Below, piece after piece: positions 1 to 64,000 of a stretch of DNA of 64,000 bases. The translations under genes were made by a program, and so were the position numbers. The stretch lies in contig NZ_JAGSYG010000001.1 in NCBI RefSeq assembly GCF_025685655.1, forward strand, positions 124,001 to 188,000, written 5' to 3'. The DNA is from Acidicapsa ligni. GTDB lineage: Bacteria; Acidobacteriota; Terriglobia; Terriglobales; Acidobacteriaceae. Position 1 is the stretch's first letter. Each line of letters opens with the position of its first letter. The notes beneath the pieces were generated by a model. That model was not told where the DNA came from. It did no database searches and was given only the letters and a program-made list of their open reading frames with translations.

Positions 1-2
1 GC

Positions 3-1379
3 GGATGGGCACCAAAGAATCTAAGCATCGACGCGCTGAAAGAAAAGGGCCTGGCAAAGATGAGAACGGTGGATCAGATCACAGTACCGGGAACAGTCGC
101 TGGCTGGGACGCGCTCCAAAAGCGGTGGGGAAAGCTCTCAATGGCAGAGGAACTGGCGCCCGCAGTTGCTCTCGCCACGCAAGGAATCGCCGTGACCGAA
201 ACCGACGCCGACAATTGGAAAACTTACGGCATGCCGTTTCTCAAGAATCCGGAGTTCGCACGAGTATTTCTGCCGGACGGGAAAGCTCCATTGGCAGGAC
301 AACTCTTCAAAAATCCAGAGCTTGCGGAAACCCTCCGCCTCATCGGCAAACAGGGACGCGACGGATTCTACAAGGGTCAGACCGCCTCCGCGATTCTCAA
401 GCTGGAACGCGAACTCGGAGGTTTCATGGAAGCGGATGATCTTGCCGACTTCCAGCCGGAGTGGATCGATCCAGTAAGCACCACCTATCGTGGCTGGACC
501 ATCTATGAAATGCCGCCGAACGGACAGGGCCTCGCCGCGCTCCAGATGCTGAATATCATGGAGAACTATCCGATCCAGGAGTGGGGACATAACAGCCAGA
601 AGTCTCTGCACACCGAGATCGAAGCAAAAAAACTTGCCTATGCCGATCTTCAGCATTACATCGGTGACCCGCATGCCACGCAGATTCCGACGCGCACACT
701 TATCTCGAAGGAGCTGGCCGCGAAGAGAGCAAAACTGATTACCAACAAAGCCGCCTGCAACGTGCTTCCATCTGATCTGACCGAACAGCTCTCCCATCAG
801 TCCAGCGATACAACGTACTTATCTGTAGTGGATCGGGACGGAAATGAAGTCTCTCTGATTCAGAGCAATGCAGGTGCATTTGGAGGAGGACTGGTAGCTC
901 CAGGAACTGGTTTTCCGCTGCAAAATCGTGGCGCAGGCTTCACGCTAAAACCAGATAAACCGAACACTCTTCGACCTCGCACCCGACCGCTTCACACCAT
1001 CATTCCGGGGTTCATGCAAAATGACAAACGTCGAATCGCATTCGGTATCATGGGTGGATTCAACCAGGCACAGGCTCATGCGCAGTTCGTTTCGAATATC
1101 GTCGATTTCAATATGAACATCCAGGAAGCACTGGAAGCGGCACGATTTACCAAGCGCGACTTTGAGGGATGCGGCGTCTGGGTCGAAAACGGAATTGCGC
1201 CAGATGTGGTTGCGGGCCTCAAAAACCAGGGCCACGAAGTAACTGTCTGGCCGCGCTACTTTCAAAGCATGGGCCGCGGCAATGCCGTCGAGGTCAATGA
1301 GTCATCTCCCGTGCACTACGGTGCAACCGATCCACGAGCGGATGGAGAAGCAGTGCCGGAGCAGATCCCGTTTCGATAA
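3..1379 (+). CDS. Gamma-glutamyltranspeptidase, 5'-truncated by window edge
   Basis: Ntn-hydrolase that cleaves or transfers gamma-glutamyl groups (glutathione and related peptides), normally exported and self-cleaved into two subunits. The frame is open to the left edge, so only about 458 residues of the C-terminal part are present; the first internal Met (position 60) is not the true start. The autoprocessing/nucleophile Thr lies in DTTYLSVVD (Thr codon at 810-812), followed by GNEVSLIQS. The small subunit then shows GAFGGGLVAPGTGFPLQNRG and GIMGGFNQAQAHAQF, as in the YwrD-like branch of the family. The usual TTH after the cleavage site is TTY here. The family assignment is firm; the substrate is not known. 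The next gene on the same strand starts about 100 bp downstream. Confidence 0.9.
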   Translation, partial: GWAPKNLSIDALKEKGLAKMRTVDQITVPGTVAGWDALQKRWGKLSMAEELAPAVALATQGIAVTETDADNWKTYGMPFLKNPEFARVFLPDGKAPLAGQLFKNPELAETLRLIGKQGRDGFYKGQTASAILKLERELGGFMEADDLADFQPEWIDPVSTTYRGWTIYEMPPNGQGLAALQMLNIMENYPIQEWGHNSQKSLHTEIEAKKLAYADLQHYIGDPHATQIPTRTLISKELAAKRAKLITNKAACNVLPSDLTEQLSHQSSDTTYLSVVDRDGNEVSLIQSNAGAFGGGLVAPGTGFPLQNRGAGFTLKPDKPNTLRPRTRPLHTIIPGFMQNDKRRIAFGIMGGFNQAQAHAQFVSNIVDFNMNIQEALEAARFTKRDFEGCGVWVENGIAPDVVAGLKNQGHEVTVWPRYFQSMGRGNAVEVNESSPVHYGATDPRADGEAVPEQIPFR

Positions 1380-1482
1380 CACGAAGATCTGTCAGGTTGG
1401 CTCTGCGGCAACGATCGAATGATGGTGCAGCATGTTTCACGATCCCAAATTTATTTTGGAGCATCCAATCTCTGTGAGCCAA

Positions 1483-2604
1483 ATGACAAACCATCTTTTC
1501 TCTCCTCTCAAGCTGCGCAGCCTGACACTCCCCCATCGCATTGCGGTTTCGCCAATGTGTGAATACTCTTCGCAAGATGGATTCGCCAATGACTGGCACT
1601 TCGTGCATCTCGGCAGCCGCGCCATCGGTGGAGCAGCGCTGGTCATCACCGAGGCAAACGCAGTCAGCCCTGAAGGTCGCATTACTCCGAATGATCTCGG
1701 TATTTATAAAGAAGAGCACATCGCAGAACTCAAGCGCATCACGAACTTTCTCCACCACCACGGTGCTTTTGCTGGGACACAGCTCGCACATGCCGGACGC
1801 AAGGCAAGTATGTCCGTCCCATGGGAAAAACCTCGTTTGATGCCCGCTTCCGAAGGCGGCTGGCTACCGGTGGCTCCATCTGCGATACGCTTCGACGAAA
1901 CCTACGGCATGCCCGCTGCACTTGACCGCGCGGGTATGGACAAAATCGTCGCTGATTTCACTGTCGCGACAGAGCGAGCCATCAAGGCCGGATTTGATCT
2001 GGTCGAGGTTCATGCAGCGCACGGCTATCTTCTGCATGAGTTCCTGTCTCCTCTCTCAAACCAACGCACAGACGAGTACGGCGGCAGCTTCGAAAACCGC
2101 GTCCGCTTTCCACTCGAAGTCGTCCGTGCCGTTCGTGCAGCATGGCCTCAGCACCTGCCCGTCTTTGTGCGCATCTCTGCTACAGACTGGGCTCCTGAGT
2201 TTCTTGGCGCCTCCTGGGATCTTCCGCAATCGGTAGAGTTTGCCCGGCTGCTAAAGAAGGAAGGTGTCGATCTCGTCGATGTCTCAACTGGAGGCAATCA
2301 CCCTGGTCAACAGATCCCTGTCGGAGCCGGCTACCAGGTCCACCATGCCGCAACCATCCGGCACGAAGCGGATATTCCAACCGCTGCCGTAGGAATGATT
2401 ACCGAGCCAGGACAAGCCGATCAGATTGTGCGATCAGGCCAGGCCGACCTCGTCCTGCTGGCGCGTGAACTTCTTCGCAATCCATATTGGCCGCTTCACG
2501 CCGCGACGACCCTGCACCAGCAAACCACATGGCCGTCACAGTATGCCCGCGCCTCAAGCCGAAGCACCGAACCGCGGCAACCAATCTCAACTCCCACGGT
2601 GTAG
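1483..2604 (+). CDS. NADH:flavin oxidoreductase, YqjM/NamA-type old yellow enzyme
   Basis: FMN-dependent ene-reductase that reduces activated C=C bonds of enones or nitro compounds with NAD(P)H; cytoplasmic TIM barrel. With the start at 1483 the protein is 373 residues and the N-terminal segment SPMCEYSSQDG places Cys26 and Tyr28 exactly where YqjM-class enzymes carry their flavin-tuning Cys and substrate-side Tyr. The substrate-binding His pair is in VEVHAAHGYLLHEF (H177, H180), followed by the family signature TDEYGGSFENRVRF. The frame extends upstream to 1432, but those 17 residues do not resemble the family. The true substrate cannot be deduced. It is convergent with the asparaginase gene. 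Confidence 0.92.
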   Translation: MTNHLFSPLKLRSLTLPHRIAVSPMCEYSSQDGFANDWHFVHLGSRAIGGAALVITEANAVSPEGRITPNDLGIYKEEHIAELKRITNFLHHHGAFAGTQLAHAGRKASMSVPWEKPRLMPASEGGWLPVAPSAIRFDETYGMPAALDRAGMDKIVADFTVATERAIKAGFDLVEVHAAHGYLLHEFLSPLSNQRTDEYGGSFENRVRFPLEVVRAVRAAWPQHLPVFVRISATDWAPEFLGASWDLPQSVEFARLLKKEGVDLVDVSTGGNHPGQQIPVGAGYQVHHAATIRHEADIPTAAVGMITEPGQADQIVRSGQADLVLLARELLRNPYWPLHAATTLHQQTTWPSQYARASSRSTEPRQPISTPTV

Positions 2605-2646
2605 CATCCGCGATTTTCCACACACGATTTCCATAACAGCATTGTG

Positions 2647-2677
2647 GGCAAATAGTTGAGAGGCTCAACCATTTGCC
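2647..2677. terminator. Hairpin between convergent genes
   Basis: Arms GGCAAAT-A-GTTGAG and CTCAAC-C-ATTTGCC pair over 13 bp with one A/C mismatch around a 3-nt loop, in the short gap between two converging genes. No T-tract follows on either strand, so its role as an intrinsic terminator is uncertain. Confidence 0.4.
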
Positions 2678-2739
2678 TGCAATGCCTAGCCCACTTATAG
2701 CCGTACCTATAGAAACTCGCCTGGTTGCTGCAAGCGCCG

Positions 2740-3825
2740 TTATTTCACATGGATATCGGGCCCACTGCCTTCGACTTCCTTTGCACGAAACATTCCAAGA
2801 GTATTCGAACTCCAGATCGGATCTCCCACAGGCGCAACCACGATAACTCCGCCTTCGCCGCCCTTCAGTGCAGGCAGTTCATCATGGATCATGTGATCCG
2901 CAGCCTGTTGTGATGTCTGCCCCTGCTCCACCAACGTGCAAACCTGCCGTGCCAGTGTGAGACGAATGAAATACTCACCAACCCCCGTTCCAGACACGGC
3001 ACAAGAGCGATCACTTGCATACGTGCCTGCGCCGATCAACGGAGAGTCGCCCACGCGCCCCGGCAGCTTGCCCTGCATCCCTCCAGTGGAGGTAGCCGCA
3101 GCCAGATGGCCCTCACTATCTCGAGCCACTGCCCCCACAGTCCCGAAACGATGAACGAACAGATGCGGCGCAGACGAGGCTGTTGGAGCAGGAGCAACCC
3201 CAACCGGTCGCGGAGGAACGGGCCGACCGCTTGCGCGCATAATCGAAGTAAATTCCTGCCACCGCAATTCCGTGAAAAAGAACGACGGCGGCTGCTGTTC
3301 CAGACCCTGCGCTCTCGAAAACTCGTCAGCTCCCGGGCCAACCATCATGACATAGGGCGTGTGCTCCATCACGGCCCGCGCAAGTGAGACCGGATGCCGG
3401 GTAAACTGCACATCCGCAATGGAACCCGCAGCCAGTGTTCCACCGTCCATGATTGCCGCGTCCATTTCGTTCTTTCCGTCGGCGGCAAATGCCGAGCCGC
3501 GTCCGGCGTTAAACAGAGGATCGTCTTCCAATACCTTTACCGCCGCCTCGACCGCATCCAGAGCTTTGCCGTGCCGCTTGAGAACGGCCGATCCAGCAGC
3601 AAGCGCCTTCGCAAGAGACTCATGGTAAGCACTCTCTGTCGCAGAATCCATATGCTCCCATTCGTTTTCCCCCGCTCCTCCGTGGATAGCGATTGCCCAA
3701 CCGTGGTTCGACTTTATGCCTTCGTTACTTGCAGCAGGCGTCGCGCCGAATGCAGTAACGCCTGCAACACATACAGCGGCGAAAAGAAACAAAGCTGATC
3801 GTGCATTCCGGCTCTGAAACATCAT
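2740..3825 (-). CDS. Isoaspartyl peptidase / plant-type L-asparaginase, exported
   Basis: Ntn-hydrolase (asparaginase_2 family) that removes isoaspartyl residues or hydrolyses asparagine after autocleavage. The N-terminal part begins with a hydrophobic signal segment (LFLFAAVCVAGVTAFGA), then AIAIHGGAG, the canonical start of the alpha subunit. Catalytic Thr is the first residue of the beta subunit in FGTVGAVARD (Thr232 counted from the upstream ATG at 3834). GNGRGSAF-like (FNAGRGSAF) and GGMQGKLPGRVGDSPLIGAG, typical of the substrate pocket, are present. Start chosen at 3825 because the GGATGG stretch is better spaced for it than for the ATG at 3834. It is divergent from the UPF0182 gene; the 160-bp gap must hold both promoters. 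Confidence 0.9.
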   Translation of the reverse strand: MMFQSRNARSALFLFAAVCVAGVTAFGATPAASNEGIKSNHGWAIAIHGGAGENEWEHMDSATESAYHESLAKALAAGSAVLKRHGKALDAVEAAVKVLEDDPLFNAGRGSAFAADGKNEMDAAIMDGGTLAAGSIADVQFTRHPVSLARAVMEHTPYVMMVGPGADEFSRAQGLEQQPPSFFFTELRWQEFTSIMRASGRPVPPRPVGVAPAPTASSAPHLFVHRFGTVGAVARDSEGHLAAATSTGGMQGKLPGRVGDSPLIGAGTYASDRSCAVSGTGVGEYFIRLTLARQVCTLVEQGQTSQQAADHMIHDELPALKGGEGGVIVVAPVGDPIWSSNTLGMFRAKEVEGSGPDIHVK

Positions 3826-3989
3826 GCTAACCATCCTAACCCTGGCCTGAGTTTTGGAGCGATCAACTTACAGCGATTAAAGGCCCGCTTCGCCAAAGAT
3901 TTCAAGTCAATCTCCACCCGGAACATCCCATCTATCAACAGACTTTCTTTATAAACCCCCTTTTCGGGAAGCCTACAATCAGGGAGTAC

Positions 3990-6839
3990 ATGCAGCCGAT
4001 CAGGCGCGGAGGAAAGTTGCCGTCATTCATTGATTCACCACAACAGCAAGGTCCGGCGCGGTGGCGCCGCAGATTCCTTCTTCTCATCGCTCTGGCTTTC
4101 GGCATCTTCATTCTGTGCCGGATTGCGTTGTCGTACTGGGTCGACCTGCTCTGGTTCCAATCACTCGATCTCGGAAATGTCTTCTGGAAAACACTCGGGC
4201 TTCAGGTTACAGATTTCGTGTTCTTCTCCGCGATCACATTTCTGTTTCTATATGGAGCATTCGCAGCGATCCGCCGATCTCATCAAGCCGACCTGCCAAC
4301 CGCACACTCGATCATCGTTGCAGGGCAGCCGATCAGCCTCTCTGTACAACCGGCCCTGCGCGTAATCTCCCTGTTGGTCTCGATTGTTTTTGCGATTGTG
4401 ACTGGCTTTGCAATGGTCGCGGACTGGCCGACGCTCGCGCTTTTCTGGTATGCCCCGCGTGCAACCGTCAGTGTTGCAGATCCTATCTTTGGCAAGCCTC
4501 TGAATTTCTTCCTGTTCACTCTACCCGCCTGGCAGTTACTCAATAACTGGCTATTTACGCTGGCGATTGTGACCTGCGCCGTTGCTGTAGCTTTCCTCGT
4601 TATTACCAGCAGTGCTCGCGCGCTCACCAAGCGGCGAATCACTTATGCCCCATCCCCGTGGCGCGGACTCTCCATCACCGTCGCATTCCTTCTGCTTGTC
4701 CTCGCAATGAAGGTGTATGTCGAAAGGTTCGAGCTATCTCTCGAACATCACACAATCTTCGATGGCATCTCTTACACCGATGCGCACGTGACGATTCAGG
4801 GTCTGCTTATCCTCTGCATTGCCCTCGTCCTCGGCGCTGTTATCGCGGCGGGGAATGCCATGCGAGACTCGCGTGGGCGATGGATCATCGTCTCCATCAC
4901 TCCCGCCATGATCTGCTATGGCGTACTGGGGGTAATCGGCTGGTATGTCGGCAGCTTTATCGTCAAGCCAAACGAGCTTGTTCGCGAAGAACCCTATATC
5001 TCCCATAACATCGAGATGACCAGGCAAGCCTTCGGACTCGATCAGTTCAAGCAACAGGAATTCCCTGCCGAGACCACAGTAGATGCAGCCGACGCCGCCA
5101 ACAACCAGCCTACCCTTCAGAACATCCGCCTATGGGATTGGCATGCACTACAGGACACCCTGCGCCAGGTTCAGGAAATTCGTACTTACTATGACTTCCC
5201 TGACATCGACATCGATCGCTATGTTATCGACGGCACGATGCGCGAAGTCATGCTCGCCCCACGTGAGTTGAGTATCGAGAAACTCCCCGTGAGCAGCCGG
5301 AACTGGATCAACGAGAAGTTGATCTATACGCACGGATATGGAGTAACGATGAACCCCGTCAATGGGTTCACCTCAGAGGGCCTGCCAACGCTCTTGCTCA
5401 GCAACATGCCGGTGCAAAGCACAGTACAGGGCCTCAACGTGACACGACCCGAGATCTATTTTGGAGAATTGACAGACACCGATGTCTACGTAAAAACTAG
5501 GCAGCAGGAGTTCGATTACCCGCAAGGTCAGAGCAACAATCTAACCTCCTATCAAGGCACGGGCGGCATCGCACTCGGCGGATTCCTGCGACGCGTTATC
5601 CTCGCAATCGATCGCGGCGATCTCGGAAAACTACCCTTCAGTGACGACGTAAATTCGCAGAGCAGGCTCCTGATGCGGCGTAATGTACGGGAGCGCGTAG
5701 CCGCAGTAGCACCGTTTCTGACCTTCGATCAGGATCCCTACATGGTCGTAGGCGATGATGGCAAACTCTCGTGGGTCATGGATGCGTTCACTGTCTCGGA
5801 TAGTTATCCTTACTCGACCCACTACAATCTCGGCAATAGCTCAGTCAACTACATGCGCAACAGCGTCAAGGCCGTTGTAGATGCTTACAACGGAACCACG
5901 ACGCTGTATGTCTTCGACGACAAAGATCCGATCCTTGCTACGTATCGTGCCATCTTCCCGAGCCTATTCAAAGATGCCTCTGCGATGCCTGCGGACCTGC
6001 GCAGGCATGTTCGTTATCCTGAGGCATTGTTTAAATTGCAGTCGGAGGTCTACGGCCTTTATCACATGACCAATCCAGAGGTCTTCTTCAATCGCGAAGA
6101 TCTGTGGACCGTTGCCACCGAGACCGGCACCGATAGTACAGGTCAGCAGATTGTCCAGATGATGCAGCCGAACTTCGTCCTCATGAAACTACCGGGTGGC
6201 AAAGGCGAAGAGTTCGTAGAGATACTCCCCTTCACGCCCGCAAACCGAAACAATCTGATCGGATGGATAGCAGGCCGCAGCGACAACGCAAATTATGGGA
6301 CAGCCGTGGTCTACGACTTTCCTAAAACAAGACTCATTGACGGGCCGCAACAGATCGAGGCCCGCATCGATCAGAACGCTCAGCTCTCAGGGCAATTGAC
6401 GCTATGGAATCAGCAGGGCTCGCATGTCTTGCGTGGAAGCCTGCTCGTCATCCCATCCGGCCGCGCGCTTCTATATGCAGAGCCCATCTATCTCCAGGCC
6501 CAGCAGAGCCCGATGCCCGAGTTACGTCTCGTCGTGCTTGCACTGCAGGATAAGCTCGCATACGGAACAACATTTCAGGCAGCACTGTCATCCCTCTTCG
6601 GTGGAGAAACCTCATCTCTAACCGCATCGGAGACACAGCAAACGACATCCCCATCGCAGGGCAAAACCCAGCCTTCAACCGATGTAAATGCACTCATCGC
6701 AGAAGCCGGCAAAGACTTTACCGACTATCAACGTCTCACCGCTGCAGGCAAGCTTGGCGAAGCTGGACTAAAACTCGACGCGCTCAAGAGCGTACTCGAA
6801 AGACTAAGCGCGCATGCGAGTTCAGAGAAACAAAAATAA
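3990..6839 (+). CDS. UPF0182 family membrane protein
   Basis: Large membrane protein of unknown biochemical role (UPF0182/PF03699 family, known from actinobacteria, cyanobacteria and others). 949 residues. The first about 330 residues carry seven hydrophobic spans (for example LLLIALAFGIFILCRIAL and GVLGVIGWYVGSFIV). They are followed by a large soluble, probably extracytoplasmic, region with family-typical blocks such as NIRLWDW, YYDFPDIDIDRY and ELTDTDVYV. The C-terminus ends in a Ser/Thr/Gln-rich linker (about 855-885) and a short charged helix. Start ATG is preceded by AGGGAG at good spacing. No neighbour suggests a pathway; the gene stands alone and is closed by a strong terminator. Confidence 0.88.
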   Translation: MQPIRRGGKLPSFIDSPQQQGPARWRRRFLLLIALAFGIFILCRIALSYWVDLLWFQSLDLGNVFWKTLGLQVTDFVFFSAITFLFLYGAFAAIRRSHQADLPTAHSIIVAGQPISLSVQPALRVISLLVSIVFAIVTGFAMVADWPTLALFWYAPRATVSVADPIFGKPLNFFLFTLPAWQLLNNWLFTLAIVTCAVAVAFLVITSSARALTKRRITYAPSPWRGLSITVAFLLLVLAMKVYVERFELSLEHHTIFDGISYTDAHVTIQGLLILCIALVLGAVIAAGNAMRDSRGRWIIVSITPAMICYGVLGVIGWYVGSFIVKPNELVREEPYISHNIEMTRQAFGLDQFKQQEFPAETTVDAADAANNQPTLQNIRLWDWHALQDTLRQVQEIRTYYDFPDIDIDRYVIDGTMREVMLAPRELSIEKLPVSSRNWINEKLIYTHGYGVTMNPVNGFTSEGLPTLLLSNMPVQSTVQGLNVTRPEIYFGELTDTDVYVKTRQQEFDYPQGQSNNLTSYQGTGGIALGGFLRRVILAIDRGDLGKLPFSDDVNSQSRLLMRRNVRERVAAVAPFLTFDQDPYMVVGDDGKLSWVMDAFTVSDSYPYSTHYNLGNSSVNYMRNSVKAVVDAYNGTTTLYVFDDKDPILATYRAIFPSLFKDASAMPADLRRHVRYPEALFKLQSEVYGLYHMTNPEVFFNREDLWTVATETGTDSTGQQIVQMMQPNFVLMKLPGGKGEEFVEILPFTPANRNNLIGWIAGRSDNANYGTAVVYDFPKTRLIDGPQQIEARIDQNAQLSGQLTLWNQQGSHVLRGSLLVIPSGRALLYAEPIYLQAQQSPMPELRLVVLALQDKLAYGTTFQAALSSLFGGETSSLTASETQQTTSPSQGKTQPSTDVNALIAEAGKDFTDYQRLTAAGKLGEAGLKLDALKSVLERLSAHASSEKQK

Positions 6840-6886
6840 GTTTATAGCCTCTACGAACAAGCAAACGCATGCCACCCTTGAACCAC

Positions 6887-6938
6887 AAAAACACATTCGA
6901 CTCCAGTGCAATCAAGCTCTGGAGTCGAATGTGTTTTT
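6887..6938. terminator. Bidirectional intrinsic terminator
   Basis: A perfect 20-bp inverted repeat: left arm 6887-6906 starts AAAAACACATTCG, right arm 6919-6938 ends CGAATGTGTTTTT, with a 12-nt loop. It has a T-run on both strands and lies between the converging UPF0182 gene and the efflux operon, so it can terminate both. Confidence 0.9.
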
Positions 6939-6982
6939 AAAAGATAGTAACCAGCAGATGCCGCGCATAAGACGCGCAAATC

Positions 6983-8569
6983 TTATCTCTGAATCGCCGT
7001 CTCTGCCTTGCTTGGCTTCTGCGTAACCTGCGCAGGAGTGGGCAATTGCGACTTGTCCCATCCTCCGCCAAGAGCCTCAACCAACTGTACCGCCGCCGTC
7101 ATCTCCTGCGTGTGCAACGTGGCAATCGTTTGCTGATCTGTCAGCAGGGTCGTCTGCGCAGTAACCACATCGACATAAGGATCAATCCCGCTTTTATAGC
7201 GATTCGTTTCCAGCTCGACAAACTTCTCCGCGGACTTCACAGCCTCTTGTTGCTGGCCGACCTGTTGCGAAAGGATGCGCACCGTGGACAGAGAATCCTC
7301 AACTTGCTGAAAAGCCACGAGAACCGTCTGCCGATAATTCGCAACATCCGAGTTATACGTGGCGATATTTTGGTTTATCGTAGCCCGGCGCAACCCCGCA
7401 TCGAAGATCGTCTCCGAAGCCGAAGGCCCAAGCGACCAGAACCTGCTGGGCCAATCCAGCAGATGCTTCAACGTGGAGCTTTCCAATCCGCCCGACGCAG
7501 TCAATGTCACATCCGGATAGTACGCAGCATAGGCCACATCAATCAGTGCATTCGCGCTCGCCATCGTACGCTCTGCCCCTGCAATATCAGGCCGCCGCTC
7601 CAGCAGTTGCGAAGGTACTCCAATCGGAATCGCAGGCGCATTCGGCATCAACGGCCGTACTTCAAGCGAAAAATCCGAAGCAGGCTTACCAATCAACATC
7701 GCGATCGCATGTTCGTACTGTGCCCGAGCCACGCCTGTATTCGTTGCCGAGGCCTCTGCATTCTGCAGTGTGTTCTGCGCCTCTACAACAGAAATCTGAT
7801 CGCCAACACCAGCGTCATACGCATTCTGCGTCAGCTCCAGCGACTTCTTGTCGGCTTCCACCGTATCGGTAAAAACCTTTTGCAAAGCATCCTGTCCACG
7901 CAGCTCAAAATAGAACTCCGCCAGGCTCGCCTGCTCCGTCAATCGCTCGTTTTCAAGATCCGCTGCACTCAACTGCGCCGCATATTGGTCTGCGCGAACC
8001 GTGTTGCGTACCTTGCCCCAAAGATCCGGTTCCCACGAAAGATCAAAGGGCAAAGACTCAATCGTGCTCTGCGTCCCGGACTTGCTCGCCGCCCCGGTTC
8101 CAGAGCTCGTGACAACATTGCTTCCCAGGTTCGCCGAAGACCGCGACCGTGTAAAAGATGGGCCAACACTGAGTGTCGGAAAGAGCTGCGAACGCGCCTC
8201 GCGAATCACCGCACGCGCCGCCATGAAGTTCTCAAACGAAACCTTGATGTTCTGGTTGTTGATATTCAGTTGCTCTTCCAGGCCGTTCAACTCAGGCTCG
8301 TTGAAGATCTCCCACCACTTGCCATGCAGCAGCGCATCCTTGGGCTGCGCCACAGTCCAGCTCGAACCGGCAAAGTTCTCCGGAGATTCCTTATACGTTG
8401 CCGCAGGCGCCTGTGCCGTCGCAGGAGGTACATGATACTTCGGTCCAACATTGCAGGCGCTAAGCACCACACATAAGGACGCAGCAAAACCCGTCGTCCA
8501 TCGCAGCCTCATAGGACTCATTGACGGAGTTGAAGCATTCCGCGTTATTGGCAAATCTGTTATTCGCAT
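6983..8569 (-). CDS. RND efflux outer-membrane factor, NodT/OprM family lipoprotein
   Basis: Outer-membrane channel of a tripartite efflux pump. The N-terminus carries a lipoprotein signal ending CVVLSAC-N, so the mature protein would be acylated on that Cys. It is followed by GPKYHVPP, typical of the NodT/CusC/OprM family. Two OEP repeats are visible, with alpha-barrel signatures QASLAEFYFELRGQDALQ and YRQTVLVAFQQVEDSLSTVR, and GVPSQLLERRPDIAGAE, the family hallmark. It is the last gene of the operon, starting about 25 bp after the upstream pump gene ends. An ATG at 8584 and further internal ATGs are possible starts; 8569 has GGGG at acceptable spacing. Low-complexity Ser/Thr/Gly residues occur around residues 150-165. 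Confidence 0.93.
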   Translation of the reverse strand: MRITDLPITRNASTPSMSPMRLRWTTGFAASLCVVLSACNVGPKYHVPPATAQAPAATYKESPENFAGSSWTVAQPKDALLHGKWWEIFNEPELNGLEEQLNINNQNIKVSFENFMAARAVIREARSQLFPTLSVGPSFTRSRSSANLGSNVVTSSGTGAASKSGTQSTIESLPFDLSWEPDLWGKVRNTVRADQYAAQLSAADLENERLTEQASLAEFYFELRGQDALQKVFTDTVEADKKSLELTQNAYDAGVGDQISVVEAQNTLQNAEASATNTGVARAQYEHAIAMLIGKPASDFSLEVRPLMPNAPAIPIGVPSQLLERRPDIAGAERTMASANALIDVAYAAYYPDVTLTASGGLESSTLKHLLDWPSRFWSLGPSASETIFDAGLRRATINQNIATYNSDVANYRQTVLVAFQQVEDSLSTVRILSQQVGQQQEAVKSAEKFVELETNRYKSGIDPYVDVVTAQTTLLTDQQTIATLHTQEMTAAVQLVEALGGGWDKSQLPTPAQVTQKPSKAETAIQR

Positions 8570-8593
8570 GGTCGTACACCCCATGAATCTGAG

Positions 8594-11500
8594 TTAAACG
8601 GCATTGGTCGAAGCCTGCTCCGTTCCTGGTTGAAATGTATCGCGTTGTTTGCCCAGCAACTTCAGACGTATCCGATCCAGCGTGAGATAAACCACCGGAG
8701 TGGTATAGAGCGTCAATAGTTGACTCACGATCAATCCACCCACGATCGTAATACCCAGAGGCCTGCGCAACTCCGACCCTGTACCTGTTCCAAAAGCCAG
8801 TGGCAGCGCGCCAAAAAGCGCCGCCATGGTAGTCATCAAAATAGGACGGAAGCGCAACAGGCAAGCCTCGAAAATAGCTTCTTCCGTACTCTTACCCTGC
8901 CGCTCTACCTGTAATGCAAAGTCGATCATCATGATGGCATTCTTCTTCACAATACCGATCAGAAGCACGATGCCGATAATCGAAATTACATTCAAGTCCT
9001 GCTTGAACATCATCAACGCCAGCATCGCTCCAACACTCGCGGAGGGCAGCGTGGAAAGAATCGTCAGTGGGTGCACCAGGCTCTCGTACAAAATGCCGAG
9101 TACGATGTACACCGCCAGTAGCGCCGTAACAATCAGCACCGGCTCACTGCTCAGCGACTGCTGGTAAGCCTGCAGCGTGCCTGCAAAGAAACCATGAATC
9201 GTTGACGGCGTACCCATCTGCTGCTGCATCTGCAGAATGCTCTGCGTCGCATCGCTCATGGAAACGCCATTCGCCAGATTGAACGACACCGTCACCGAGG
9301 GAAATAGCCCCGTATGATTAAGCGCCAACGGAGTCGTCGTAATCTGACTCGTGGCCACAGCGTTGATCGGAATATTACCGCCATTCGCGCTGTGCAGATA
9401 GATGCTCTTCAACCCCTCCGGACTTTGCCAATACTTTGGAGCCACTTCCATAATCACGTAGTACTGATTTAACTGCGTGTAGATGATCGAGACTTCCTGC
9501 TGTCCGAAGGCGTTGTACATCGCGGAATCCAACGCCTGTGACGTCAGTCCAAGCTTGGCCGCAGTCGCGCGGTCATAGTTCAACAGATCGTCGAGACCGC
9601 CATTCTGTTGATCGGTATTGACGTCCTGCAAGCCTGGCAGCTTCTTCATCTTGGCCAGCAGAATCGGGCCCCACTTCGCAAGATCGGCAATATTGTCTGC
9701 CTGGATCGTGTACTGATACAGCGCATTGCTTGATCGTCCGCCGATACGCAGATCCTGGGATGCCTGCAGGAACGCAGACGCTACTGGAAGCGCGCTCAGT
9801 TTTGGCCGCAGCCGATTGATAACATCCGGTGCCCCAACCTTACGTATATTCAGCGGCTTCAAAGCCATGTAGATGAAGCCGGTATTCGTTGCTCCGTTGC
9901 CGCCCGTGAATGCAATAACATTGGCTACCGCAGGGTCGGACTTGATCACGCCAACAATCTTCTGTAGCGAAAAGTTCATCGAAGGGAACGAAGCATCCTG
10001 CGGTCCCTGCATTCCGCCCGCGATCGATCCCGTATCCTGCTGTGGAAAGAATCCCTTCGGAAGCTTGATCACCAGCGCAACATTCAGTGCAACCGTCAAG
10101 GCAAGCACCGTCAACGTCAGGCCCGGATTCTCCAATACCCAATGCAGGCTGCGCCGGTAAATGGAAAGCACCCAGTCGAAGAATCGTTCCGTCTCCAGAT
10201 AGAACCTGCTGTGCTCCCGATCACGCTGATCCTTCAAAAGGTACGCACACATCATTGGCGTCGTCGTAAGCGAAATCACCATCGACACAAGAATCGCCGT
10301 CGACAGCGTGATCGCGAACTCGCGGAACAGACGGCCAACAATTCCACCCATCAGCAGCAATGGAATGAACACCGCAATCAGCGACATGCTGATTGAAAAC
10401 ACAGTGAAACCAATCTCGCCTGCGCCCCTCAGCGCCGCGTCGAAAGGCTTCATTCCGTCTTCCAAATGCCGCGTAATGTTCTCCATCACCACGATCGCGT
10501 CATCCACAACAAAGCCCGTCGAAATCGTCAGCGCCATCAACGAAAGGTTGTCGATGCTGTATCCCAACAGATACATCACGGCAAACGTGCCGATCAGTGA
10601 TACAGGCACAGCCACACTCGGAATCAATGTCGCGCGCCCATTCCGCAGGAAGATGAACACCACCAGGATGACCAGCAAAACCGAGATCATCAGCGTCCGC
10701 TCAACATCATTGACGGACGCTCGAATTGTCGTTGTTCGATCCAGCACCACAGTCGTGTCGATGCCTACCGGAATGGATGCCTTGATGGAAGGAATCTGCG
10801 CATAGATACGATCGACAGTATCGATAATGTTCGCCCCAGGCTGGCGAAACACGATCACCATCACGGCACGCTTGCCATTCAGATAGCCCGCCGTGCGGAC
10901 GTTCTGCACCGAGTCCTTGATTTCCGCGACATCCGACAGCCGGACCGCTCCGCCCTTGTTGTAGCCCACAATCAGCGGCTTGTATTCCTCGGCGTGCGAT
11001 ATCTGGTCATTCGCTACGATATCCGCGGTCTGATCGCCCTGCGTAATCTGCCCCTTTGCCTGATCCGCATTCTGCAGGCTCAGCAGCGACTGCACATCCG
11101 CAAGCGTCATCCCGTAACTGTTCAACTGCGTAGGGTCCACTTCCACGCGCACAGACGGCAACGCGCCGCCGCCTGCAGTAACCTGGCCCACTCCCTGAAT
11201 CTGCGAGAGCTTCTGCTGAATTACAGTTGAGGCCTCGTCATACAGTTTGTCCGGCCCATACTTATCTGAAGTCAGGCCGATGATCATGATCGGCGAGTCC
11301 GCCGGATTGACCTTGCGATATGTCGGATTCGAAGGCAGGTTCGCAGGCAGATAGGTCCGCGCCGCATTGATGGCCGCTTCCACGTCCCGCGCCGCTCCGT
11401 CGATGTTACGGCTCAGGTCAAACTGAATCGTGATCGAAGTCGTGCCCAGCGAACTCGACGACGTCATCTCGGTGACGCCCGCGATGTGCCCAAACTGCCG

Positions 11501-11704
11501 CTCCAGCGGAGTCGCCACCGAAGACGCCATGATCGCCGCACTGCCGCCCGGCAAACTCGCTCCAACCGAGATCGTAGGGAAATCCACCTGCGGCAACGGA
11601 GAAACCGGCAGCACCGTGTACGCGATCGCACCCATTGCTGCTACCGCAATTGTCAACAGGGTAGTCGCCACCGGGCGATGTATAAATGGAGCCGAGATGC
11701 TCAT
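8594..11704 (-). CDS. RND multidrug efflux permease, MdtC-like
   Basis: Inner-membrane proton-driven drug exporter of the HAE1/AcrB family, 1036 residues, the normal length. It starts MSISAPFIHRPVATTLLTIA, shows the TM4 proton-relay signature STGFVVDDAIVVMENI, and GIVKKNAIMMIDFAL in TM11. Its start overlaps the stop of the preceding pump gene by 4 bp (11701-11704), indicating translational coupling. Two different RND genes in tandem behind one adaptor is the MdtABC arrangement, in which the two permeases form a heterotrimer; that this pair does so is inferred from the arrangement only. Confidence 0.93.
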   Translation of the reverse strand: MSISAPFIHRPVATTLLTIAVAAMGAIAYTVLPVSPLPQVDFPTISVGASLPGGSAAIMASSVATPLERQFGHIAGVTEMTSSSSLGTTSITIQFDLSRNIDGAARDVEAAINAARTYLPANLPSNPTYRKVNPADSPIMIIGLTSDKYGPDKLYDEASTVIQQKLSQIQGVGQVTAGGGALPSVRVEVDPTQLNSYGMTLADVQSLLSLQNADQAKGQITQGDQTADIVANDQISHAEEYKPLIVGYNKGGAVRLSDVAEIKDSVQNVRTAGYLNGKRAVMVIVFRQPGANIIDTVDRIYAQIPSIKASIPVGIDTTVVLDRTTTIRASVNDVERTLMISVLLVILVVFIFLRNGRATLIPSVAVPVSLIGTFAVMYLLGYSIDNLSLMALTISTGFVVDDAIVVMENITRHLEDGMKPFDAALRGAGEIGFTVFSISMSLIAVFIPLLLMGGIVGRLFREFAITLSTAILVSMVISLTTTPMMCAYLLKDQRDREHSRFYLETERFFDWVLSIYRRSLHWVLENPGLTLTVLALTVALNVALVIKLPKGFFPQQDTGSIAGGMQGPQDASFPSMNFSLQKIVGVIKSDPAVANVIAFTGGNGATNTGFIYMALKPLNIRKVGAPDVINRLRPKLSALPVASAFLQASQDLRIGGRSSNALYQYTIQADNIADLAKWGPILLAKMKKLPGLQDVNTDQQNGGLDDLLNYDRATAAKLGLTSQALDSAMYNAFGQQEVSIIYTQLNQYYVIMEVAPKYWQSPEGLKSIYLHSANGGNIPINAVATSQITTTPLALNHTGLFPSVTVSFNLANGVSMSDATQSILQMQQQMGTPSTIHGFFAGTLQAYQQSLSSEPVLIVTALLAVYIVLGILYESLVHPLTILSTLPSASVGAMLALMMFKQDLNVISIIGIVLLIGIVKKNAIMMIDFALQVERQGKSTEEAIFEACLLRFRPILMTTMAALFGALPLAFGTGTGSELRRPLGITIVGGLIVSQLLTLYTTPVVYLTLDRIRLKLLGKQRDTFQPGTEQASTNAV

Positions 11705-14700
11705 GCATGACCCGTTTGCGGCTCAGATCCATTTGAGCCAGCAGGTGAGGATAACTCGCCATCCTTCTGCGATTTCTTCTTCGAGCTGCGGGTGAAGCGC
11801 TGCGCCATATTGTCGAAGAAGATATAGATCACCGGCGTCGTATACAGCGTCAGTACCTGGCTGAGCAACAATCCACCGACCATCGCGATACCCAGCGGGC
11901 GTCGAAGTTCAGAGCCGATGCCACTACCAAAAGCCAGCGGCAATCCGCCCAGCAACGCGGCCATCGTCGTCATCATGATCGGTCTGAATCGCAACAGGCT
12001 CGCTTCATAAATAGCGTCTGTCGAGTTCATCCCGCGCTGCCGCTCGCCCTCCAGGGCAAAGTCCACCATCATGATGCCGTTTTTCTTCACAATACCGATC
12101 AGAAGAATAATGCCGATGATCGCGACCACGCTCAAATCCTGATGAAAGATAATCAGTGAAAGCAGCGCGCCGACACCCGCGGATGGCAGAGTCGAGAGAA
12201 TCGTAATCGGATGAATGAAGCTCTCATACAACACGCCGAGTACGATATACACCGTAACCAGCGCAGCGATAATCAACAGCCCCTCGTTCGATAGAGAGTT
12301 TCGAAACGATGCCGCAGTGCCTTGAAAATCCGCCTGCAAGCTGGCCGGCATCTTCATGTCTTTCTGCACCTTTGTAATCGCATCGATCGCGCTGCCAAGC
12401 GCCGCGCCGTCGGCCAGATTGAACGATACCGTCACAGAAGGAAACTGCCCCTGGTGATTGATCGAAAGCGCTTCGTTCGAAGTCCGGAAATGCGAGAACG
12501 CGCTCAACGGAACCGAGCTCCCAGGCAAAGAGCTTGTCGTACCCGCCGATCCAGATCCCGTGCTGCTCGCGGTATTTGAAGCCAACGCATTCGCGGGTGC
12601 ACTCAACACCTGCGAGGACGGCGTGTACTTTGCCGTACTCGTCAATGCATTCGATCCCGCAGAGGCAGAACTCGACGCCGCGAAAGAAGTCGATGCGCCC
12701 GCGCCACTGGTACCTGAAGAGGCATTCGATTGAATGTAAAGCTGGTTCAGCTTATTCGGATCCTTCTGAAACGACGGGTCGCTCTCAAGGATCACGTGAT
12801 ACTGGTTCAACTGCGTATACATGGTGTTGATCTGCCGCTGACCAAACGCATCATACAAAGTATTGTCGATCGTCGAAGGCGCAATGCCCAGTCGCGATGC
12901 CGTGGAACGATCGATATCCAGCGCAATCGCAAGCCCGCCATTCTGCTGATCTGTCGCAACATCTTCAACCTGAGGCAGCTGCTTCACTTTGTCTACGAAG
13001 CGATTCGTCCAGGTTTGAAGCTCGTTCACATCCGGATCTTCGAGCGTGAATTGATACTGCGTTCGGCTCACTCGATCATCCACCGTTATGTTCTGCACCG
13101 GCTGCATAAAGAGCTGAATACCCTGCACATTCGCAATGCTCTTCTGCAAGCGACGAATCACACCCGAAGCACTCAAATCGCGCTGCTCCAGCGGCTTCAG
13201 GTTGATCGACATGCGACCACTGTTCGTCGTCGTATTGGTTCCATCCGCGCCGATAAATGAAGACAGGCTCTGCACCGCCGGGTCGCGCAAAATAATCGCC
13301 GCCAGATCACGCTGCTTCTCCGCCATCGCTGAAGAAGAGATCGTCTGCGATGCCTGCGAGATACCCTGGATCACACCCGTATCCTGCACCGGGAAAAAGC
13401 CCTTGGGGATAATGATGTACAGATAAACGGTTAGCAAAAGCGTGGCCACAGCCACTAGCAACGCAAGCGTCTGATACTGCAATACAAACTTGAGCGTACG
13501 TCCGTAGAACGCAATCATCCGTTCAAACACATGCTCGGATGCTTTATAGAATTTGCCCTGCTGGCTATCCGGAGTATGCCGCAGGATGCGTGCAGCCATC
13601 ATCGGCGTCAATGTCAGCGATACCACCGCCGAAATAATAATCGTCACCGCCAGCGTCACCGCAAATTCGCGGAAGAGCCGCCCGACCACATCGCCCATGA
13701 ACAGCAGTGGAATCAGCACCGCGATCAACGAAACAGTCAACGACAGAATCGTAAACCCGATCTGCTCCGCGCCCTTCAGCGCCGCCTGCATCGGCGAATC
13801 ACCCTCTTCGAGATAGCGCGAAATATTCTCAATCATGACGATCGCGTCATCCACCACAAAACCGGTGGAGATCGTCAGCGCCATCAACGACAGGTTGTCC
13901 AGACTGTAGCCCAACGCGTACATCGCACCGCATGTGCCAACCAGCGAAAGCGGCACCGCCACGCTCGGAATAATCGTGGCATACAGGTTACGCAGAAACA
14001 GAAAGATGACCATGATCACAAGACCGATGGTCAACAGCAGTTCAAATTCAACATCCGTAACCGAAGCCTGGATCGAAGTCGTAAGATCGGTCAACGTTGT
14101 TACTTCGATTCCAGTCGGCAGATTCGCCTGCAACTGCGGCAGAAGCTGCTTGATGCTCTGCACCACGTCGATGGTGTTGGCTCCCGGCTGGCGCTGCACA
14201 TTGAGAATCACCGCCGGCGTCAGGTTCATCCACGCCGCCAGGTTGTTGTTCTCAACTCCATCCACAACCTTCGCTACATCCTTCACGAAGATCGGAGCAC
14301 CGTTGCGATACGCAACCACCACATCGTCATAATCCGAGGTGGTTATCAGCTGATCGTTCGCGTCGATCTGATAATCCTGGCGCGGTCCATCGAAGTTGCC
14401 CTTGGCGGCATTTACGCTCGCCTGCGTCAGCGCTGTCCTCAGGTCTTCGAGGTTCAATCCGTACGAAGACAGTTGCATCGGATTTGCCTGGATACGCACC
14501 GCAGGCTTCTGCCCGCCACTGATACTTACCAGTCCAACGCCGGTCAACTGCGAGATTTTCGGCGCCAGCCGGGTATCTACGAGATCCTCAACCTGCGACA
14601 GCGGCATTGCGCTTGAAGTAATCGCCAGCGTCAATACAGGCGCGTCTGCAGGATTGGTCTTGCTGTAAACCGGAGGTGCTGGAAGGTTTGACGGAAGAAA

Positions 14701-15051
14701 ACTCTGCGAAGCATTGATCGCCGACTGCACTTCTTCTTCGGCCACATCAATATTCAACGACAGATTGAACTGCATCACGATCACCGATGCGCCACCAGAA
14801 CTGGTAGACGTCATCTGGCTCAGCCCCTGCAACTCGCCAAACTGGCGCTCCAGCGGAGCAGTCACCGTAGTCGCCATCACCTCCGGGTTCGCGCCCGGAT
14901 AGAAGGTCAACACCTGGATCGTCGGATAATCCACTTCCGGCAACGCAGATACCGGCAACTGCTTGTACGCAACAATTCCCACCAGGAGAATTGCCGCCAT
15001 CAGCAAAGCTGTCGCAACAGGCCGAAGAATAAATGGTCGGGACGGATTCAC
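11701..15051 (-). CDS. RND multidrug efflux permease, MdtB-like, with low-complexity insert
   Basis: First of two tandem RND permeases in the operon. 1116 residues, about 75 longer than MdtB-type proteins. Typical features: start MNPSRPFILRPVATALLMAA, TM4 motif STGFVVDDAIVMIENI, and GIVKKNGIMMVDFAL in TM11. The extra length is a Ser/Ala/Thr/Gly-rich block at about residues 773-846 (nt 12515-12735). It sits in the second periplasmic porter loop between YIQSN and SSVPLSAF, where relatives have a short turn. Both ends overlap neighbours by 4 bp. The insert has no Cys and little predicted structure; it keeps the reading frame, so the gene appears functional. Confidence 0.93.
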   Translation of the reverse strand: MNPSRPFILRPVATALLMAAILLVGIVAYKQLPVSALPEVDYPTIQVLTFYPGANPEVMATTVTAPLERQFGELQGLSQMTSTSSGGASVIVMQFNLSLNIDVAEEEVQSAINASQSFLPSNLPAPPVYSKTNPADAPVLTLAITSSAMPLSQVEDLVDTRLAPKISQLTGVGLVSISGGQKPAVRIQANPMQLSSYGLNLEDLRTALTQASVNAAKGNFDGPRQDYQIDANDQLITTSDYDDVVVAYRNGAPIFVKDVAKVVDGVENNNLAAWMNLTPAVILNVQRQPGANTIDVVQSIKQLLPQLQANLPTGIEVTTLTDLTTSIQASVTDVEFELLLTIGLVIMVIFLFLRNLYATIIPSVAVPLSLVGTCGAMYALGYSLDNLSLMALTISTGFVVDDAIVMIENISRYLEEGDSPMQAALKGAEQIGFTILSLTVSLIAVLIPLLFMGDVVGRLFREFAVTLAVTIIISAVVSLTLTPMMAARILRHTPDSQQGKFYKASEHVFERMIAFYGRTLKFVLQYQTLALLVAVATLLLTVYLYIIIPKGFFPVQDTGVIQGISQASQTISSSAMAEKQRDLAAIILRDPAVQSLSSFIGADGTNTTTNSGRMSINLKPLEQRDLSASGVIRRLQKSIANVQGIQLFMQPVQNITVDDRVSRTQYQFTLEDPDVNELQTWTNRFVDKVKQLPQVEDVATDQQNGGLAIALDIDRSTASRLGIAPSTIDNTLYDAFGQRQINTMYTQLNQYHVILESDPSFQKDPNKLNQLYIQSNASSGTSGAGASTSFAASSSASAGSNALTSTAKYTPSSQVLSAPANALASNTASSTGSGSAGTTSSLPGSSVPLSAFSHFRTSNEALSINHQGQFPSVTVSFNLADGAALGSAIDAITKVQKDMKMPASLQADFQGTAASFRNSLSNEGLLIIAALVTVYIVLGVLYESFIHPITILSTLPSAGVGALLSLIIFHQDLSVVAIIGIILLIGIVKKNGIMMVDFALEGERQRGMNSTDAIYEASLLRFRPIMMTTMAALLGGLPLAFGSGIGSELRRPLGIAMVGGLLLSQVLTLYTTPVIYIFFDNMAQRFTRSSKKKSQKDGELSSPAGSNGSEPQTGHA

Positions 15052-16334
15052 GGAGCGCTCGTCTCCACGGAGTCGCCTGGAAGCTGCATCTTCGACAGCT
15101 TCACCTGAGAGCCGTCCTGCAGCTTGTCAAAGCTGCTGTTCGCCAACACGTCTCCACTGTTGATGCCTTGAACTTCGGTCGTCGTGCTGTCCGTCGTTCC
15201 CGGCTTCACCGGCTGCAATTTTGCATGGTTGTTCTTAAGCACATATACAAACGCCGCATCGCCATTGTGCTGAATCGCAGATGTCGGAATCAGCGTCACT
15301 CCATGCAATGTCGTGACAAGCAGCCTGGCATTGACAAACTCATTCGGAAAAAGCTCCTGCGCCTTGTTATCAAACTGGGCACGCAGCTTCACAGAACCTG
15401 TCGTCGTATCGATCTGGTTATCGATGGTCAGGAGAGTGCCCGTCGCCAGCTTTGTATCTTCAGTGCGATCGTAAGCATCCACCTGTAGCCTGGCGCCCTT
15501 GCGCACCTGCTCCTGCACCTGCGCAAGGCTGTCTTCCGGAATCGTAAAGATCACGGTGATCGGCTGTACCTGCGTCACAACAGCCAGGGCTGTACTTCCG
15601 GCCGTCTGCACCACATTGCCCGGATCGACAAGTCTCAGACCCACGCGCCCCGCAATTGGCGAAGTGATATGGCAGAAGCCAACCTGCACCTCGTCAAATT
15701 GAACTACGCCCTCGTCCGTCTTGACCGTGCCCTCATCCTGCAGAACCAGCTTTTCCTGATCATCCAGCGTCTGCTTTGGAATGGCATTCATCGCCCACGC
15801 GCTGCGATAGCGATCCAGATCCATCTTTGCCTGCGCCAATACATTCGTATCGTGCTGCAATGTGCCCTGCGCCTGTAGCAACTGCGCCTCGAATGGCCGC
15901 GGATCGATGTCCACCAACGGATCGCCCTTGCGAACCAACTGGCCTTCGCGGTAATGCACCGCGATCACCTGTCCGGTAACCTGGCTCACGATGGATGCCG
16001 TATACACCGGCGTCACCGTGCCAAGACCCTTCAGGTAGACTCCGATATCGCCGGTTCTCGCCGTCGTAGGCGTCACCGAGACAGGCCCGAATCCAGCTCT
16101 TCGTCCAGTTGGAGCCTTGACCTCATCCTGGTGGCGAATCACGAGAAACAACACCAGCGCGAATGCAGCCAGCACCAGTATCCAGACCCAGATTCGCTTC
16201 GCTGTCGAATGCGGCGCTGGTTCTGTATGTGCAGGCAATTGATGGTCGGGACCTACGTAGTCCGGGTTCTGCTTTCCTTCATTTGTCACAGGTCTTCTCG
16301 ATGGAGAACTTGGAGGCAATTTTCGCCCGATCAC
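15048..16334 (-). CDS. RND efflux periplasmic adaptor, MdtA-like
   Basis: Membrane-fusion protein linking the RND pump to its outer-membrane channel; first gene of the operon. 428 residues: a Pro-rich cytoplasmic N-terminus, one membrane span (IWVWILVLAAFALVLFLVI, about residues 47-65), then the lipoyl/hairpin region with GQVIAVHYREGQLVRKGDPL and DPRPFEAQLLQAQG, both standard for this family. The beta-barrel domain includes ITSPIAGRVGLRLVDPGN. The stop overlaps the next start (ATGA at 15048-15051). The 330-bp region upstream is the only obvious place for the operon promoter; no TetR or MarR regulator gene is adjacent. Confidence 0.93.
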   Translation of the reverse strand: MIGRKLPPSSPSRRPVTNEGKQNPDYVGPDHQLPAHTEPAPHSTAKRIWVWILVLAAFALVLFLVIRHQDEVKAPTGRRAGFGPVSVTPTTARTGDIGVYLKGLGTVTPVYTASIVSQVTGQVIAVHYREGQLVRKGDPLVDIDPRPFEAQLLQAQGTLQHDTNVLAQAKMDLDRYRSAWAMNAIPKQTLDDQEKLVLQDEGTVKTDEGVVQFDEVQVGFCHITSPIAGRVGLRLVDPGNVVQTAGSTALAVVTQVQPITVIFTIPEDSLAQVQEQVRKGARLQVDAYDRTEDTKLATGTLLTIDNQIDTTTGSVKLRAQFDNKAQELFPNEFVNARLLVTTLHGVTLIPTSAIQHNGDAAFVYVLKNNHAKLQPVKPGTTDSTTTEVQGINSGDVLANSSFDKLQDGSQVKLSKMQLPGDSVETSAP

Positions 16335-16661
16335 TGGTTTCTAGGCCAGCGCCACATAAGCTGAGACGGATGAGCAGCCTGCGAAGATGCATATCCCCGG
16401 CCATTAAATCCTCAATCGTCCGCCCCGAACGATTCCCGCCGGAAACAGCAAGTCCTATCTCATCAGGACCTTGCCTGCAATTCGATGCCACACACCCGAT
16501 GTGAAAGTTGTAAGAATCGTTTCCGCGAATATTGAATATCAACGTAAAGCCAAACCCACCACGAACAAATCCAGCGGAATCAGCAACGGTTACATGCTAA
16601 TTGTATCGCCGCCTGCTCACATCGACATACTCCTGATCGACCAATTCTCGGCACGCTATTT
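16335..16661. other. Intergenic region upstream of efflux operon
   Basis: About 330 bp between the start of the efflux adaptor gene and the end of the GH5-like gene. It should contain the efflux promoter and its operators, but I see no clear palindrome, riboswitch or convincing small ORF in it. Confidence 0.4.
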
Positions 16662-17807
16662 TCATCTCGCGGCCGTACCCCGCCCCGTAAGCTCACGAAT
16701 CAAGTCCACCTCATATTGCCGGTAAGGCCGCCCATCCGTATAGAACACATCGTGAAACCAGATCGTCGGCTGCGCCAGCGTATAGGGCCGTGTCCACGAA
16801 TCCCACGGCAGATTCGTCTGCGTCTTCCCATTCACCAGCCCCCAGTTGATAGCGCCCACATGATATTTCTTCGCAATCGGCAGGCTCGTGTCGAACGTGC
16901 TTCCCGCACCACGCGCCATGTATTCCGAGCATAGAATCGGCCTGCCCAGCGGCAGCAGCTCCTTGATTCGCGCCTCAAACCCCTCCGGCCACGCATAACT
17001 GTGGAAGCTGATCACGTCCGACTCCGCCAACTGTATCTTCGTCGTCGCGGTCTCCTTCTCCACATTGCTCCAGTCCCCATTCCACACTCCACTCGTCAGC
17101 GGCTGCACCGGATTCTCCTCGCGAGCCCATGCAAAGGCCTTCGGCAGCAAGGCATCCACTAACTCCGCCTTGTTCTTCGGCTCTTTTGCAGAACCATTGC
17201 CATTGTCCGGCTCATTCCAGATATCCCAGGCCAGGATGCGATCGTCCTTCGCAAACGCGCCCACTACTCCACGCACATACGCCGCCAGCTTCGGCTCGTA
17301 CGACGGATCCGTCAGCCCCTTTGCTCCCGGACTCTGCACCCATCCCGAGTTATGCACTCCCGGTATCGGAGGATGCTGCGGCCCCAGCTTCGGATCGCTC
17401 TCCCAGCATGAATCGAACAACACCAGCATCGGACGTATATGATGCCGCGCTGCGATACTCAAAAATTCATCTAACCGCTTCTTGAATCCATCCGGATCCT
17501 GTTCCCACAACTGGTCCTGTAAAAACACCCGGACCGTATTCATCCCGATGCTCTCCGCCAACCCCAGCTCCTTATCATTCAGTTTCGGATTCCAGGTAGC
17601 CGCCTGAAACATCTCCAACTGGTTGATCGCATCGGAAGGCACATAGTTGGCACCCACCAGCCACGGCTGCTTCGCATACCAGGCATTTGCCCTCTCCGCA
17701 CTCCACCTGCCTGCAGAAGAACCAGACGATTGTGCCCCAAGCCCCGATCCCGCCAGCAACACCGCCCCGGTAACAATAGCCATCCGCAACCCAAATCTGA
17801 TCCTCAT
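16662..17807 (-). CDS. Exported glycoside hydrolase, GH5-like (cellulase/mannanase fold)
   Basis: Retaining glycosidase of clan GH-A, probably acting on plant or fungal polysaccharide outside the cytoplasm. With start ATG at 17807 (AAAGGGG 8 nt upstream) it is 381 residues with a clear signal peptide (MAIVTGAVLLAGSGLGAQ). The acid/base Glu is E199 in WDIWNEPDN and the nucleophile is E295 in PILCSEYMARG, at the ends of the expected beta strands 4 and 7; ISFHSYAWPEGFE lies between. Family members are variously annotated as cellulase, mannanase or xylanase; substrate cannot be read from motifs. It is divergent from the FAD hydroxylase gene, with 170 bp between the two starts. Confidence 0.82.
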   Translation of the reverse strand: MRIRFGLRMAIVTGAVLLAGSGLGAQSSGSSAGRWSAERANAWYAKQPWLVGANYVPSDAINQLEMFQAATWNPKLNDKELGLAESIGMNTVRVFLQDQLWEQDPDGFKKRLDEFLSIAARHHIRPMLVLFDSCWESDPKLGPQHPPIPGVHNSGWVQSPGAKGLTDPSYEPKLAAYVRGVVGAFAKDDRILAWDIWNEPDNGNGSAKEPKNKAELVDALLPKAFAWAREENPVQPLTSGVWNGDWSNVEKETATTKIQLAESDVISFHSYAWPEGFEARIKELLPLGRPILCSEYMARGAGSTFDTSLPIAKKYHVGAINWGLVNGKTQTNLPWDSWTRPYTLAQPTIWFHDVFYTDGRPYRQYEVDLIRELTGRGTAAR

Positions 17808-17976
17808 AGCGACCCCTTTCCCAATACAAATCTTTGCAGGAAGAGTAAACCGTAAGCGCTCAAAACAGAAGCAACCCAAGCTGGCTGTAAATTCAAACCG
17901 TCGCCACAAACCACAATTTTGTAGCGGCAACCGAGCCGCTAAGCTAGACTGTCGTTGCTCAAAAGGTGCAAATTGT

Positions 17977-19611
17977 ATGCCGGATGTTCTTGTCGTCGGC
18001 GCAGGTCCTGTCGGTCTAACCATGGCCGCCGAACTTGCTCGTCATGGCGTCCCCTGCCGCATTATCGATCGCCTGGCAAACCCGCTTCCCTACTGCCGCG
18101 CGATCGGCGTCACTCCCCGCACGCTTGAGGTGTGGGACGACATGGGCATCGTCCAGCCACTGATCGACGCAGGCCTGTGGCTCCGCAGTACCCGCTCGAT
18201 CGTCAATCAATCTCCCGCCCGCGACATAAAGATCGACTATTCCGACCTTCCCTACGGACCACTCGGCATTCCCCAACCCGAGACAGAGCGCGTTCTAACC
18301 GAACACTTGTCTCGCTTCAATATTCCCGTAGAACGGCCAGTCACTCTCGTATCTCTTGAGCAAGACAGCGAGGGAATCACAGCCCAGCTAACGCATTCCG
18401 ATGGCTCCACTGAGAGCGCGGCCTTTCAATATATCGTTGGCTGCGACGGCGCTCACAGCGCAGTACGTCGTCTGCTCGCGATCACTTTTGAAGGAGATCA
18501 TTTCCCCATCGACTTCATGCTGGGTGATGTTCTACTCGACTGCGACCTGCCCAGGGGCATGATGCTGCGATCGATCAACACCAATGAAAATGGGCCTCCG
18601 GATTTCTTCATCGCAATTCCACTCCCCGAGCGCAATCGCTTCCGGGTTTCCATGCTTGCCCCGTCCAATACATTCGGCAACTCAGAATCCGCGCACGGCT
18701 TGCAGGCCGAACGGGAAACCCCATCCCTTGAGCAGCTGCAAACCGTAGCGGATCGCCTCCTGCCCACAAAAACCTCCTTGTCCGATCTGCGATGGTCTTC
18801 CCTCTTTCGCATCAGCATGAGGCTGGCATCGCGCTATCGAACAGGGCGCGGCTTCATCGCCGGCGATGCTGCCCATATCCATCCGCCAACCGGTGGCCAG
18901 GGCATGAACACCGGCATACAGGACGCATACAATCTCGCCTGGAAGATGGCTCTCGTCCTCAAGGGAAACACCTCGCCGGAATTACTCGATACCTATGAAG
19001 CCGAGCGCCGCCCCGTTGGAGCCGACGTAGTCTCCAGAACACGAACGCAATCGGAACAGTTCGGACGCAAAGAAGCTTCACAGCAAGAGCGCCTCGCCGA
19101 TACTCAAATCCTCTTGAACTATCGCGGCAGCACTCTGTCAAAAAACGATGTCAGCGAAGCATTGGAGAACCTGCCGATTCAAGCCGGCGATCGAGCACCC
19201 GACTGTTATGGACTGCATCGCGAAAACATTCGCGCCCCATTCCGGCTGTTCGATATAACGCGCGGCATCGATCACGTGTTGCTCTTATACGTAGGCCAAT
19301 TCTCAGCACCGGGACAGGCTGAATTGGTTGAGAGCCTGGCGCAAAAACTGAAAATGACCCCAGGCCCAAAATGCCGCCTCGTAGCGATCTGCTCCCCCGG
19401 CACCGAGAGATTTGATGCAATCGGAGCGACAATTTTGATAGACAGGAACAATGAATTCGCCTCTGCCTACGCGCCCGGCATCAATACCGGCTACATAGTT
19501 CGCCCCGACGGATACATCGGCTATCACGCGCGGCCAATCACCGAAAGCGCCGTTCTGAATTATCTGGAGACAGTGGCACTATCTTCAAAAGCGCATAATC
19601 CGCCGCTATAA
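17977..19611 (+). CDS. FAD-dependent aromatic hydroxylase (PheA/TfdB type)
   Basis: Class A flavoprotein monooxygenase (FAD_binding_3), likely hydroxylating a phenolic or polyketide-type aromatic with NAD(P)H and O2. 544 residues from ATG 17977. Dinucleotide-binding GAGPVGLTMAAELARHG at the N-terminus; the DG motif as GCDGAHSAVRRLL; and the GD motif GRGFIAGDAAHIHPPTGGQG followed by MNTGIQDAYNLAWKM. The last about 150 residues match the thioredoxin-like C-terminal domain of phenol hydroxylases (GDRAPDC, YVRPDGYIGYHAR). The frame is open 330 bp further upstream, but that part runs antisense through the GH5 start and has no family resemblance. Its 3' end overlaps the convergent DUF2339 gene by 6 bp. 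Confidence 0.9.
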   Translation: MPDVLVVGAGPVGLTMAAELARHGVPCRIIDRLANPLPYCRAIGVTPRTLEVWDDMGIVQPLIDAGLWLRSTRSIVNQSPARDIKIDYSDLPYGPLGIPQPETERVLTEHLSRFNIPVERPVTLVSLEQDSEGITAQLTHSDGSTESAAFQYIVGCDGAHSAVRRLLAITFEGDHFPIDFMLGDVLLDCDLPRGMMLRSINTNENGPPDFFIAIPLPERNRFRVSMLAPSNTFGNSESAHGLQAERETPSLEQLQTVADRLLPTKTSLSDLRWSSLFRISMRLASRYRTGRGFIAGDAAHIHPPTGGQGMNTGIQDAYNLAWKMALVLKGNTSPELLDTYEAERRPVGADVVSRTRTQSEQFGRKEASQQERLADTQILLNYRGSTLSKNDVSEALENLPIQAGDRAPDCYGLHRENIRAPFRLFDITRGIDHVLLLYVGQFSAPGQAELVESLAQKLKMTPGPKCRLVAICSPGTERFDAIGATILIDRNNEFASAYAPGINTGYIVRPDGYIGYHARPITESAVLNYLETVALSSKAHNPPL

Positions 19612-22600
19612 ATACCGGCGAAAAACCTCGCGAAACCGCGTATACAAAAACGAAACAAGCAGCAACGCACAGCCCATCCCGATCAACGTCGTATATCGAT
19701 CCGCAGGATTCAACGCCCATACATCTATCAGCAGCACCTTCACCACGCTCACCAGCAGCAGAGCCAACCCGCCCAGCCGAAAACTCCGTTCCCCCACCAG
19801 CAGCGCAAACACAAACGCTCCGACTCCCAGCAAACTCCATCCCAGCGTCCACATTCCCATGCGCAGCTCAACCGCCAGCGTCACAATCATCAGCCCAAAC
19901 GCCACAAAGAAAAACCACTGCTCCGGCCACCTGGCAAACTCCGGCCACACACTCCAGCCATCCAGCTTCCTGAGTCGAAAAGCAAACCCCAGCCCGCCCA
20001 GCAAAATCGCCGCAGCCAGCCCCATGCGAAACAGATTTCCCTGCCACCACGGCAATCCGCCCTGCGCCTGACCTGTCAGTGCCACCAGCGAAATTCCATA
20101 CAGACCCACACCCAGCGCAATCAGGATTCCATGTACCTGGAAAGCCTCACGCCGCACCAGCAGCGCAATCCCCAGCAACCCAACTGCCCACGCCGCATCC
20201 ACAATCGCCGCCGACTCAGACATGCCCCAGGAAGGCACCAGCAGCGGCAGCCATCCTGCAACAATCAGCGTTCCCATGACCCCGGCGGCCAACCCCACGC
20301 GCCGCTCACCCGGTCCAACGTTCCCACGTGTCCGCTCCTGCAGCCAATACACCAGCGCCGTGACAGACAGCATCGAAACCACATCGCGCCACCCCACCGA
20401 AAACCAGCCATGCGCACCAGTCAGACTAAAGATGTGCTCCGTCCAGTGCACCAGCAAAACCGCACACGCAGGCACCATCGCCGCAAATCCCTGCCAACGC
20501 AAAAAAACTTTCCTGCAATAACGCCCGATCTCGAACAGCGCAATCGCCGGTGCTACCCACGCCAACGCCAGCCAAGCCTCATCCACCACCAGGCCAATCC
20601 AGAGAATCAGCAACAGTGAAGCCGCCCACGAGTACCCAGCCGCAACATAAGACCGCACCCCCCCAGGCACAACTCGTCGCCGCATCCCTGCATACAGCAG
20701 CACAATTCCCACCGCCGCCGGCACTCGAATCACCCCATGCGGAGCGTCAATCAAATCCTGGAAAACCAGCTCGCCAATTCCGAACAAAGCCAGCACATCC
20801 GCCTGCAACGCAAGCGAGACCACGCGTTTCCAATCCGCGGCAACACCTAGCGCCACCACCAGGCCAAGCCAGCCAATCGCAACCCAGCTCGCAGGCAGTA
20901 TCACCCACAACGCAGCCGCTGCTGCTGCCAGGCCAAGCCAGCTCGTGAGCAATAACGCCCGCAACTCAATCTCATTCGCAATTGCATCCGGCCAGCGCCG
21001 CGGATACACCTCGCCATGCACCCAATACAACACCGCCGCCAGCGCCAACCCTACAGCAACAGCAGTATGATTCCCTGAACTCGCGCCCAACAGCGGAAAC
21101 ACTTCTTCCACCGCCAGCACGCCTCCCGCTGCAAACCCCGCCAGCAGCCCAAGCCGCCGAAACACCGGCTCCCCCAACCGCAAGCCGCACACCGCAAGTA
21201 CCTGCGCCTCCACCAGCCACAGCACCGGCCAGCTCACCCCGTGGAACTTGTACGGAACCGCTGCCACCAGCAGCACCGTCGCGACCGTAGTCAGCACCAC
21301 AAACGCCGAGCGCCGTCTCCCCCGCGCCCAGACACCGAGCGCAAGTTCAATAAGCCCCATCGCCAGCAGCGCCCGGAACGTCCACTCCGGGTGCACCGAT
21401 TGATACTTCAATAACCCCAGCACGCCCGCCGCATTCAACACCGCCGACAGGCTGGATATGCGATCCTCCGCCGCATCCAGCGGCTTGCGCAGCAGGTAGG
21501 CCGCGCGAAAGAGCACCCAATAAAACAGGATCAGCGCGGTCGACGGCCAGAACAGCGCAAACTGCCCGCCGGCACTCATCGGCGCCCGCACCAGCGAAAG
21601 CCACAAGAAATGGCTCGCATACACCGCCACCAGCCCCGCCTGTTCCAGCCATGCCCAGTGCCGCTTCGTCGTCACAACCACCAGCGCAACCGCCAGCAAC
21701 GCACTGGCCCAGAGGCTGAAAACTACAGTGCCATTCGCGGATTCAAGATGGCTCGCCGCCACCGTCGCAAACGCCAACCCAAACGCCAGCCCTGTCACCG
21801 TTTGCGATTTATATAGCAGCGAATGCGCCACCATCCCCGCCGCCACCACCAGCATCAGGATCAGGTCGATCACCACTGAATCGATCACCCGCGCCTCCGC
21901 AAGATGGTGCATGGCATACGTCGTAAAGAAGACCAGCGCCCACCCGCCACCAATCCCCGCACGTGCAAAGATGCGATATGCCTGCTTGCTGCGCTCCAGC
22001 CATACGCCACCCGCCAGCATTGCAAATCCAATCGCAAATCCGGTCAGCACCTTCCCGCCCGGCCCCATCGTCTTCAATCGAAGCGCCAGAAAAAACGCCA
22101 GCCCAATCACAAGTAGCGCAACGCCCAGCTTGTTCAGCCAATTTCCTCCAAGCCGCTCCTCCAGACCAGGCTTGTGCTCCGCCTGCGCAGCAGGCTTCAT
22201 CTCAAATGTGGACGATGCAAACACCGTCGGTTGCGCAGCCCCGCTTGATTCTGCCCTGCTTGGTTCAGGCGTACTCGATAGTCGTGAACTGCTTGTAGGT
22301 GGCTGCGAACCACTTGTAGATGGCTGTGAACTGCTCGCAACAGGTGCATCCATCACAAGTCGCGATGCCCCAATATCCGCCGCGACTCTCGCAGCCAACC
22401 CCGTTTCCTCAACTGGCAACGGTGGCACGACAGGTACCGCAACATCCGCTACAGATGCAGATGGAGTTGATGAAGTCGGCGCCGTCGAAGCTCCCTGCTC
22501 TTCTCCAGAAATAATCGTAGATGTAGTTGCTTGCGCGTTCGCCTGCATCGCTTCCAGATCACGCAAACGACCCTCTACTCGATTCAGCCGCTCCTCTGCC

Positions 22601-22710
22601 CGCGCAACTGTTATCGAGAATTCATCACGCAGCGTCTTCACCTGATCTCGCAAGGAGATCCAGGCCCCCAGGGCAATAAAAGCCAACACAACCAGCAGGA
22701 TGATCGTCAT
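19606..22710 (-). CDS. DUF2339 multi-spanning membrane protein
   Basis: Very large membrane protein of unknown function (DUF2339/PF10101). One N-terminal span (MTIILLVVLAFIALGAW) is followed by a coiled-coil stretch rich in Glu/Arg (RAEERLNRVEGRLRDLE). A Ser/Pro/Thr-rich linker of about 100 residues comes next, and then more than twenty hydrophobic helices to the C-terminus. The family block LEERLGGNWLNKLGVALL precedes the membrane part. The closing signature DVWALNPADRYTTLIGMGC is also typical. A TTG start at 22740 is possible, but neither start has a strong ribosome binding site. Nothing nearby suggests a partner; a cell-envelope role is only a guess. Confidence 0.85.
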   Translation of the reverse strand: MTIILLVVLAFIALGAWISLRDQVKTLRDEFSITVARAEERLNRVEGRLRDLEAMQANAQATTSTIISGEEQGASTAPTSSTPSASVADVAVPVVPPLPVEETGLAARVAADIGASRLVMDAPVASSSQPSTSGSQPPTSSSRLSSTPEPSRAESSGAAQPTVFASSTFEMKPAAQAEHKPGLEERLGGNWLNKLGVALLVIGLAFFLALRLKTMGPGGKVLTGFAIGFAMLAGGVWLERSKQAYRIFARAGIGGGWALVFFTTYAMHHLAEARVIDSVVIDLILMLVVAAGMVAHSLLYKSQTVTGLAFGLAFATVAASHLESANGTVVFSLWASALLAVALVVVTTKRHWAWLEQAGLVAVYASHFLWLSLVRAPMSAGGQFALFWPSTALILFYWVLFRAAYLLRKPLDAAEDRISSLSAVLNAAGVLGLLKYQSVHPEWTFRALLAMGLIELALGVWARGRRRSAFVVLTTVATVLLVAAVPYKFHGVSWPVLWLVEAQVLAVCGLRLGEPVFRRLGLLAGFAAGGVLAVEEVFPLLGASSGNHTAVAVGLALAAVLYWVHGEVYPRRWPDAIANEIELRALLLTSWLGLAAAAAALWVILPASWVAIGWLGLVVALGVAADWKRVVSLALQADVLALFGIGELVFQDLIDAPHGVIRVPAAVGIVLLYAGMRRRVVPGGVRSYVAAGYSWAASLLLILWIGLVVDEAWLALAWVAPAIALFEIGRYCRKVFLRWQGFAAMVPACAVLLVHWTEHIFSLTGAHGWFSVGWRDVVSMLSVTALVYWLQERTRGNVGPGERRVGLAAGVMGTLIVAGWLPLLVPSWGMSESAAIVDAAWAVGLLGIALLVRREAFQVHGILIALGVGLYGISLVALTGQAQGGLPWWQGNLFRMGLAAAILLGGLGFAFRLRKLDGWSVWPEFARWPEQWFFFVAFGLMIVTLAVELRMGMWTLGWSLLGVGAFVFALLVGERSFRLGGLALLLVSVVKVLLIDVWALNPADRYTTLIGMGCALLLVSFLYTRFREVFRRYL

Positions 22711-22900
22711 AGGTATTGCAAGCAGTATCCCATCCGCCAAAGCATTCGGATAGTTAAAACCCGTCGCCCTTCGCTAAGCGGAGACCCGAAGGAAGCGACG
22801 CCTTCTGCCCTTTGACAAAAGATCCAATGAGAAGAGACAGCCTTAAGCCCCGCGCATTGCGTTCACCCAGCTTGGTAAACTCATCCCTCGGGAGAAAACT

Positions 22901-25315
22901 GTGCCACTCACACCCAAGCTCATCCTAATCGCCATTTTTTCCACCGCCGCACTCGCACAATCCCAAACCACCGCCTGGCGCGACAGTTCCCTTCACGTTG
23001 ACTACCCCGGCATCATCGGCCGCTCCGACATCGTCCTCGCGCAGCCCAATCGCCTCGCGAATCAGGCCATTCCCCTCGGCAACGGACGCCTCGGCGTAGC
23101 CATCTGGTCCCCCGGTGGGCTTACTAATGGCCCTACTGATGCTCTTACGATCCAGCTCAATCGCGTCGATACACTTCCGAACCGGCTCGCACTCGCCCAG
23201 CTCACCCTCCCCGGCCTTGCCGCACTCGCCAACGCACCCGATTACTCCGGGCGTCTCGACCTCTATAACGCGGAGTTTCACGAGCAGGGCGCAGGCATGA
23301 AGGCAACGACATACGTTGAGCCAGGCAGCGATAACCTTATCATCGACGTTACCGGCGCCGACCCCGCAAAACTCCAGACCGCAACACTTCACCTGCCGTC
23401 GGAGCGCACCCCTAAAGCAGAGATTGCTGGCTCAATCGCGATCCTTTCCGATTCCTGGCTGGACAATAAACAGCCCGGCCATTCCGATCGCAGCTTCGGC
23501 ACTCTTGCCGCCGTCACTGCCGACGCACGTAGCGTAACCGCCAAAGTCTCTGCGGCAAATACCGTCGCCATAACCTTCCAGCCCTATCCCGACGGACACT
23601 TCCGCATTCTCGTTGCAGGTCCTCACTTCGACGGCAACTCAGGCCCGGCAGCCAAAGTTGCAGCAAAGAGCCTCAGCCAGGTTCCCAAAAACGAGCAAGC
23701 CGTAACCCAGAACCGCGAATGGTGGCACACCTACTGGCACCACGCTGATTTCATGAAAATAACCTCCTCCGACGGCGTCGGCGAATACATGGAAAACCTG
23801 CGGACCTTGTATCTGTTTGCCTCCGCAGCCCAGAGCCGCAGCGAATATCCCGGTACCCAGGCAGGCATCGCCGACCTCTTCTCCTCCGTCTCAACCCATC
23901 ACTGGGACCCAGCCGCCTTTTGGCACTGGAACCTGCGCATGATGGTCGCAGCCAATATCTCCGCCGGTGTGCCGGAACAGAATCTGCCCTACTTCAATCT
24001 GTATCGCTCAAACCTCGAAAGCATCGAAGCCTGGACAAAGCTGCACATGAACGGCAAGCCAGGAATCTGCATTCCAGAAACCATGCGCTTCAATGGTCCC
24101 GGCTACGAATACGAAGAGTGGGACGACCCAACCCCGATCGTCGCCCTGAATTGTGCCGCCGATTCCAAGCCCTATTACAACGCGCGCACCATCTCAACCG
24201 GCGCGGAAGTATCTCTCTGGATATGGCAGCAATATCTCGCAACCAACGACCTGGAGTTCCTCAAACATAACTATCCAGTGATGCGCGAAGCTACCCGCTT
24301 CTTACTCTCCTATGCGACTCCAGGGCAGGACGGACTTACGCATACAACCCCATCCAACGCTCACGAAACTATGTGGGACCAGACCGATCCAACCACCGAT
24401 GTATCTGCTAGAAAGGCGCTCTTCGCAGCCAACATAGCCGCCGCTAAAAAGCTGGGCATCGACGCTGACTTAGTCACACAACTGCAATCGGAACTCCCCA
24501 AAGTCCCCGAACTGCCGCGCACCGAAGCCATAACTCCCAAAACACTTCTGATTTCATCCGCGGATAACAGCGACGATGTTATCGCTGTTTCCTATCAACC
24601 CGCGTCCGAAAACCACAACGTAGAAAACATCGGACTGGAACCCGTCTGGCCCTATGATTTAATCAGCGATAACTCGCCACTCTTCGCGGTTGCCAGGCGC
24701 ACTTACGAACACCGCCCTTACCCGGTTAATCAGGATTGGAGTTATGATCCCATCCAGGCTGCCCGTCTCCAGTTACCGGACGAAGTTGAATCTACGCTGG
24801 TCAAATTAACCGAACAATATCAGCAGTTCATCAATGGATTCGCCAACTGGGGTGGCACCAACGGCGAATTCTACATAGAGCAGGAAGGCGTAACCGCCGC
24901 CGCGCTCCAGGAAGCATTGGTGCAGGATTATGACGGTTTAATCCGCGTCAATCCATCCTTTCCGCATAACTGGGATGTGGACGGGCAAGTCTCCGTTCGC
25001 GGGGACACCAAAGTCGGCGTCCAGATTCACAGCGGCAAAACGGAAACTGTAGTTATCGAGTCCGGCGAAAATGGCAAGATACAGATTCGCAATCCGTGGC
25101 CCGATTCCGCTGTAACGATCCTGTCCGGGAAGCAGCCCGTACTTACATTGAAAGCTGCCTCAGTATTGAGCTTTCCAGTAACTAAAGGTAAGCAGTACTT
25201 ACTCCAGCCAACCACACATACGACAGTAGATTTGCCTTATGCCGAGATCAGTGGCACCCCGGCTACAACCGCAAAACGGCTCGGGCAAGTGCAGATTGGA
25301 TTGTCCGCCCGGTAG
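22901..25315 (+). CDS. Exported glycoside hydrolase, GH95-like (alpha/alpha)6 barrel
   Basis: 804-residue secreted protein starting at GTG with GGGAG 6 nt upstream, and a signal peptide (LILIAIFSTAALAQ). The N-terminal sandwich domain contains QAIPLGNGRLGVAIW and IQLNRVDTLPNR, which match the start of GH95-type alpha-L-fucosidase/galactosidase proteins. The central part (ADLFSSVSTHHWDPAAFWHW, ETMRFNGPGYEYEEWDD) and FANWGGTNGEFYIEQEGV fit an (alpha/alpha)6 barrel followed by a small beta domain. The exact family (GH95 or a related DUF-type group) and the sugar are uncertain. A role in scavenging plant or microbial glycans is inferred from export. Confidence 0.75.
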   Translation: MPLTPKLILIAIFSTAALAQSQTTAWRDSSLHVDYPGIIGRSDIVLAQPNRLANQAIPLGNGRLGVAIWSPGGLTNGPTDALTIQLNRVDTLPNRLALAQLTLPGLAALANAPDYSGRLDLYNAEFHEQGAGMKATTYVEPGSDNLIIDVTGADPAKLQTATLHLPSERTPKAEIAGSIAILSDSWLDNKQPGHSDRSFGTLAAVTADARSVTAKVSAANTVAITFQPYPDGHFRILVAGPHFDGNSGPAAKVAAKSLSQVPKNEQAVTQNREWWHTYWHHADFMKITSSDGVGEYMENLRTLYLFASAAQSRSEYPGTQAGIADLFSSVSTHHWDPAAFWHWNLRMMVAANISAGVPEQNLPYFNLYRSNLESIEAWTKLHMNGKPGICIPETMRFNGPGYEYEEWDDPTPIVALNCAADSKPYYNARTISTGAEVSLWIWQQYLATNDLEFLKHNYPVMREATRFLLSYATPGQDGLTHTTPSNAHETMWDQTDPTTDVSARKALFAANIAAAKKLGIDADLVTQLQSELPKVPELPRTEAITPKTLLISSADNSDDVIAVSYQPASENHNVENIGLEPVWPYDLISDNSPLFAVARRTYEHRPYPVNQDWSYDPIQAARLQLPDEVESTLVKLTEQYQQFINGFANWGGTNGEFYIEQEGVTAAALQEALVQDYDGLIRVNPSFPHNWDVDGQVSVRGDTKVGVQIHSGKTETVVIESGENGKIQIRNPWPDSAVTILSGKQPVLTLKAASVLSFPVTKGKQYLLQPTTHTTVDLPYAEISGTPATTAKRLGQVQIGLSAR

Positions 25316-25324
25316 TTTCAGTCA

Positions 25325-25374
25325 CGTTCCACGTAGAATATTTTGAGTTTTGGGAATGTTCTACGTGGAACATA
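25325..25374. repeat. Inverted pair of parS-like 16-mers
   Basis: Left arm 25326-25338 (GTTCCACGTAGAA) and right arm 25359-25371 (TTCTACGTGGAAC) are perfect 13-bp inverse complements around a 20-nt spacer. Each arm also lies in a near-palindromic 16-mer: TGTTCTACGTGGAACA (25358-25373) differs at one position from TGTTCCACGTGGAACA, a common chromosomal parS form, and the left copy at three. No T-run follows, so a simple terminator is less likely, although the repeat sits just behind the stop of the GH95-like gene. Confidence 0.5.
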
Positions 25375-25519
25375 TAGGTGGATATAGAATCGGTCTCTCC
25401 AGATCGCATCTCCGGCTGGTTTGAATTGCCGCAAATTACATCCATTTGCGATAAGAGTCGTGGCTGAACGTAACGATGGTTCATGCTTCGTGCTAGGCTT
25501 GTTCTGAGGAATTTTCGTC

Positions 25520-25633
25520 ATGCATATTCTCTACTCGCCATTTTTTGTTGTGCCGCTGCTGGCGGTGGTGTTTCTGAGCTGCATTCTGACTGCGACGCTC
25601 ACAGGCAAGGACGAGGACTCTTCACACCACTAG
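25520..25633 (+). CDS. Candidate 37-residue single-span membrane protein
   Basis: ATG at 25520 with GAGG about 11 nt upstream opens a 37-codon frame ending TAG. The product begins MHILYSPFFVVPLLAVVFL, continues SCILTATLTGKD and ends EDSSHH: a hydrophobic helix of about 20 residues followed by a short charged tail. It fits neatly in the gap between two larger genes. I recognise no family; support is composition, size and spacing only. The rest of the 450-bp gap holds the parS-like repeat and a short direct repeat of GAGCTTGCCGG (25634-25660). Confidence 0.35.
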   Translation: MHILYSPFFVVPLLAVVFLSCILTATLTGKDEDSSHH

Positions 25634-25768
25634 AGCTTGCCGGCTTTGAGCTTGCCGGTTGCAAGGCGCAGAATACGCCTCGTCTCCCGGCAACCGTACA
25701 TTTCTATATATGCGCTTCGCATGCTCCCGCCCAATAGATGTGGCAGAGAGCTGATTTTTATTCCTGAT

Positions 25769-28603
25769 CTAATTTGGGCTCGAACTTTGGGTGTCGCTGT
25801 CTGACTTCGCCTTCGGCTTGGCATCGCTTGGTTTCGCGTCGCTCGATTTCGCATCACTCGAATTCGCATCGGCGGGCTTCGTTTCAGCCTTCGATTCCTG
25901 CGGAGTAGCCTTGTCGTCCAGCGAGTCCGCGGCTGGAGAGGCCTGCGCCCCCGTCTGAGCCGTCTGACCAGTTTGCCCAGGCTGCTGCGCGATAGGCAGA
26001 GTCAATGTCTGTACCGTGCTAGGGTCATCGCGAAGGCTGAGGTAAAGCGTGCCGTTGGTTCCCGTGCGGGTAACGTTAGGAATGGTCAGAGCGGTTCCGC
26101 TAAACTCGGCCGGAACATCGATGGCATTGGACATATCCGGATTCGCACTGATCGCAGTGATCAGGAACAGGTTGGAGCCGGAAAGCTGGCAGGGCTTGGT
26201 AGTGCTGCGCGGGCAGCGCAGATCTTTGGAGCCAGGCGCGCCGTTAAAGCCAGGCAGTCGCACTAAAGTTCCAAGCGGAATCCAATCGCCGGTGATGCCG
26301 TCCGCGCTGACAGCACGCATCTGCAATGGGCCAAAGGCAGAAGATCCGAAACGAGTAAGCGGATCGATCACGGCGACGGCGGTGTGAGCATCCTCAAGCA
26401 TGAGGCTGCCGTCTGAGAGCGAGAGCGTGGTTTGAAAGCTGCCATCGACTGCGCCGAGTTCGATCTTTTCCGTTCGTGGAAAAGCCGCTGGCATGCGTGA
26501 GCGCAGAAAGAAAACCAGCCTGCGTTGCAGGGGCAGATCGTTCGTACTCCCCAGATGCACAGGCAGAATCGTGGTCCCATCGGCCTCGGACTGGTCGTGC
26601 TGAACGCCTTTACTTAGCAGGTCAATTTGCGGACGAGGTGAGCCCACAGTGGCAGGAACGCGCAATTCGCGCCCATCCCGCAGGCTGACTTTGGCGGTGT
26701 AGCTGCTGCCAGGCTGCAGCGTGCCCGTCAGACCGGTTGCGGTCATTTCAAGCTGGTCAAAGTCCTGAACGCGGTTCAAAGCTGCCGGGTTGAAGCCAAT
26801 GCCCGCAAGATCAGCCGACTCGACTTCATCCAGACGCTTGCCCTTGAGAACGGCAGATTTATCTCCGGCGCTGAGGGTGAGGTGGTCGATCGAAGCAGCT
26901 TCGGCATAGGCGCGCAGGGAGAGCTGATCGGGCTTAGCCAGTCCGTACTGGTGAACGGAGATGGTAACGATGCCGGGATTCGCTTCCTTAAGCGGCACTG
27001 AGAATTCGAGTTGCTCAGGCTTGGGAGATTTCCACGTAAGCTTGATCGGTTTGGGCTCACCGTGGGGCTCGTGCGCCGGCGGTAGCTGGGCCTCGACATC
27101 CGAGACGCAAAGGCTGCTCGCGCCTTCCAGGCGAAGTGTATCGTCACGGCCAATAATCAGGGCGTTGTGGTCAGAGGAGGGAACGCTCCAAGCGCCGGAG
27201 TGAGGTGCGACGAGACGGAACTTCGGGCCACTCATGGTGTCGAAGCCCCATTGGCCGCGGAGTTCGCCGACAACTTCATTTTCAGGGAAAGCCGGAAGCG
27301 GCTTTTCAAGAACCAGGCCGCCTTCGCGAGGATCGGCTCGAACCGGAATATCGATGCCGGATTCGGCTGGAGCAGGGGCTGCTCCGGTAACGCTGGCCGC
27401 CGTGGGCTTGGCCATTTTCGCGTCCGTGGCCGACGGAGTGATGAGCTGATTCGACTCTGGAGTCGTCACGAATTTAGCCTTCGTCTCGATATGCAGATAA
27501 AGATCGTGGGCCATATCCGTGCCGAAAACCAGGGGTGCGTCATCGACAGCAAGCGCCAATTTCGGCTTGGGCGCGCAATAGTTCTGAGCCGGATCGATGG
27601 GGCGCAGATCGGGCGGGTGCGAAGGTCCGATTGGCGGCAACGCAACCACGATGACTGACTTGGGATCGCGGAAGGACGGCGGCACGTTGAGACGCAGATT
27701 TAGGGTATCCGGCTGCTCTTTCTGCGGCAGGGCCAGTGCCGGAATGTACTGGTATTTGGCGGTGTGGAAGGTGCTGAGGATACGAGCAAGATCGACAATC
27801 GCTCCCACATACGGACTGAACTGGCCAGCGCCGCCCAACGTGGAATAGCTGAGCTGGTTCATGAGATCGGCAGCCGAGCCATTGGTGATCTGGGTAACGT
27901 GGGACTGAATGCCTGCATCGTCAAGCACCAGGCCGTCCGTATGCTGCACAAGGCAGGGCGCCTGCTGGTCGGACGGTTTGTCGAAGCACTGCTGTTCGAG
28001 ACGCATACCGAGGCTGCGCGCCGCGAGGCTGGTGTGCTCCTTAAGATCCTTTGGGTCTTCCTGCGAAATCGCCTTGATCTCGGCAAGATAGGCATTGAGG
28101 CGCAAGCGATCCCAACTCGCCAATTGCAAATCCTGGGTCGCGCGAACGAATGCTCCAGGGCGTCCGCGGACAGCGTTACGAAGGGTGCTGAAATCGCCAC
28201 CGGTTTCGGGAGCGAGAAAGATCAGGGCCTGTTGCGCTTCGGCGGGCACAACGACAAAGACACCCTCTTCGCGAACTTCGCGGGTCCAGGTTTCGACACG
28301 GCGAAACCAATCGGGCGGCGGCGGATTGGTGGCTCCGCGAAGAAAAGCGACAACAAGAATTAAGTGAGTGGACTGACTATCGGGGAGATCGGGATGAATC
28401 CAAAGACGATCGCCAGGCAGAAGATTCGGGACCTGAGCAATAGGAAGAGTCTTGCCTGCACGTTGAACGTGAACATCGACCTTAGGACCAGAAAGGTCAA
28501 AAGCCTGGGATTGGGCAAAAGCTGCCACCGAAACAAGGAAGGGCAACAAAAGGGCTGGAACCAGTTTCAGGCGGCGACTCATCTGTGTTCTTGGACGAGG
28601 CAT
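25769..28603 (-). CDS. Large exported protein of unknown function
   Basis: 944 residues from ATG 28603, chosen because AGGAAG precedes it and a signal peptide follows (LVPALLLPFLVSVAAFAQ). After the signal, the region SGPKVDVHVQRAGKTLPIAQ leads into a long soluble protein without transmembrane helices. Several beta-rich segments (ADGTTILPVHL, GQWGFDTMSGPKFRL, LRLEGASSLCVSDVEAQL) look like repeated immunoglobulin/adhesin-type domains, but I cannot name a family. The last about 75 residues are a Gln/Thr then Lys/Asp/Ser-rich tail with repeats of the type SSDAKSSDAKPSDAK. Probably periplasmic or surface-exposed. The frame extends to 28807, but the extra residues are not signal-like. Confidence 0.75.
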   Translation of the reverse strand: MPRPRTQMSRRLKLVPALLLPFLVSVAAFAQSQAFDLSGPKVDVHVQRAGKTLPIAQVPNLLPGDRLWIHPDLPDSQSTHLILVVAFLRGATNPPPPDWFRRVETWTREVREEGVFVVVPAEAQQALIFLAPETGGDFSTLRNAVRGRPGAFVRATQDLQLASWDRLRLNAYLAEIKAISQEDPKDLKEHTSLAARSLGMRLEQQCFDKPSDQQAPCLVQHTDGLVLDDAGIQSHVTQITNGSAADLMNQLSYSTLGGAGQFSPYVGAIVDLARILSTFHTAKYQYIPALALPQKEQPDTLNLRLNVPPSFRDPKSVIVVALPPIGPSHPPDLRPIDPAQNYCAPKPKLALAVDDAPLVFGTDMAHDLYLHIETKAKFVTTPESNQLITPSATDAKMAKPTAASVTGAAPAPAESGIDIPVRADPREGGLVLEKPLPAFPENEVVGELRGQWGFDTMSGPKFRLVAPHSGAWSVPSSDHNALIIGRDDTLRLEGASSLCVSDVEAQLPPAHEPHGEPKPIKLTWKSPKPEQLEFSVPLKEANPGIVTISVHQYGLAKPDQLSLRAYAEAASIDHLTLSAGDKSAVLKGKRLDEVESADLAGIGFNPAALNRVQDFDQLEMTATGLTGTLQPGSSYTAKVSLRDGRELRVPATVGSPRPQIDLLSKGVQHDQSEADGTTILPVHLGSTNDLPLQRRLVFFLRSRMPAAFPRTEKIELGAVDGSFQTTLSLSDGSLMLEDAHTAVAVIDPLTRFGSSAFGPLQMRAVSADGITGDWIPLGTLVRLPGFNGAPGSKDLRCPRSTTKPCQLSGSNLFLITAISANPDMSNAIDVPAEFSGTALTIPNVTRTGTNGTLYLSLRDDPSTVQTLTLPIAQQPGQTGQTAQTGAQASPAADSLDDKATPQESKAETKPADANSSDAKSSDAKPSDAKPKAKSDSDTQSSSPN

Positions 28604-29318
28604 ACTTCCTATTGTACGGACGTGGCCTCGCGGCAAGCTGGACTGATGTGAGCAATCCTCCGAATTCTCCATGGTGAAAAGAGTACCGCAGGAAATCTTG
28701 AAACCAAATTGGGTTAATCCCAAATTAGTTTGACGATATCCAAAATACCGCTTTTGCTTCTCATTGAAATGGATTGAATACCGTTTCCATAATTTTTTGA
28801 AGCACATAGAGCTCTGCTCGCGTTAGACTACTTGTGTAAATCCCCCGTAGGGCCCGATTAGCTGTATTGAATTTATTTGGCCGGAGGCGGTCGTCAGATT
28901 GAGAATCTTTGCCCCTTGGGTATGAATCTGCAATCTAACGAGGGCAATTCGCTGAAAACATTTTAAAGTGTTGTTGCGATAAATCTGCACCGCACCTATT
29001 CTGCGAGATCCCATTCGTCTGCGACAAGAACAAGATAGAACCCTCGCAGACAGAGCGAATCCGGGCTGACAGACTCGGAAATTTTTCATTTTAGCTATGA
29101 CGCAAGGATGCACCCGGCCAAGCTGGTGGGTGGATTGAAACGAAAGGTAAAAATTTAAGGCTAGTCCTTATTACGCCGCTACAGCAGCCCCAATGTTATG
29201 CATCCGGCAATGAAAGGCTCTTTGAAGAGCATTTCCGGGATATCTCTGGGGAACATATCGAGAAGCAACGCAAATCGCTGGCGGTGGTTTGCCCGTACTA
29301 AAACTTAGGAGATGACCA
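28604..29318. other. 715-bp intergenic region
   Basis: Gap between the divergent unknown exported-protein gene and the PIN-pair operon. It is more AT-rich than its surroundings. A minus-strand frame at 28823-29113 has no convincing start site or family resemblance. A single GTGGATTGAAAC at 29130-29141 resembles the 3' end of some CRISPR repeats but occurs once. No RNA gene was recognised. It presumably contains two divergent promoters. Confidence 0.4.
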
Positions 29319-30071
29319 ATGAAAGCCGCAAAAAATGTTCCAGTGGAAGAAGAACCAACTAACCTCACAATTCCTGAGGCTGAAGAAATGATTGAAGAGG
29401 CTCTCGAAGAACTATCTTTTTCCACCGACCCGGGATTGGTTCCTGCCCTGCGCTTTCTGGCACCTCCGGGATACCAGGCGATCGTAGAGCTCTGTGGCGA
29501 AAATGGCCGCAGCAAACGGCGCAATGCCGATGCCACGAGCTGGACACCGGAAGAGGATGAGGTTCGAATCTATTTTGAGCGGATCGATGGAAGCGATGAC
29601 GGCGAGGACGAACGTCCAGCTCCGCAGCCCAGGGCTCGCGCAGCCCGAGCGGCAGCAGCCACCTTCGACGATATAGAGGATGTGGACGGCAACAGCGGCG
29701 GCCTTCCTGCAGATGTGGACGAGCGCATCAAGGAACTCTGCGCCACTCTGGCCGAAGCGGAGCGCGGCGGCCATGCATTTATCGCTCTGAAGTGGTTCCG
29801 GGACTCATTTTTGCCGCGCAAGGCATTTAGCTGGAATCAGCATCCGGAGTCACGGCAACTCATTCTCGCCGAGGCGATTCAGCGCGGTGTAGTGCTGACG
29901 AGCAAGATTCCCAATCCCAAAACACCTGCTTATCCGACGACAACAATTCGGCTGAACAGGGCCGAAGCAGATGTCCCAGACGAAGCACAGCGGTTTCGTC
30001 CAGTGGCAGTCCAGGGTGATGGGCTGGTCTCAACTTTGGACGAAGAGGATGACGACCGGGGGAACCTGTGA
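29319..30071 (+). CDS. Unknown protein coupled to a PIN-domain gene
   Basis: 250-residue acidic protein with AGGAGA 8 nt before the ATG. The N-terminal third has an acidic helix (EAEEMIEEALEEL) and LRFLAPPGYQAIVELCGENG. The middle is an Arg/Ala/Pro-rich linker (QPRARAARAAAATF). The C-terminal half (ERIKELCATLAEAERGG, LKWFRDSFLPRKAFSW, then RGVVLTSKIPNPKTPAYPTT) reads like a winged-helix fold followed by a beta wing. Its stop overlaps the GTG start of the PIN gene (30068-30071), the layout of an antitoxin-toxin operon, yet it is three times the size of usual antitoxins and matches none I know. Function unknown; DNA or RNA binding is an inference. Confidence 0.7.
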   Translation: MKAAKNVPVEEEPTNLTIPEAEEMIEEALEELSFSTDPGLVPALRFLAPPGYQAIVELCGENGRSKRRNADATSWTPEEDEVRIYFERIDGSDDGEDERPAPQPRARAARAAAATFDDIEDVDGNSGGLPADVDERIKELCATLAEAERGGHAFIALKWFRDSFLPRKAFSWNQHPESRQLILAEAIQRGVVLTSKIPNPKTPAYPTTTIRLNRAEADVPDEAQRFRPVAVQGDGLVSTLDEEDDDRGNL

Positions 30072-30523
30072 GCTGTTATTTCCTTGATTCCACAGCTTTT
30101 ATGAAATTGTTCGTACAGGAAGCCGGGACGGACGCAATTATTCGGCTGATGGAAGCTACAGAGGATAACCGGAAGCTGATCTCGGCTGGCACTCCGCTGG
30201 AGGTGTATGCGGCTCTGAAGCGACGTGAGCGCGCAGGCCAGATTTCACCTTCGGATGGAGAATCGGCGCGAGGGATTTTGCGGCTGGAAGCAGCTCGCAT
30301 GGTGCAGCAGCCCCTGAATCCAGCCGTGCTGGAAGCAGCGCGGCAACTGCTCGACCGGCGCGAACTGCGATCGGTAGAGGCACTCCAGCTTGGCGCCGCA
30401 GTCGTGGCGCGGGAGATGTTCCAAGGGATGGAAGTTGTCTTCGTCAGCTCCGACGCGCGTTTGCTCGAAGCTGCGAAAAGCGAACGATTCCGCGTCCTGA
30501 ATCCAGTGGAAGAAGAAGTCTAA
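30068..30523 (+). CDS. PIN-domain protein, VapC-like putative ribonuclease
   Basis: 151-residue PIN fold. Acidic metal ligands are D7 (YFLDSTAFMKLF), E45 (GTPLEVYAAL), E104 (RSVEALQLGAAV) and D129 (FVSSDARLLEAA). The third is Glu where most VapC proteins have Asp. VapC-type toxins cut tRNA or rRNA in a Mg-dependent way and are held in check by an adjacent antitoxin. Start is GTG, overlapping the previous stop by 4 bp, so the two genes are translationally coupled. Whether it is a toxin or a housekeeping nuclease with a dedicated partner cannot be decided from sequence. Confidence 0.8.
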   Translation: MSCYFLDSTAFMKLFVQEAGTDAIIRLMEATEDNRKLISAGTPLEVYAALKRRERAGQISPSDGESARGILRLEAARMVQQPLNPAVLEAARQLLDRRELRSVEALQLGAAVVAREMFQGMEVVFVSSDARLLEAAKSERFRVLNPVEEEV

Positions 30524-30621
30524 AATCTCTGGGCCTTACGCCAATTGCGCACGACAAAAATTAGAGGGCGAGCAAAACCGATTCGGCGAAGGGGTAGCGG
30601 CAGAGAGATACTGCCTGCAGC

Positions 30622-30774
30622 CTAGGCCGATTTGCGGCGGAACAGTTCGTCCTTCTCTTTGCACCCACAGCTTGAGCAGCTCAGGCAGCAAAAAAGTAAT
30701 ACGGCTACCCCGACAGTGATAAGCACTGCGAGTAGCGTCCCAAACGAAAATAAGGTGTGTGCGAGTGAATGCAT
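30622..30774 (-). CDS. Candidate 50-residue Cys-rich membrane protein
   Basis: ATG at 30774 is preceded by AAGGG at 8 nt spacing. The 50-residue product has a short N-terminus (MHSLAHTLF), one hydrophobic helix (about residues 11-28), then a cysteine cluster CCLSCSSCGC and a charged tail KEKDELFRRKSA. This single-span-plus-Cys layout recalls small metal-handling membrane proteins such as those found with FeoB, but no feo gene is adjacent. It occupies the otherwise empty 490-bp gap between the PIN gene and the Y-family polymerase; the rest of that gap shows nothing else I can name. Confidence 0.5.
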   Translation of the reverse strand: MHSLAHTLFSFGTLLAVLITVGVAVLLFCCLSCSSCGCKEKDELFRRKSA

Positions 30775-31015
30775 ATTGCTAACCCTTATCGAACGGAACT
30801 TTATCGAGCCAATTCCGATAAATTTTCTTCCGGTTATACCTGCTTTGACGCGTAGACGAACAATTTGTCATGGAACCGCCGTCGCGTCAAGTGTAGCATT
30901 GGATTCCCCTACTGAGTATTTAGACGCGTGGACAAAAGTTGTAGTTGCGTGGGAGAGAGAATCTAATTGCACAAAGGCGAATAAATGGCGAAAATAATCA
31001 GGTGGAGTATCCGCC

Positions 31016-32383
31016 ATGACCACGACTGCAAACGCGCCTCCCGCCTCTGTATCGACCACCCCCGCTCCTGAGGTGAACTGGCTTTTTCTCGATTTGAACT
31101 CTTATTTCGCCTCCGTCGAGCAGGAGGTGCGCCCCGAGCTGCGTAATCGCCCCGTAGCGGTGGTGCCTTCGCTTGTGGATACCACATGCTGCATCGCCGC
31201 GAGCTATGAGGCCAAATATCGCGGAGTCAAGACCGGAACGATGGTGAAAGAGGCGAAGCAGCTCTGCCCGGATATTGTGCTGGTGGAGGGGCGGCATGAG
31301 CTCTACACCGAATACCACCACCGGATCGTGGCAGCCGTACAAAGCTGCATCCCGGTTACCGCGATTCTCTCCGTCGACGAAATGGCCTGCCGGTTGATCG
31401 GTTGCGAGCGACCCGTGTTGACTGCGATGGACCTGGGAATGCGAGTCAAAGATGCCATTCGCAAGCAGGTCGGCAGCACTCTGCGCTGCTCGGTGGGATT
31501 GGCTCCCAATCGCTTTCTGGCAAAGATTGCCAGCAATATGGAGAAGCCCGACGGGCTGGTGGCGCTGACCCCGGATATTTTGCACGACGCTTTACTCACG
31601 CTCGATTTGCGCGCCCTGCCTGGAGTAGGAGCGCGAACCGAGAAGAGATTGAACGACAAAGGCATTCAATCGATGGCGGACTTGTTGCACGTTCTCGACG
31701 GAGAGCATGGCCGCGAACAGACCGGAGAGCTTTGGGGCTCCGTATGGGGCGAGCGACTATGGCACTGGCTTCGCGGCGACGACTTCGACCTGGAGGAAAA
31801 CGAGCATCCGAAGTCGGTGGGTCATCAGCATGTGCTGGCGCCCGTATTGCGTAATCCGGAAAGCGCCTGGTCCGTCGCGCTTAAACTGCTGCATCGGGCC
31901 GCGATGCGAATGAGGGACGAGGGGCTTTGGACGAACCGCATCGGCATAACGATAGCCTTTGTCGGCGAAGGGCGCATCCGAGGCTCTTCCCCATTTGGAC
32001 CCAGCCGGTCTGAAAGCTGGAGCCATGAACTGCGGCTGCTGGAGTGCCAGGATAATGCAACGCTCATCGGGGCGCTTCGTAAGCTGTGGGATGAACGGCC
32101 ACAAGGTCCACAGCATCAGAAGCCGTTTTTTATAAGCGTGGTGCTCGCAGACCTTGTGCCGAATGAGCTGCACACCCTGACGCTCTTTGACGCGCAGGAT
32201 GGCAGCGAAGAACGGTTGCGGCTTTCAGCAGCGATGGACGGACTCAACCACAAATACGGGCTGAGCACGGTGGCGCCTGCCGCCATGCTGGCAGCATTGA
32301 AGGCGGCGCCCACGCGAATCGCATTCCATTCCGTACCCGAGCTGTTCGATCACTCCACCAAGGGAATCAGCTCAAGAATGTAG
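31016..32383 (+). CDS. Y-family DNA polymerase (Pol IV/DinB-like)
   Basis: Translesion polymerase; error-prone bypass of damaged template bases. 455 residues. An N-terminal Thr/Pro/Ala tail is followed by the first catalytic block FLDLNSYFASVEQ (where DinB usually has DMDAFFASVE) and the second, LSVDEMACRL, carrying the Asp-Glu metal ligands. GLAPNRFLAKIASNMEKPDG and the thumb helix-hairpin-helix LPGVGARTEKRLNDKGI are standard. A little-finger domain follows, and the protein continues about 90 residues beyond the usual DinB end. No clamp-binding motif at the extreme C-terminus is obvious. No imuA, dnaE2 or lexA neighbour is present. It ends 4 bp before the convergent nrdB. Confidence 0.88.
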   Translation: MTTTANAPPASVSTTPAPEVNWLFLDLNSYFASVEQEVRPELRNRPVAVVPSLVDTTCCIAASYEAKYRGVKTGTMVKEAKQLCPDIVLVEGRHELYTEYHHRIVAAVQSCIPVTAILSVDEMACRLIGCERPVLTAMDLGMRVKDAIRKQVGSTLRCSVGLAPNRFLAKIASNMEKPDGLVALTPDILHDALLTLDLRALPGVGARTEKRLNDKGIQSMADLLHVLDGEHGREQTGELWGSVWGERLWHWLRGDDFDLEENEHPKSVGHQHVLAPVLRNPESAWSVALKLLHRAAMRMRDEGLWTNRIGITIAFVGEGRIRGSSPFGPSRSESWSHELRLLECQDNATLIGALRKLWDERPQGPQHQKPFFISVVLADLVPNELHTLTLFDAQDGSEERLRLSAAMDGLNHKYGLSTVAPAAMLAALKAAPTRIAFHSVPELFDHSTKGISSRM

Positions 32384-32387
32384 CCAG

Positions 32388-33410
32388 TTAGAAGTCTTCG
32401 TGTTGGAAGCCAACTTCACCGGCGACTGCTACCTGGTAAGCAGAGACGCGGCGTTCGAAGAAGTTGGTGAGCTCCTGCACATCCTGCAGCTCCATGAAGG
32501 CGAATGGATTTTTGCTGCCGAAGATTGCAGGCATACCCAGGCGCACTACGCGAGAGTCGGCGACGTATTCGAGATACTGACGCATGTCGCGAACCGACAG
32601 GCCAGCGACTCCGCCGGAAAGTAGATCTTCCGCGAACTGAAGCTCGCATTCAACGGCCTCGCGCATCATGGTGACGATACTGGCTTCGAGCTCTGCATCG
32701 AACAGCTCTGGATGCTGGCTGCGAACGATGTTGACGACCTCGAAAGCAAACTCAAGGTGGCAGCTCTCGTCGCGGAAAACCCAGTTGGTACCGGCAGCAA
32801 GACCGTTAAGCAGGCCACGGCTGCGCAGAAAATAGACATAAGCGAAGGCGGCAAAGAAGAAGAGGCCCTCAATGCATCCAGCGAAGCAAACGAGATTCAA
32901 AAGGAATTGCTTCTGCTCCTCAGGGGTGCGGAGTTCGTCGAGTTTCTGGATGGAGTCCATCCACTTCATGCAGAAGTCTGCTTTTTTGCTGATGCTCGGG
33001 ATGTTTTCGACAGCGGCGAAGGCAGCGGCGCGAGCTTCAGGGTCAGGCACATAATTATCCAGCAGGGTCAGGTAAAACTGGACGTGAACGGCCTCTTCAA
33101 AAAGCTGGCGCGAAAGGTAAAGGCGCGCTTCCGGCGAGTTGATGTGTTTGTAGAGATTGAGCACCAGGTTGTTCGACACGATCGAATCGCCCGTGGCAAA
33201 GAAGGCAACAAGGCGCTGGATCAGGTGAATCTCCGCAGGCGTGAGGCGCGAGCGAAGATCGACGAGATCAGTGGAGAAGTCGACTTCTTCAACCGTCCAC
33301 GTGTTCTTGATACCGTCTTTGAACATGTCAAAGAAGACCGGGTATTGCATAGGACGCAGGGTCAGCGAGAGGCCTGGATCAAGGATGGACGTCGGGGATT
33401 TGCTGGACAT
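32388..33410 (-). CDS. nrdB: Class Ia ribonucleotide reductase, beta subunit
   Basis: Small subunit that holds the diiron-tyrosyl radical used by NrdA to make deoxyribonucleotides. 340 residues. All ligands are visible: D75 (ATGDSIVSNN), E106 and H109 (FEEAVH), E181 (GCIEGLFF), E215 and H218 (RDESCHLEF). The radical Tyr is Y113, four residues after H109, as in the E. coli enzyme. The conserved C-terminus that docks into NrdA is short (GFQHEDF). It lies 104 bp downstream of nrdA in the same direction and should share the cobalamin-controlled transcript. Confidence 0.95.
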   Translation of the reverse strand: MSSKSPTSILDPGLSLTLRPMQYPVFFDMFKDGIKNTWTVEEVDFSTDLVDLRSRLTPAEIHLIQRLVAFFATGDSIVSNNLVLNLYKHINSPEARLYLSRQLFEEAVHVQFYLTLLDNYVPDPEARAAAFAAVENIPSISKKADFCMKWMDSIQKLDELRTPEEQKQFLLNLVCFAGCIEGLFFFAAFAYVYFLRSRGLLNGLAAGTNWVFRDESCHLEFAFEVVNIVRSQHPELFDAELEASIVTMMREAVECELQFAEDLLSGGVAGLSVRDMRQYLEYVADSRVVRLGMPAIFGSKNPFAFMELQDVQELTNFFERRVSAYQVAVAGEVGFQHEDF

Positions 33411-33469
33411 TGTGACTCCAAATTCTTTTGTTGGCGGCAGGTATAGTGCGAGATTTCATCGAGATGAAG

Positions 33470-33494
33470 CCCAGGTCTGAAGATCAGACCTGGG
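33470..33494. other. Intercistronic hairpin between nrdA and nrdB
   Basis: Perfect 10-bp stem (CCCAGGTCTG / CAGACCTGGG) with a 5-nt loop in the 104-bp nrdA-nrdB gap. No T-run follows on the coding (minus) strand, so it is more likely an mRNA processing or stability element than a terminator. Confidence 0.55.
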
Positions 33495-33514
33495 ACATCC
33501 GCATTTGCTGCAAT

Positions 33515-35929
33515 TTACTGGCAGGCTTCGCAGGACTCAGGATTGTCTAACGAGCAGGCTACAGCTTGGATCGTATCGACTGCGCGGTTGGCTATGGCTA
33601 CTGTGGTCTTGGCAATTTTTGTTGCAGGTCTCGAACGCAGGTAGTAAGTGGTCTTGATTCCCTTCTTCCATGCATACATATACATGCTGCTGAGACGACC
33701 GATATTGGGCGATTCAGCGAAGAGGTTCAGCGATTGGCTCTGGTCGATAAAAGCTCCGCGATCGGCGGCCATGTCGATGAGCGAACGCATGGGAACTTCC
33801 CACACGGTGCGGTAAATCAATTTGAGTTCGTCGGTGATCTCATCGATTTTCTGAATGGAGCCTTCGGCAAGCTTGATGCGGGTGCGCATCTCTTCAGACC
33901 ACAGGCCGAGGGCCTTGAGTTCGTTCACGAGGTACTTGTTGATCTGCATGAACTCGCCCGACAATGTCTCGCGCTTGAACATGTTGGAAATCTGCGGCTC
34001 GATGCACTCATAGCAGCCCACGATGGACGCAATGGTTGCAGTCGGTGCAATGGCGATCATGAGCGAGTTGCGCATGCCCACAGTCTTCATGCGAAGACGC
34101 AGAGCATCCCAGCGCGCAGTGTCCTTTGGCGTAACGCCCCAGAGATCGAACTGGAATTCACCATGCGCGGCGCGAGTTTCGTTGAAGGCCGCATGCGGTC
34201 CATCTTTCTCGGCCAGATCGCACGAGGCCGAGATAGCGTGGAAATAAATCTCTTCCTGGATCTTGGCTGAGAGCTCGCGGGCTTCTATCGAGTCAAAGGC
34301 CCAGCGCAGTTGGAAGAAGACATCTTGAAGGCCCATGACGCCAAGGCCCACTGGACGCCAGCGCGAGTTCGATACGGCAGCCTGCGAAACCGGGTAGTAG
34401 TTAATGTCGATGACGCGGTCGAGCATAGGTACAGCGTGGCGAACTGTGGCCGCAAGCTTATCGAAATCGAACTTGCCATCCGTCAGGTGACGGCCAAGGT
34501 TGATGCTGCCGAGATTGCAGACGGCTGTCTCTTCGTGCGACGTAACCTCGGTGATCTCGGTGCAGAGATTAGAGAGATGCACCGTGTTGCCGGGATGGCC
34601 GGTCTGGTTGCACTTTATGTTGCAGGCATCCTTGAAGACCATCCAGCCATTGCCGGTCTCGGCAAGCGTACGCATCATGCGGGCGTAGAGGTCGCGGGCC
34701 TTGATCTGGCGCTTGTAGAGCTGTTTCTGTTCGGCCTCAATGTAGGCCTTTTCAAAGGCTTCACCATAGAGGTCGGTGAGCTGCGGCACGTCCTTGGGAT
34801 CGAAGAGCGACCACATGCCGTCCTCATCGGAGCGGCGCATAAAGAGATCGGGAATCCAGTTAGCGAGATTGAGATTGTAGGTGCGGCGTGCTGCATCGCC
34901 GGTGTTATCGCGCATCTCAAGGAAGGACTCGACATCGGCATGCCAGGGCTCGAGATAAACGCAGGCAGCACCCTTGCGCTTGCCGCCCTGATTGACTGCG
35001 GCAACGGACGCATCCAGCGTACGCAGCCAGGGAACGATGCCGTTTGAAAGACCATTGGTGGCGCGGATCAGCGAACCTTCGCTGCGAATGCGATGGAAAG
35101 CAAGGCCGATGCCGCCGGAGAACTTCGACAGCAATGCAATCTGTTTATAGACGTCATAAATCGAATCAAGCGAATCGAGCGGCGAGTCGATGAGGTAGCA
35201 GCTCGACATCTGGCTGTGCTTCGTGCCGCTATTGAAGAGCGTCGGCGAGCTGGGCAGATAATCGTGCGAGGCGAGGAGATTGTAGAAATCCACAGCTTCA
35301 TTCACGCGTGTGGAAAGCCCGGCAGCAACGCGCATGAAAAAGTACTGCGGCGTCTCCGTGACCTGGCGGGTGATTGGGTGACGAAGCAGGTACCTGTCGT
35401 AAACAGTGCGCAGGCCGAAGTACTCAAAGCGGTCGGATAGGCGGTCATCGATGGCCGAGTTCAGCTTGCGCGCATTGGCGTTAACGAACTCCCATGCTTC
35501 CTTGGAGACGACGCCCTCGCGGCTGCCAATCTCGACCGACTGCGAAAAGGAGTAGATATTCTGCCCGGCAACTTCCTTCGAGATGGTCGCGAGGAGTAGA
35601 CGTGCAGCCAGGCGCGAGTATTCCGGCTCCTCGGCAATCAGAGAGGCTGCGGTCTGGATCGAAATGGAATCGAGTTCGCGGGTGCTGGCTCCGTCGAAGA
35701 GGCCACCGATAGTCTTGCTGGCGACGCGGATCGGATCGACGTGAGGAAGACCGTGGCAGCAGCGCTCGACAGCGCGGACGATCTTGTTGACATCAACGGG
35801 TTCGAGGCCGCCGTTGCGCTTGCGGACCTGCATCTGGGGAGTTGGGTCGGCTGGAGGAAAATTCGGGTCGAGGTCAGATAGCGACGACTGGTGGAGCGAG
35901 GCTGAGAGAGCAGATTCAATCGTGGCCAT
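33515..35929 (-). CDS. nrdA: Class Ia ribonucleotide reductase, alpha subunit
   Basis: Catalytic subunit reducing ribonucleoside diphosphates. 804 residues from ATG 35929. An N-terminal ATP-cone (VRKRNGGLEPVDVNKIVRAV) indicates dATP allosteric control. Active-site blocks: SSCYLIDSP (first redox Cys), HLSNLCTEI (Asn, thiyl Cys and Glu), ETAVCNLGSINL (second redox Cys), PTATIASIVGCYECIEPQI, and TTYYLRSRP with the radical-transfer Tyr pair. The C-terminal shuttle is CEACQ. The frame continues upstream to 36154 through the leader, so an alternative ATG at 35980 exists, but those residues read through riboswitch-linked sequence. AAGGAAAGG lies somewhat far (about 16 nt) from the chosen start. Confidence 0.95.
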   Translation of the reverse strand: MATIESALSASLHQSSLSDLDPNFPPADPTPQMQVRKRNGGLEPVDVNKIVRAVERCCHGLPHVDPIRVASKTIGGLFDGASTRELDSISIQTAASLIAEEPEYSRLAARLLLATISKEVAGQNIYSFSQSVEIGSREGVVSKEAWEFVNANARKLNSAIDDRLSDRFEYFGLRTVYDRYLLRHPITRQVTETPQYFFMRVAAGLSTRVNEAVDFYNLLASHDYLPSSPTLFNSGTKHSQMSSCYLIDSPLDSLDSIYDVYKQIALLSKFSGGIGLAFHRIRSEGSLIRATNGLSNGIVPWLRTLDASVAAVNQGGKRKGAACVYLEPWHADVESFLEMRDNTGDAARRTYNLNLANWIPDLFMRRSDEDGMWSLFDPKDVPQLTDLYGEAFEKAYIEAEQKQLYKRQIKARDLYARMMRTLAETGNGWMVFKDACNIKCNQTGHPGNTVHLSNLCTEITEVTSHEETAVCNLGSINLGRHLTDGKFDFDKLAATVRHAVPMLDRVIDINYYPVSQAAVSNSRWRPVGLGVMGLQDVFFQLRWAFDSIEARELSAKIQEEIYFHAISASCDLAEKDGPHAAFNETRAAHGEFQFDLWGVTPKDTARWDALRLRMKTVGMRNSLMIAIAPTATIASIVGCYECIEPQISNMFKRETLSGEFMQINKYLVNELKALGLWSEEMRTRIKLAEGSIQKIDEITDELKLIYRTVWEVPMRSLIDMAADRGAFIDQSQSLNLFAESPNIGRLSSMYMYAWKKGIKTTYYLRSRPATKIAKTTVAIANRAVDTIQAVACSLDNPESCEACQ

Positions 35930-36099
35930 TTTGGGGAATGGTCCTTTCCTTGGGTTCAGGATTCTTGCAACGAGTTTCATTCGTACAAAATCGGGGTTTA
36001 AATTGGGCGCCGGGGAGGATTGGTCACGGGTACGGACAGAAGTCGGCGATAGAACGGCGGACTCGTGCGGATCACCCGATCCTCCCCTCGGAGGCGTGT

Positions 36100-36290
36100 G
36101 TTGCTCATATGCCCTTCGGCATCCTTCTCGGCAGGTATTCGGACTTGCAGGCAACCTGAAAACAGCGACTTCCCAACTCGAAAAGAGCTGGGTACTGAGT
36201 CGGAGCTATCGTTCCTGCTTACCGATGCGGGGCAGTTCCGGAAGTTCGCCGGCTTCCCTTTTTTCATGCTGGTCATGGAAACGGCTCGTG
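36100..36290 (-). promoter_or_regulatory. Cobalamin (B12) riboswitch ahead of nrdAB
   Basis: Read on the minus strand, the leader contains in order AAAAAAGGGAAGCCGGCGAAC (split here: AAAAAAGGGAAGC then CGGCGAAC), TTCCGGAACTGCCCCGCA, a GGTAAGCAGG segment, and the B12 box AAGTCCGAATACCTGCC (36130-36146). These are the conserved core and B12-box elements of adenosylcobalamin riboswitches in the correct order and spacing. It ends about 170 bp before the nrdA start. A G-rich hairpin (CCTCC/GGAGG, about 36085-36105) follows and could be part of the expression platform. Expected effect: repression of nrdAB when B12 is available. Exact borders are approximate. Confidence 0.88.
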
Positions 36291-36663
36291 ATCAGCCACC
36301 GTGAAGTAAATCGACTATATCGTGGATCGGCGGCTGGAGCAACAACTATATGTTGGGGTATATGTGGAAATCCCATGAGTCTCGAAATGCCAATTTGTGC
36401 TCCGTTTTTTGGCAAAAGTCAAATGAGTTTCTGGTACGGAAACTTCTTCGGCAACGGGACTTTAGTCATAGGCTCAAGCTGTTTTTCTCTTGCCTGAAGA
36501 GCTTTTTTGCTCTGTCTAAAAAACACGGCTGTGTGCATTTCAAATCCGGCCGCAAATCCATAGCCACTCCTCCATTCTCCACCTCGCGAACATTATTTTT
36601 CTCAAATGCGTATGGCCTTGCATCCTCACGGGAAATTTGCTGCGGATAAGAAAGTAGAGGCGC
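36291..36663. other. Divergent upstream region of nrdA and the ECF sigma gene
   Basis: About 370 bp, AT-richer than average, lying between the 5' end of the B12 riboswitch and the ECF sigma start. It must hold the nrdAB promoter and the sigma-operon promoter. I found no convincing small gene or palindrome. Confidence 0.4.
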
Positions 36664-37200
36664 ATGAGAGAGCAATTGAGCTGGCAGCCGGACTTCGAGC
36701 AACTCGTAGACGAGCACCAGTCGATGGTTTTTTCGTTGGCATGGCGAATGACAGGCGATCGCGGAATGGCCGAAGAGGTGGCGCAGGATGTGCTCCTTGA
36801 ACTGGACCGCAATCTTCGTAAGCTTAGCTCTGCCGATCATGTGCGCTTCTGGCTGCGAAAGGTTACAGTGCATCGCTCGACGGATGCGCTGCGACGCAGG
36901 AACACGAGGGAGCCTGGATGGGATGAAGGCTTCTGGGTTGAACTTGAGGAACGGCATGGGCTGGTCGAATCCGATGAAGGATCTGCAATGTCCATGCGCA
37001 TTGAGGAATTGATGGCAAGTTTGCCGGAATCACAGCGGGCGGCGCTGATTCTTCGCTACCAGGAAGACCTGACGCCGGAGGAAATTGCAGCGACGTTGAA
37101 GGCTCCGGTAGCGACGATAAAGAGCCAGTTGCAGAGAGGTTTGAAGCTGCTGCGGCTGCGAGCCAGCAATTACCTGAAGGAGTATGTCCGTGGAACATAA
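36664..37200 (+). CDS. ECF-type sigma-70 family factor
   Basis: 178-residue alternative sigma factor. Region 2 is FEQLVDEHQSMVFSLAWRMT followed by GMAEEVAQDVLLELDRNL, the core-binding and -10 recognition helices. A variable acidic linker follows. Region 4 is LPESQRAALILRYQEDLTPE then EIAATLKAPVATIKSQLQRG, the -35 helix-turn-helix. GAGG stands just before the ATG. Its 3' end overlaps the next gene by 17 bp, the usual coupling of an ECF factor with its regulator. It probably controls the genes immediately downstream, but no target promoter motif could be defined. Confidence 0.9.
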   Translation: MREQLSWQPDFEQLVDEHQSMVFSLAWRMTGDRGMAEEVAQDVLLELDRNLRKLSSADHVRFWLRKVTVHRSTDALRRRNTREPGWDEGFWVELEERHGLVESDEGSAMSMRIEELMASLPESQRAALILRYQEDLTPEEIAATLKAPVATIKSQLQRGLKLLRLRASNYLKEYVRGT

Positions 37201-37567
37201 CGAGCGACAGGAAAAGAACGAGAAAAAGGAACGCAGGGATCGAAAAATCGAGCAGCATGAGATTGAAGAGTTCGAGCAGAAACTGCGATTTGCACTGCAG
37301 CATCGCGCCGCTCCCGTGGGGATGAAACAACGCGTGCTGGCGCTGGCCAGGGAACGCCGGCAGAAGCGGCATGGCTGGCAATGGATGATGCAGCGGGTTA
37401 CGGCTTCCCTTGTGCTGGCAGCGATGGTCGGCGGAGCCCTGGTCTATCACCAGGTGGACGAGCGGCATAAGGGCGAGGCAGCGCGAGAACAGGTAATGCT
37501 TGCGCTGAAGATCACAAACAAAACGCTGAATCGAGTGAATGCACGGTTGACGGACGACGATCAGTGA
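37184..37567 (+). CDS. Small single-span membrane protein, putative anti-sigma regulator
   Basis: 127 residues. The N-terminal 60 residues are very charged (NEKKERRDRKIEQHEIEEFE) and would be cytoplasmic. Then come FALQHRAAPVGMKQRVLALA, a transmembrane span (VTASLVLAAMVGGALVYHQV, about residues 69-88), and a short Lys/Glu/Asn outer tail. Overlap with the sigma gene and this topology suggest an anti-sigma factor, but the zinc anti-sigma HxxxCxxC motif is absent. The role is inferred from position only. Confidence 0.7.
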   Translation: MSVEHNERQEKNEKKERRDRKIEQHEIEEFEQKLRFALQHRAAPVGMKQRVLALARERRQKRHGWQWMMQRVTASLVLAAMVGGALVYHQVDERHKGEAAREQVMLALKITNKTLNRVNARLTDDDQ

Positions 37568-37666
37568 GCCCCGGCGGCGAATGCCCCGGTTGTTTTCACT
37601 GCTTTATGGCGCGGCTAAACCACGCCCCTTCAAAACACATTTTTTGACGCTGGAAAGAGGACCGAA

Positions 37667-38263
37667 ATGAAGAAGACCGGGATGAAGACGAGAATGAAAA
37701 AGATGGGGATCTGGGTGGGGGTTTTGGCAGTTGGAATTCTGGGTGCAGCAAGTGTGTACGGGCAGGATGAGTTGCCCGCTCCTTCGCCGATTGAGAAGTC
37801 GCTGGCATCGCGTGCAATACACACAACCGAGGTAACCCTGGATAAAAACATGCTGGCGTTTGCGGCGAAATTCATGGACGACAAGAACGGCGATAAGGAC
37901 GACAAAGCTGCCCACGACATGATCCAAAACCTGAAGGGCGTCTATGTGCGGGAGTATGAGTTCGACAAGGATCACTCATATACCGCCGAGGAGCTCGACG
38001 GATTGCGAAAGTATTTCGAGCACTCCGACTGGTCTCCGATGGTGCATGAACGAACCAAGGGAGTTGCCGAAGGCACGGATGTTTTCGTGAAGCTGGTAAA
38101 TGGGCAGATGCAGGGGCTGTTTGTTCTGGACGCTGAGGCAAAAGAGCTGTCGCTGGTGCTGATTCTGGGACCGATCGACATAGACAAGATCAGTAGCCTC
38201 GGCGGAACGTTTGGCATTCCGAAAGACGCCGTGAAGAAGGCGCAGAAGGATGTGAGCAAATGA
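37667..38263 (+). CDS. Exported DUF4252 protein
   Basis: 198 residues, with GAGG before the ATG and a signal peptide ending GAASVYGQ. The mature part has EVTLDKNMLAFAAKFMDD, QNLKGVYVREYEFDKDHSY and a C-terminal LVLILGPIDIDKISSLGG, the pattern of DUF4252 proteins found behind ECF sigma/anti-sigma pairs in Acidobacteriota and Bacteroidota. Biochemical function unknown; probably periplasmic or membrane-attached. Its stop overlaps the start of the next, related gene by 4 bp. Confidence 0.8.
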   Translation: MKKTGMKTRMKKMGIWVGVLAVGILGAASVYGQDELPAPSPIEKSLASRAIHTTEVTLDKNMLAFAAKFMDDKNGDKDDKAAHDMIQNLKGVYVREYEFDKDHSYTAEELDGLRKYFEHSDWSPMVHERTKGVAEGTDVFVKLVNGQMQGLFVLDAEAKELSLVLILGPIDIDKISSLGGTFGIPKDAVKKAQKDVSK

Positions 38264-38865
38264 AACAGCGCTGGTTTGGAGTGATGATTGTTGGCGGAAT
38301 GGTGGCCGTGATGGCTCCGATGATCGTGCTGGCCGCAGGTGGAAGTGCCGGCGGATTTGAAGCCGTAGTACACGGAATCGAACAGCGATATAACACCCAG
38401 GCGACACAGATTCCGTTCATGGGATTGATGAGCGGAATTGTGCGCATCTCGACGCATGGCAACGTGAAGGGAATACATGTAGCGGAATTTGAGCACTTTG
38501 ATTCCGCCGTCGATGGCGACGAACTGAACACCCTGGTAACGCAGCGTGCGGGCAAGGGATGGCAGCGCATCGTTCGCGAGACCAGCAGAAGCGGCGGCGA
38601 CCAGAGCCTGATCTTCGTGCGGCCCGAGGGCGACCACATGGGCATGCTCGTAGTGGATCTGGATGGGCGTGAGATGGATGTAGTGCAGATATCCGTCAAT
38701 CCCGAAGAGCTTGCGCGTGAAGTATCAAAGCATAGCGGCCACCATAACGAAACCGAAGCAGCCAAGGATGACGGTATGAATGGCAGCGGTAAGCATCTCA
38801 ACGGGCAGGATCATGGGCGCGTCGGTGAAGGCAACTCCGAAGACAGCTCGGATGAGCACAACTAG
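38260..38865 (+). CDS. Exported DUF4252-like protein, paralogue of the preceding gene
   Basis: 201 residues starting inside the previous stop (ATGA). Signal peptide VAVMAPMIVLAAGG. The body repeats the layout of its neighbour: GNVKGIHVAEFEHFDSAVDG matches QNLKGVYVREYEF, and a strand-rich end VVDLDGREMDVVQISVNPEEL matches the DUF4252 terminus. The last about 40 residues are a His/Asn/Asp/Gly-rich hydrophilic tail (HHNETEAAKDDGMNGSG), not seen in the partner. The two probably arose by tandem duplication and act together; function unknown. Confidence 0.72.
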   Translation: MKQRWFGVMIVGGMVAVMAPMIVLAAGGSAGGFEAVVHGIEQRYNTQATQIPFMGLMSGIVRISTHGNVKGIHVAEFEHFDSAVDGDELNTLVTQRAGKGWQRIVRETSRSGGDQSLIFVRPEGDHMGMLVVDLDGREMDVVQISVNPEELAREVSKHSGHHNETEAAKDDGMNGSGKHLNGQDHGRVGEGNSEDSSDEHN

Positions 38866-38951
38866 CACCAGGGATACAGTCATGATTCCCCGCTCCAATT
38901 CCCGGCCTTTGGCTATAGGCGAGCACTGCGATGTCTGCGTAGACTGGCAGT

Positions 38952-39923
38952 GTGGCATTGGTAACAGGCTCCAATTCGGTTGAGGGGTATCGGGGCAGGC
39001 TGGCGCCTTCGCCGACCGGTCTGCTCCATATCGGCCATGCGCGAACCTTCTGGACAGCGTACAGCCGCGCCAGGGCGGCTCAGGGCACGCTCGTAATGCG
39101 CATGGACGACCTGGACCAGGAGCGCAGCAAGCCGGAGTTTGCTGAGGCAGCCATCGAAGACCTGCGCTGGCTGGGAATTCGCTGGCAGGAAGGGCCGGGC
39201 AGGCTTGAACGCTCCAGCAAGTCCGAGGGCTCGGACAAATCCGGCGGCCTATATGCGCCTTACCTGCAAAGCAAGCGGCACAGTTTTTATCGAAGCGCGT
39301 GGCAAAAGCTGCTGCGATGGGGATATCTCTACCCCTGCCGATGCACGCGAAAAGAGCTTGCAGCAATCGCTTCTGCTCCGCATGAAGGCTCCCAAGCCGC
39401 TGGCGTGACTCAGTTCGCTGGTGTGGATGACGAGCCCATCTATCCAGGAACCTGTCGGCATCTGGCAAGCGAAACGGCGCAGCTACCGGGACCGACAGCC
39501 ACGAGTTATGGACCCCAGCAGGCGAACTGGCGCTTTCGCGTACCGGACGGCCTGGCCGTCGAATTCAACGATCAGCACCTCGGCCCGCAGCGGTTTGTAG
39601 CAGGAGTGGACTTTGGAGATTTCCTGGTCTGGCGACGAGATAACACGCCAAGCTACCAATTAGCCTGCGCAGTCGATGATGCCGCAATGGAGATCACCGA
39701 AGTCGTTCGCGGGGCAGACCTGCTGAAGTCTACAGCGCGGCAGATTTTGATTTTGAAGGCGCTGGGATTCGCCGCCCCCAGTTGGTACCACTGCACCCTG
39801 GTCGCCGACCACAATGGGCAACGGCTGGCCAAGCGCCATGACGCACTGGCCCTGCGCGCACTCCGCCAACGTGGACTGACTCCGATGAATATCTTCTCGG
39901 CCGAGTTGCCGGTCATGGCATAG
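38952..39923 (+). CDS. gluQ: Glutamyl-Q tRNA(Asp) synthetase
   Basis: Truncated class I synthetase that activates glutamate and attaches it to queuosine at the wobble base of tRNA-Asp. 323 residues, the family's length, lacking an anticodon-binding domain. HIGH-type motif LAPSPTGLLHIGHARTF; KMSKS-like loop LAKRHDALAL; a zinc site formed by YPCRCTRKEL and YPGTCRH. ITEVVRGADLL is the family signature. Start is GTG at 38952 with only a weak ribosome binding site; TTG at 38958 is possible. It implies that the host carries queuosine-modified tRNA. Confidence 0.92.
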   Translation: MALVTGSNSVEGYRGRLAPSPTGLLHIGHARTFWTAYSRARAAQGTLVMRMDDLDQERSKPEFAEAAIEDLRWLGIRWQEGPGRLERSSKSEGSDKSGGLYAPYLQSKRHSFYRSAWQKLLRWGYLYPCRCTRKELAAIASAPHEGSQAAGVTQFAGVDDEPIYPGTCRHLASETAQLPGPTATSYGPQQANWRFRVPDGLAVEFNDQHLGPQRFVAGVDFGDFLVWRRDNTPSYQLACAVDDAAMEITEVVRGADLLKSTARQILILKALGFAAPSWYHCTLVADHNGQRLAKRHDALALRALRQRGLTPMNIFSAELPVMA

Positions 39924-40094
39924 AAGGAAACAGCTCAACGTGACAACCATCAAGCGCAACCATCATCCCATCCCTGCCATAAATGCCCGACAAGGATGGG
40001 AGCACAAAGATTTCTTCTTGAAACAACCGAACCTGAACCACATAAGCCTGAGACAAACAAGCCAGATTCCACGATGACCTCAGGCGTATTCGGC

Positions 40095-41438
40095 TTATTC
40101 GAATACAGGCACGTAGACGGCATAGCCTCTAGGTGGAGCTGGAAACTCAGCATTCCCATCGGCATCGGTCGTACGTTCGTCTGGATGCGCTGAATCGTGG
40201 CCGTCCCACGCTGCGGGGCGGAATTTTTGATTGGGCCATTGCGTCTTGACGCTGGTGCCGCTCCACTTATCGCCCAGGTTATTCAGCACATAGATCAAGC
40301 CCGGTTGATTCACCATATCGGACTTATAGCCGACGCGTTGCATGATGTAGAGATCGGGATCGGCATGCAGAATCTGCGAGTCGCCACCGGCGTTGTCATG
40401 GTGAACAGCGATAAGTGCATCGATGCCGTTCGGTGTGCCGCCTCGGCCAAGCCCGTTGTTGTAATAGTCGTACCAGAAGATGCACGGATAGCCTTCATGG
40501 ACAAGGATGAAGGAGTAAGCAAGCATCTTGTCGTTCACAATAGCGTTGCCCCCCATGTCATGGTTATCGACAAAAGTCGCAGCATGCATGGGCCGGGCAG
40601 TAACGACGGAGCCATTGTCGGTAAGGCCGCGCAGATCGTAGTTGGGCGTGTCGCAGACATCCTTGAGCTTGTAGCGAAGAGGAAAATCAAAGGCCATGAT
40701 CTGGTTGTCCGTCATGCCGTTGACGCGGTCAATCCATGCGCCGATCTCCTCCGATCCAGACCATAGTTCCGCTACGACAAAAGGGGTGAACTCCTCGCCA
40801 TTTTTGACGTAGCGATACTTCGAGAGAATGCCGATCATCCATGCGCCGAAGCCCTTGGCGAAGTCAAAGCGAAAGCCGTCGAAGCCCAGCTCCTCAATGA
40901 GAAAACGGGCATATTCAAACATCGCTTTGTAGACATCCGGATTGCGATGGCAGAGATGAGGAAAGCCCGCGAAGTTTTCGCCCTCGACCATAACCTGTTC
41001 GTAGCGGCTGGGGTGAAAGCAGTTCCAGTCGCGAGGAAATGAGCCGCTCTTGGGATTAAATTTTGTCCAGCGCTTCTGGCCATCCAGAGGATTGACCTCT
41101 TCTTCATCTGCGCCCGAGTTGTGATTGATCACCATGTCGGCGTAGAGGCCGAGATTATTTTCGTGAGCCTTTTTGAGGAGAGCTTCGAGCTCGGCGCGAT
41201 TGCCGTAAAGGGTCTTCACTCCCCCCTTCTGGTCGTAGTCGCCAAGATCCCAGTAGTCATACGGGTCGTAGCCGTTGCCACGAGAATCGGCGGCCTTCGA
41301 AACAGGCGGCAGCCACAACGCGTTGAAGCGGGACTTACCCAGCGCCTCAACATGCTCGGCGACAAAGTTCCACCAGTTATGCTCCTGCTTTTCCAGAATG
41401 GGGGCATCCCAATAAAAGGCCTGCATCATGACTGCCAT
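40095..41438 (-). CDS. Cytoplasmic alpha-amylase, GH13
   Basis: Endo-acting alpha-1,4-glucanase of GH13 (AmyS/GH13_5-like). 447 residues from ATG 41438, preceded by GGAG at 7 nt; the frame extends 11 codons upstream without support. The four GH13 regions are present: DMVINHNSG (101-109), GFRFDFAKG with nucleophile D192, VVAELW with acid/base E224, and FVDNHD with D294. There is no signal peptide, so it probably acts on intracellular glycogen or maltodextrins. C-terminal beta domain ends GYAVYVPVFE. The nearest genes have no link to glycogen metabolism. Confidence 0.93.
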   Translation of the reverse strand: MAVMMQAFYWDAPILEKQEHNWWNFVAEHVEALGKSRFNALWLPPVSKAADSRGNGYDPYDYWDLGDYDQKGGVKTLYGNRAELEALLKKAHENNLGLYADMVINHNSGADEEEVNPLDGQKRWTKFNPKSGSFPRDWNCFHPSRYEQVMVEGENFAGFPHLCHRNPDVYKAMFEYARFLIEELGFDGFRFDFAKGFGAWMIGILSKYRYVKNGEEFTPFVVAELWSGSEEIGAWIDRVNGMTDNQIMAFDFPLRYKLKDVCDTPNYDLRGLTDNGSVVTARPMHAATFVDNHDMGGNAIVNDKMLAYSFILVHEGYPCIFWYDYYNNGLGRGGTPNGIDALIAVHHDNAGGDSQILHADPDLYIMQRVGYKSDMVNQPGLIYVLNNLGDKWSGTSVKTQWPNQKFRPAAWDGHDSAHPDERTTDADGNAEFPAPPRGYAVYVPVFE

Positions 41439-41507
41439 GTTCGTTCTCCGATAGGTGATTTCAATGGGCAACGGAGCTTCCGCATTTTGTCGCGCGAAAG
41501 GATGTAC

Positions 41508-41666
41508 TTATCTCAAGCGAGATACATGGCAGTAGGATGCGGGATAGTCGATTGGCGCTGCTTGGAGGATGTACAGAGAAGCGGATACGGCAAACCCTCC
41601 CCAGACCAGGCAGAGGGCCGCACAGGAAATGAACCAGAGGAAGAAATCAGGAAAGATTGAAGTCAT
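41508..41666 (-). CDS. Possible 52-residue single-span membrane protein
   Basis: Minus-strand frame in the 300-bp gap between the amylase start and the surface-protein gene. It would encode MTSIFPDFFLWFISCAAL, followed by CLVWGGFAVSASLYIL and a short polar tail, i.e. a hydrophobic helix of about 28 residues. The ATG at 41666 lacks a good ribosome binding site and no family is recognised. The rest of the gap shows nothing. Confidence 0.25.
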   Translation of the reverse strand: MTSIFPDFFLWFISCAALCLVWGGFAVSASLYILQAAPIDYPASYCHVSRLR

Positions 41667-41738
41667 GGCCGGGATGCTTAAATCCAGCACCAATCCGGCA
41701 CGCTTCCAGCCCTGCACCAGAACAGACCGGCTCCTGAA

Positions 41739-42140
41739 TTACTTGAGCTTCAGCTCAAACTCCACCTGTTTGCGAGAATCGAAGGAGCTGATCGTTCTCA
41801 CGGCGCTTTTCTTCTTGCCGTGTTCGGCCCAGACTTCATAGTCATCGACCATGCCCACCTGCGCAAAGCGGAAAGAGCCGTTGGCAACGCTGGTAAAGCT
41901 TCTCACGTTGCGCGTCTTCACATTTTTGAGGAAGACGGTTGCCCCGCCGACAAGCGTATCGGTGTCGTCGATAACTTTGCCCTGAACAATGCGCTGGCTA
42001 AAGTTCTGCGCATTCGCTACCTGCAGGCCGATCTGCGAACTGAAACGAGCCGCTGTGCCAGGAACTCCCGTAGGGAGCAGACCGAGGGCTGCGGCGGCCA
42101 TCAAGCCACCGGCTATCCAACTTGCTTTGCGTGCGTTCAA
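41739..42140 (-). CDS. Exported protein with carboxypeptidase-regulatory-like domain
   Basis: 133 residues. N-terminal signal-like segment (ASWIAGGLMAAAALGLL), then a beta-sandwich: IVQGKVIDDTDTLVGGATVF and FLKNVKTRNVRSFTSVANGS, then FRFAQVGMVDDYEVWAEHGK. This is the transthyretin-like CarboxypepD_reg fold that many Acidobacteriota surface proteins carry. Probably a small periplasmic or outer-surface binding module; ligand unknown. Its start overlaps the stop of the LysW-like gene (42137-42140), an unexpected pairing of a cytoplasmic-type zinc ribbon with an exported protein. Confidence 0.7.
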   Translation of the reverse strand: MNARKASWIAGGLMAAAALGLLPTGVPGTAARFSSQIGLQVANAQNFSQRIVQGKVIDDTDTLVGGATVFLKNVKTRNVRSFTSVANGSFRFAQVGMVDDYEVWAEHGKKKSAVRTISSFDSRKQVEFELKLK

Positions 42141-42337
42141 TCTTCTTCCTCTTCTTCGTCGAGAAGCTCATCATCGTCTTCGTCGAGATCGTCGCCGTCG
42201 ACGTGAGCAAGTTCCAGGGGTTCCGTGGCCACGATTTCAAACTCGGTGCCACATTCATCACAGGCAACGATGTCGCCTTCTTCTACTTCGTCTACTTCAA
42301 AATCCAGTGCGTTGTCGCACTCTGGGCAGCTTGGCAT
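42137..42337 (-). CDS. LysW-like zinc-ribbon acidic protein
   Basis: 66 residues from ATG 42337, preceded by an excellent AAGGAGGAGG. Zinc ribbon Cys4: C4 and C7 (CPEC), C26 and C29 (CDEC), then TEFEIVATEPLEL and a strongly acidic tail ending EEEEED. This follows LysW (amino-group carrier protein of the AAA lysine/arginine pathway). True LysW ends in EDWGE, whose last Glu carries the substrate; here the tail is poly-acidic and no lysX, lysZ or lysY is nearby. It may be a LysW-derived protein with another role. Confidence 0.75.
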   Translation of the reverse strand: MPSCPECDNALDFEVDEVEEGDIVACDECGTEFEIVATEPLELAHVDGDDLDEDDDELLDEEEEED

Positions 42338-42487
42338 ATGTGCCTCCTCCTTGAGTTGCACGGCCTACGCATTATGATGACACCATTGCGTGGGGCGACT
42401 CCGCTAGTTTTGACGGAAACGGCTTTTCTGGTCAAGTGTCCCCGCCTAAGGGACACATGGCAAAGAGCAGCCACTGGAGAGAATCGG

Positions 42488-43972
42488 ATGAATTTGCGTG
42501 ACTTGCTGGTACCCATGATCGTTCCTTTTTTGCTGGCCGCAACAGTCGTTTCGGCGCAGTCCAGCCCTGCCAAACCGGATTACCAGTTGCATGGCGCAGC
42601 CCTTGCTCCCGCCCCTGCAGACCCGGCGATTACCGCGGCGCTGGACCAGATCTCCGATGCCCGCATTCGTCAGACGATTGAGAAGCTGGTTGGTTTTGGA
42701 ACACGCAATACCCTTTCAAGCATGGAGACCGATTTGCCGCCCGGCCAGGGCGTAACGGCAGCCGCGGACTGGATCTTTGCGCAGTTCGAGGAGATCTCAA
42801 AAGAGTGCAACGGGTGCCTCGAAGTAAAGCGCGATACCTTCACCAATCCCGTAGCCGACCGGATCCCCAAACCGACGACGATCACCAATGTATACGCCAT
42901 TCTGCGCGGAAAAGACCCGGCCCAGGCGAAGCGGATGTACCTGGTAACCGGGCATTACGACTCGCGCAACTCGAATACAGCGGACGATCACGGTACCGCT
43001 CCAGGCGCGAACGACGATGCCTCCGGCGTAGCCGTTTCGCTGGAGTCGGCGCGTGTGCTGAGCAAGCTGAGCCTGCCCGCATCGCTGGTATTTGTAGCCG
43101 TAGCTGGCGAAGAACAAGGCTTGAACGGCTCAACCCATCTCGCGCAACTGGCCAAAAGCGAGGGCTGGAAGCTGGAAGGCGTGTTGAATAACGACATTGT
43201 CGGCGGCAACACGACGCCCGGAGACACCTTGCAGCGCAAGGATGTGGTCCGCGTGTTTTCCGAGGGAATTGCCTCGGCAGCAACTCCGGAACAGATTCGC
43301 CGAGTGCGCGCACTGGGGCTTTTTGACGATGCTCCAAGCCGCCAGCTGGCGCGCGCAATGGCAGACGCAGGGCGCACCTACTTCCTCGGAACCGCTCCCG
43401 GCTCTGGAACGACGCCTTCGTTTGCCGCTTTCCTCGTAGCGCGGCCAGACCGTTATCTGCGCGGCGGCGATCATACAAGCTTCAACAAGGAAGGCTTCTC
43501 CGCCGTCCGCGTGACGGAGTGGCGCGAGGACTTCAACCATCAGCACCAGGACATCCGCGTCGAAGCTGGAGTGCAATATGGAGATCTCCTGAAGTATGTC
43601 GACTACGGCTACGTTGCAAAAGTGGCCCGGCTCAACGCAGCCACGCTCGCGACACTGGCCGCTTCCCCTGGAATCGTGACCGAGGTAAAGCTCGTATTGG
43701 ACCGGCTCGACAACAATACGACGATTCACTGGAAGGCCCCCGAAGGCACCAGCGAAAACGGAGCCAGCGCCGCCGGAACGAAAGCCGGTCTGCATTACGA
43801 GCTACTCTGGCGAGAAACGACTGCCGCTGACTGGCAGTATGTGCTGGAGATTCTGGCACCACCAGGAGCCGAACCGGTGACAGTCACCGTTCCGATTTCA
43901 AAGGACAATGTAATCTTTGGCGTGCGCGCGGTGGATGCGTCCGGACATCGCGGACTGGTTGTTACCCCTTAA
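42488..43972 (+). CDS. Exported M28 family zinc aminopeptidase
   Basis: 494-residue metallopeptidase with signal peptide (LVPMIVPFLLAATVVSAQ). The co-catalytic zinc site is visible: H156 and Asp in VTGHYDSRNS, D176 in PGANDDASGVAV, the Glu pair E208/E209 in VAVAGEEQGLNGS, then LNNDIVGGN, and the late His in GGDHTSFNKEGFSAVRV. The last about 100 residues form an extra beta domain (LDRLDNNTTIHWKAPEG, NVIFGVRAVDASGHRG), probably fibronectin-like. The frame is open upstream to 42122, but the start is set by GGAGAG and the signal peptide. Likely degrades peptides in the periplasm. Confidence 0.9.
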   Translation: MNLRDLLVPMIVPFLLAATVVSAQSSPAKPDYQLHGAALAPAPADPAITAALDQISDARIRQTIEKLVGFGTRNTLSSMETDLPPGQGVTAAADWIFAQFEEISKECNGCLEVKRDTFTNPVADRIPKPTTITNVYAILRGKDPAQAKRMYLVTGHYDSRNSNTADDHGTAPGANDDASGVAVSLESARVLSKLSLPASLVFVAVAGEEQGLNGSTHLAQLAKSEGWKLEGVLNNDIVGGNTTPGDTLQRKDVVRVFSEGIASAATPEQIRRVRALGLFDDAPSRQLARAMADAGRTYFLGTAPGSGTTPSFAAFLVARPDRYLRGGDHTSFNKEGFSAVRVTEWREDFNHQHQDIRVEAGVQYGDLLKYVDYGYVAKVARLNAATLATLAASPGIVTEVKLVLDRLDNNTTIHWKAPEGTSENGASAAGTKAGLHYELLWRETTAADWQYVLEILAPPGAEPVTVTVPISKDNVIFGVRAVDASGHRGLVVTP

Positions 43973-44065
43973 GCAGCCATCTCACAAACGGGAACTGAGG
44001 CCGCGAAAACTATTCTGATGCATGACATGGGTTGTGCGCAGGATGTACGCTCAATCAGGAGACAT

Positions 44066-44902
44066 ATGCCCAGGTTTGGTTCTTCTCAATTCGCGTTTCC
44101 TGAGTTCTCCGGTGCCACGCGGCGGCTGATTCTGATCAATCTGACGGCGTATTTTTTGCTGCTGCTGGCGACAACAGCCAAATTGTTCGATCCTCTGGCG
44201 GTGATGGCGCATTTCGGGCTCTATCCGCCGAATTTTATGGTCGGGCAAATCTGGCAGCCGCTGACCTACAGCTTCATCCACCTATCGTTGATCGGAACAC
44301 TGCTGGAGCTGCTTTCGCTCTGGTTCTTGTGCGGATTCCTCGAACAGATGCATGGTGGGCAATGGATGACCCGGCTCTATGCCGCCTCCGTCGTAGGCGC
44401 TGCACTGACCGCAATCGTCATCTACGAGATTGGACTTCATACCGGTCATCCGCAGGAATCCGTGGCCCTGACCGGTTGCCTTGGCGGTATCTTTGGGCTG
44501 ATCACCGCAATCGGAGTACTGCACGGGGATTTGCAGTTTCAGATGTTTTTCGTGATCGGGATCAAGGCCAAGTATCTCGCGATCATCTACGCTCTCATCG
44601 CCCTGGCAGAGACATTCGGTGAATTGCGCGTGTACGCGTTTGCACAGCTCGGCGGCGGCCTGGCTGCGATTTTATATGTGAAGTACGCACCACGAGGTAG
44701 TCGCGGACGTGGGATTGGCGTTTCTCTGAGCGAGCGATGGTACGGCCTGCGTAACCAATACTTCCGTTGGAAGCGGCGCCGCGCTGCCAGCAAGTTTCAG
44801 GTCTACATGAAGAAGCAGGGACGGATCGTACGCTTCGATGGACAGGGCCGGCTGATCGATGACGACGATGTGAAACACGACGACCGGACGCGCTGGAACT
44901 AG
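44066..44902 (+). CDS. Rhomboid-fold membrane protein lacking the catalytic dyad
   Basis: 278 residues with AGGAGA 5 nt before ATG 44066. Six membrane spans follow the rhomboid layout: LTYSFIHLSLIGTLLELLSL, then LWFLCGFLEQMHGG and a GIFGLITAIG span. The catalytic Ser of GxSG is replaced (G137-C138-L139-G140, where proteases have GASG), and the His of the last catalytic helix is Gln194 (AFAQLGGGLAAIL, where proteases have AHLGG). It is therefore predicted to be an inactive rhomboid (pseudoprotease). A basic cytoplasmic tail of about 70 residues (FRWKRRRAASKF, QGRIVRFDGQG) follows. Partner unknown. Confidence 0.82.
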   Translation: MPRFGSSQFAFPEFSGATRRLILINLTAYFLLLLATTAKLFDPLAVMAHFGLYPPNFMVGQIWQPLTYSFIHLSLIGTLLELLSLWFLCGFLEQMHGGQWMTRLYAASVVGAALTAIVIYEIGLHTGHPQESVALTGCLGGIFGLITAIGVLHGDLQFQMFFVIGIKAKYLAIIYALIALAETFGELRVYAFAQLGGGLAAILYVKYAPRGSRGRGIGVSLSERWYGLRNQYFRWKRRRAASKFQVYMKKQGRIVRFDGQGRLIDDDDVKHDDRTRWN

Positions 44903-44918
44903 CGGATGTAGACTCTGT

Positions 44919-45335
44919 TCACCACGGATTCAACAGATCGACTTGTATATCCTGCACGTCCTGCGTGTTTCGAGTAACCAGCGTAAGTTGATGCACGATT
45001 GCAGTTGCGGCAAGCAACGTATCGACCACTGGGCGTGGTCGCTCAGCAGATAACTCTCCCCACAACCTGGCCGTGGCCGCATCGAGTCCAAGAATGCGAT
45101 CGGCAAAACTATACTCCAGGCCGTCGACCCACTGAGCGAGTCTGTCCGCGGCCTCCGGGTCGGTTCGGCGCTTGATGGCTACGCCTTTGCGCAGCTCGCC
45201 TAAAGTCAGGACGCTGATGTAGAGTGACTCCGGTTCCACACGCGCAAGAAACGCGAGGACCCGCTCATCTGCCTGCTTCCGGCGCGTTTCAGAAAGTACA
45301 TTCGTATCCAGAAGATATTGCAGACGACCGCTCAC
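44919..45335 (-). CDS. VapC-family PIN-domain toxin
   Basis: 138 residues. PIN acidic residues: D10 (LLDTNVLSE), E47 (LTLGELRKG), D105 (PVVDTLLAATA), plus the TRNTQD loop that closes the site. Expected to be a Mg-dependent RNase acting on tRNA or rRNA during stress. The start overlaps the antitoxin stop by 4 bp (45332-45335), giving the usual antitoxin-first operon. Complete and apparently intact. Confidence 0.9.
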   Translation of the reverse strand: MSGRLQYLLDTNVLSETRRKQADERVLAFLARVEPESLYISVLTLGELRKGVAIKRRTDPEAADRLAQWVDGLEYSFADRILGLDAATARLWGELSAERPRPVVDTLLAATAIVHQLTLVTRNTQDVQDIQVDLLNPW

Positions 45336-45577
45336 AGATTGATTTCCCGTCCAGTGTCGCGATCTCGCTCTACATCAAAGCTGTCGACTTTTGGGCCACC
45401 GAGAAGGTAATCCCTGAAGTTTGGCTTATGAGCCGTCAGAGAACGATAGTCAGCAATGGAAAGAACAACTGCTCTTTCCGTCCCATGGCGAGTAATGAAC
45501 TGAGGCCCCTTGCTATGAGCGTCCTCAATCACCTCGCTCAGACGAGTTTTTGCTTCCTGTACCTGCCAGACCGACAT
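45332..45577 (-). CDS. Phd/YefM-family antitoxin
   Basis: 81 residues from ATG 45577, chosen for GGGGA at 6 nt; an ATG two codons earlier and a longer frame to 45646 exist. The N-terminal Phd fold is typical: VWQVQEAKTRLSEVIEDA, then GPQFITRHGTERAVVLSIAD, which binds DNA. The C-terminal part (FRDYLLGGPKVDSFDVERDR) neutralises the toxin and is the usual Phd-VapC contact segment. The operator is probably the AT-rich palindrome just upstream. Confidence 0.9.
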   Translation of the reverse strand: MSVWQVQEAKTRLSEVIEDAHSKGPQFITRHGTERAVVLSIADYRSLTAHKPNFRDYLLGGPKVDSFDVERDRDTGREINL

Positions 45578-45598
45578 AATCATCCCCAGATCAACCTT

Positions 45599-45631
45599 AA
45601 TTATAGTTGATCTGGTTGGTTTAATATAATT
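45599..45631. promoter_or_regulatory. AT-rich palindrome in divergent promoter region
   Basis: Arms AATTATA (45599-45605) and TATAATT (45625-45631) are perfect inverse complements 19 nt apart. They give a TATAAT-like -10 hexamer on each strand between the antitoxin and fabD starts. Position and symmetry fit an autoregulatory operator for the antitoxin and a promoter for fabD; -35 boxes are not clear. Confidence 0.45.
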
Positions 45632-45687
45632 TCTCTTTCCCGCCAACAGATCCTGCAGAGACGGAGTGCGGTAAAATCCTCATTTGT

Positions 45688-46644
45688 ATGACTACAAAGA
45701 AGATTGCTTTTCTCTTTCCGGGACAGGGTTCGCAGGCCGTAGGTATGGGGCGAATTCTCGCCGAGCGCTATCCTGTCGCTGCCCAAACATTTGCCGAGGC
45801 CGATGAAGCCTTGGGCCTTTCGCTCAGCCGGATTTTCTTTGACGGCCCGGAAGAAGAGCTGCGGCTGACGGAGAACACGCAGCCCGCTATTTTGGCGGTA
45901 AGCATCGCGGCCTGGCGCGTGCTGGCCGAGCACGATGTGCACCCGGCATTTGCCGCCGGACATTCACTCGGCGAGTGGTCAGCGCACGTAGCGGCTGGCA
46001 CTCTGAGCTTTGCCGACGCAGTACGCGCAGTTAAAGCTCGCGGACGGGCGATGCAGGCGGCTGTGCCTGCAGGCCAGGGCGCAATGGCTGCAGTGCTTTC
46101 GCTGGCCGCCGATCAGGTAGCCGAGGCCTGCGCCGAGGCTGCCGCGGAGACCGGGCTGCCCGTATCGCCTGCCAATTTCAACACTCCCGACCAGACCGTG
46201 ATCTCAGGCGCCGCCGCAGCAGTCGAAAAAGCCGTGGAACTGGTGAAAGGTCGCGGAGCGCGCAAGGTGGTGATGCTCGCGGTGAGCGCGCCGTTCCATT
46301 GCGCCCTGATGCAGCCCGCCCAGGAGGAAGTAGCACGAGTGCTATCCGGCCTGACTTTGGCCGACCCCTCGATCCCTGTAGCAGCAAACGTCAGCGGCAC
46401 ACTGGTGACAACCGCAGACGCAGCAAAACAGGCACTCATCGATCAGGTAACAGGAGCGGTACGCTGGTCGGAATGCGCGCAGGCACTGATTGCATCCGGT
46501 ACCGAGCTTTTTGTCGAAGTAGGCCCCGGGCGCGTATTGACCGGACTGCTAAGGCAGATCGATCGCTCCCAGAAGTGCGTCAATGTTGAGGATGTAGTGA
46601 GCCTGGAAAAAACGCTGGCGGAAGTGAATTCCACCAGCGTGTAG
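45688..46644 (+). CDS. fabD: Malonyl-CoA:ACP transacylase
   Basis: Loads malonyl groups onto acyl carrier protein for fatty acid synthesis; cytoplasmic. 318 residues, standard length. FPGQGSQAVGMG at residues 10-21, nucleophile S93 in AGHSLGEWSAHV, partner His204 in SAPFHCALMQPA, and NFNTPDQTVISGA. The end of the fold (GTELFVEVGPGRVLTGLL) is complete. It stands alone: no fabH, fabG or acpP is next to it in this window. Confidence 0.95.
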   Translation: MTTKKIAFLFPGQGSQAVGMGRILAERYPVAAQTFAEADEALGLSLSRIFFDGPEEELRLTENTQPAILAVSIAAWRVLAEHDVHPAFAAGHSLGEWSAHVAAGTLSFADAVRAVKARGRAMQAAVPAGQGAMAAVLSLAADQVAEACAEAAAETGLPVSPANFNTPDQTVISGAAAAVEKAVELVKGRGARKVVMLAVSAPFHCALMQPAQEEVARVLSGLTLADPSIPVAANVSGTLVTTADAAKQALIDQVTGAVRWSECAQALIASGTELFVEVGPGRVLTGLLRQIDRSQKCVNVEDVVSLEKTLAEVNSTSV

Positions 46645-46690
46645 TTAGCCGTGTAGCTATCTGCTCAGATTACGAATCGACTACTAATTA

Positions 46691-47188
46691 CTAATCGATA
46701 GTCAGCTCTACCGGAGAGAAGCCCAGCGTATGGCCCTTAGGATCGTAAGCCAGGAAGAGCGGTTTACTCTTGCGGCCGTTGATCATCGAGCCAACGATGA
46801 GCGAGTTGCCCCATAGCTTGGTCACTACCACCTTATGGCTGGTGAAAGCGCCATAATCGTTGGCCGTGCTGTTCGGACCCCAGTCTGCCTGGAAGCGATC
46901 GAAATTGTAAGTCTTGAACTTCTCCGGATGGTGCTGCCATTCAGGATCGTCGACCCAGATACCGTAGGCCTTGGGCAGATTGTTATTCTCAACCGCAACC
47001 AGGAATTGCTGAGTCGTTCGCTGGCCAGTCCAGTAAGTAACCCACGTCCACGGATAGTCGATAGGGCGACCCACGATGAACCAGGCAGCCACGATCAGAA
47101 TTACGAAGCCTGCAAGAAAAGCGTAGACCGTCTGAAGTCGGCGACGCGCTCGTGCAACGTCGTATTTGGGAGCGTCCATCAGGGTCAT
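46691..47188 (-). CDS. Hypothetical membrane-anchored protein
   Basis: 165 residues. A basic N-terminus (ARARRRLQTVYAF) leads into one membrane helix (LAGFVILIVAAWFIVG), with the rest outside: WTGQRTTQQFLVAVENNNLP, then KAYGIWVDDPEWQHHPEKFK, and an ending HTLGFSPVELTID. The composition resembles short secreted cystatin-like or NTF2-like domains seen in Acidobacteriota, but I cannot assign a family. No operon partner: 160 bp separate it from ddl. Confidence 0.7.
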   Translation of the reverse strand: MTLMDAPKYDVARARRRLQTVYAFLAGFVILIVAAWFIVGRPIDYPWTWVTYWTGQRTTQQFLVAVENNNLPKAYGIWVDDPEWQHHPEKFKTYNFDRFQADWGPNSTANDYGAFTSHKVVVTKLWGNSLIVGSMINGRKSKPLFLAYDPKGHTLGFSPVELTID

Positions 47189-47347
47189 TGGGCTGGATTC
47201 CTCGGCGGTACTGGGTTCCGGTGCGGGCTGCTGCGTCGTCTATCCTTAGCTGCCTGTTCCTATTAGGTATAGACAACGCAGGGAAGCATTTTGTTCCCGA
47301 CATCTGCGTTCACTCTGCTTCCCTGCTCTACTTCTCTGCTCTGCTTC

Positions 47348-48490
47348 CTATTTCGATGCCTCGAAAGTGAAGCTGGTCCGGCTGCGCTCATTGTGGCGTT
47401 CCAGGGCCAATTCGATAAGCGTTGTGATCAGGTCGGAGTAGCCGAGGCCAGTCGCCTGCCACAACTTGGGGTACATGCTGATGGCGGTGAACCCAGGCAG
47501 CGTATTCACTTCATTAAGATAGATGCGACGCTTGCCATCCGGCTCCATAAGGAAATCAACGCGGGCAAGACCAGCAAGATCGCAGGCGCGAAAAGCTTCG
47601 ACAGCCATGGCGCGAATCTGCTTGGACTCCGCCGCCGTAAGCTTCGCGGGGATAACCGGCACAGAGCCGTCGCTGAGATACTTGGCCTCGTAATCATAGA
47701 ACTCTTTGTCCGGAATGATTTCGCCGACCACGCTGGCCTTTGGATCGTCGTTGCCCAGGACAGCAACTTCGAGTTCGCGCGCCTTGCTGGTGGTACGGGA
47801 TTTGCCGCTGCCGGTAACCCCCTGCTCGATGACGATCTTGCGGTCAAATCTCGCAGCCAGCTTCAGAGCCGGGCCGAGCTCCTTGCGATCGTGAGCCTTG
47901 CTGATACCAACCGAGGAGCCGAGATTTGCCGGCTTCACAAAAAGCGGATATTTAAGCGCCGACTCGATAAACGTAACAGTCTTGCGGGGAGATTTTTCCC
48001 ACTCCGAACGCAGAACTGTCACATGCTTGACGATCGGCAACTTCGCCTGGGAAAAGAGACGCTTCATCACATCCTTGTCCATACCCGCCGAGGAGCCAAG
48101 AACCCCGGAGCCGACGTAAGCAATGTCCGCAAGTTCAAAAAGCCCCTGGATCGTGCCATCCTCACCAAATGTTCCATGAAGAACAGGAAAAACCACGTCA
48201 AGGCGACCCGTTCCGAGGCTGGCAGCGTCAGGAACAAGCGCCGCCACAGCGTCGGAAGGCCCTGCTGCTTCAGCCGCGTCAGCAGGCAACACCTCGATAG
48301 CCGCGCCTTCAAGCAAAGCCGCAGCATTGCCCTCCGTGAGCCAGCGGCCCGTCTTGGATATGCCGATAGGCACAACCTCGAATTTTTTACGGTCGATTGC
48401 TTTGAGAATTGAGGCTGCGGAGAGAAGAGATACTTCATGCTCGCCGCTGCGGCCACCGAAGAGAATGCCTACGCGCAGTTTCTTTGCCAT
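47348..48490 (-). CDS. ddl: D-alanine--D-alanine ligase
   Basis: ATP-grasp ligase making the D-Ala-D-Ala dipeptide of peptidoglycan. 380 residues from ATG 48490; the frame is open to 48559 with other possible starts, none with a strong ribosome binding site. Motifs: ILFGGRSGEHEVSLLSA at the N-terminus, YVGSGVLGSSAGMDKDVMKR, ATP-grasp VKPANLGSSVGISKAHD, and the metal/substrate end LARVDFLMEPDGKRRIYLNE followed by VNTLPGFTAISMYPKLW. The protein has the D-Ala-type loop with Tyr in the YEAKYLSDG segment. Not in a division cluster here. Confidence 0.94.
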   Translation of the reverse strand: MAKKLRVGILFGGRSGEHEVSLLSAASILKAIDRKKFEVVPIGISKTGRWLTEGNAAALLEGAAIEVLPADAAEAAGPSDAVAALVPDAASLGTGRLDVVFPVLHGTFGEDGTIQGLFELADIAYVGSGVLGSSAGMDKDVMKRLFSQAKLPIVKHVTVLRSEWEKSPRKTVTFIESALKYPLFVKPANLGSSVGISKAHDRKELGPALKLAARFDRKIVIEQGVTGSGKSRTTSKARELEVAVLGNDDPKASVVGEIIPDKEFYDYEAKYLSDGSVPVIPAKLTAAESKQIRAMAVEAFRACDLAGLARVDFLMEPDGKRRIYLNEVNTLPGFTAISMYPKLWQATGLGYSDLITTLIELALERHNERSRTSFTFEASK

Positions 48491-48657
48491 GTCAGGTTTG
48501 ATTCTAGCTGGCGAGGCAGTGCGTGCCATTGTAGGGAAAGGTACGTATGAGAAATGCATACAGCACTGTTAACTTGCCGCATCAATTCGCGCCGATCTTT
48601 TATATCCTCGGCGCTGCTCAAGCCTCTTCAGATAACACTCCACTCGATAACAATCAC

Positions 48658-49722
48658 TCAAAGAATCTTTTTGCCGAAAACGCTACATGCCAGTTCCACA
48701 GCAAGATCGGCGGTGCGATTGCGATCATCGATTACAGGATTCACCTCGACGATTTCAAAGCTGAGCAGGCGACCGTGATCGGCAATGATTTCCATGGCCA
48801 GATGGGCTTCTCGGTACGTAGCTCCGCCTCGCACAGGAGTACCAACGCCCGGCGCGTCCTCCGGATCGATCCAATCCATGTCGAGCGAGATGTGATAACC
48901 CGCAGTGCCTCGGCTGGCGACTTCCAGCGCCTCTTCCATCACTGCACGCATCCCACGCTCGTCAATGTCGCGCATCGTGTAAACCTCTGCAATACCAGCG
49001 CGGCGGATATTTTCACGCTCGGCGGCATCAATGTCCCGCGCACCGACAATCACCGTATTCTCCGGCGCGATTTTGGGACTGTAGCCAAAAATCTGGCTAA
49101 GCGGCCCCAGCCCTGAATCCGGGTCAAGGCCCACCAGCGCTGCGAGCGGCATTCCATGAACATTGCCGGAAGGCGAAGTTTCCGGAGTATTGATGTCAGA
49201 GTGAGCATCCATCCAGATCACGCCGATCTTCTGGTTCTGGCGGCGATAGAACTCGGCTACCCCCGAAACAGATCCTGCGGCAAGGGAGTGATCCCCTCCC
49301 AGCACAAGCGGCGATTCTCCCGCTTCAAGGCTTTGGACAACCGCCTCTGCAGTACGCACACAGGTTTCTGCTATCTGCTGGATAAAGCGAGCGTTAGCAG
49401 CACCGATGCTCTGGGTTTCGGCGATTTCAACGCGGATATTGCCCCCGTCGGTGACTTGGTGGCCCAGGGCTTCGAGGCGCGCTTCAAGACCCGCAACGCG
49501 AACCGCAGACGGACCCATATCGACCCCGCGACGGCTGGCTCCAAGGTCGAGCGGCACACCCAGCACGCGGATTCTACGCGCAGGAAAAGATTGGAGCGGG
49601 CGGCGTGAGGAATAAGCCTGGACAATCCGTTCGCCGGATGGGCCCTGTGTGGATGAGCCGGGAGTTAATGGGCTCTGTGTGAATGGACCCTGTGTTACCG
49701 GTATTTCGATCGGGTAGGACAT
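48658..49722 (-). CDS. Arginase-family ureohydrolase
   Basis: Mn-dependent hydrolysis of arginine to ornithine and urea (arginase rather than agmatinase, judging from the SPSGNVHGMP loop). 354 residues. Metal ligands lie in VLGGDHSLAAGS, WMDAHSDINTPETSPSGNVH and SLDMDWIDPEDAPGVGTP. The family core starts at VLGVPLDLGASRRGVDMGP, so the first about 50 residues are an extra Pro/Gln/Ser-rich extension in which TQGP/TQSP recurs (VTQGPFTQSPLTPGSSTQGP), probably a recent short-repeat expansion at the DNA level. No urease or other arginine gene is adjacent. Confidence 0.9.
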   Translation of the reverse strand: MSYPIEIPVTQGPFTQSPLTPGSSTQGPSGERIVQAYSSRRPLQSFPARRIRVLGVPLDLGASRRGVDMGPSAVRVAGLEARLEALGHQVTDGGNIRVEIAETQSIGAANARFIQQIAETCVRTAEAVVQSLEAGESPLVLGGDHSLAAGSVSGVAEFYRRQNQKIGVIWMDAHSDINTPETSPSGNVHGMPLAALVGLDPDSGLGPLSQIFGYSPKIAPENTVIVGARDIDAAERENIRRAGIAEVYTMRDIDERGMRAVMEEALEVASRGTAGYHISLDMDWIDPEDAPGVGTPVRGGATYREAHLAMEIIADHGRLLSFEIVEVNPVIDDRNRTADLAVELACSVFGKKIL

Positions 49723-49990
49723 ACAAAATCGCTCCGCAGGCCGTCATCCTATGATTCAGAAGAGTTACGGCAACGGCCTATTAGAGCAGATCCCTTTCCA
49801 AACTGGCAGGTCTCGGAAGGGAAACATGTACATCTAAGAGGTTATATCGATTTCTTTGTACAGATGCGATACTCACCTCGCAAACAAATTGATCCAGATT
49901 CTGTTTTTGAGCAGTGGGCAGCCGATGGAGCAGACGGGACTGCGAGAGCTTATTCAGAGCAGGCTGGTGACGGGGAACGCAGATCAAATC

Positions 49991-52357
49991 ATGCGGAGAA
50001 CGAGTTCCATCCTGATATGGCTATGCGTGGCCAGCGCAGCCGGTCTTTTGTTATTGGCCCCGCGCGCGGGGCTATGTGCGACGGAAAGTCGGGCCGTATT
50101 ACGCACCATCCGACAAGTGGCTTCGCTCACCAATGAGCAGGCGGCGCGGGCGCTCCCGGTTGATCTGGAAGGAACCGTAACATTTATCCAACCGGAAGAT
50201 CAGAGCCTATTCATCCAGGATGACGGCGTCGGCACATACGCAAGTTTTGCCAAGGACATAGGAATCAAGCCGGGAGACCGTGTTGCCGTAACCGGCGTGA
50301 CGGATGCAAGTTTTCGCCCGGAAGTGACAGCAACCTCGGTTCGAATATTGACGCATGGCGCGCTGCCGGAGGCACTCCCCGCAAAGTTTGAAGATCTGAT
50401 CCAATCGCGTCTGGACAGCCAATACGTGGCCGTCAGCGGACATGTTCTGGCGGCCGCCCTAGACCAGGAAGCGCCCGAGCCCGGGATGCGTATCCAGATC
50501 AAAGTAGGAGAAGGCCTCGTCGACGGGCGGGTTGCCCATCCCGGCGCGCTGCGAGCGGAAGATCTGCTGGATAGCGATATTCAGGTAAAAGGCGTAGCGG
50601 GCGGCAAGTTCGACAGCCGTATGCAGATGGCCGGCGTCTGGCTGGATATAAACTCAGCCAGCGAAGTAACGATCAAGCAACGCCCCACGGTCAGTCCGTG
50701 GAGTCTGCCCATGATCCCAATGGACGAGGTCATCTACGCCTATCGCTCCAGCAACGAGAGCCTGCGCGTCAGGATCTCGGGAACGCTGACCTACTACGAG
50801 CCAGGCGCCCTGGCCGTGGTGGAGCACGATGGTAAAGCGATCTTGGTTGAGACCAGCACCATGTTGCCCATGCATTCCGGCGACAACGTGGAAGCAACCG
50901 GCTTCCCTGAAATCGAAGATGAAAATGTACGCCTCAATCACGGCCAGCTAAGACTCCTGGCGCAGCGCGGCCTGGCAAAACCGGCTGTCATCGGATGGGA
51001 GAGCGCTTCGGCTGGCAAATTTGCCTACAACCTCGTGTCGATGGAGGGCGAGGTCGTTGCGATTGTGCAGGATTCCCGCACCGCAATGGTGATTCTGTGG
51101 TCCGAGGGGCATCTGTTTTCTGCAACGCTCCGCCACGACTCATCGGATGAGATATTGGCGGACAGCGACATGTCGACGCCGCTTAGCAGCAGAATTTCCG
51201 TCGGCAGTCGCGTACGAATTACAGGCGTGTGTTTTGTGGACGCCGGAAATCACTGGCGCGACCGAATGTGGTTCACCCTGCGCATGCGTTCGCTGAGTGA
51301 CCTGGCGGTGCTGCAACAGCCATCGTGGTGGACCGTAACCCTGCTGGTGTACGTGGTCACCGTGCTGTTGGCCGTAATCCTCGTTGCGGTGGCGTGGCTC
51401 TGGCTGCTGCGCAGGCGAGTAAAACAGCAAACTGATGTCCTGGCGCGCAAAAGCGTAGAGGAAGCAGTACGCGAACGTCGGCTGGCGCGGCAGGAGCAAC
51501 AGCGAAGTCATGTGCTGGAGCTGATCAACAGCACTGTCCCTCTGCCAGAAGTATTACGCGAGATTCGAACGATGGTTTCATCGCGGCTCGATGGAGCCTC
51601 CTGCTGGCTTGAATTGAATGGCGAAGCCGGAGTTACCCCCGACCTGGAGCGGCCGACCGGGCCAACCGTGGTCTTTCAGGAGCTGTTTGCTCCCGACGGC
51701 AGTTCCCTCGGACTCCTGTTGGCTACACCGCTGCTGCATGGTTCACCCGACATCGATATTTCCGCGGCATTGAGTGCCGGTGCTCGATTGGCAGAGTTAG
51801 CCATCGACACGCGCCGGCTGTATAACGACCTGCAACATCGCTCGGAGCATGACCTGCTGACCGATGTTCCCAATCGCTTCCGGATGGAAAAAGAACTCGA
51901 TCAGCTGATGTTAAAGGCCAGCCGCGAAGGAGCAATCTTCGGAATGATCTATGTCGATCTGGATCACTTTAAACAAGTGAACGATCAACACGGTCATCGA
52001 GCCGGCGATCTCTACCTTCAAGAAGTTACACGACGCATGAAGTTGCAGCTTCGCAGCCAGGATGTGCTGGCGCGCATCGGCGGAGATGAGTTCATCGCAC
52101 TGGTGCCCATCCTGCGCAGCCAGACAGATGCCGAGGAGATTGTAGTGCGCCTGGAACGGTGCTTTGACGAGCCATTTGATATCGAAGGATTCCAGATTTT
52201 CGGCTCCGCAAGCATTGGGCTTGCAGTCTATCCCGCCGATGGAACAACCAAGGAAGCCCTACAAAAATCAGCCGATGCCGCCATGTACACACACAAGGAA
52301 AGCAAGCGGCAACAGGAAAAACTTCTGGAAGCAATGCATCGAGCCGTCGATCGATAA
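49991..52357 (+). CDS. Membrane-bound diguanylate cyclase with OB-like sensory repeats
   Basis: 788 residues from ATG 49991, which gives a proper signal-anchor (ILIWLCVASAAGLLLLAP); the frame is open to 49856. The periplasmic part contains about three OB-fold-like units: FIQPEDQSLFIQDDGVGTYA, GALAVVEHDGKAILVETST, and SMEGEVVAIVQDSRTAMVIL. Then a membrane span (TVTLLVYVVTVLLAVILVAV), a coiled linker, a degenerate GAF-like segment, and a C-terminal GGDEF domain. The active site is RIGGDEFIALV, and an inhibitory I-site RSQD lies exactly five residues before GGDEF. It should make c-di-GMP in response to an extracytoplasmic cue. Confidence 0.87.
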   Translation: MRRTSSILIWLCVASAAGLLLLAPRAGLCATESRAVLRTIRQVASLTNEQAARALPVDLEGTVTFIQPEDQSLFIQDDGVGTYASFAKDIGIKPGDRVAVTGVTDASFRPEVTATSVRILTHGALPEALPAKFEDLIQSRLDSQYVAVSGHVLAAALDQEAPEPGMRIQIKVGEGLVDGRVAHPGALRAEDLLDSDIQVKGVAGGKFDSRMQMAGVWLDINSASEVTIKQRPTVSPWSLPMIPMDEVIYAYRSSNESLRVRISGTLTYYEPGALAVVEHDGKAILVETSTMLPMHSGDNVEATGFPEIEDENVRLNHGQLRLLAQRGLAKPAVIGWESASAGKFAYNLVSMEGEVVAIVQDSRTAMVILWSEGHLFSATLRHDSSDEILADSDMSTPLSSRISVGSRVRITGVCFVDAGNHWRDRMWFTLRMRSLSDLAVLQQPSWWTVTLLVYVVTVLLAVILVAVAWLWLLRRRVKQQTDVLARKSVEEAVRERRLARQEQQRSHVLELINSTVPLPEVLREIRTMVSSRLDGASCWLELNGEAGVTPDLERPTGPTVVFQELFAPDGSSLGLLLATPLLHGSPDIDISAALSAGARLAELAIDTRRLYNDLQHRSEHDLLTDVPNRFRMEKELDQLMLKASREGAIFGMIYVDLDHFKQVNDQHGHRAGDLYLQEVTRRMKLQLRSQDVLARIGGDEFIALVPILRSQTDAEEIVVRLERCFDEPFDIEGFQIFGSASIGLAVYPADGTTKEALQKSADAAMYTHKESKRQQEKLLEAMHRAVDR

Positions 52358-52549
52358 CCGGACCGATAAATTCGAGCGGCATAATTTGCACAGCATGATT
52401 CGGGCAGTAAGTTGCCCCACAAGTTATAGAGAGCTAACTACGTAGTAGCTCCACGCAGCTAAGACTTGGCCCTTGATGTAACAGCGATCCTTCAATTGGA
52501 TTGTTGATGCACGAGGGCTTATTTATTTTTGCGTTCAATCGTCAAAGAA

Positions 52550-52581
52550 AAGAGCCGCAATCCCATAGGATTGCGGCTCTT
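52550..52581 (-). terminator. Intrinsic terminator of rpoD
   Basis: Perfect 14-bp stem (AAGAGCCGCAATCC / GGATTGCGGCTCTT) with loop CATA. On the minus strand it is followed by TTTCTTT, so it terminates rpoD; it also lies downstream of the converging diguanylate cyclase gene. Confidence 0.88.
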
Positions 52582-52619
52582 CTTGTACTGCATTGACTGG
52601 TTGGTCTTACAGTTACCTC

Positions 52620-54359
<1,740 letters not shown>

Positions 54360-54955
54360 CGGGTACGGTTTCCGATCATTTGCTGAAATTTTTCAGCAAA
54401 GATCTTTTTCCGCACAGGCAAATGCGTCTTACGCACAGCCCAAGGCGTCGCCCAACATCGTAAAGCGATGTCCGGTTGAGTTGCTCGGATCGGGATAGTA
54501 AGCGCAGTTGGCCAAGGTTGGCCTGCCCGCGAGCCGCAGCTCATCAGTGGGGCAGTGGAGCGCATATCCTTCAGAGAGTACCAGAATACCACAACGCACC
54601 TCCCGGATTAACAGCAAAAAGCCAGCAAAAGTCAAGTATTTTCGCTGGAGTATGGCCATTGCCCCGCTTTCGTGCGGTCCTGCTCTTGTTAATTAGATGT
54701 AATTCAAGCAGTTTTAGTTCCATGTCATTCGGGAAAAGTCCTTACGGAAAAGCCATTCGGGAAAAGTTATTCTGAAAAAGCTGCCGAATAGCCCTCACCC
54801 GCAATGCCGCTCTCGCAACACAACGCTACAGGCACACCAGTAGCGATTTTCACGAGAACGGCACTCTCCCGAACACCTTAAGGCACATAAAAGCAGCTTG
54901 ATCCAACTCAATTGCGGGTTCATTGCTTGCTTTCCCCTGCTGCCAGTTCTGTTGC
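54360..54955. other. Intergenic region upstream of rpoD
   Basis: About 600 bp between rpoD and the NmrA-like gene. No gene was recognised. It contains four 14-bp tandem repeats (54726-54781) and must carry the rpoD promoter now that dnaG is not directly upstream. Confidence 0.45.
54726..54781. repeat. Four tandem 14-bp repeats
   Basis: Units 1 and 3 are identical (CATTCGGGAAAAGT); units 2 (CCTTACGGAAAAGC) and 4 (TATTCTGAAAAAGC) are degenerate. They lie head-to-tail without spacers about 370 bp upstream of the rpoD start. Confidence 0.7.
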
Positions 54956-55816
54956 CTACTCCAGCACAAGCGAGCGCAGAACGGATTCGAGCGACGTTTC
55001 GCCTTTTCTGGAGTTGGCCTGACCACCGTCAAACTCAATCCAGCCTTCGTTGAAGCCATCGATCATGCGTATGCGGGGTGTCGGATTCTGCATGCCCTGC
55101 GAACGGAAAAGCGGCTCCCATGTCTCGCGGGGAACAACTTCGCTTCTCACCTCACGTCCCAGCACCTTCGCAAACGTCGCGGAGATTTCGTTCGGCGTAA
55201 TGCGATGAGCGCTTTCGAGTTCAACTGTCCGAATGCCGCTCCACTCCTCCTGCAGCAGCTTTGCTGCCAACTTTCCGATATCCACTGTGGCAATCATCGG
55301 AAAAGTCTTGTCCAGCGGCTGCAGAAAGCTGCGTACCACGCCCTCATCACGCGCCGAGGCGACATCCCAACTGGAGTTTTCCATGAACCACGCTGCGCGC
55401 AGAAAGGTCACCGGCAACGGAAGCGTAGCCAGCGTATCTTCCATGACTCCCAGTATGTTGAGCAGGTTGGCATGTGGCGCCTTGGAGCCGATTGTCGACA
55501 AAACGACGACCTTGCCGGGTTTGGCCGCGACCAGGGCATCATAAACAGTCTTGATTTTTGCGCGGAAGTCATCAAAACCAGGCTCCGGATCATAGACCGG
55601 CGGGAAGAGAATAAACACGCCTTCTGCGCCTGAGAACGCACGAGTAAGCCCGGCAATATCATTCATGTCGGCAGTTGTGATCTCGCAGCCCTGTTCGAGC
55701 CATTGCTTGCCTTTGCCCTCGTCGCGCACTACGGCGCGGACCTGCTTGCCTGCCGCGAGCAGCGCACGGGCTGCATGGCCACCTACTTTTCCTGTAATTC
55801 CTGTAATTGCGAACAT
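54956..55816 (-). CDS. NmrA-like NAD(P)-binding oxidoreductase
   Basis: Atypical short-chain dehydrogenase of the NmrA/QOR2 type, 286 residues from ATG 55816, with AAGGAGG at 6 nt; the frame extends to 55918 without support. N-terminal Rossmann motif FAITGITGKVGGHAARALLA (TGxxGxxG) binds NAD(P)H. GVFILFPPVYDPEPGFDDF and VVLSTIGSKAPHANLLNILG are typical of quinone-reductase-like members. It may reduce a quinone or act as a redox sensor. It is divergent from the LysR gene, which probably regulates it. Confidence 0.88.
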   Translation of the reverse strand: MFAITGITGKVGGHAARALLAAGKQVRAVVRDEGKGKQWLEQGCEITTADMNDIAGLTRAFSGAEGVFILFPPVYDPEPGFDDFRAKIKTVYDALVAAKPGKVVVLSTIGSKAPHANLLNILGVMEDTLATLPLPVTFLRAAWFMENSSWDVASARDEGVVRSFLQPLDKTFPMIATVDIGKLAAKLLQEEWSGIRTVELESAHRITPNEISATFAKVLGREVRSEVVPRETWEPLFRSQGMQNPTPRIRMIDGFNEGWIEFDGGQANSRKGETSLESVLRSLVLE

Positions 55817-55879
55817 CTTGTCCTCCTTGTTGATTCGATCTGGCCGACTTGAAATATCGGCATTTATAGGATGTCCCGT

Positions 55880-55911
55880 ATAGCGATAGAATTGATGCAT
55901 GTTATTGCTAT
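55880..55911. promoter_or_regulatory. Candidate LysR-type operator
   Basis: Imperfect inverted repeat ATAGCGATA / TATTGCTAT (one mismatch, 14-nt spacer) centred on ATGCAT in the 113-bp divergent region between the LysR and NmrA-like genes. A second inverted pair TCATGA/TCATGA (55915-55933) overlaps the LysR start. Their position fits autoregulation and divergent activation. Confidence 0.45.
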
Positions 55912-55929
55912 TACTCATGACAAAAATTC

Positions 55930-56841
55930 ATGAATGAACAAAACGCCAATGCCCGCGTCCTGAGCGGTGTCAGTGTGCTCGCTGCAGTCGTTCGCACTGG
56001 CAGTTTTGTTCGCGCCGCGGAGACAGCCGGTCTGACGCAGTCCGCAGTAAGCCACTCGATTGCGCGGCTTGAGAGTCGTCTGGGCATTCGGCTGCTGCAC
56101 CGGACGACACGCTCCGTCACGCTGACTACCGAGGGCCGCCGCTTCTATGAAACCGTGGAACCGCTGTTGACAGGCATTGACGACGCGGTGAGCGTTGCTT
56201 CCGGCTCGTCCGTGAGCGTCCGGGGGCATCTCCGCGTAAGCATCGATCCCATCTTTTCGCAATTGCTGATGGCGCCGAATCTTGGTCGATTTCTCGACCT
56301 GTATCCGGAGCTATCGCTGGAGTTGATCACGCGTGAATCGGCAGGCGACCTGGTGCGCGACGGTTTCGACCTGGCGGTGCGATTCGGTGAGCCGCAGAGT
56401 TCTTCGCTGGTAGCTCGCAAACTGCTTGAAACCCGCATCATCACGGTTGCCGCGCCAGAGTACATTGCGAAGCATGGAAGGCCGCTGAAGCCAAAGGATC
56501 TGAGCGACCATGATTGCATTCAGTTTCGCGATCCGATTACCAGTCAGCCCTTCCAGTGGGAGTTTCATCGAGGAAGCAAAATTGTCCACGTGAAAACCTC
56601 GGGACGGCTTCTGCTGAACCATGTCAGCACCATGCTGAGCGCATGCGCAGCAGGTGCCGGCATCGCGCAGGTGATGGCTTTGGGAGCGGAAGATTTGCTG
56701 CGAGATGGCCTGCTGATCGACCTGTTTCCCGATTGGCCGGATGAGACGTTTCCGCTCTATGCCTTTTATCCATCGCGGATGCTGCCACCGGCAAAGCAAC
56801 GCGCGTTTCTGGATTTCGTGCTGGAAATTGCAAAGCGCTGA
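55930..56841 (+). CDS. LysR-family transcriptional regulator
   Basis: 303 residues. N-terminal winged HTH: SVLAAVVRTGSFVRAAETAG, then LTQSAVSHSIARLESRLGIR and LLHRTTRSVTLTTEGRRFYE, typical of the AaeR/DmlR-like branch. The effector domain contains ESAGDLVRDGFDLAVRFGEP and ACAAGAGIAQVMALGAEDLL. It is divergent from the NmrA-like oxidoreductase gene with a shared 113-bp control region, a classic LysR-target layout. The ligand is unknown, possibly a quinone-type or aromatic compound. Confidence 0.93.
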   Translation: MNEQNANARVLSGVSVLAAVVRTGSFVRAAETAGLTQSAVSHSIARLESRLGIRLLHRTTRSVTLTTEGRRFYETVEPLLTGIDDAVSVASGSSVSVRGHLRVSIDPIFSQLLMAPNLGRFLDLYPELSLELITRESAGDLVRDGFDLAVRFGEPQSSSLVARKLLETRIITVAAPEYIAKHGRPLKPKDLSDHDCIQFRDPITSQPFQWEFHRGSKIVHVKTSGRLLLNHVSTMLSACAAGAGIAQVMALGAEDLLRDGLLIDLFPDWPDETFPLYAFYPSRMLPPAKQRAFLDFVLEIAKR

Positions 56842-56856
56842 AGGATTCCTAAAACG

Positions 56857-58614
56857 TCAATCCTTGTGCAAATTGCGCAGTTCGCGGTCTACAGCCAGTT
56901 TGCGCTGGCTGAGGGCCGCAACTTCGGCAAAATCGCCGCGCCGTTCGGCTTCGCCGAGCAATGCCCGGAGCGCACGCTGCTCATTTTCAAGGCGGCTGTA
57001 ATGCAGCCCACTGAGACAGTCGTGCACAGCAGACTCTTCTGGCGCTTCGCCCTCGGCCAGCAGCACCTGGGCGAGCAATGCGCGCTGGGCTGGGTCTTCA
57101 ATAGCTGAGATGGGGTCTGGTGCCTTGGTTGCGGCAAGCGCAGCCATAGCGGGGAAAGTCGATAGGTGCTCGAACCACTCGGGATGTTCGAGGATGGCTT
57201 CGGAGGCTACCGGCCAGCAGGATTCGTGGGTAGCTAATGCACGCAGCAGGACGCGCTCTACTTCCGTGAGACCGGAGGTGCGGACTTCTACATGGTCGCG
57301 GCGGGTCAGCGCGGCCTGGCGAAGTTCTTCGCGGAGCACTGCGGAGTCGATGCCGAGTTTCTGGGCTGCATCGTGGGCAAACTGGTCGCGCTCCAGTTTC
57401 TCTGGAATGCGACGGATGTGCGGGAGCAGAAAGTTCATCGCCTTGATCTTGGAGTCCGCTCCAGCGCCGGGAAAACTCTGGCGTGCGCGGTCGATCAGGT
57501 AGTCGGATTGGCGGCGGGCTCCGCGGATAGCGGCTGCGTAGGCTTCCACGCCGCGCTCGCGGATGAAGCGGTCGGGGTCGAGGCCGCCGTCGAGCGTAAC
57601 TACCTTGATGGTGAATCCCTCTTCGGTCAGCAGGCTGATGGACTTTTCGGCGGCGTTGGCTCCTGCTGTGTCGGGGTCGAAGTTGACCACTACGTTGGTG
57701 GTGTGGCGACGCAGGAGGTTGACCTGGTGTTCGGAGAAGGCTGTACCGCTGGTGGCGATTACGTTCTGAATGCCGCGCATGTAGACGGAGATGCAGTCCA
57801 TCTGGCCTTCGACCAGAAGGGCGAATTCCATGGAGCGCATGGCGGATTTGGCTTTATCCAGATTGAAGAGGACTTGCTGCTTGGAAAAGAGCGGTGTTTC
57901 GGGAGAGTTGAGATATTTGGGCCCGGACTTTTCGCCTGCCTGATCTCCCTGCGCGAGAGTTCTGGCAGTGAAGGCGATCACTCGTCCGCTCTCGTTGGAG
58001 ATGGGAAACATGACGCGTTTTCGGAAGCGGTCGTAAAGCCGGGATTCGCCTTCTTTTGCGCTGAATAATCCGGAGGCGCGGAGATTTTCTGCATCCGCCA
58101 TCGGGGTGAGGCGTTCGCGGAGGGCATTGAAATTATCCGGGGCGTAGCCCAGCCGGAAGGTTTTGATGGCTTCAGGAGTGACGCCGCGGCCTGCGAGATA
58201 TTCGCGGGCGAGGGCGCCGTCGGGGCTGCGGAGTTGCTCTTCGAAGAAGACGGTGGCGGCTTCATGGAGGTCGAGGAGTTTGCGGCGCTGGCTGGCTTCG
58301 GCGGCTTCCTCGGGGGAGTTGTATTCGCGCTTGGGCAGTGGGATTCCACACTTCTGGGCGACGATGCGGACGGACTCGGGGAAGCTGGCGTTTTCGATTT
58401 TTCCGACGAAGCTGAAGACGTCTCCGGACTGGCCGCAGCCGAAGCAGTGGTAGAACTGCCTTGCGGCGTGGACGGAGAAGGATGGGGATTTTTCTTTGTG
58501 GAATGGGCAGAGGCCGGAGTAGTTCTGGGCTCCGGCTTTGCGGAGGCGAATGTAGCCGCCGATGACTTTTACGATGTCGGCTTGCTGCTTTACGGTTTGG
58601 GCGAAGTCGGACAC
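56857..58614 (-). CDS. dnaG: DNA primase
   Basis: Makes the RNA primers for replication. 585 residues, start GTG at 58614 with a weak ribosome binding site. N-terminal zinc-binding domain: CPFHKEKSPSFSVHAARQF then YHCFGCGQSGDVFSFV. The catalytic core has EYLAGRGVTPEAIKTFRLGY and the TOPRIM motifs LLVEGQMDCISVYMRGI and NFDPDTAGANAAEKS. The C-terminal helicase-binding domain is shorter and divergent. In many bacteria rpoD lies directly behind dnaG; here a divergent two-gene cassette separates them. LysR starts on the other strand and ends 15 bp from this gene's stop. Confidence 0.95.
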   Translation of the reverse strand: MSDFAQTVKQQADIVKVIGGYIRLRKAGAQNYSGLCPFHKEKSPSFSVHAARQFYHCFGCGQSGDVFSFVGKIENASFPESVRIVAQKCGIPLPKREYNSPEEAAEASQRRKLLDLHEAATVFFEEQLRSPDGALAREYLAGRGVTPEAIKTFRLGYAPDNFNALRERLTPMADAENLRASGLFSAKEGESRLYDRFRKRVMFPISNESGRVIAFTARTLAQGDQAGEKSGPKYLNSPETPLFSKQQVLFNLDKAKSAMRSMEFALLVEGQMDCISVYMRGIQNVIATSGTAFSEHQVNLLRRHTTNVVVNFDPDTAGANAAEKSISLLTEEGFTIKVVTLDGGLDPDRFIRERGVEAYAAAIRGARRQSDYLIDRARQSFPGAGADSKIKAMNFLLPHIRRIPEKLERDQFAHDAAQKLGIDSAVLREELRQAALTRRDHVEVRTSGLTEVERVLLRALATHESCWPVASEAILEHPEWFEHLSTFPAMAALAATKAPDPISAIEDPAQRALLAQVLLAEGEAPEESAVHDCLSGLHYSRLENEQRALRALLGEAERRGDFAEVAALSQRKLAVDRELRNLHKD

Positions 58615-58773
58615 GCGATCTTTTTCAGGATAGAGCCTTGATGTGGTTTGCTTACGGTCTTTGGCGAATATATGACGAATCTTTGATGGTTTCCTGGGGG
58701 GAGGGGGCTATGTAGATTTTTTATGGGGTGGGGGGCGGACAGCGGATTCGCTTGGGGGTGGACGGTGAGGTGA

Positions 58774-58885
58774 GGGCAAGGGCAAAGGCAGAAGCAGATT
58801 CCCTTCGGGAATGACAAACAGAACGGCAAGGGCAACTGCAACAGCAACTGCAAGGGCAAGAGCAAGGGCAAGGCAAGGGCTGAGG
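58774..58885. repeat. Dispersed repeat, copy 1
   Basis: Lies in the 330-bp gap after the dnaG start. It contains GCAGATTCCCTTCGGGAATG (palindromic core ATTCCC-TTC-GGGAAT), then ACAAACAGAACGGCAAGGGC and a run of imperfect hexamers of the type GCAAGG, GCAACT, GCAACA. A second copy occurs at 61536-61700 with the same core. The frames through it encode only Ala/Thr/Arg runs and are not genes. Nothing else was seen in this gap. Confidence 0.75.
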
Positions 58886-58947
58886 CGAAGATGGATTAGG
58901 TTGATTTTGCGCTTTCTGGGGGTAATTTTCTGCAGATTTTTTGGGGG

Positions 58948-59343
58948 CTATGGGTTTTGTTGGAGGCTTAGGGTATTGCCGAAGGGGTCGGTGAACCAGG
59001 CGATTTGGGTTCCACCGGGGGCGGTCCAGATGGACAGTGGGTGGGAGTCGTTCATGCCGGGGTAGCGGGTGAAGGCTACGCCTGCGGCGGTCAGCTCTTT
59101 TACGGATGCCTCTATATCCGGAACGCTCCAGCCGAGGATGGTGAACTGTTGGGGTTTGAAGTCGCCGACGAAGGTCGCGCGAAGTATGGTGCCGTTCAAG
59201 TCGAAGATCAGGGCGAAGGGGCTTTGGTCTTCGATCAGGGTCAGGCCTAACTGATCGCGGTAGAAGGCGATGGCTTTGTCTTTGTCGTTGATGGGGACGA
59301 AGGCTACGTGGGGAATTGTGGAAAGCTTGAGAGAATCGGTCAT
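58948..59343 (-). CDS. VOC-superfamily (glyoxalase-like) protein
   Basis: 131 residues from ATG 59343, with GGAGG upstream. One vicinal-oxygen-chelate module: PHVAFVPINDKDKAIAFYRD, then LGLTLIEDQSPFALIFDLNG, LGWSVPDIEASVKELTAAGV, and WTAPGGTQIAWFTDPFGNTL. This is the paired beta-alpha-beta-beta-beta fold of glyoxalase I, fosfomycin-resistance and ring-cleavage proteins. The metal-binding His/Glu set is only partly preserved (H12, E none obvious at the end, where relatives have E in the DPxGN turn). Substrate unknown. Confidence 0.85.
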   Translation of the reverse strand: MTDSLKLSTIPHVAFVPINDKDKAIAFYRDQLGLTLIEDQSPFALIFDLNGTILRATFVGDFKPQQFTILGWSVPDIEASVKELTAAGVAFTRYPGMNDSHPLSIWTAPGGTQIAWFTDPFGNTLSLQQNP

Positions 59344-59384
59344 GCAGTTCCTCCTCGAATTCGGCGAGACCAGCATATAGGAGA

Positions 59385-60329
59385 GTGACGTTGCAGGGTT
59401 CAAAGATTGCCGGGGCGAAAGTGAAGACGATGTCGGATCTGGGGGCGATCGGGTTTGCGCTGGCCGGGTTTACGTTCTGGGTGTTGACGGACACGATGGT
59501 GAAGTTCGTGGGACAGACGGGGCTGCCTCCGTATGAGGTGGTGGCGTTCCTGGGGCTGTCGATGGCGATTTTTCTGGGGGCGTATGCGTTGGTTCGAGGC
59601 GAGGCTCGAAGGCTGAAGCCGCATCGTCTGGACCGGCAACTGGGGCGGGCCTGCCTGGACATGTTGAACAATGTCTGCGTGGTGATTGCGCTGCGGCACC
59701 TGACGTTGACGCTCTTCTACATCCTGATTTTTTCGGCGCCGATTTTGATTACGCTGCTTTCGGCGGTGATTTTGCGCGAGGGGTTGGGGTGGCGCAGGGG
59801 GCTGGCGGTTGTGGTGGGATTCGCCGGGGTGGTGGTGGCGGTGCATCCGTGGGGCGGCGCTGGATTTGGCGGGGAGGGCGAGTGGATCGGCTTTGGCGCG
59901 TGTATGGTGTGTGTGACGTGCTTCTCGGTGAATATGGTGTGGTCGCGGGTGCTGACGCGGACGGAGACGCCGGAGAGCCTGGCGTTTTTTTCAGGGCTGG
60001 TGACGGCGACGGCAGGCTTTGGGATGATGCTGTTCCAGGCGGCTCCGCTGTCTGCTGTGCTGCTTGGGGAGCTGTTCGCGACGGGGATGTTTTGCGCGCT
60101 GGGGACGCTGTGTTTTTATATCGCGGTGAAGCATACTTCGGCGGCAAATGTTTCGCAGTACCACTACACGCAACTGGTGACGGGGACGCTGGTTTCGTAC
60201 CTGGTGTGGCATACGCGGCCGGGGTCGTTTGTGCTGGCGGGTGGGGGGCTGATTCTGGCTTCGGGGTTGTATATTGCGGTCGGGGCTCGGCGGGCTGGGG
60301 CGGAGGTGCCGCTTAGTGAGGGGAGTTGA
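59385..60329 (+). CDS. EamA/DMT-family membrane transporter
   Basis: 314 residues with ten hydrophobic helices in two EamA repeats: ALAGFTFWVLTDTMVKFVGQ opens the first, and CVTCFSVNMVWSRVLTRTET opens the second. The helix-pair signature LTLFYILIFSAPILITLLSA then VILREGLGWRRGLAVVVGFA, with GVVVAVHP following, is typical. Drug/metabolite exporters of this kind move amino acids, nucleosides or small metabolites. Start is GTG 59385 close behind AGGAG; ATG 59430 is an alternative. The stop overlaps the convergent nucleoside hydrolase gene by 17 bp. Confidence 0.88.
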   Translation: MTLQGSKIAGAKVKTMSDLGAIGFALAGFTFWVLTDTMVKFVGQTGLPPYEVVAFLGLSMAIFLGAYALVRGEARRLKPHRLDRQLGRACLDMLNNVCVVIALRHLTLTLFYILIFSAPILITLLSAVILREGLGWRRGLAVVVGFAGVVVAVHPWGGAGFGGEGEWIGFGACMVCVTCFSVNMVWSRVLTRTETPESLAFFSGLVTATAGFGMMLFQAAPLSAVLLGELFATGMFCALGTLCFYIAVKHTSAANVSQYHYTQLVTGTLVSYLVWHTRPGSFVLAGGGLILASGLYIAVGARRAGAEVPLSEGS

Positions 60330-61473
60330 GGGGGACGGATGACTGTCTTGTCTGCGCGGACATCAGGTCTACGAACATCTTTTGGAATTTGGGTAGGTTT
60401 AGGTCTAGTTGAGCGTGGGCTTTTTGGGTTTCGGTTTGGGGATGGAGGGGGTCGGTCCAGGTCAGGGTGTTGCCGTAGCTGGGGCCGTGGGTCAGGTCTA
60501 CATCCATATAGACGTACTTTTCTTTGGTGATGATGGTGGGGTCGAGCCAGGCGCAGGCGGTTAGTTCGTCCCAGAGGTAGTAGCGTTCCTGGGAGTATTT
60601 GGCGATGTATTGGGCGGCGGGGCTGTTGGATTTGCTGATCGCGGCCAGCATCTCGTCTGTGAAGCGGGCTTTGATGGAGACATCGACGGTGGTGACGTCG
60701 ATGCGGGGCCAGTGGGCGCGCAGGACTATGTGGGTGGCTTCGGGATCGAACCAGAAGTTGAATTCGTGGCGGGGGCTTTCGGCGAATTCCGGGTCGTCGG
60801 TCTGGGGGTTGAGGCTGCCGCCCATGAGGACGATTCCCTGGGTGAGCGAGGCGAATTCCGGATCGATGCTGATGGCGAGTGCGATGTTGGTGAATGGGCC
60901 GGCGGCGAAGATGGTGACCTGGTGTGGGTGGGCGTGGACCTGACGGATGAGGAAGTGGACGGCGTCTTCTTCGATTGCGGTGGTGTGCGGGGCGCCCTCG
61001 GGCATAGGCGGAATTTCATAGGGACCGTGGGCCTGCTGGTAGATGACGGAGTCTTTGGGATGGGCGCCGGTGATGGTTGCGCCTTTTTCTTCGAGAGTGG
61101 TGGGGCCTCCGCCCCAGGCTCCGAGCCAGCTTACGTTGCCGTCGAGGGCGGCTTCGAGATGGGTCTCCTGCTGGGTGCGGACGAGGGGGAAGACTGCTCC
61201 TTTGGCTACGGGAACGTCGGTGCGGTTGATGAGTTCGAGCATGCGGAGGGTGTGTTGGGTTTCTTCGTCGCGCCAGGCGTTGCCGGTGACCATGGTGATG
61301 CCGAGGACCTGGACTTGCGGGGATTGAAGCAGGACCATCATGGCCATTTGATTGGAGCCGCCGGGGCCGGAGCCGTCCTGGTCGATCAGGACTAGTCGTT
61401 TTTGGGCATGGGCGAGGGTGGCTATAGATAGGGCCAGGGCTATGACTGGGATTCTTTTAAGAACGGAGGGCAT
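60313..61473 (-). CDS. Exported nucleoside hydrolase-like protein
   Basis: 386 residues with signal peptide (VIALALSIATLAHAQ). IunH fold: VLGITMVTGNAWRDEETQHT, IFAAGPFTNIALAISIDPEF, and HEFNFWFDPEATHIVL are family-typical. The calcium-binding N-terminus, normally DTDPGxDD, reads IDQDGSGPGGSNQMAM: the first two Asp are kept, while the Asp pair is Ser-Asn. The late His-Asp (HDPLA in relatives) reads LWDELTAC. It may therefore have altered metal binding or act on another N-riboside. It is probably periplasmic and scavenges nucleosides. Confidence 0.82.
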   Translation of the reverse strand: MPSVLKRIPVIALALSIATLAHAQKRLVLIDQDGSGPGGSNQMAMMVLLQSPQVQVLGITMVTGNAWRDEETQHTLRMLELINRTDVPVAKGAVFPLVRTQQETHLEAALDGNVSWLGAWGGGPTTLEEKGATITGAHPKDSVIYQQAHGPYEIPPMPEGAPHTTAIEEDAVHFLIRQVHAHPHQVTIFAAGPFTNIALAISIDPEFASLTQGIVLMGGSLNPQTDDPEFAESPRHEFNFWFDPEATHIVLRAHWPRIDVTTVDVSIKARFTDEMLAAISKSNSPAAQYIAKYSQERYYLWDELTACAWLDPTIITKEKYVYMDVDLTHGPSYGNTLTWTDPLHPQTETQKAHAQLDLNLPKFQKMFVDLMSAQTRQSSVPLNSPH

Positions 61474-61535
61474 GGGCGGTATTGTTGCATACTGCGCTTT
61501 GCCTGGGTGGTTGCTTTGTTCGGGGGGTTGTTGAA

Positions 61536-61700
61536 CAGCAGATTCCCTTTGGGAATGACAGACAGAACTGCAACTACAACTGCAAGGGCAACTTCAACTA
61601 CAACTGCAAAAGCAAGGGCAACTGCAACGGCAAAAACTAGGGCAACTGCAACGGCAAAAACTAGGGCAACTGCAACGGCAAAAACTAGGGCAAAAGCAAA
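61536..61700. repeat. Dispersed repeat, copy 2, with 24-bp tandem array
   Basis: Core CAGCAGATTCCCTTTGGGAA (TGACAGACAGAACTGCAA follows) matches copy 1 at 58774-58885. Behind it are GCAACT/GCAAGG-type hexamers and three identical 24-bp units (61616-61639, 61640-61663, 61664-61687; unit starts GGGCAACTGCAACGG). It fills the gap between two minus-strand genes. Frames through it give only Thr/Ala/Lys/Arg repeats. Confidence 0.8.
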
Positions 61701-61739
61701 GGTGGGCTTTGCTTTTGCCTGGGTGGGGATGATTCTGGT

Positions 61740-62384
61740 TTAGTAGCGGTCGCGTCTGGGGCGGTCGTTGCTTCTGCCGCTTCGGCCTCGGTTGCTGCTT
61801 CTGTTGCGGTCGCCGCTGCGGTCGTTGTAGCCGGAACGGCTGGGCATTGCCGGGACTGGGGCGGGAAGGTCGGTGCGGCCCTTGGGGTAGACGACCAGAT
61901 AGCGTTCCTGGCCTTCGCCGAGAGATTGGGTTTCTACGTCTTCGATGGATTTGAAGGCGAGGTGGAGCATGCGGCGTTCGCGGGAGTTGGTGGGCGGGAA
62001 GCTGTAGGGCTGGCCGGATTGGCGGACGCGTTCGGCGGCGGCTTCGGCGGAGGTTTGAATCTCCTGCTGGCGAAGAGCTTTGAAGTTGAGTGCGTCGAAG
62101 CTGACCAGATCGTGTTCACGGATGTCGAGGCGGAGGATCTGGATGGCGATGTGTTCGAGGGAGCGGAGGAGTTCGCCGCCGCGCTCGGTGAGCATGGGCG
62201 AATCGATGCCTACGAACTCGACGTTGAGGATCTCGACAGGGCCGAGGGCAGGATCTGCTTCCGGGTCTACCGGCGCGGGGCTGGCGCTGATGCGGTATTT
62301 CAGACGCAGGCCGCCTAAGCGGATGACCGAATTGAGGAAGTCGGCGACTTGTCGGGCGGCTTGCTGCAGGTTCTCGATGGGCAT
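61740..62384 (-). CDS. R3H-domain RNA-binding protein, KhpB/Jag-like
   Basis: 214 residues. An N-terminal KH-like module (FLNSVIRLGGLRLKYRISAS, LEHIAIQILRLDIREHDLVS) is followed by an R3H domain with NSRERRMLHLAFKSIEDVET and GEGQERYLVVYPK. The C-terminus is a Ser/Arg/Asn/Gly-rich RGG-like tail (RNRSSNRGRSGRSNDRPRR) that would add RNA affinity. KhpB/Jag partners KhpA in controlling cell-envelope and division genes. It normally sits beside yidC/rnpA, but neither is in this window. Confidence 0.85.
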   Translation of the reverse strand: MPIENLQQAARQVADFLNSVIRLGGLRLKYRISASPAPVDPEADPALGPVEILNVEFVGIDSPMLTERGGELLRSLEHIAIQILRLDIREHDLVSFDALNFKALRQQEIQTSAEAAAERVRQSGQPYSFPPTNSRERRMLHLAFKSIEDVETQSLGEGQERYLVVYPKGRTDLPAPVPAMPSRSGYNDRSGDRNRSSNRGRSGRSNDRPRRDRY

Positions 62385-62457
62385 GGGTTGTCAGTATCTC
62401 AAATTTGGCTGGGGTTGTGCTGAGCTCGATTCAATTATCGACGTTCGCCGCAAAAGT

Positions 62458-62483
62458 GCCGAAGGGCCAGATGGTCCTTCGGC
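62458..62483 (-). terminator. Probable intrinsic terminator
   Basis: Stem GCCGAAGGGCC / GGTCCTTCGGC (11 bp, one G-T pair, loop AGAT), followed on the minus strand by a short T-run (CACTTTTGC). It would terminate the DUF6580-like gene ahead of the R3H gene. Confidence 0.65.
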
Positions 62484-62565
62484 GGGGTTTCCGAATTATT
62501 TTAATGCCCGGGCTGGAGGCCGTGTCCATCTAAGACACTTTGTATGCAGAATCGGACCTGCGGGG

Positions 62566-63114
62566 CTACTTCAGAGACCTTGCGGGGAGTTCTTTGCCGT
62601 GCTGGAAGTTGCGGATGGCGATGGGAAGACCAAAGGCCAGGGCAACCACGATTGCGGTCGAGATGAGGTCGCGTTCGTAGAAAGGCAATCCTGCGGCGAA
62701 GCAGGCGATGAGGCCGCCGAAGTTTGCGGCGTACATGCCGCCGGGATTGTGGGCCACGAGCCAGACGGCGTAGTTCGAAACGAGAAAGAAGGATGTCGGC
62801 CCGAGGATGGCTGCTGCGACGGCGCGCAGGGTGGTGGTTTTCTGCGCCAGCAGGATGCGTCCGAGGACGATGGCGGCGGCGTACCAGCCCCAGGTCACGA
62901 GGTAGTCGCTGACGGCGAAGCTGTAGGAGTAGACGTGGGTGGTGAGGTAGTAGTCGGTCGCGGCGAGGGCGGCTACGGGCAGCAGCATCTCCCGCCAGGA
63001 GCGGCGTGCGCCGAAGTAGAGCAGCGAGCCACCGACGGCGGTGAATCCATAGAGGCCGGAGTGGGGTAGTACGCGACTCAGAAGTGCGGCCAGAAGCAGG
63101 AGATATGCGGGCAT
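62566..63114 (-). CDS. DUF6580-like integral membrane protein
   Basis: 182 residues, mostly membrane: about five helices, including YLLLLAALLSRVLPHSGLYG, LVTWGWYAAAIVLGRILLA and STAIVVALAFGLPIAIRNF. The motif PHSGLYGFTAVGGSLLYFGA then LPVAALAATDYYLTTHV resembles the small-molecule transport components grouped as DUF6580 or ECF S-component-like proteins. Substrate unknown. A short intergenic terminator separates it from the R3H gene. Confidence 0.7.
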   Translation of the reverse strand: MPAYLLLLAALLSRVLPHSGLYGFTAVGGSLLYFGARRSWREMLLPVAALAATDYYLTTHVYSYSFAVSDYLVTWGWYAAAIVLGRILLAQKTTTLRAVAAAILGPTSFFLVSNYAVWLVAHNPGGMYAANFGGLIACFAAGLPFYERDLISTAIVVALAFGLPIAIRNFQHGKELPARSLK

Positions 63115-63264
63115 GACAACCTCAAATCGATAGGTTCCCGGAGAATTCAGCTTTGATTTGCCGGGTCGGGGGTAATTCTCATTCTGGAGATCATCGTCTC
63201 CAGGGTCAACTTTGATTTTTTCACAGAGTGAACAAATGTGCCGGGAATGCCGGGGAATAGACGG

Positions 63265-63801
63265 TCAGCCCTGAAGCAGTGAGGCTATTTGCGACAGCTC
63301 AAACTGGATTGCATGGTGGGCAAATCGAGTAGCGGGAACGAGGTGCCCATTTTCATACCGCTCGAATTTTTCCGTTCCGGGAACGGCATCGGGATCGACG
63401 ACCCATATCTCGGGGATACCCATCTGAGCGTAGTCCGCCAGCTTGTGCTTGAGGCGATGAACGTTATCTTGTGGGCTCAGTACTTCAAAAACTGCGAGGG
63501 GCGGGCGGGTGATGACCTGCTCGACCGGAAGGGCGCGATCCAGAACAGTGACATCGGGAACACGAAATCTGGTTGGTGACACCTGAACACGCAGTTCCGC
63601 AAGCACACGGATATTCCACTCCTTTGCATGGCTGAGGAACCAGGCAGATATGGCAGCCTGCCAGTCTGCGTGACCGAATTCACCTGCGGGCCTCTCCTCG
63701 ATTTCTCCATCTACATATTCCGCGTCTGGGTCGTACTCGGAGGAGCGAAGATAGACTTCGATCGGGATTTGTGTTCCGGTAGCCTGTGTTCCGGTAGACA
63801 T
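63265..63801 (-). CDS. Uma2-family putative endonuclease
   Basis: 178 residues with GGGAGG 5 nt before ATG 63801. Uma2/DUF820 proteins are PD-(D/E)XK fold nucleases of uncertain biological role, very numerous in some soil bacteria and cyanobacteria. The nuclease core is visible: EYVDGEIEERPAGEFGHADW, then RVPDVTVLDRALP with the metal Asp, AVFEVLSPQDNVHRLKHKL with the Glu and downstream Lys, and ADYAQMGIPEIWVVDPD. It is intact and stands alone. Confidence 0.88.
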   Translation of the reverse strand: MSTGTQATGTQIPIEVYLRSSEYDPDAEYVDGEIEERPAGEFGHADWQAAISAWFLSHAKEWNIRVLAELRVQVSPTRFRVPDVTVLDRALPVEQVITRPPLAVFEVLSPQDNVHRLKHKLADYAQMGIPEIWVVDPDAVPGTEKFERYENGHLVPATRFAHHAIQFELSQIASLLQG

Positions 63802-63857
63802 GGAATCCTCCCAGAGCGCTTGATTTTACTCCAGGAGGATTGTGCCGATGCTTATTT

Positions 63858-64000
63858 CTACTCGCGGCCATTCATGTACTGGCCTACTTCTTCGCCGTTG
63901 AAGATGTAGACATAACCGCCGACGACGGGGTGGTCGAGACGCTGGTTTAGCTGCTGGCTGGAGCCGTTGGTCATCAATGTGTCCAGGTAGTTGTAGGCGA
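63858..64000 (-). CDS. Partial CDS running off the right edge
   Basis: The 3' end of a minus-strand gene; 47 codons are visible, ending TAG at 63858. The residues read YNYLDTLMTNGSSQQLNQRL, then DHPVVGGYVYIFNGEEVGQY and MNGRE. No family could be recognised from so short a segment. It ends 56 bp before the Uma2 start. Confidence 0.6.
   Translation of the reverse strand, partial: AYNYLDTLMTNGSSQQLNQRLDHPVVGGYVYIFNGEEVGQYMNGRE

Follow-up and report, generated by a model that had tools for sequence, protein, structure and literature searches.

A full-length cobalamin riboswitch precedes the class I ribonucleotide reductase genes nrdAB of Acidicapsa ligni, in a genome that also encodes the B12-dependent class II reductase NrdJ. 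Our model, which we regard as very probably correct, is that this riboswitch represses nrdAB in response to adenosylcobalamin (AdoCbl) by way of a pairing between loops L5 and L13, so that nrdAB serves as the backup to NrdJ. The ligand, which is most likely AdoCbl, the kissing loop and the sense in which the switch acts are inferred.

A cobalamin riboswitch in the nrdAB leader

The initial annotation had placed a cobalamin riboswitch at 36100-36290 of the window (the whole 64-kb stretch of DNA that was analysed) and had proposed running the Rfam cobalamin model on this leader. When the entire window was scanned against 4227 Rfam families with cmscan, RF00174 (Cobalamin) gave a significant covariance-model match at 36113-36318 on the minus strand, scoring 64.5 bits against a gathering score of 31.5 (E 1.2e-13) and spanning the full model (1-189). 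The interval first annotated covers most of this aptamer but is shifted by 13-28 nt. RF00174 was the sole Rfam match above its gathering score in the window, and a genome-wide Rfam search recovered it at the same place. The aptamer ends 183 nt before the nrdA ATG, on the same strand and directly upstream of nrdAB.

The Rfam alignment of the aptamer contains a GGGAA core followed by the B12 box, in the expected order that had been read from the letters. The core and L5 lie in the region CUGCCCCGC (36222-36235, minus strand), which we propose as one half of the kissing loop; the L5 motif, CTGCCCCGC / CUGCCCCGC, is unchanged in 30 of the 31 aptamers listed and altered in locus L119. The B12 box, AGUCCGAAUACCUGCCG (36129-36145, minus strand), carries a single change, G to U, relative to the GAAGACC of its relatives, and the same change is found in the metE riboswitch of its own genome. 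On the 3' side of the aptamer, a P13/L13 hairpin, CCUCCGAGGGGAGG (36081-36094, minus strand), is the proposed partner of L5: its GGGG is complementary to the CCCC of L5, and CGAGGGG or CGCGGGG is present 3' of the aptamer in 26 of 29 nrdA leaders. Both sides are nearly invariant among the relatives and thus offer no covariation between L5 and L13; the complementarity suggests that the two loops could pair in the window leader.

The genes downstream agree with the arrangement originally described, in which nrdB follows nrdA behind the riboswitch, as TIGR02506 and PF00268 indicate. The class I alpha subunit gene nrdA (33515-35929, minus strand, 804 aa) matches TIGR02506 at 721 bits against a cut-off of 341 and contains the Pfam ATP-cone, all-alpha and barrel domains; its start is taken as the ATG at 35929 rather than the TTG at 36154 of the mechanical ORF list. 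The beta subunit gene nrdB (32388-33410, minus strand, 340 aa) matches PF00268 at 268 bits; among the NCBIfam beta-subunit models, even the best, NF005550, stayed below its cut-off (259.8 bits against 309). The long ORF 3' of nrdB runs on the opposite strand.

NrdJ and other B12-related genes in the genome

The genome (5.68 Mb in 17 contigs, listed as 99% complete) was searched with the PF02867 profile, which identified two large subunits: the nrdA of the window and a second at C1:1022374-1024071. The latter is the class II gene nrdJ, whose presence in the same genome had been predicted from the leader alone. Its 1143-aa product scores 1441.6 bits with NF005122 (cut-off 859) and 545.8 bits with TIGR02504 (cut-off 399.95), and carries a class II N-terminal domain and a TSCPD domain.

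The genome contains three cobalamin riboswitches, located at nrdA, at metE on contig C6 (MetE: TIGR01371, 1050 bits) and at a TonB receptor gene on contig C3, whose best NCBIfam matches are B12 receptors (TonB-B12) that lie far below their cut-offs. None of the three is associated with nrdJ. The nrdR gene is present on contig C2, apart from nrdJ on contig C1, and a BtuR-type adenosyltransferase is encoded, while a search of the genome for a PduO-type adenosyltransferase found none. The metH gene appears split over two neighbouring frames of 376 aa and 924 aa (G000:C4:490407-494098, minus strand) instead of occupying one. We do not claim de novo B12 synthesis, given that the GATase_3 matches in a single domain search were weak and short. 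This gene content suggests that the cell uses B12, perhaps imported, to choose between the isozymes MetH and MetE and between NrdJ and NrdAB. With nrdJ, btuR, metH and nrdR in the genome and riboswitches at metE and the TonB receptor gene, AdoCbl should therefore silence the B12-free isozymes.

The leader downstream of the aptamer and the putative nrdAB promoter

In the predicted fold of the window leader, the 3' side of P13 together with the bases downstream of it, GGGGAGGAU (36069-36087, minus strand), pairs with AUCCUCCCC about 50 nt further on. This would form an anti-P13 helix, the second strand of which is AAUCCUCCCCGG (36010-36021, minus strand). The gain is -19.7 kcal/mol in the window leader (z -2.30 against shuffles); across 29 related leaders the mean z is -0.80, with 9 of 29 below -1, a count that includes locus L100, which was anchored at a wrong, earlier CCGAGGG motif for both this folding and the Shine-Dalgarno folding described below. 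By these predicted folds, conservation of the helix over the related leaders is suggestive only.

A Shine-Dalgarno-like stretch, AAGGAAAGGACC, was recognized by eye upstream of nrdA (35940-35951, minus strand). We rejected masking of this site as the output, since a change in accessibility above 0.1 in the bound state had the expected sign in only 6 of 29 leaders and the opposite sign in 1. By simple folding, we estimated how likely the best Shine-Dalgarno-like hexamer was to be unpaired when the P13 3' strand was present and when it was absent; the hexamer was chosen automatically, so that in some leaders it is probably not the true Shine-Dalgarno site. A terminator scan of 35800-36500 detected no intrinsic terminator on the minus strand; the two sites it reported are both on the plus strand.

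Comparison of the leaders points to a putative sigma-70 promoter, TTGCTC-17-TATAGT, at 36314-36342 on the minus strand. A match of at least 9/12 occurs at the equivalent place in 13 of 29 leaders, with 111 of 1450 mononucleotide shuffles reaching 9 anywhere, and the two nearest relatives carry TTGACC-17-TATAGT there. The window's own copy matches at 8/12 by hand count (the script gave a different 8/12 match for the window), and a separate promoter scan of 35800-36500 returned no promoter-like site. NrdR boxes occur at nrd promoters in pairs about three helical turns apart. A palindrome scan of the window leader identified two AT-centred palindromes, CAACATATAGTTGTTG (box 1, 36340-36355, minus strand) and CCACGATATAGTCGATT (box 2, 36309-36325, minus strand), each matching at 12 of 16 positions and separated by 31 bp from ATATAG to ATATAG. 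From the NrdR consensus and the spacing we regard these as putative NrdR boxes, which would make NrdR a plausible second layer of control at the nrdAB promoter. In the two nearest relatives (L116, L117) box 1 alone passed the palindrome scan, and box 2 was not found.

By eye, GCACTACATCTAGTGGC at L008:6495-6511, 5' of nrdJ, resembles a single NrdR-type box. The ORF at 36664-37200 on the plus strand, divergent from the nrdAB leader, resembles a sigma-70-family factor, also by eye, and the small ORF that follows it may be its anti-sigma partner.

Our model is as follows. When AdoCbl is plentiful it would bind the aptamer, and L5 (CCCC) would kiss L13 (GGGG). Kissing would allow P13 to form and the alternative anti-P13 helix to be broken. 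In the P13 state nrdAB expression would fall, and the B12-dependent class II NrdJ would make the dNTPs; once B12 is exhausted, nrdAB would be expressed as the backup. The final output is the least certain step of this model. Because the scan contained no terminator-like site on the minus strand, a translational or Rho-type output would be more likely than intrinsic termination.

The riboswitch and nrdJ within the family

We surveyed 120 Acidobacteriaceae genomes of at least 85% completeness. At least 26 of them carry a full-length class I row at 636.9-665.1 bits among the PF02867 matches listed, a count of full-length rows in which genomes with fragments only are left unclassed; most full-length class II rows in the family score 438-471 bits. 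A class II row is also present in 21 of these 26 listed class I genomes. Among the matches listed, a cobalamin-type riboswitch precedes nrdA in each of the 21 genomes that encode both reductases (20 with RF00174 and 1 with RF01689) and, even at E values up to 5, in none of the five with class I alone (G027, G078, G037, G084 and G115, which are 99, 99, 95, 88 and 98% complete, respectively).

The single RF01689 match, an AdoCbl-II riboswitch at the nrdA of G104 (L094:3401-3477, 60.5 bits), means that two riboswitch classes are found at one gene, nrdA, within the family. The NrdA of G104 does not group with those of G027 and G078, which belong to the same genus; this operon may therefore come from elsewhere. 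Terriglobus roseus DSM 18391 (L009) has two class I rows, with neither a class II row nor an nrdA riboswitch. The two class I rows have identical scores and frame lengths and are about 460 kb apart, a duplicated class I reductase in a genome without nrdJ.

Within the genus, nrdA is present in 11 of 15 genomes, each of which encodes another long frame with weak similarity to NrdA that was taken as nrdJ; two of these assignments (G000, G038) were checked with PF02867, and the nine further ones rest on a long frame at 26-27% identity to NrdA. The riboswitch is present at nrdA in 10 of these 11 genomes. The exception, G129, has kept both nrdJ and nrdAB, with no Rfam match above the cut-off and only a relic of the riboswitch. 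G129 has the same leader as L046, and its nrdA and nrdJ occupy the same places as in G166, the genome of L046; the second row of G166 scores 444 bits. Because the leader and the gene places coincide, G129 and G166 are probably one assembly. Examined by eye, the relic upstream of nrdA (L118/L046) retains the start of the aptamer, while the core has been replaced and the G run of L13 lost; nrdJ is still encoded. By NrdA identity to the window's protein, the nearest named relative is Edaphobacter aggregans (84%), with G120 at 93% and G121 at 87%.

Other riboswitches were observed beside nrdAB in this survey. In G106 and G113 (L097:2791-6750 and L102), another cobalamin riboswitch and an ORF that resembles metE by eye lie 3' of the riboswitch-led nrdAB, so that two B12-free isozyme genes are clustered, both behind switches of their own. 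At L109:2458-2659 and L110:6125-6323, cobalamin riboswitches lie divergent, back to back with the nrdA riboswitch, and the gene behind the divergent riboswitch of L110 resembles a TonB-type receptor by eye.

Phylogenetic weight and the wider genome set

We built a quick NrdA tree, without bootstrap, from 37 rows (26 from the family, a further 9 from the genus, T. roseus and E. aggregans). Of these 37 nrdA loci, 30 share a cobalamin-type riboswitch at an equivalent position. The tree requires four changes for the riboswitch, as few as in 4 of 500 shuffles, and three for nrdJ, the changes not being polarised as gain or loss. NrdA falls into two distant groups of 31 and 6 rows; the riboswitch occurs in both, and in both nrdJ and the riboswitch change. 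Three independent pairs differ in nrdJ, and the riboswitch was concordant in nearly all pairings (sign test p 0.25, a test that cannot reach 0.05 with fewer than six pairs). The co-occurrence of the riboswitch with nrdJ is not significant because the tree gives only three independent contrasts. That the riboswitch at nrdA tracks nrdJ in the family is therefore suggestive.

From a wider set of genomes, 46 of the 80 loci kept were scanned with Rfam, and 45 of these 46 were classed, the remaining one being L026 (244 nt upstream). With class II assigned by PF02867 score band only, 15 of 45 genomes had a riboswitch at nrdA, and 14 of these 15 had a class II row. The exception is L042, a Nevskiaceae bin with a riboswitch at nrdA and no class II row. 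Among the 30 genomes without the riboswitch, a class II row was present in 21, absent in 8 and ambiguous in 1 (L019). Removing the Acidobacteriaceae or their near kin (L009, L010, L046), among which L010 has the riboswitch, left 14 genomes with the riboswitch, 13 of them with a class II row, and 28 without it (class II row in 20, none in 7, ambiguous in 1). The rule thus holds one way only, because 14 of 15 genomes with the riboswitch have class II but so do 21 of 30 without it. A universal rule, by which the possession of both reductases means a riboswitch, is refuted by these 21 of 30 genomes, by L042 and by G129.

Both classes occur without an nrdA riboswitch in, among others, Acidimicrobiia, Planctomycetota and Pseudomonas aeruginosa. 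The riboswitch is also found at nrdA in Xanthomonadales (Lysobacter, Arenimonas, Dokdonella and Rudaea), in Archangium, in a deltaproteobacterial bin and in a Steroidobacter bin. In Lysobacter (L050:6756-6971) and Dokdonella (L052:6366-6579), a further cobalamin riboswitch is located 3' of nrdA in the same orientation.

Divergence of the window copy and alternative readings

Of 79 positions with a conservation of 95% or more among nrdA aptamers, the aptamer of the window differs at 9, the most of the 29 compared; of the other 28, 26 differ at 0-3 positions, L119 at 8 and L123 at 5, the last being cut at its 5' end and excluded from the reference set for the conserved columns. As more conserved positions have changed here than in other nrdA aptamers, the strength of this copy as a switch is uncertain. 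It is conceivable, at something like one chance in a handful, that the riboswitch is real by descent and weakened or decaying here, in which case nrdAB would be largely constitutive, or repressed at high AdoCbl only, with NrdR as its main control. Some of the changed bases presumably lie in P6 and J6/3. The RF00174 score of 64.5 bits compares with 107.5 bits for G120 and 102 for G121, the two nearest relatives, and the putative -35 element reads TTGCTC where the two nearest relatives have TTGACC; G129 lost its riboswitch outright while keeping nrdJ. However, L5 and L13 match those of the relatives, the B12 box differs from theirs by a single base, the window leader has a strong predicted anti-P13 helix, and the raw identity of the window aptamer to that of G120 (157/187) is similar to that between G120 and G121 (180/211). 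The NrdA branch of the window is itself about twice that of its sister (0.075 against 0.039). Nine departures from the nrdA consensus are likewise counted in this genome's metE riboswitch, which presumably works; for that reason we did not adopt outright decay as our reading and retained it as a rival.

The other alternatives appear much less probable than a weakened switch. That the match arose by chance, or resembles a riboswitch in structure without regulating anything, can practically be dismissed: the E value of 1.2e-13 excludes chance, and 30 of the 37 nrdA loci in the tree carry a cobalamin-type riboswitch at this position. A switch that is real and works in another sense, activated by a corrinoid or answering a ligand other than AdoCbl, seems improbable to us. 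An activating corrinoid riboswitch does exist (PMC10653944), and the class can answer several corrinoids (PMC9600662). Against this, the genes behind the riboswitches of this genome encode B12-free isozymes and a TonB receptor, functions whose known mode of control is repression, and in the family survey there was no riboswitch at nrdA where nrdJ was absent. Repression of nrdAB by AdoCbl is therefore the reading that we carry forward.

Discussion

The family data invite a broader and rather doubtful proposal, which we rate as somewhat unlikely: that nrdA acquires or retains the riboswitch only while nrdJ is present, in two distant groups of nrdAB and with either of two riboswitch classes, and loses it along with nrdJ. 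The copy in the window would then be in the midst of retuning or loss, and the aptamer score would gauge how far a lineage depends on NrdJ.

Besides the class I and class II enzymes compared here, NrdDG is the class III reductase. The general isozyme rule is already in print (PMC2211319). In Streptomyces coelicolor, a cobalamin riboswitch is described in the leader of the class Ia genes nrdABS, the class II NrdJ is also present, and nrdAB is thought to serve when AdoCbl is lacking (PMC4991794, citing Borovok et al. 2006). Our system likewise combines a riboswitch-led class I nrdAB with a class II NrdJ in the genome; it differs in belonging to the Acidobacteriota rather than the Actinobacteria and in having no nrdS. 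In Cutibacterium (Propionibacterium) acnes, nrdAB and nrdDG follow a cobalamin riboswitch logic with NrdR boxes (PMC3848588). The two nrdAB operons are alike in having a cobalamin riboswitch; the C. acnes promoter also has an NrdR box, for which ours has candidates, and nrdJ lacks a riboswitch in both, an annotated one in C. acnes (PMC3848588). There, however, nrdR shares an operon with nrdJ, and RNA-seq points to early termination (PMC3848588); here the two genes lie apart on C2 and C1, and the terminator scan detected no site on the minus strand. The initial annotation had pointed to actinobacteria as the place where such control is known, and the nrdAB of Streptomyces and Cutibacterium bear this out (PMC4991794, PMC3848588).

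Deltaproteobacteria with NrdJ carry B12-elements upstream of nrdDG, for which repression of the B12-free isozyme was proposed (PMC545781); the isozyme logic is the same, with a class I reductase here and NrdDG there. In metE cobalamin riboswitches, the L5-L13 kissing loop stabilises P13 or its counterpart in the bound state, with an alternative helix, and the platforms studied either use a terminator or occlude the translation start (PMC10653944, PMC11260477). Our proposal shares the isozyme logic and the putative L5-L13 pairing with these riboswitches at a different gene, and the window genome has a metE riboswitch too.

Our literature search, which left most subscription journals outside its scope, returned no title or abstract on an nrdA cobalamin riboswitch in Acidobacteriota, and the accessible text of PMC2667541 makes no mention of an nrdA cobalamin riboswitch. 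The principle is already known from actinobacteria and deltaproteobacteria, and what we describe is a well-supported new example and not a new kind of system. It extends the known isozyme-switching rule to the Acidobacteriota. The family also provides natural experiments: genomes without nrdJ that have no riboswitch, one relative with the other riboswitch class and one with a broken relic. Together these make it testable, in soil bacteria, whether the sensing of B12 picks the reductase that builds DNA.
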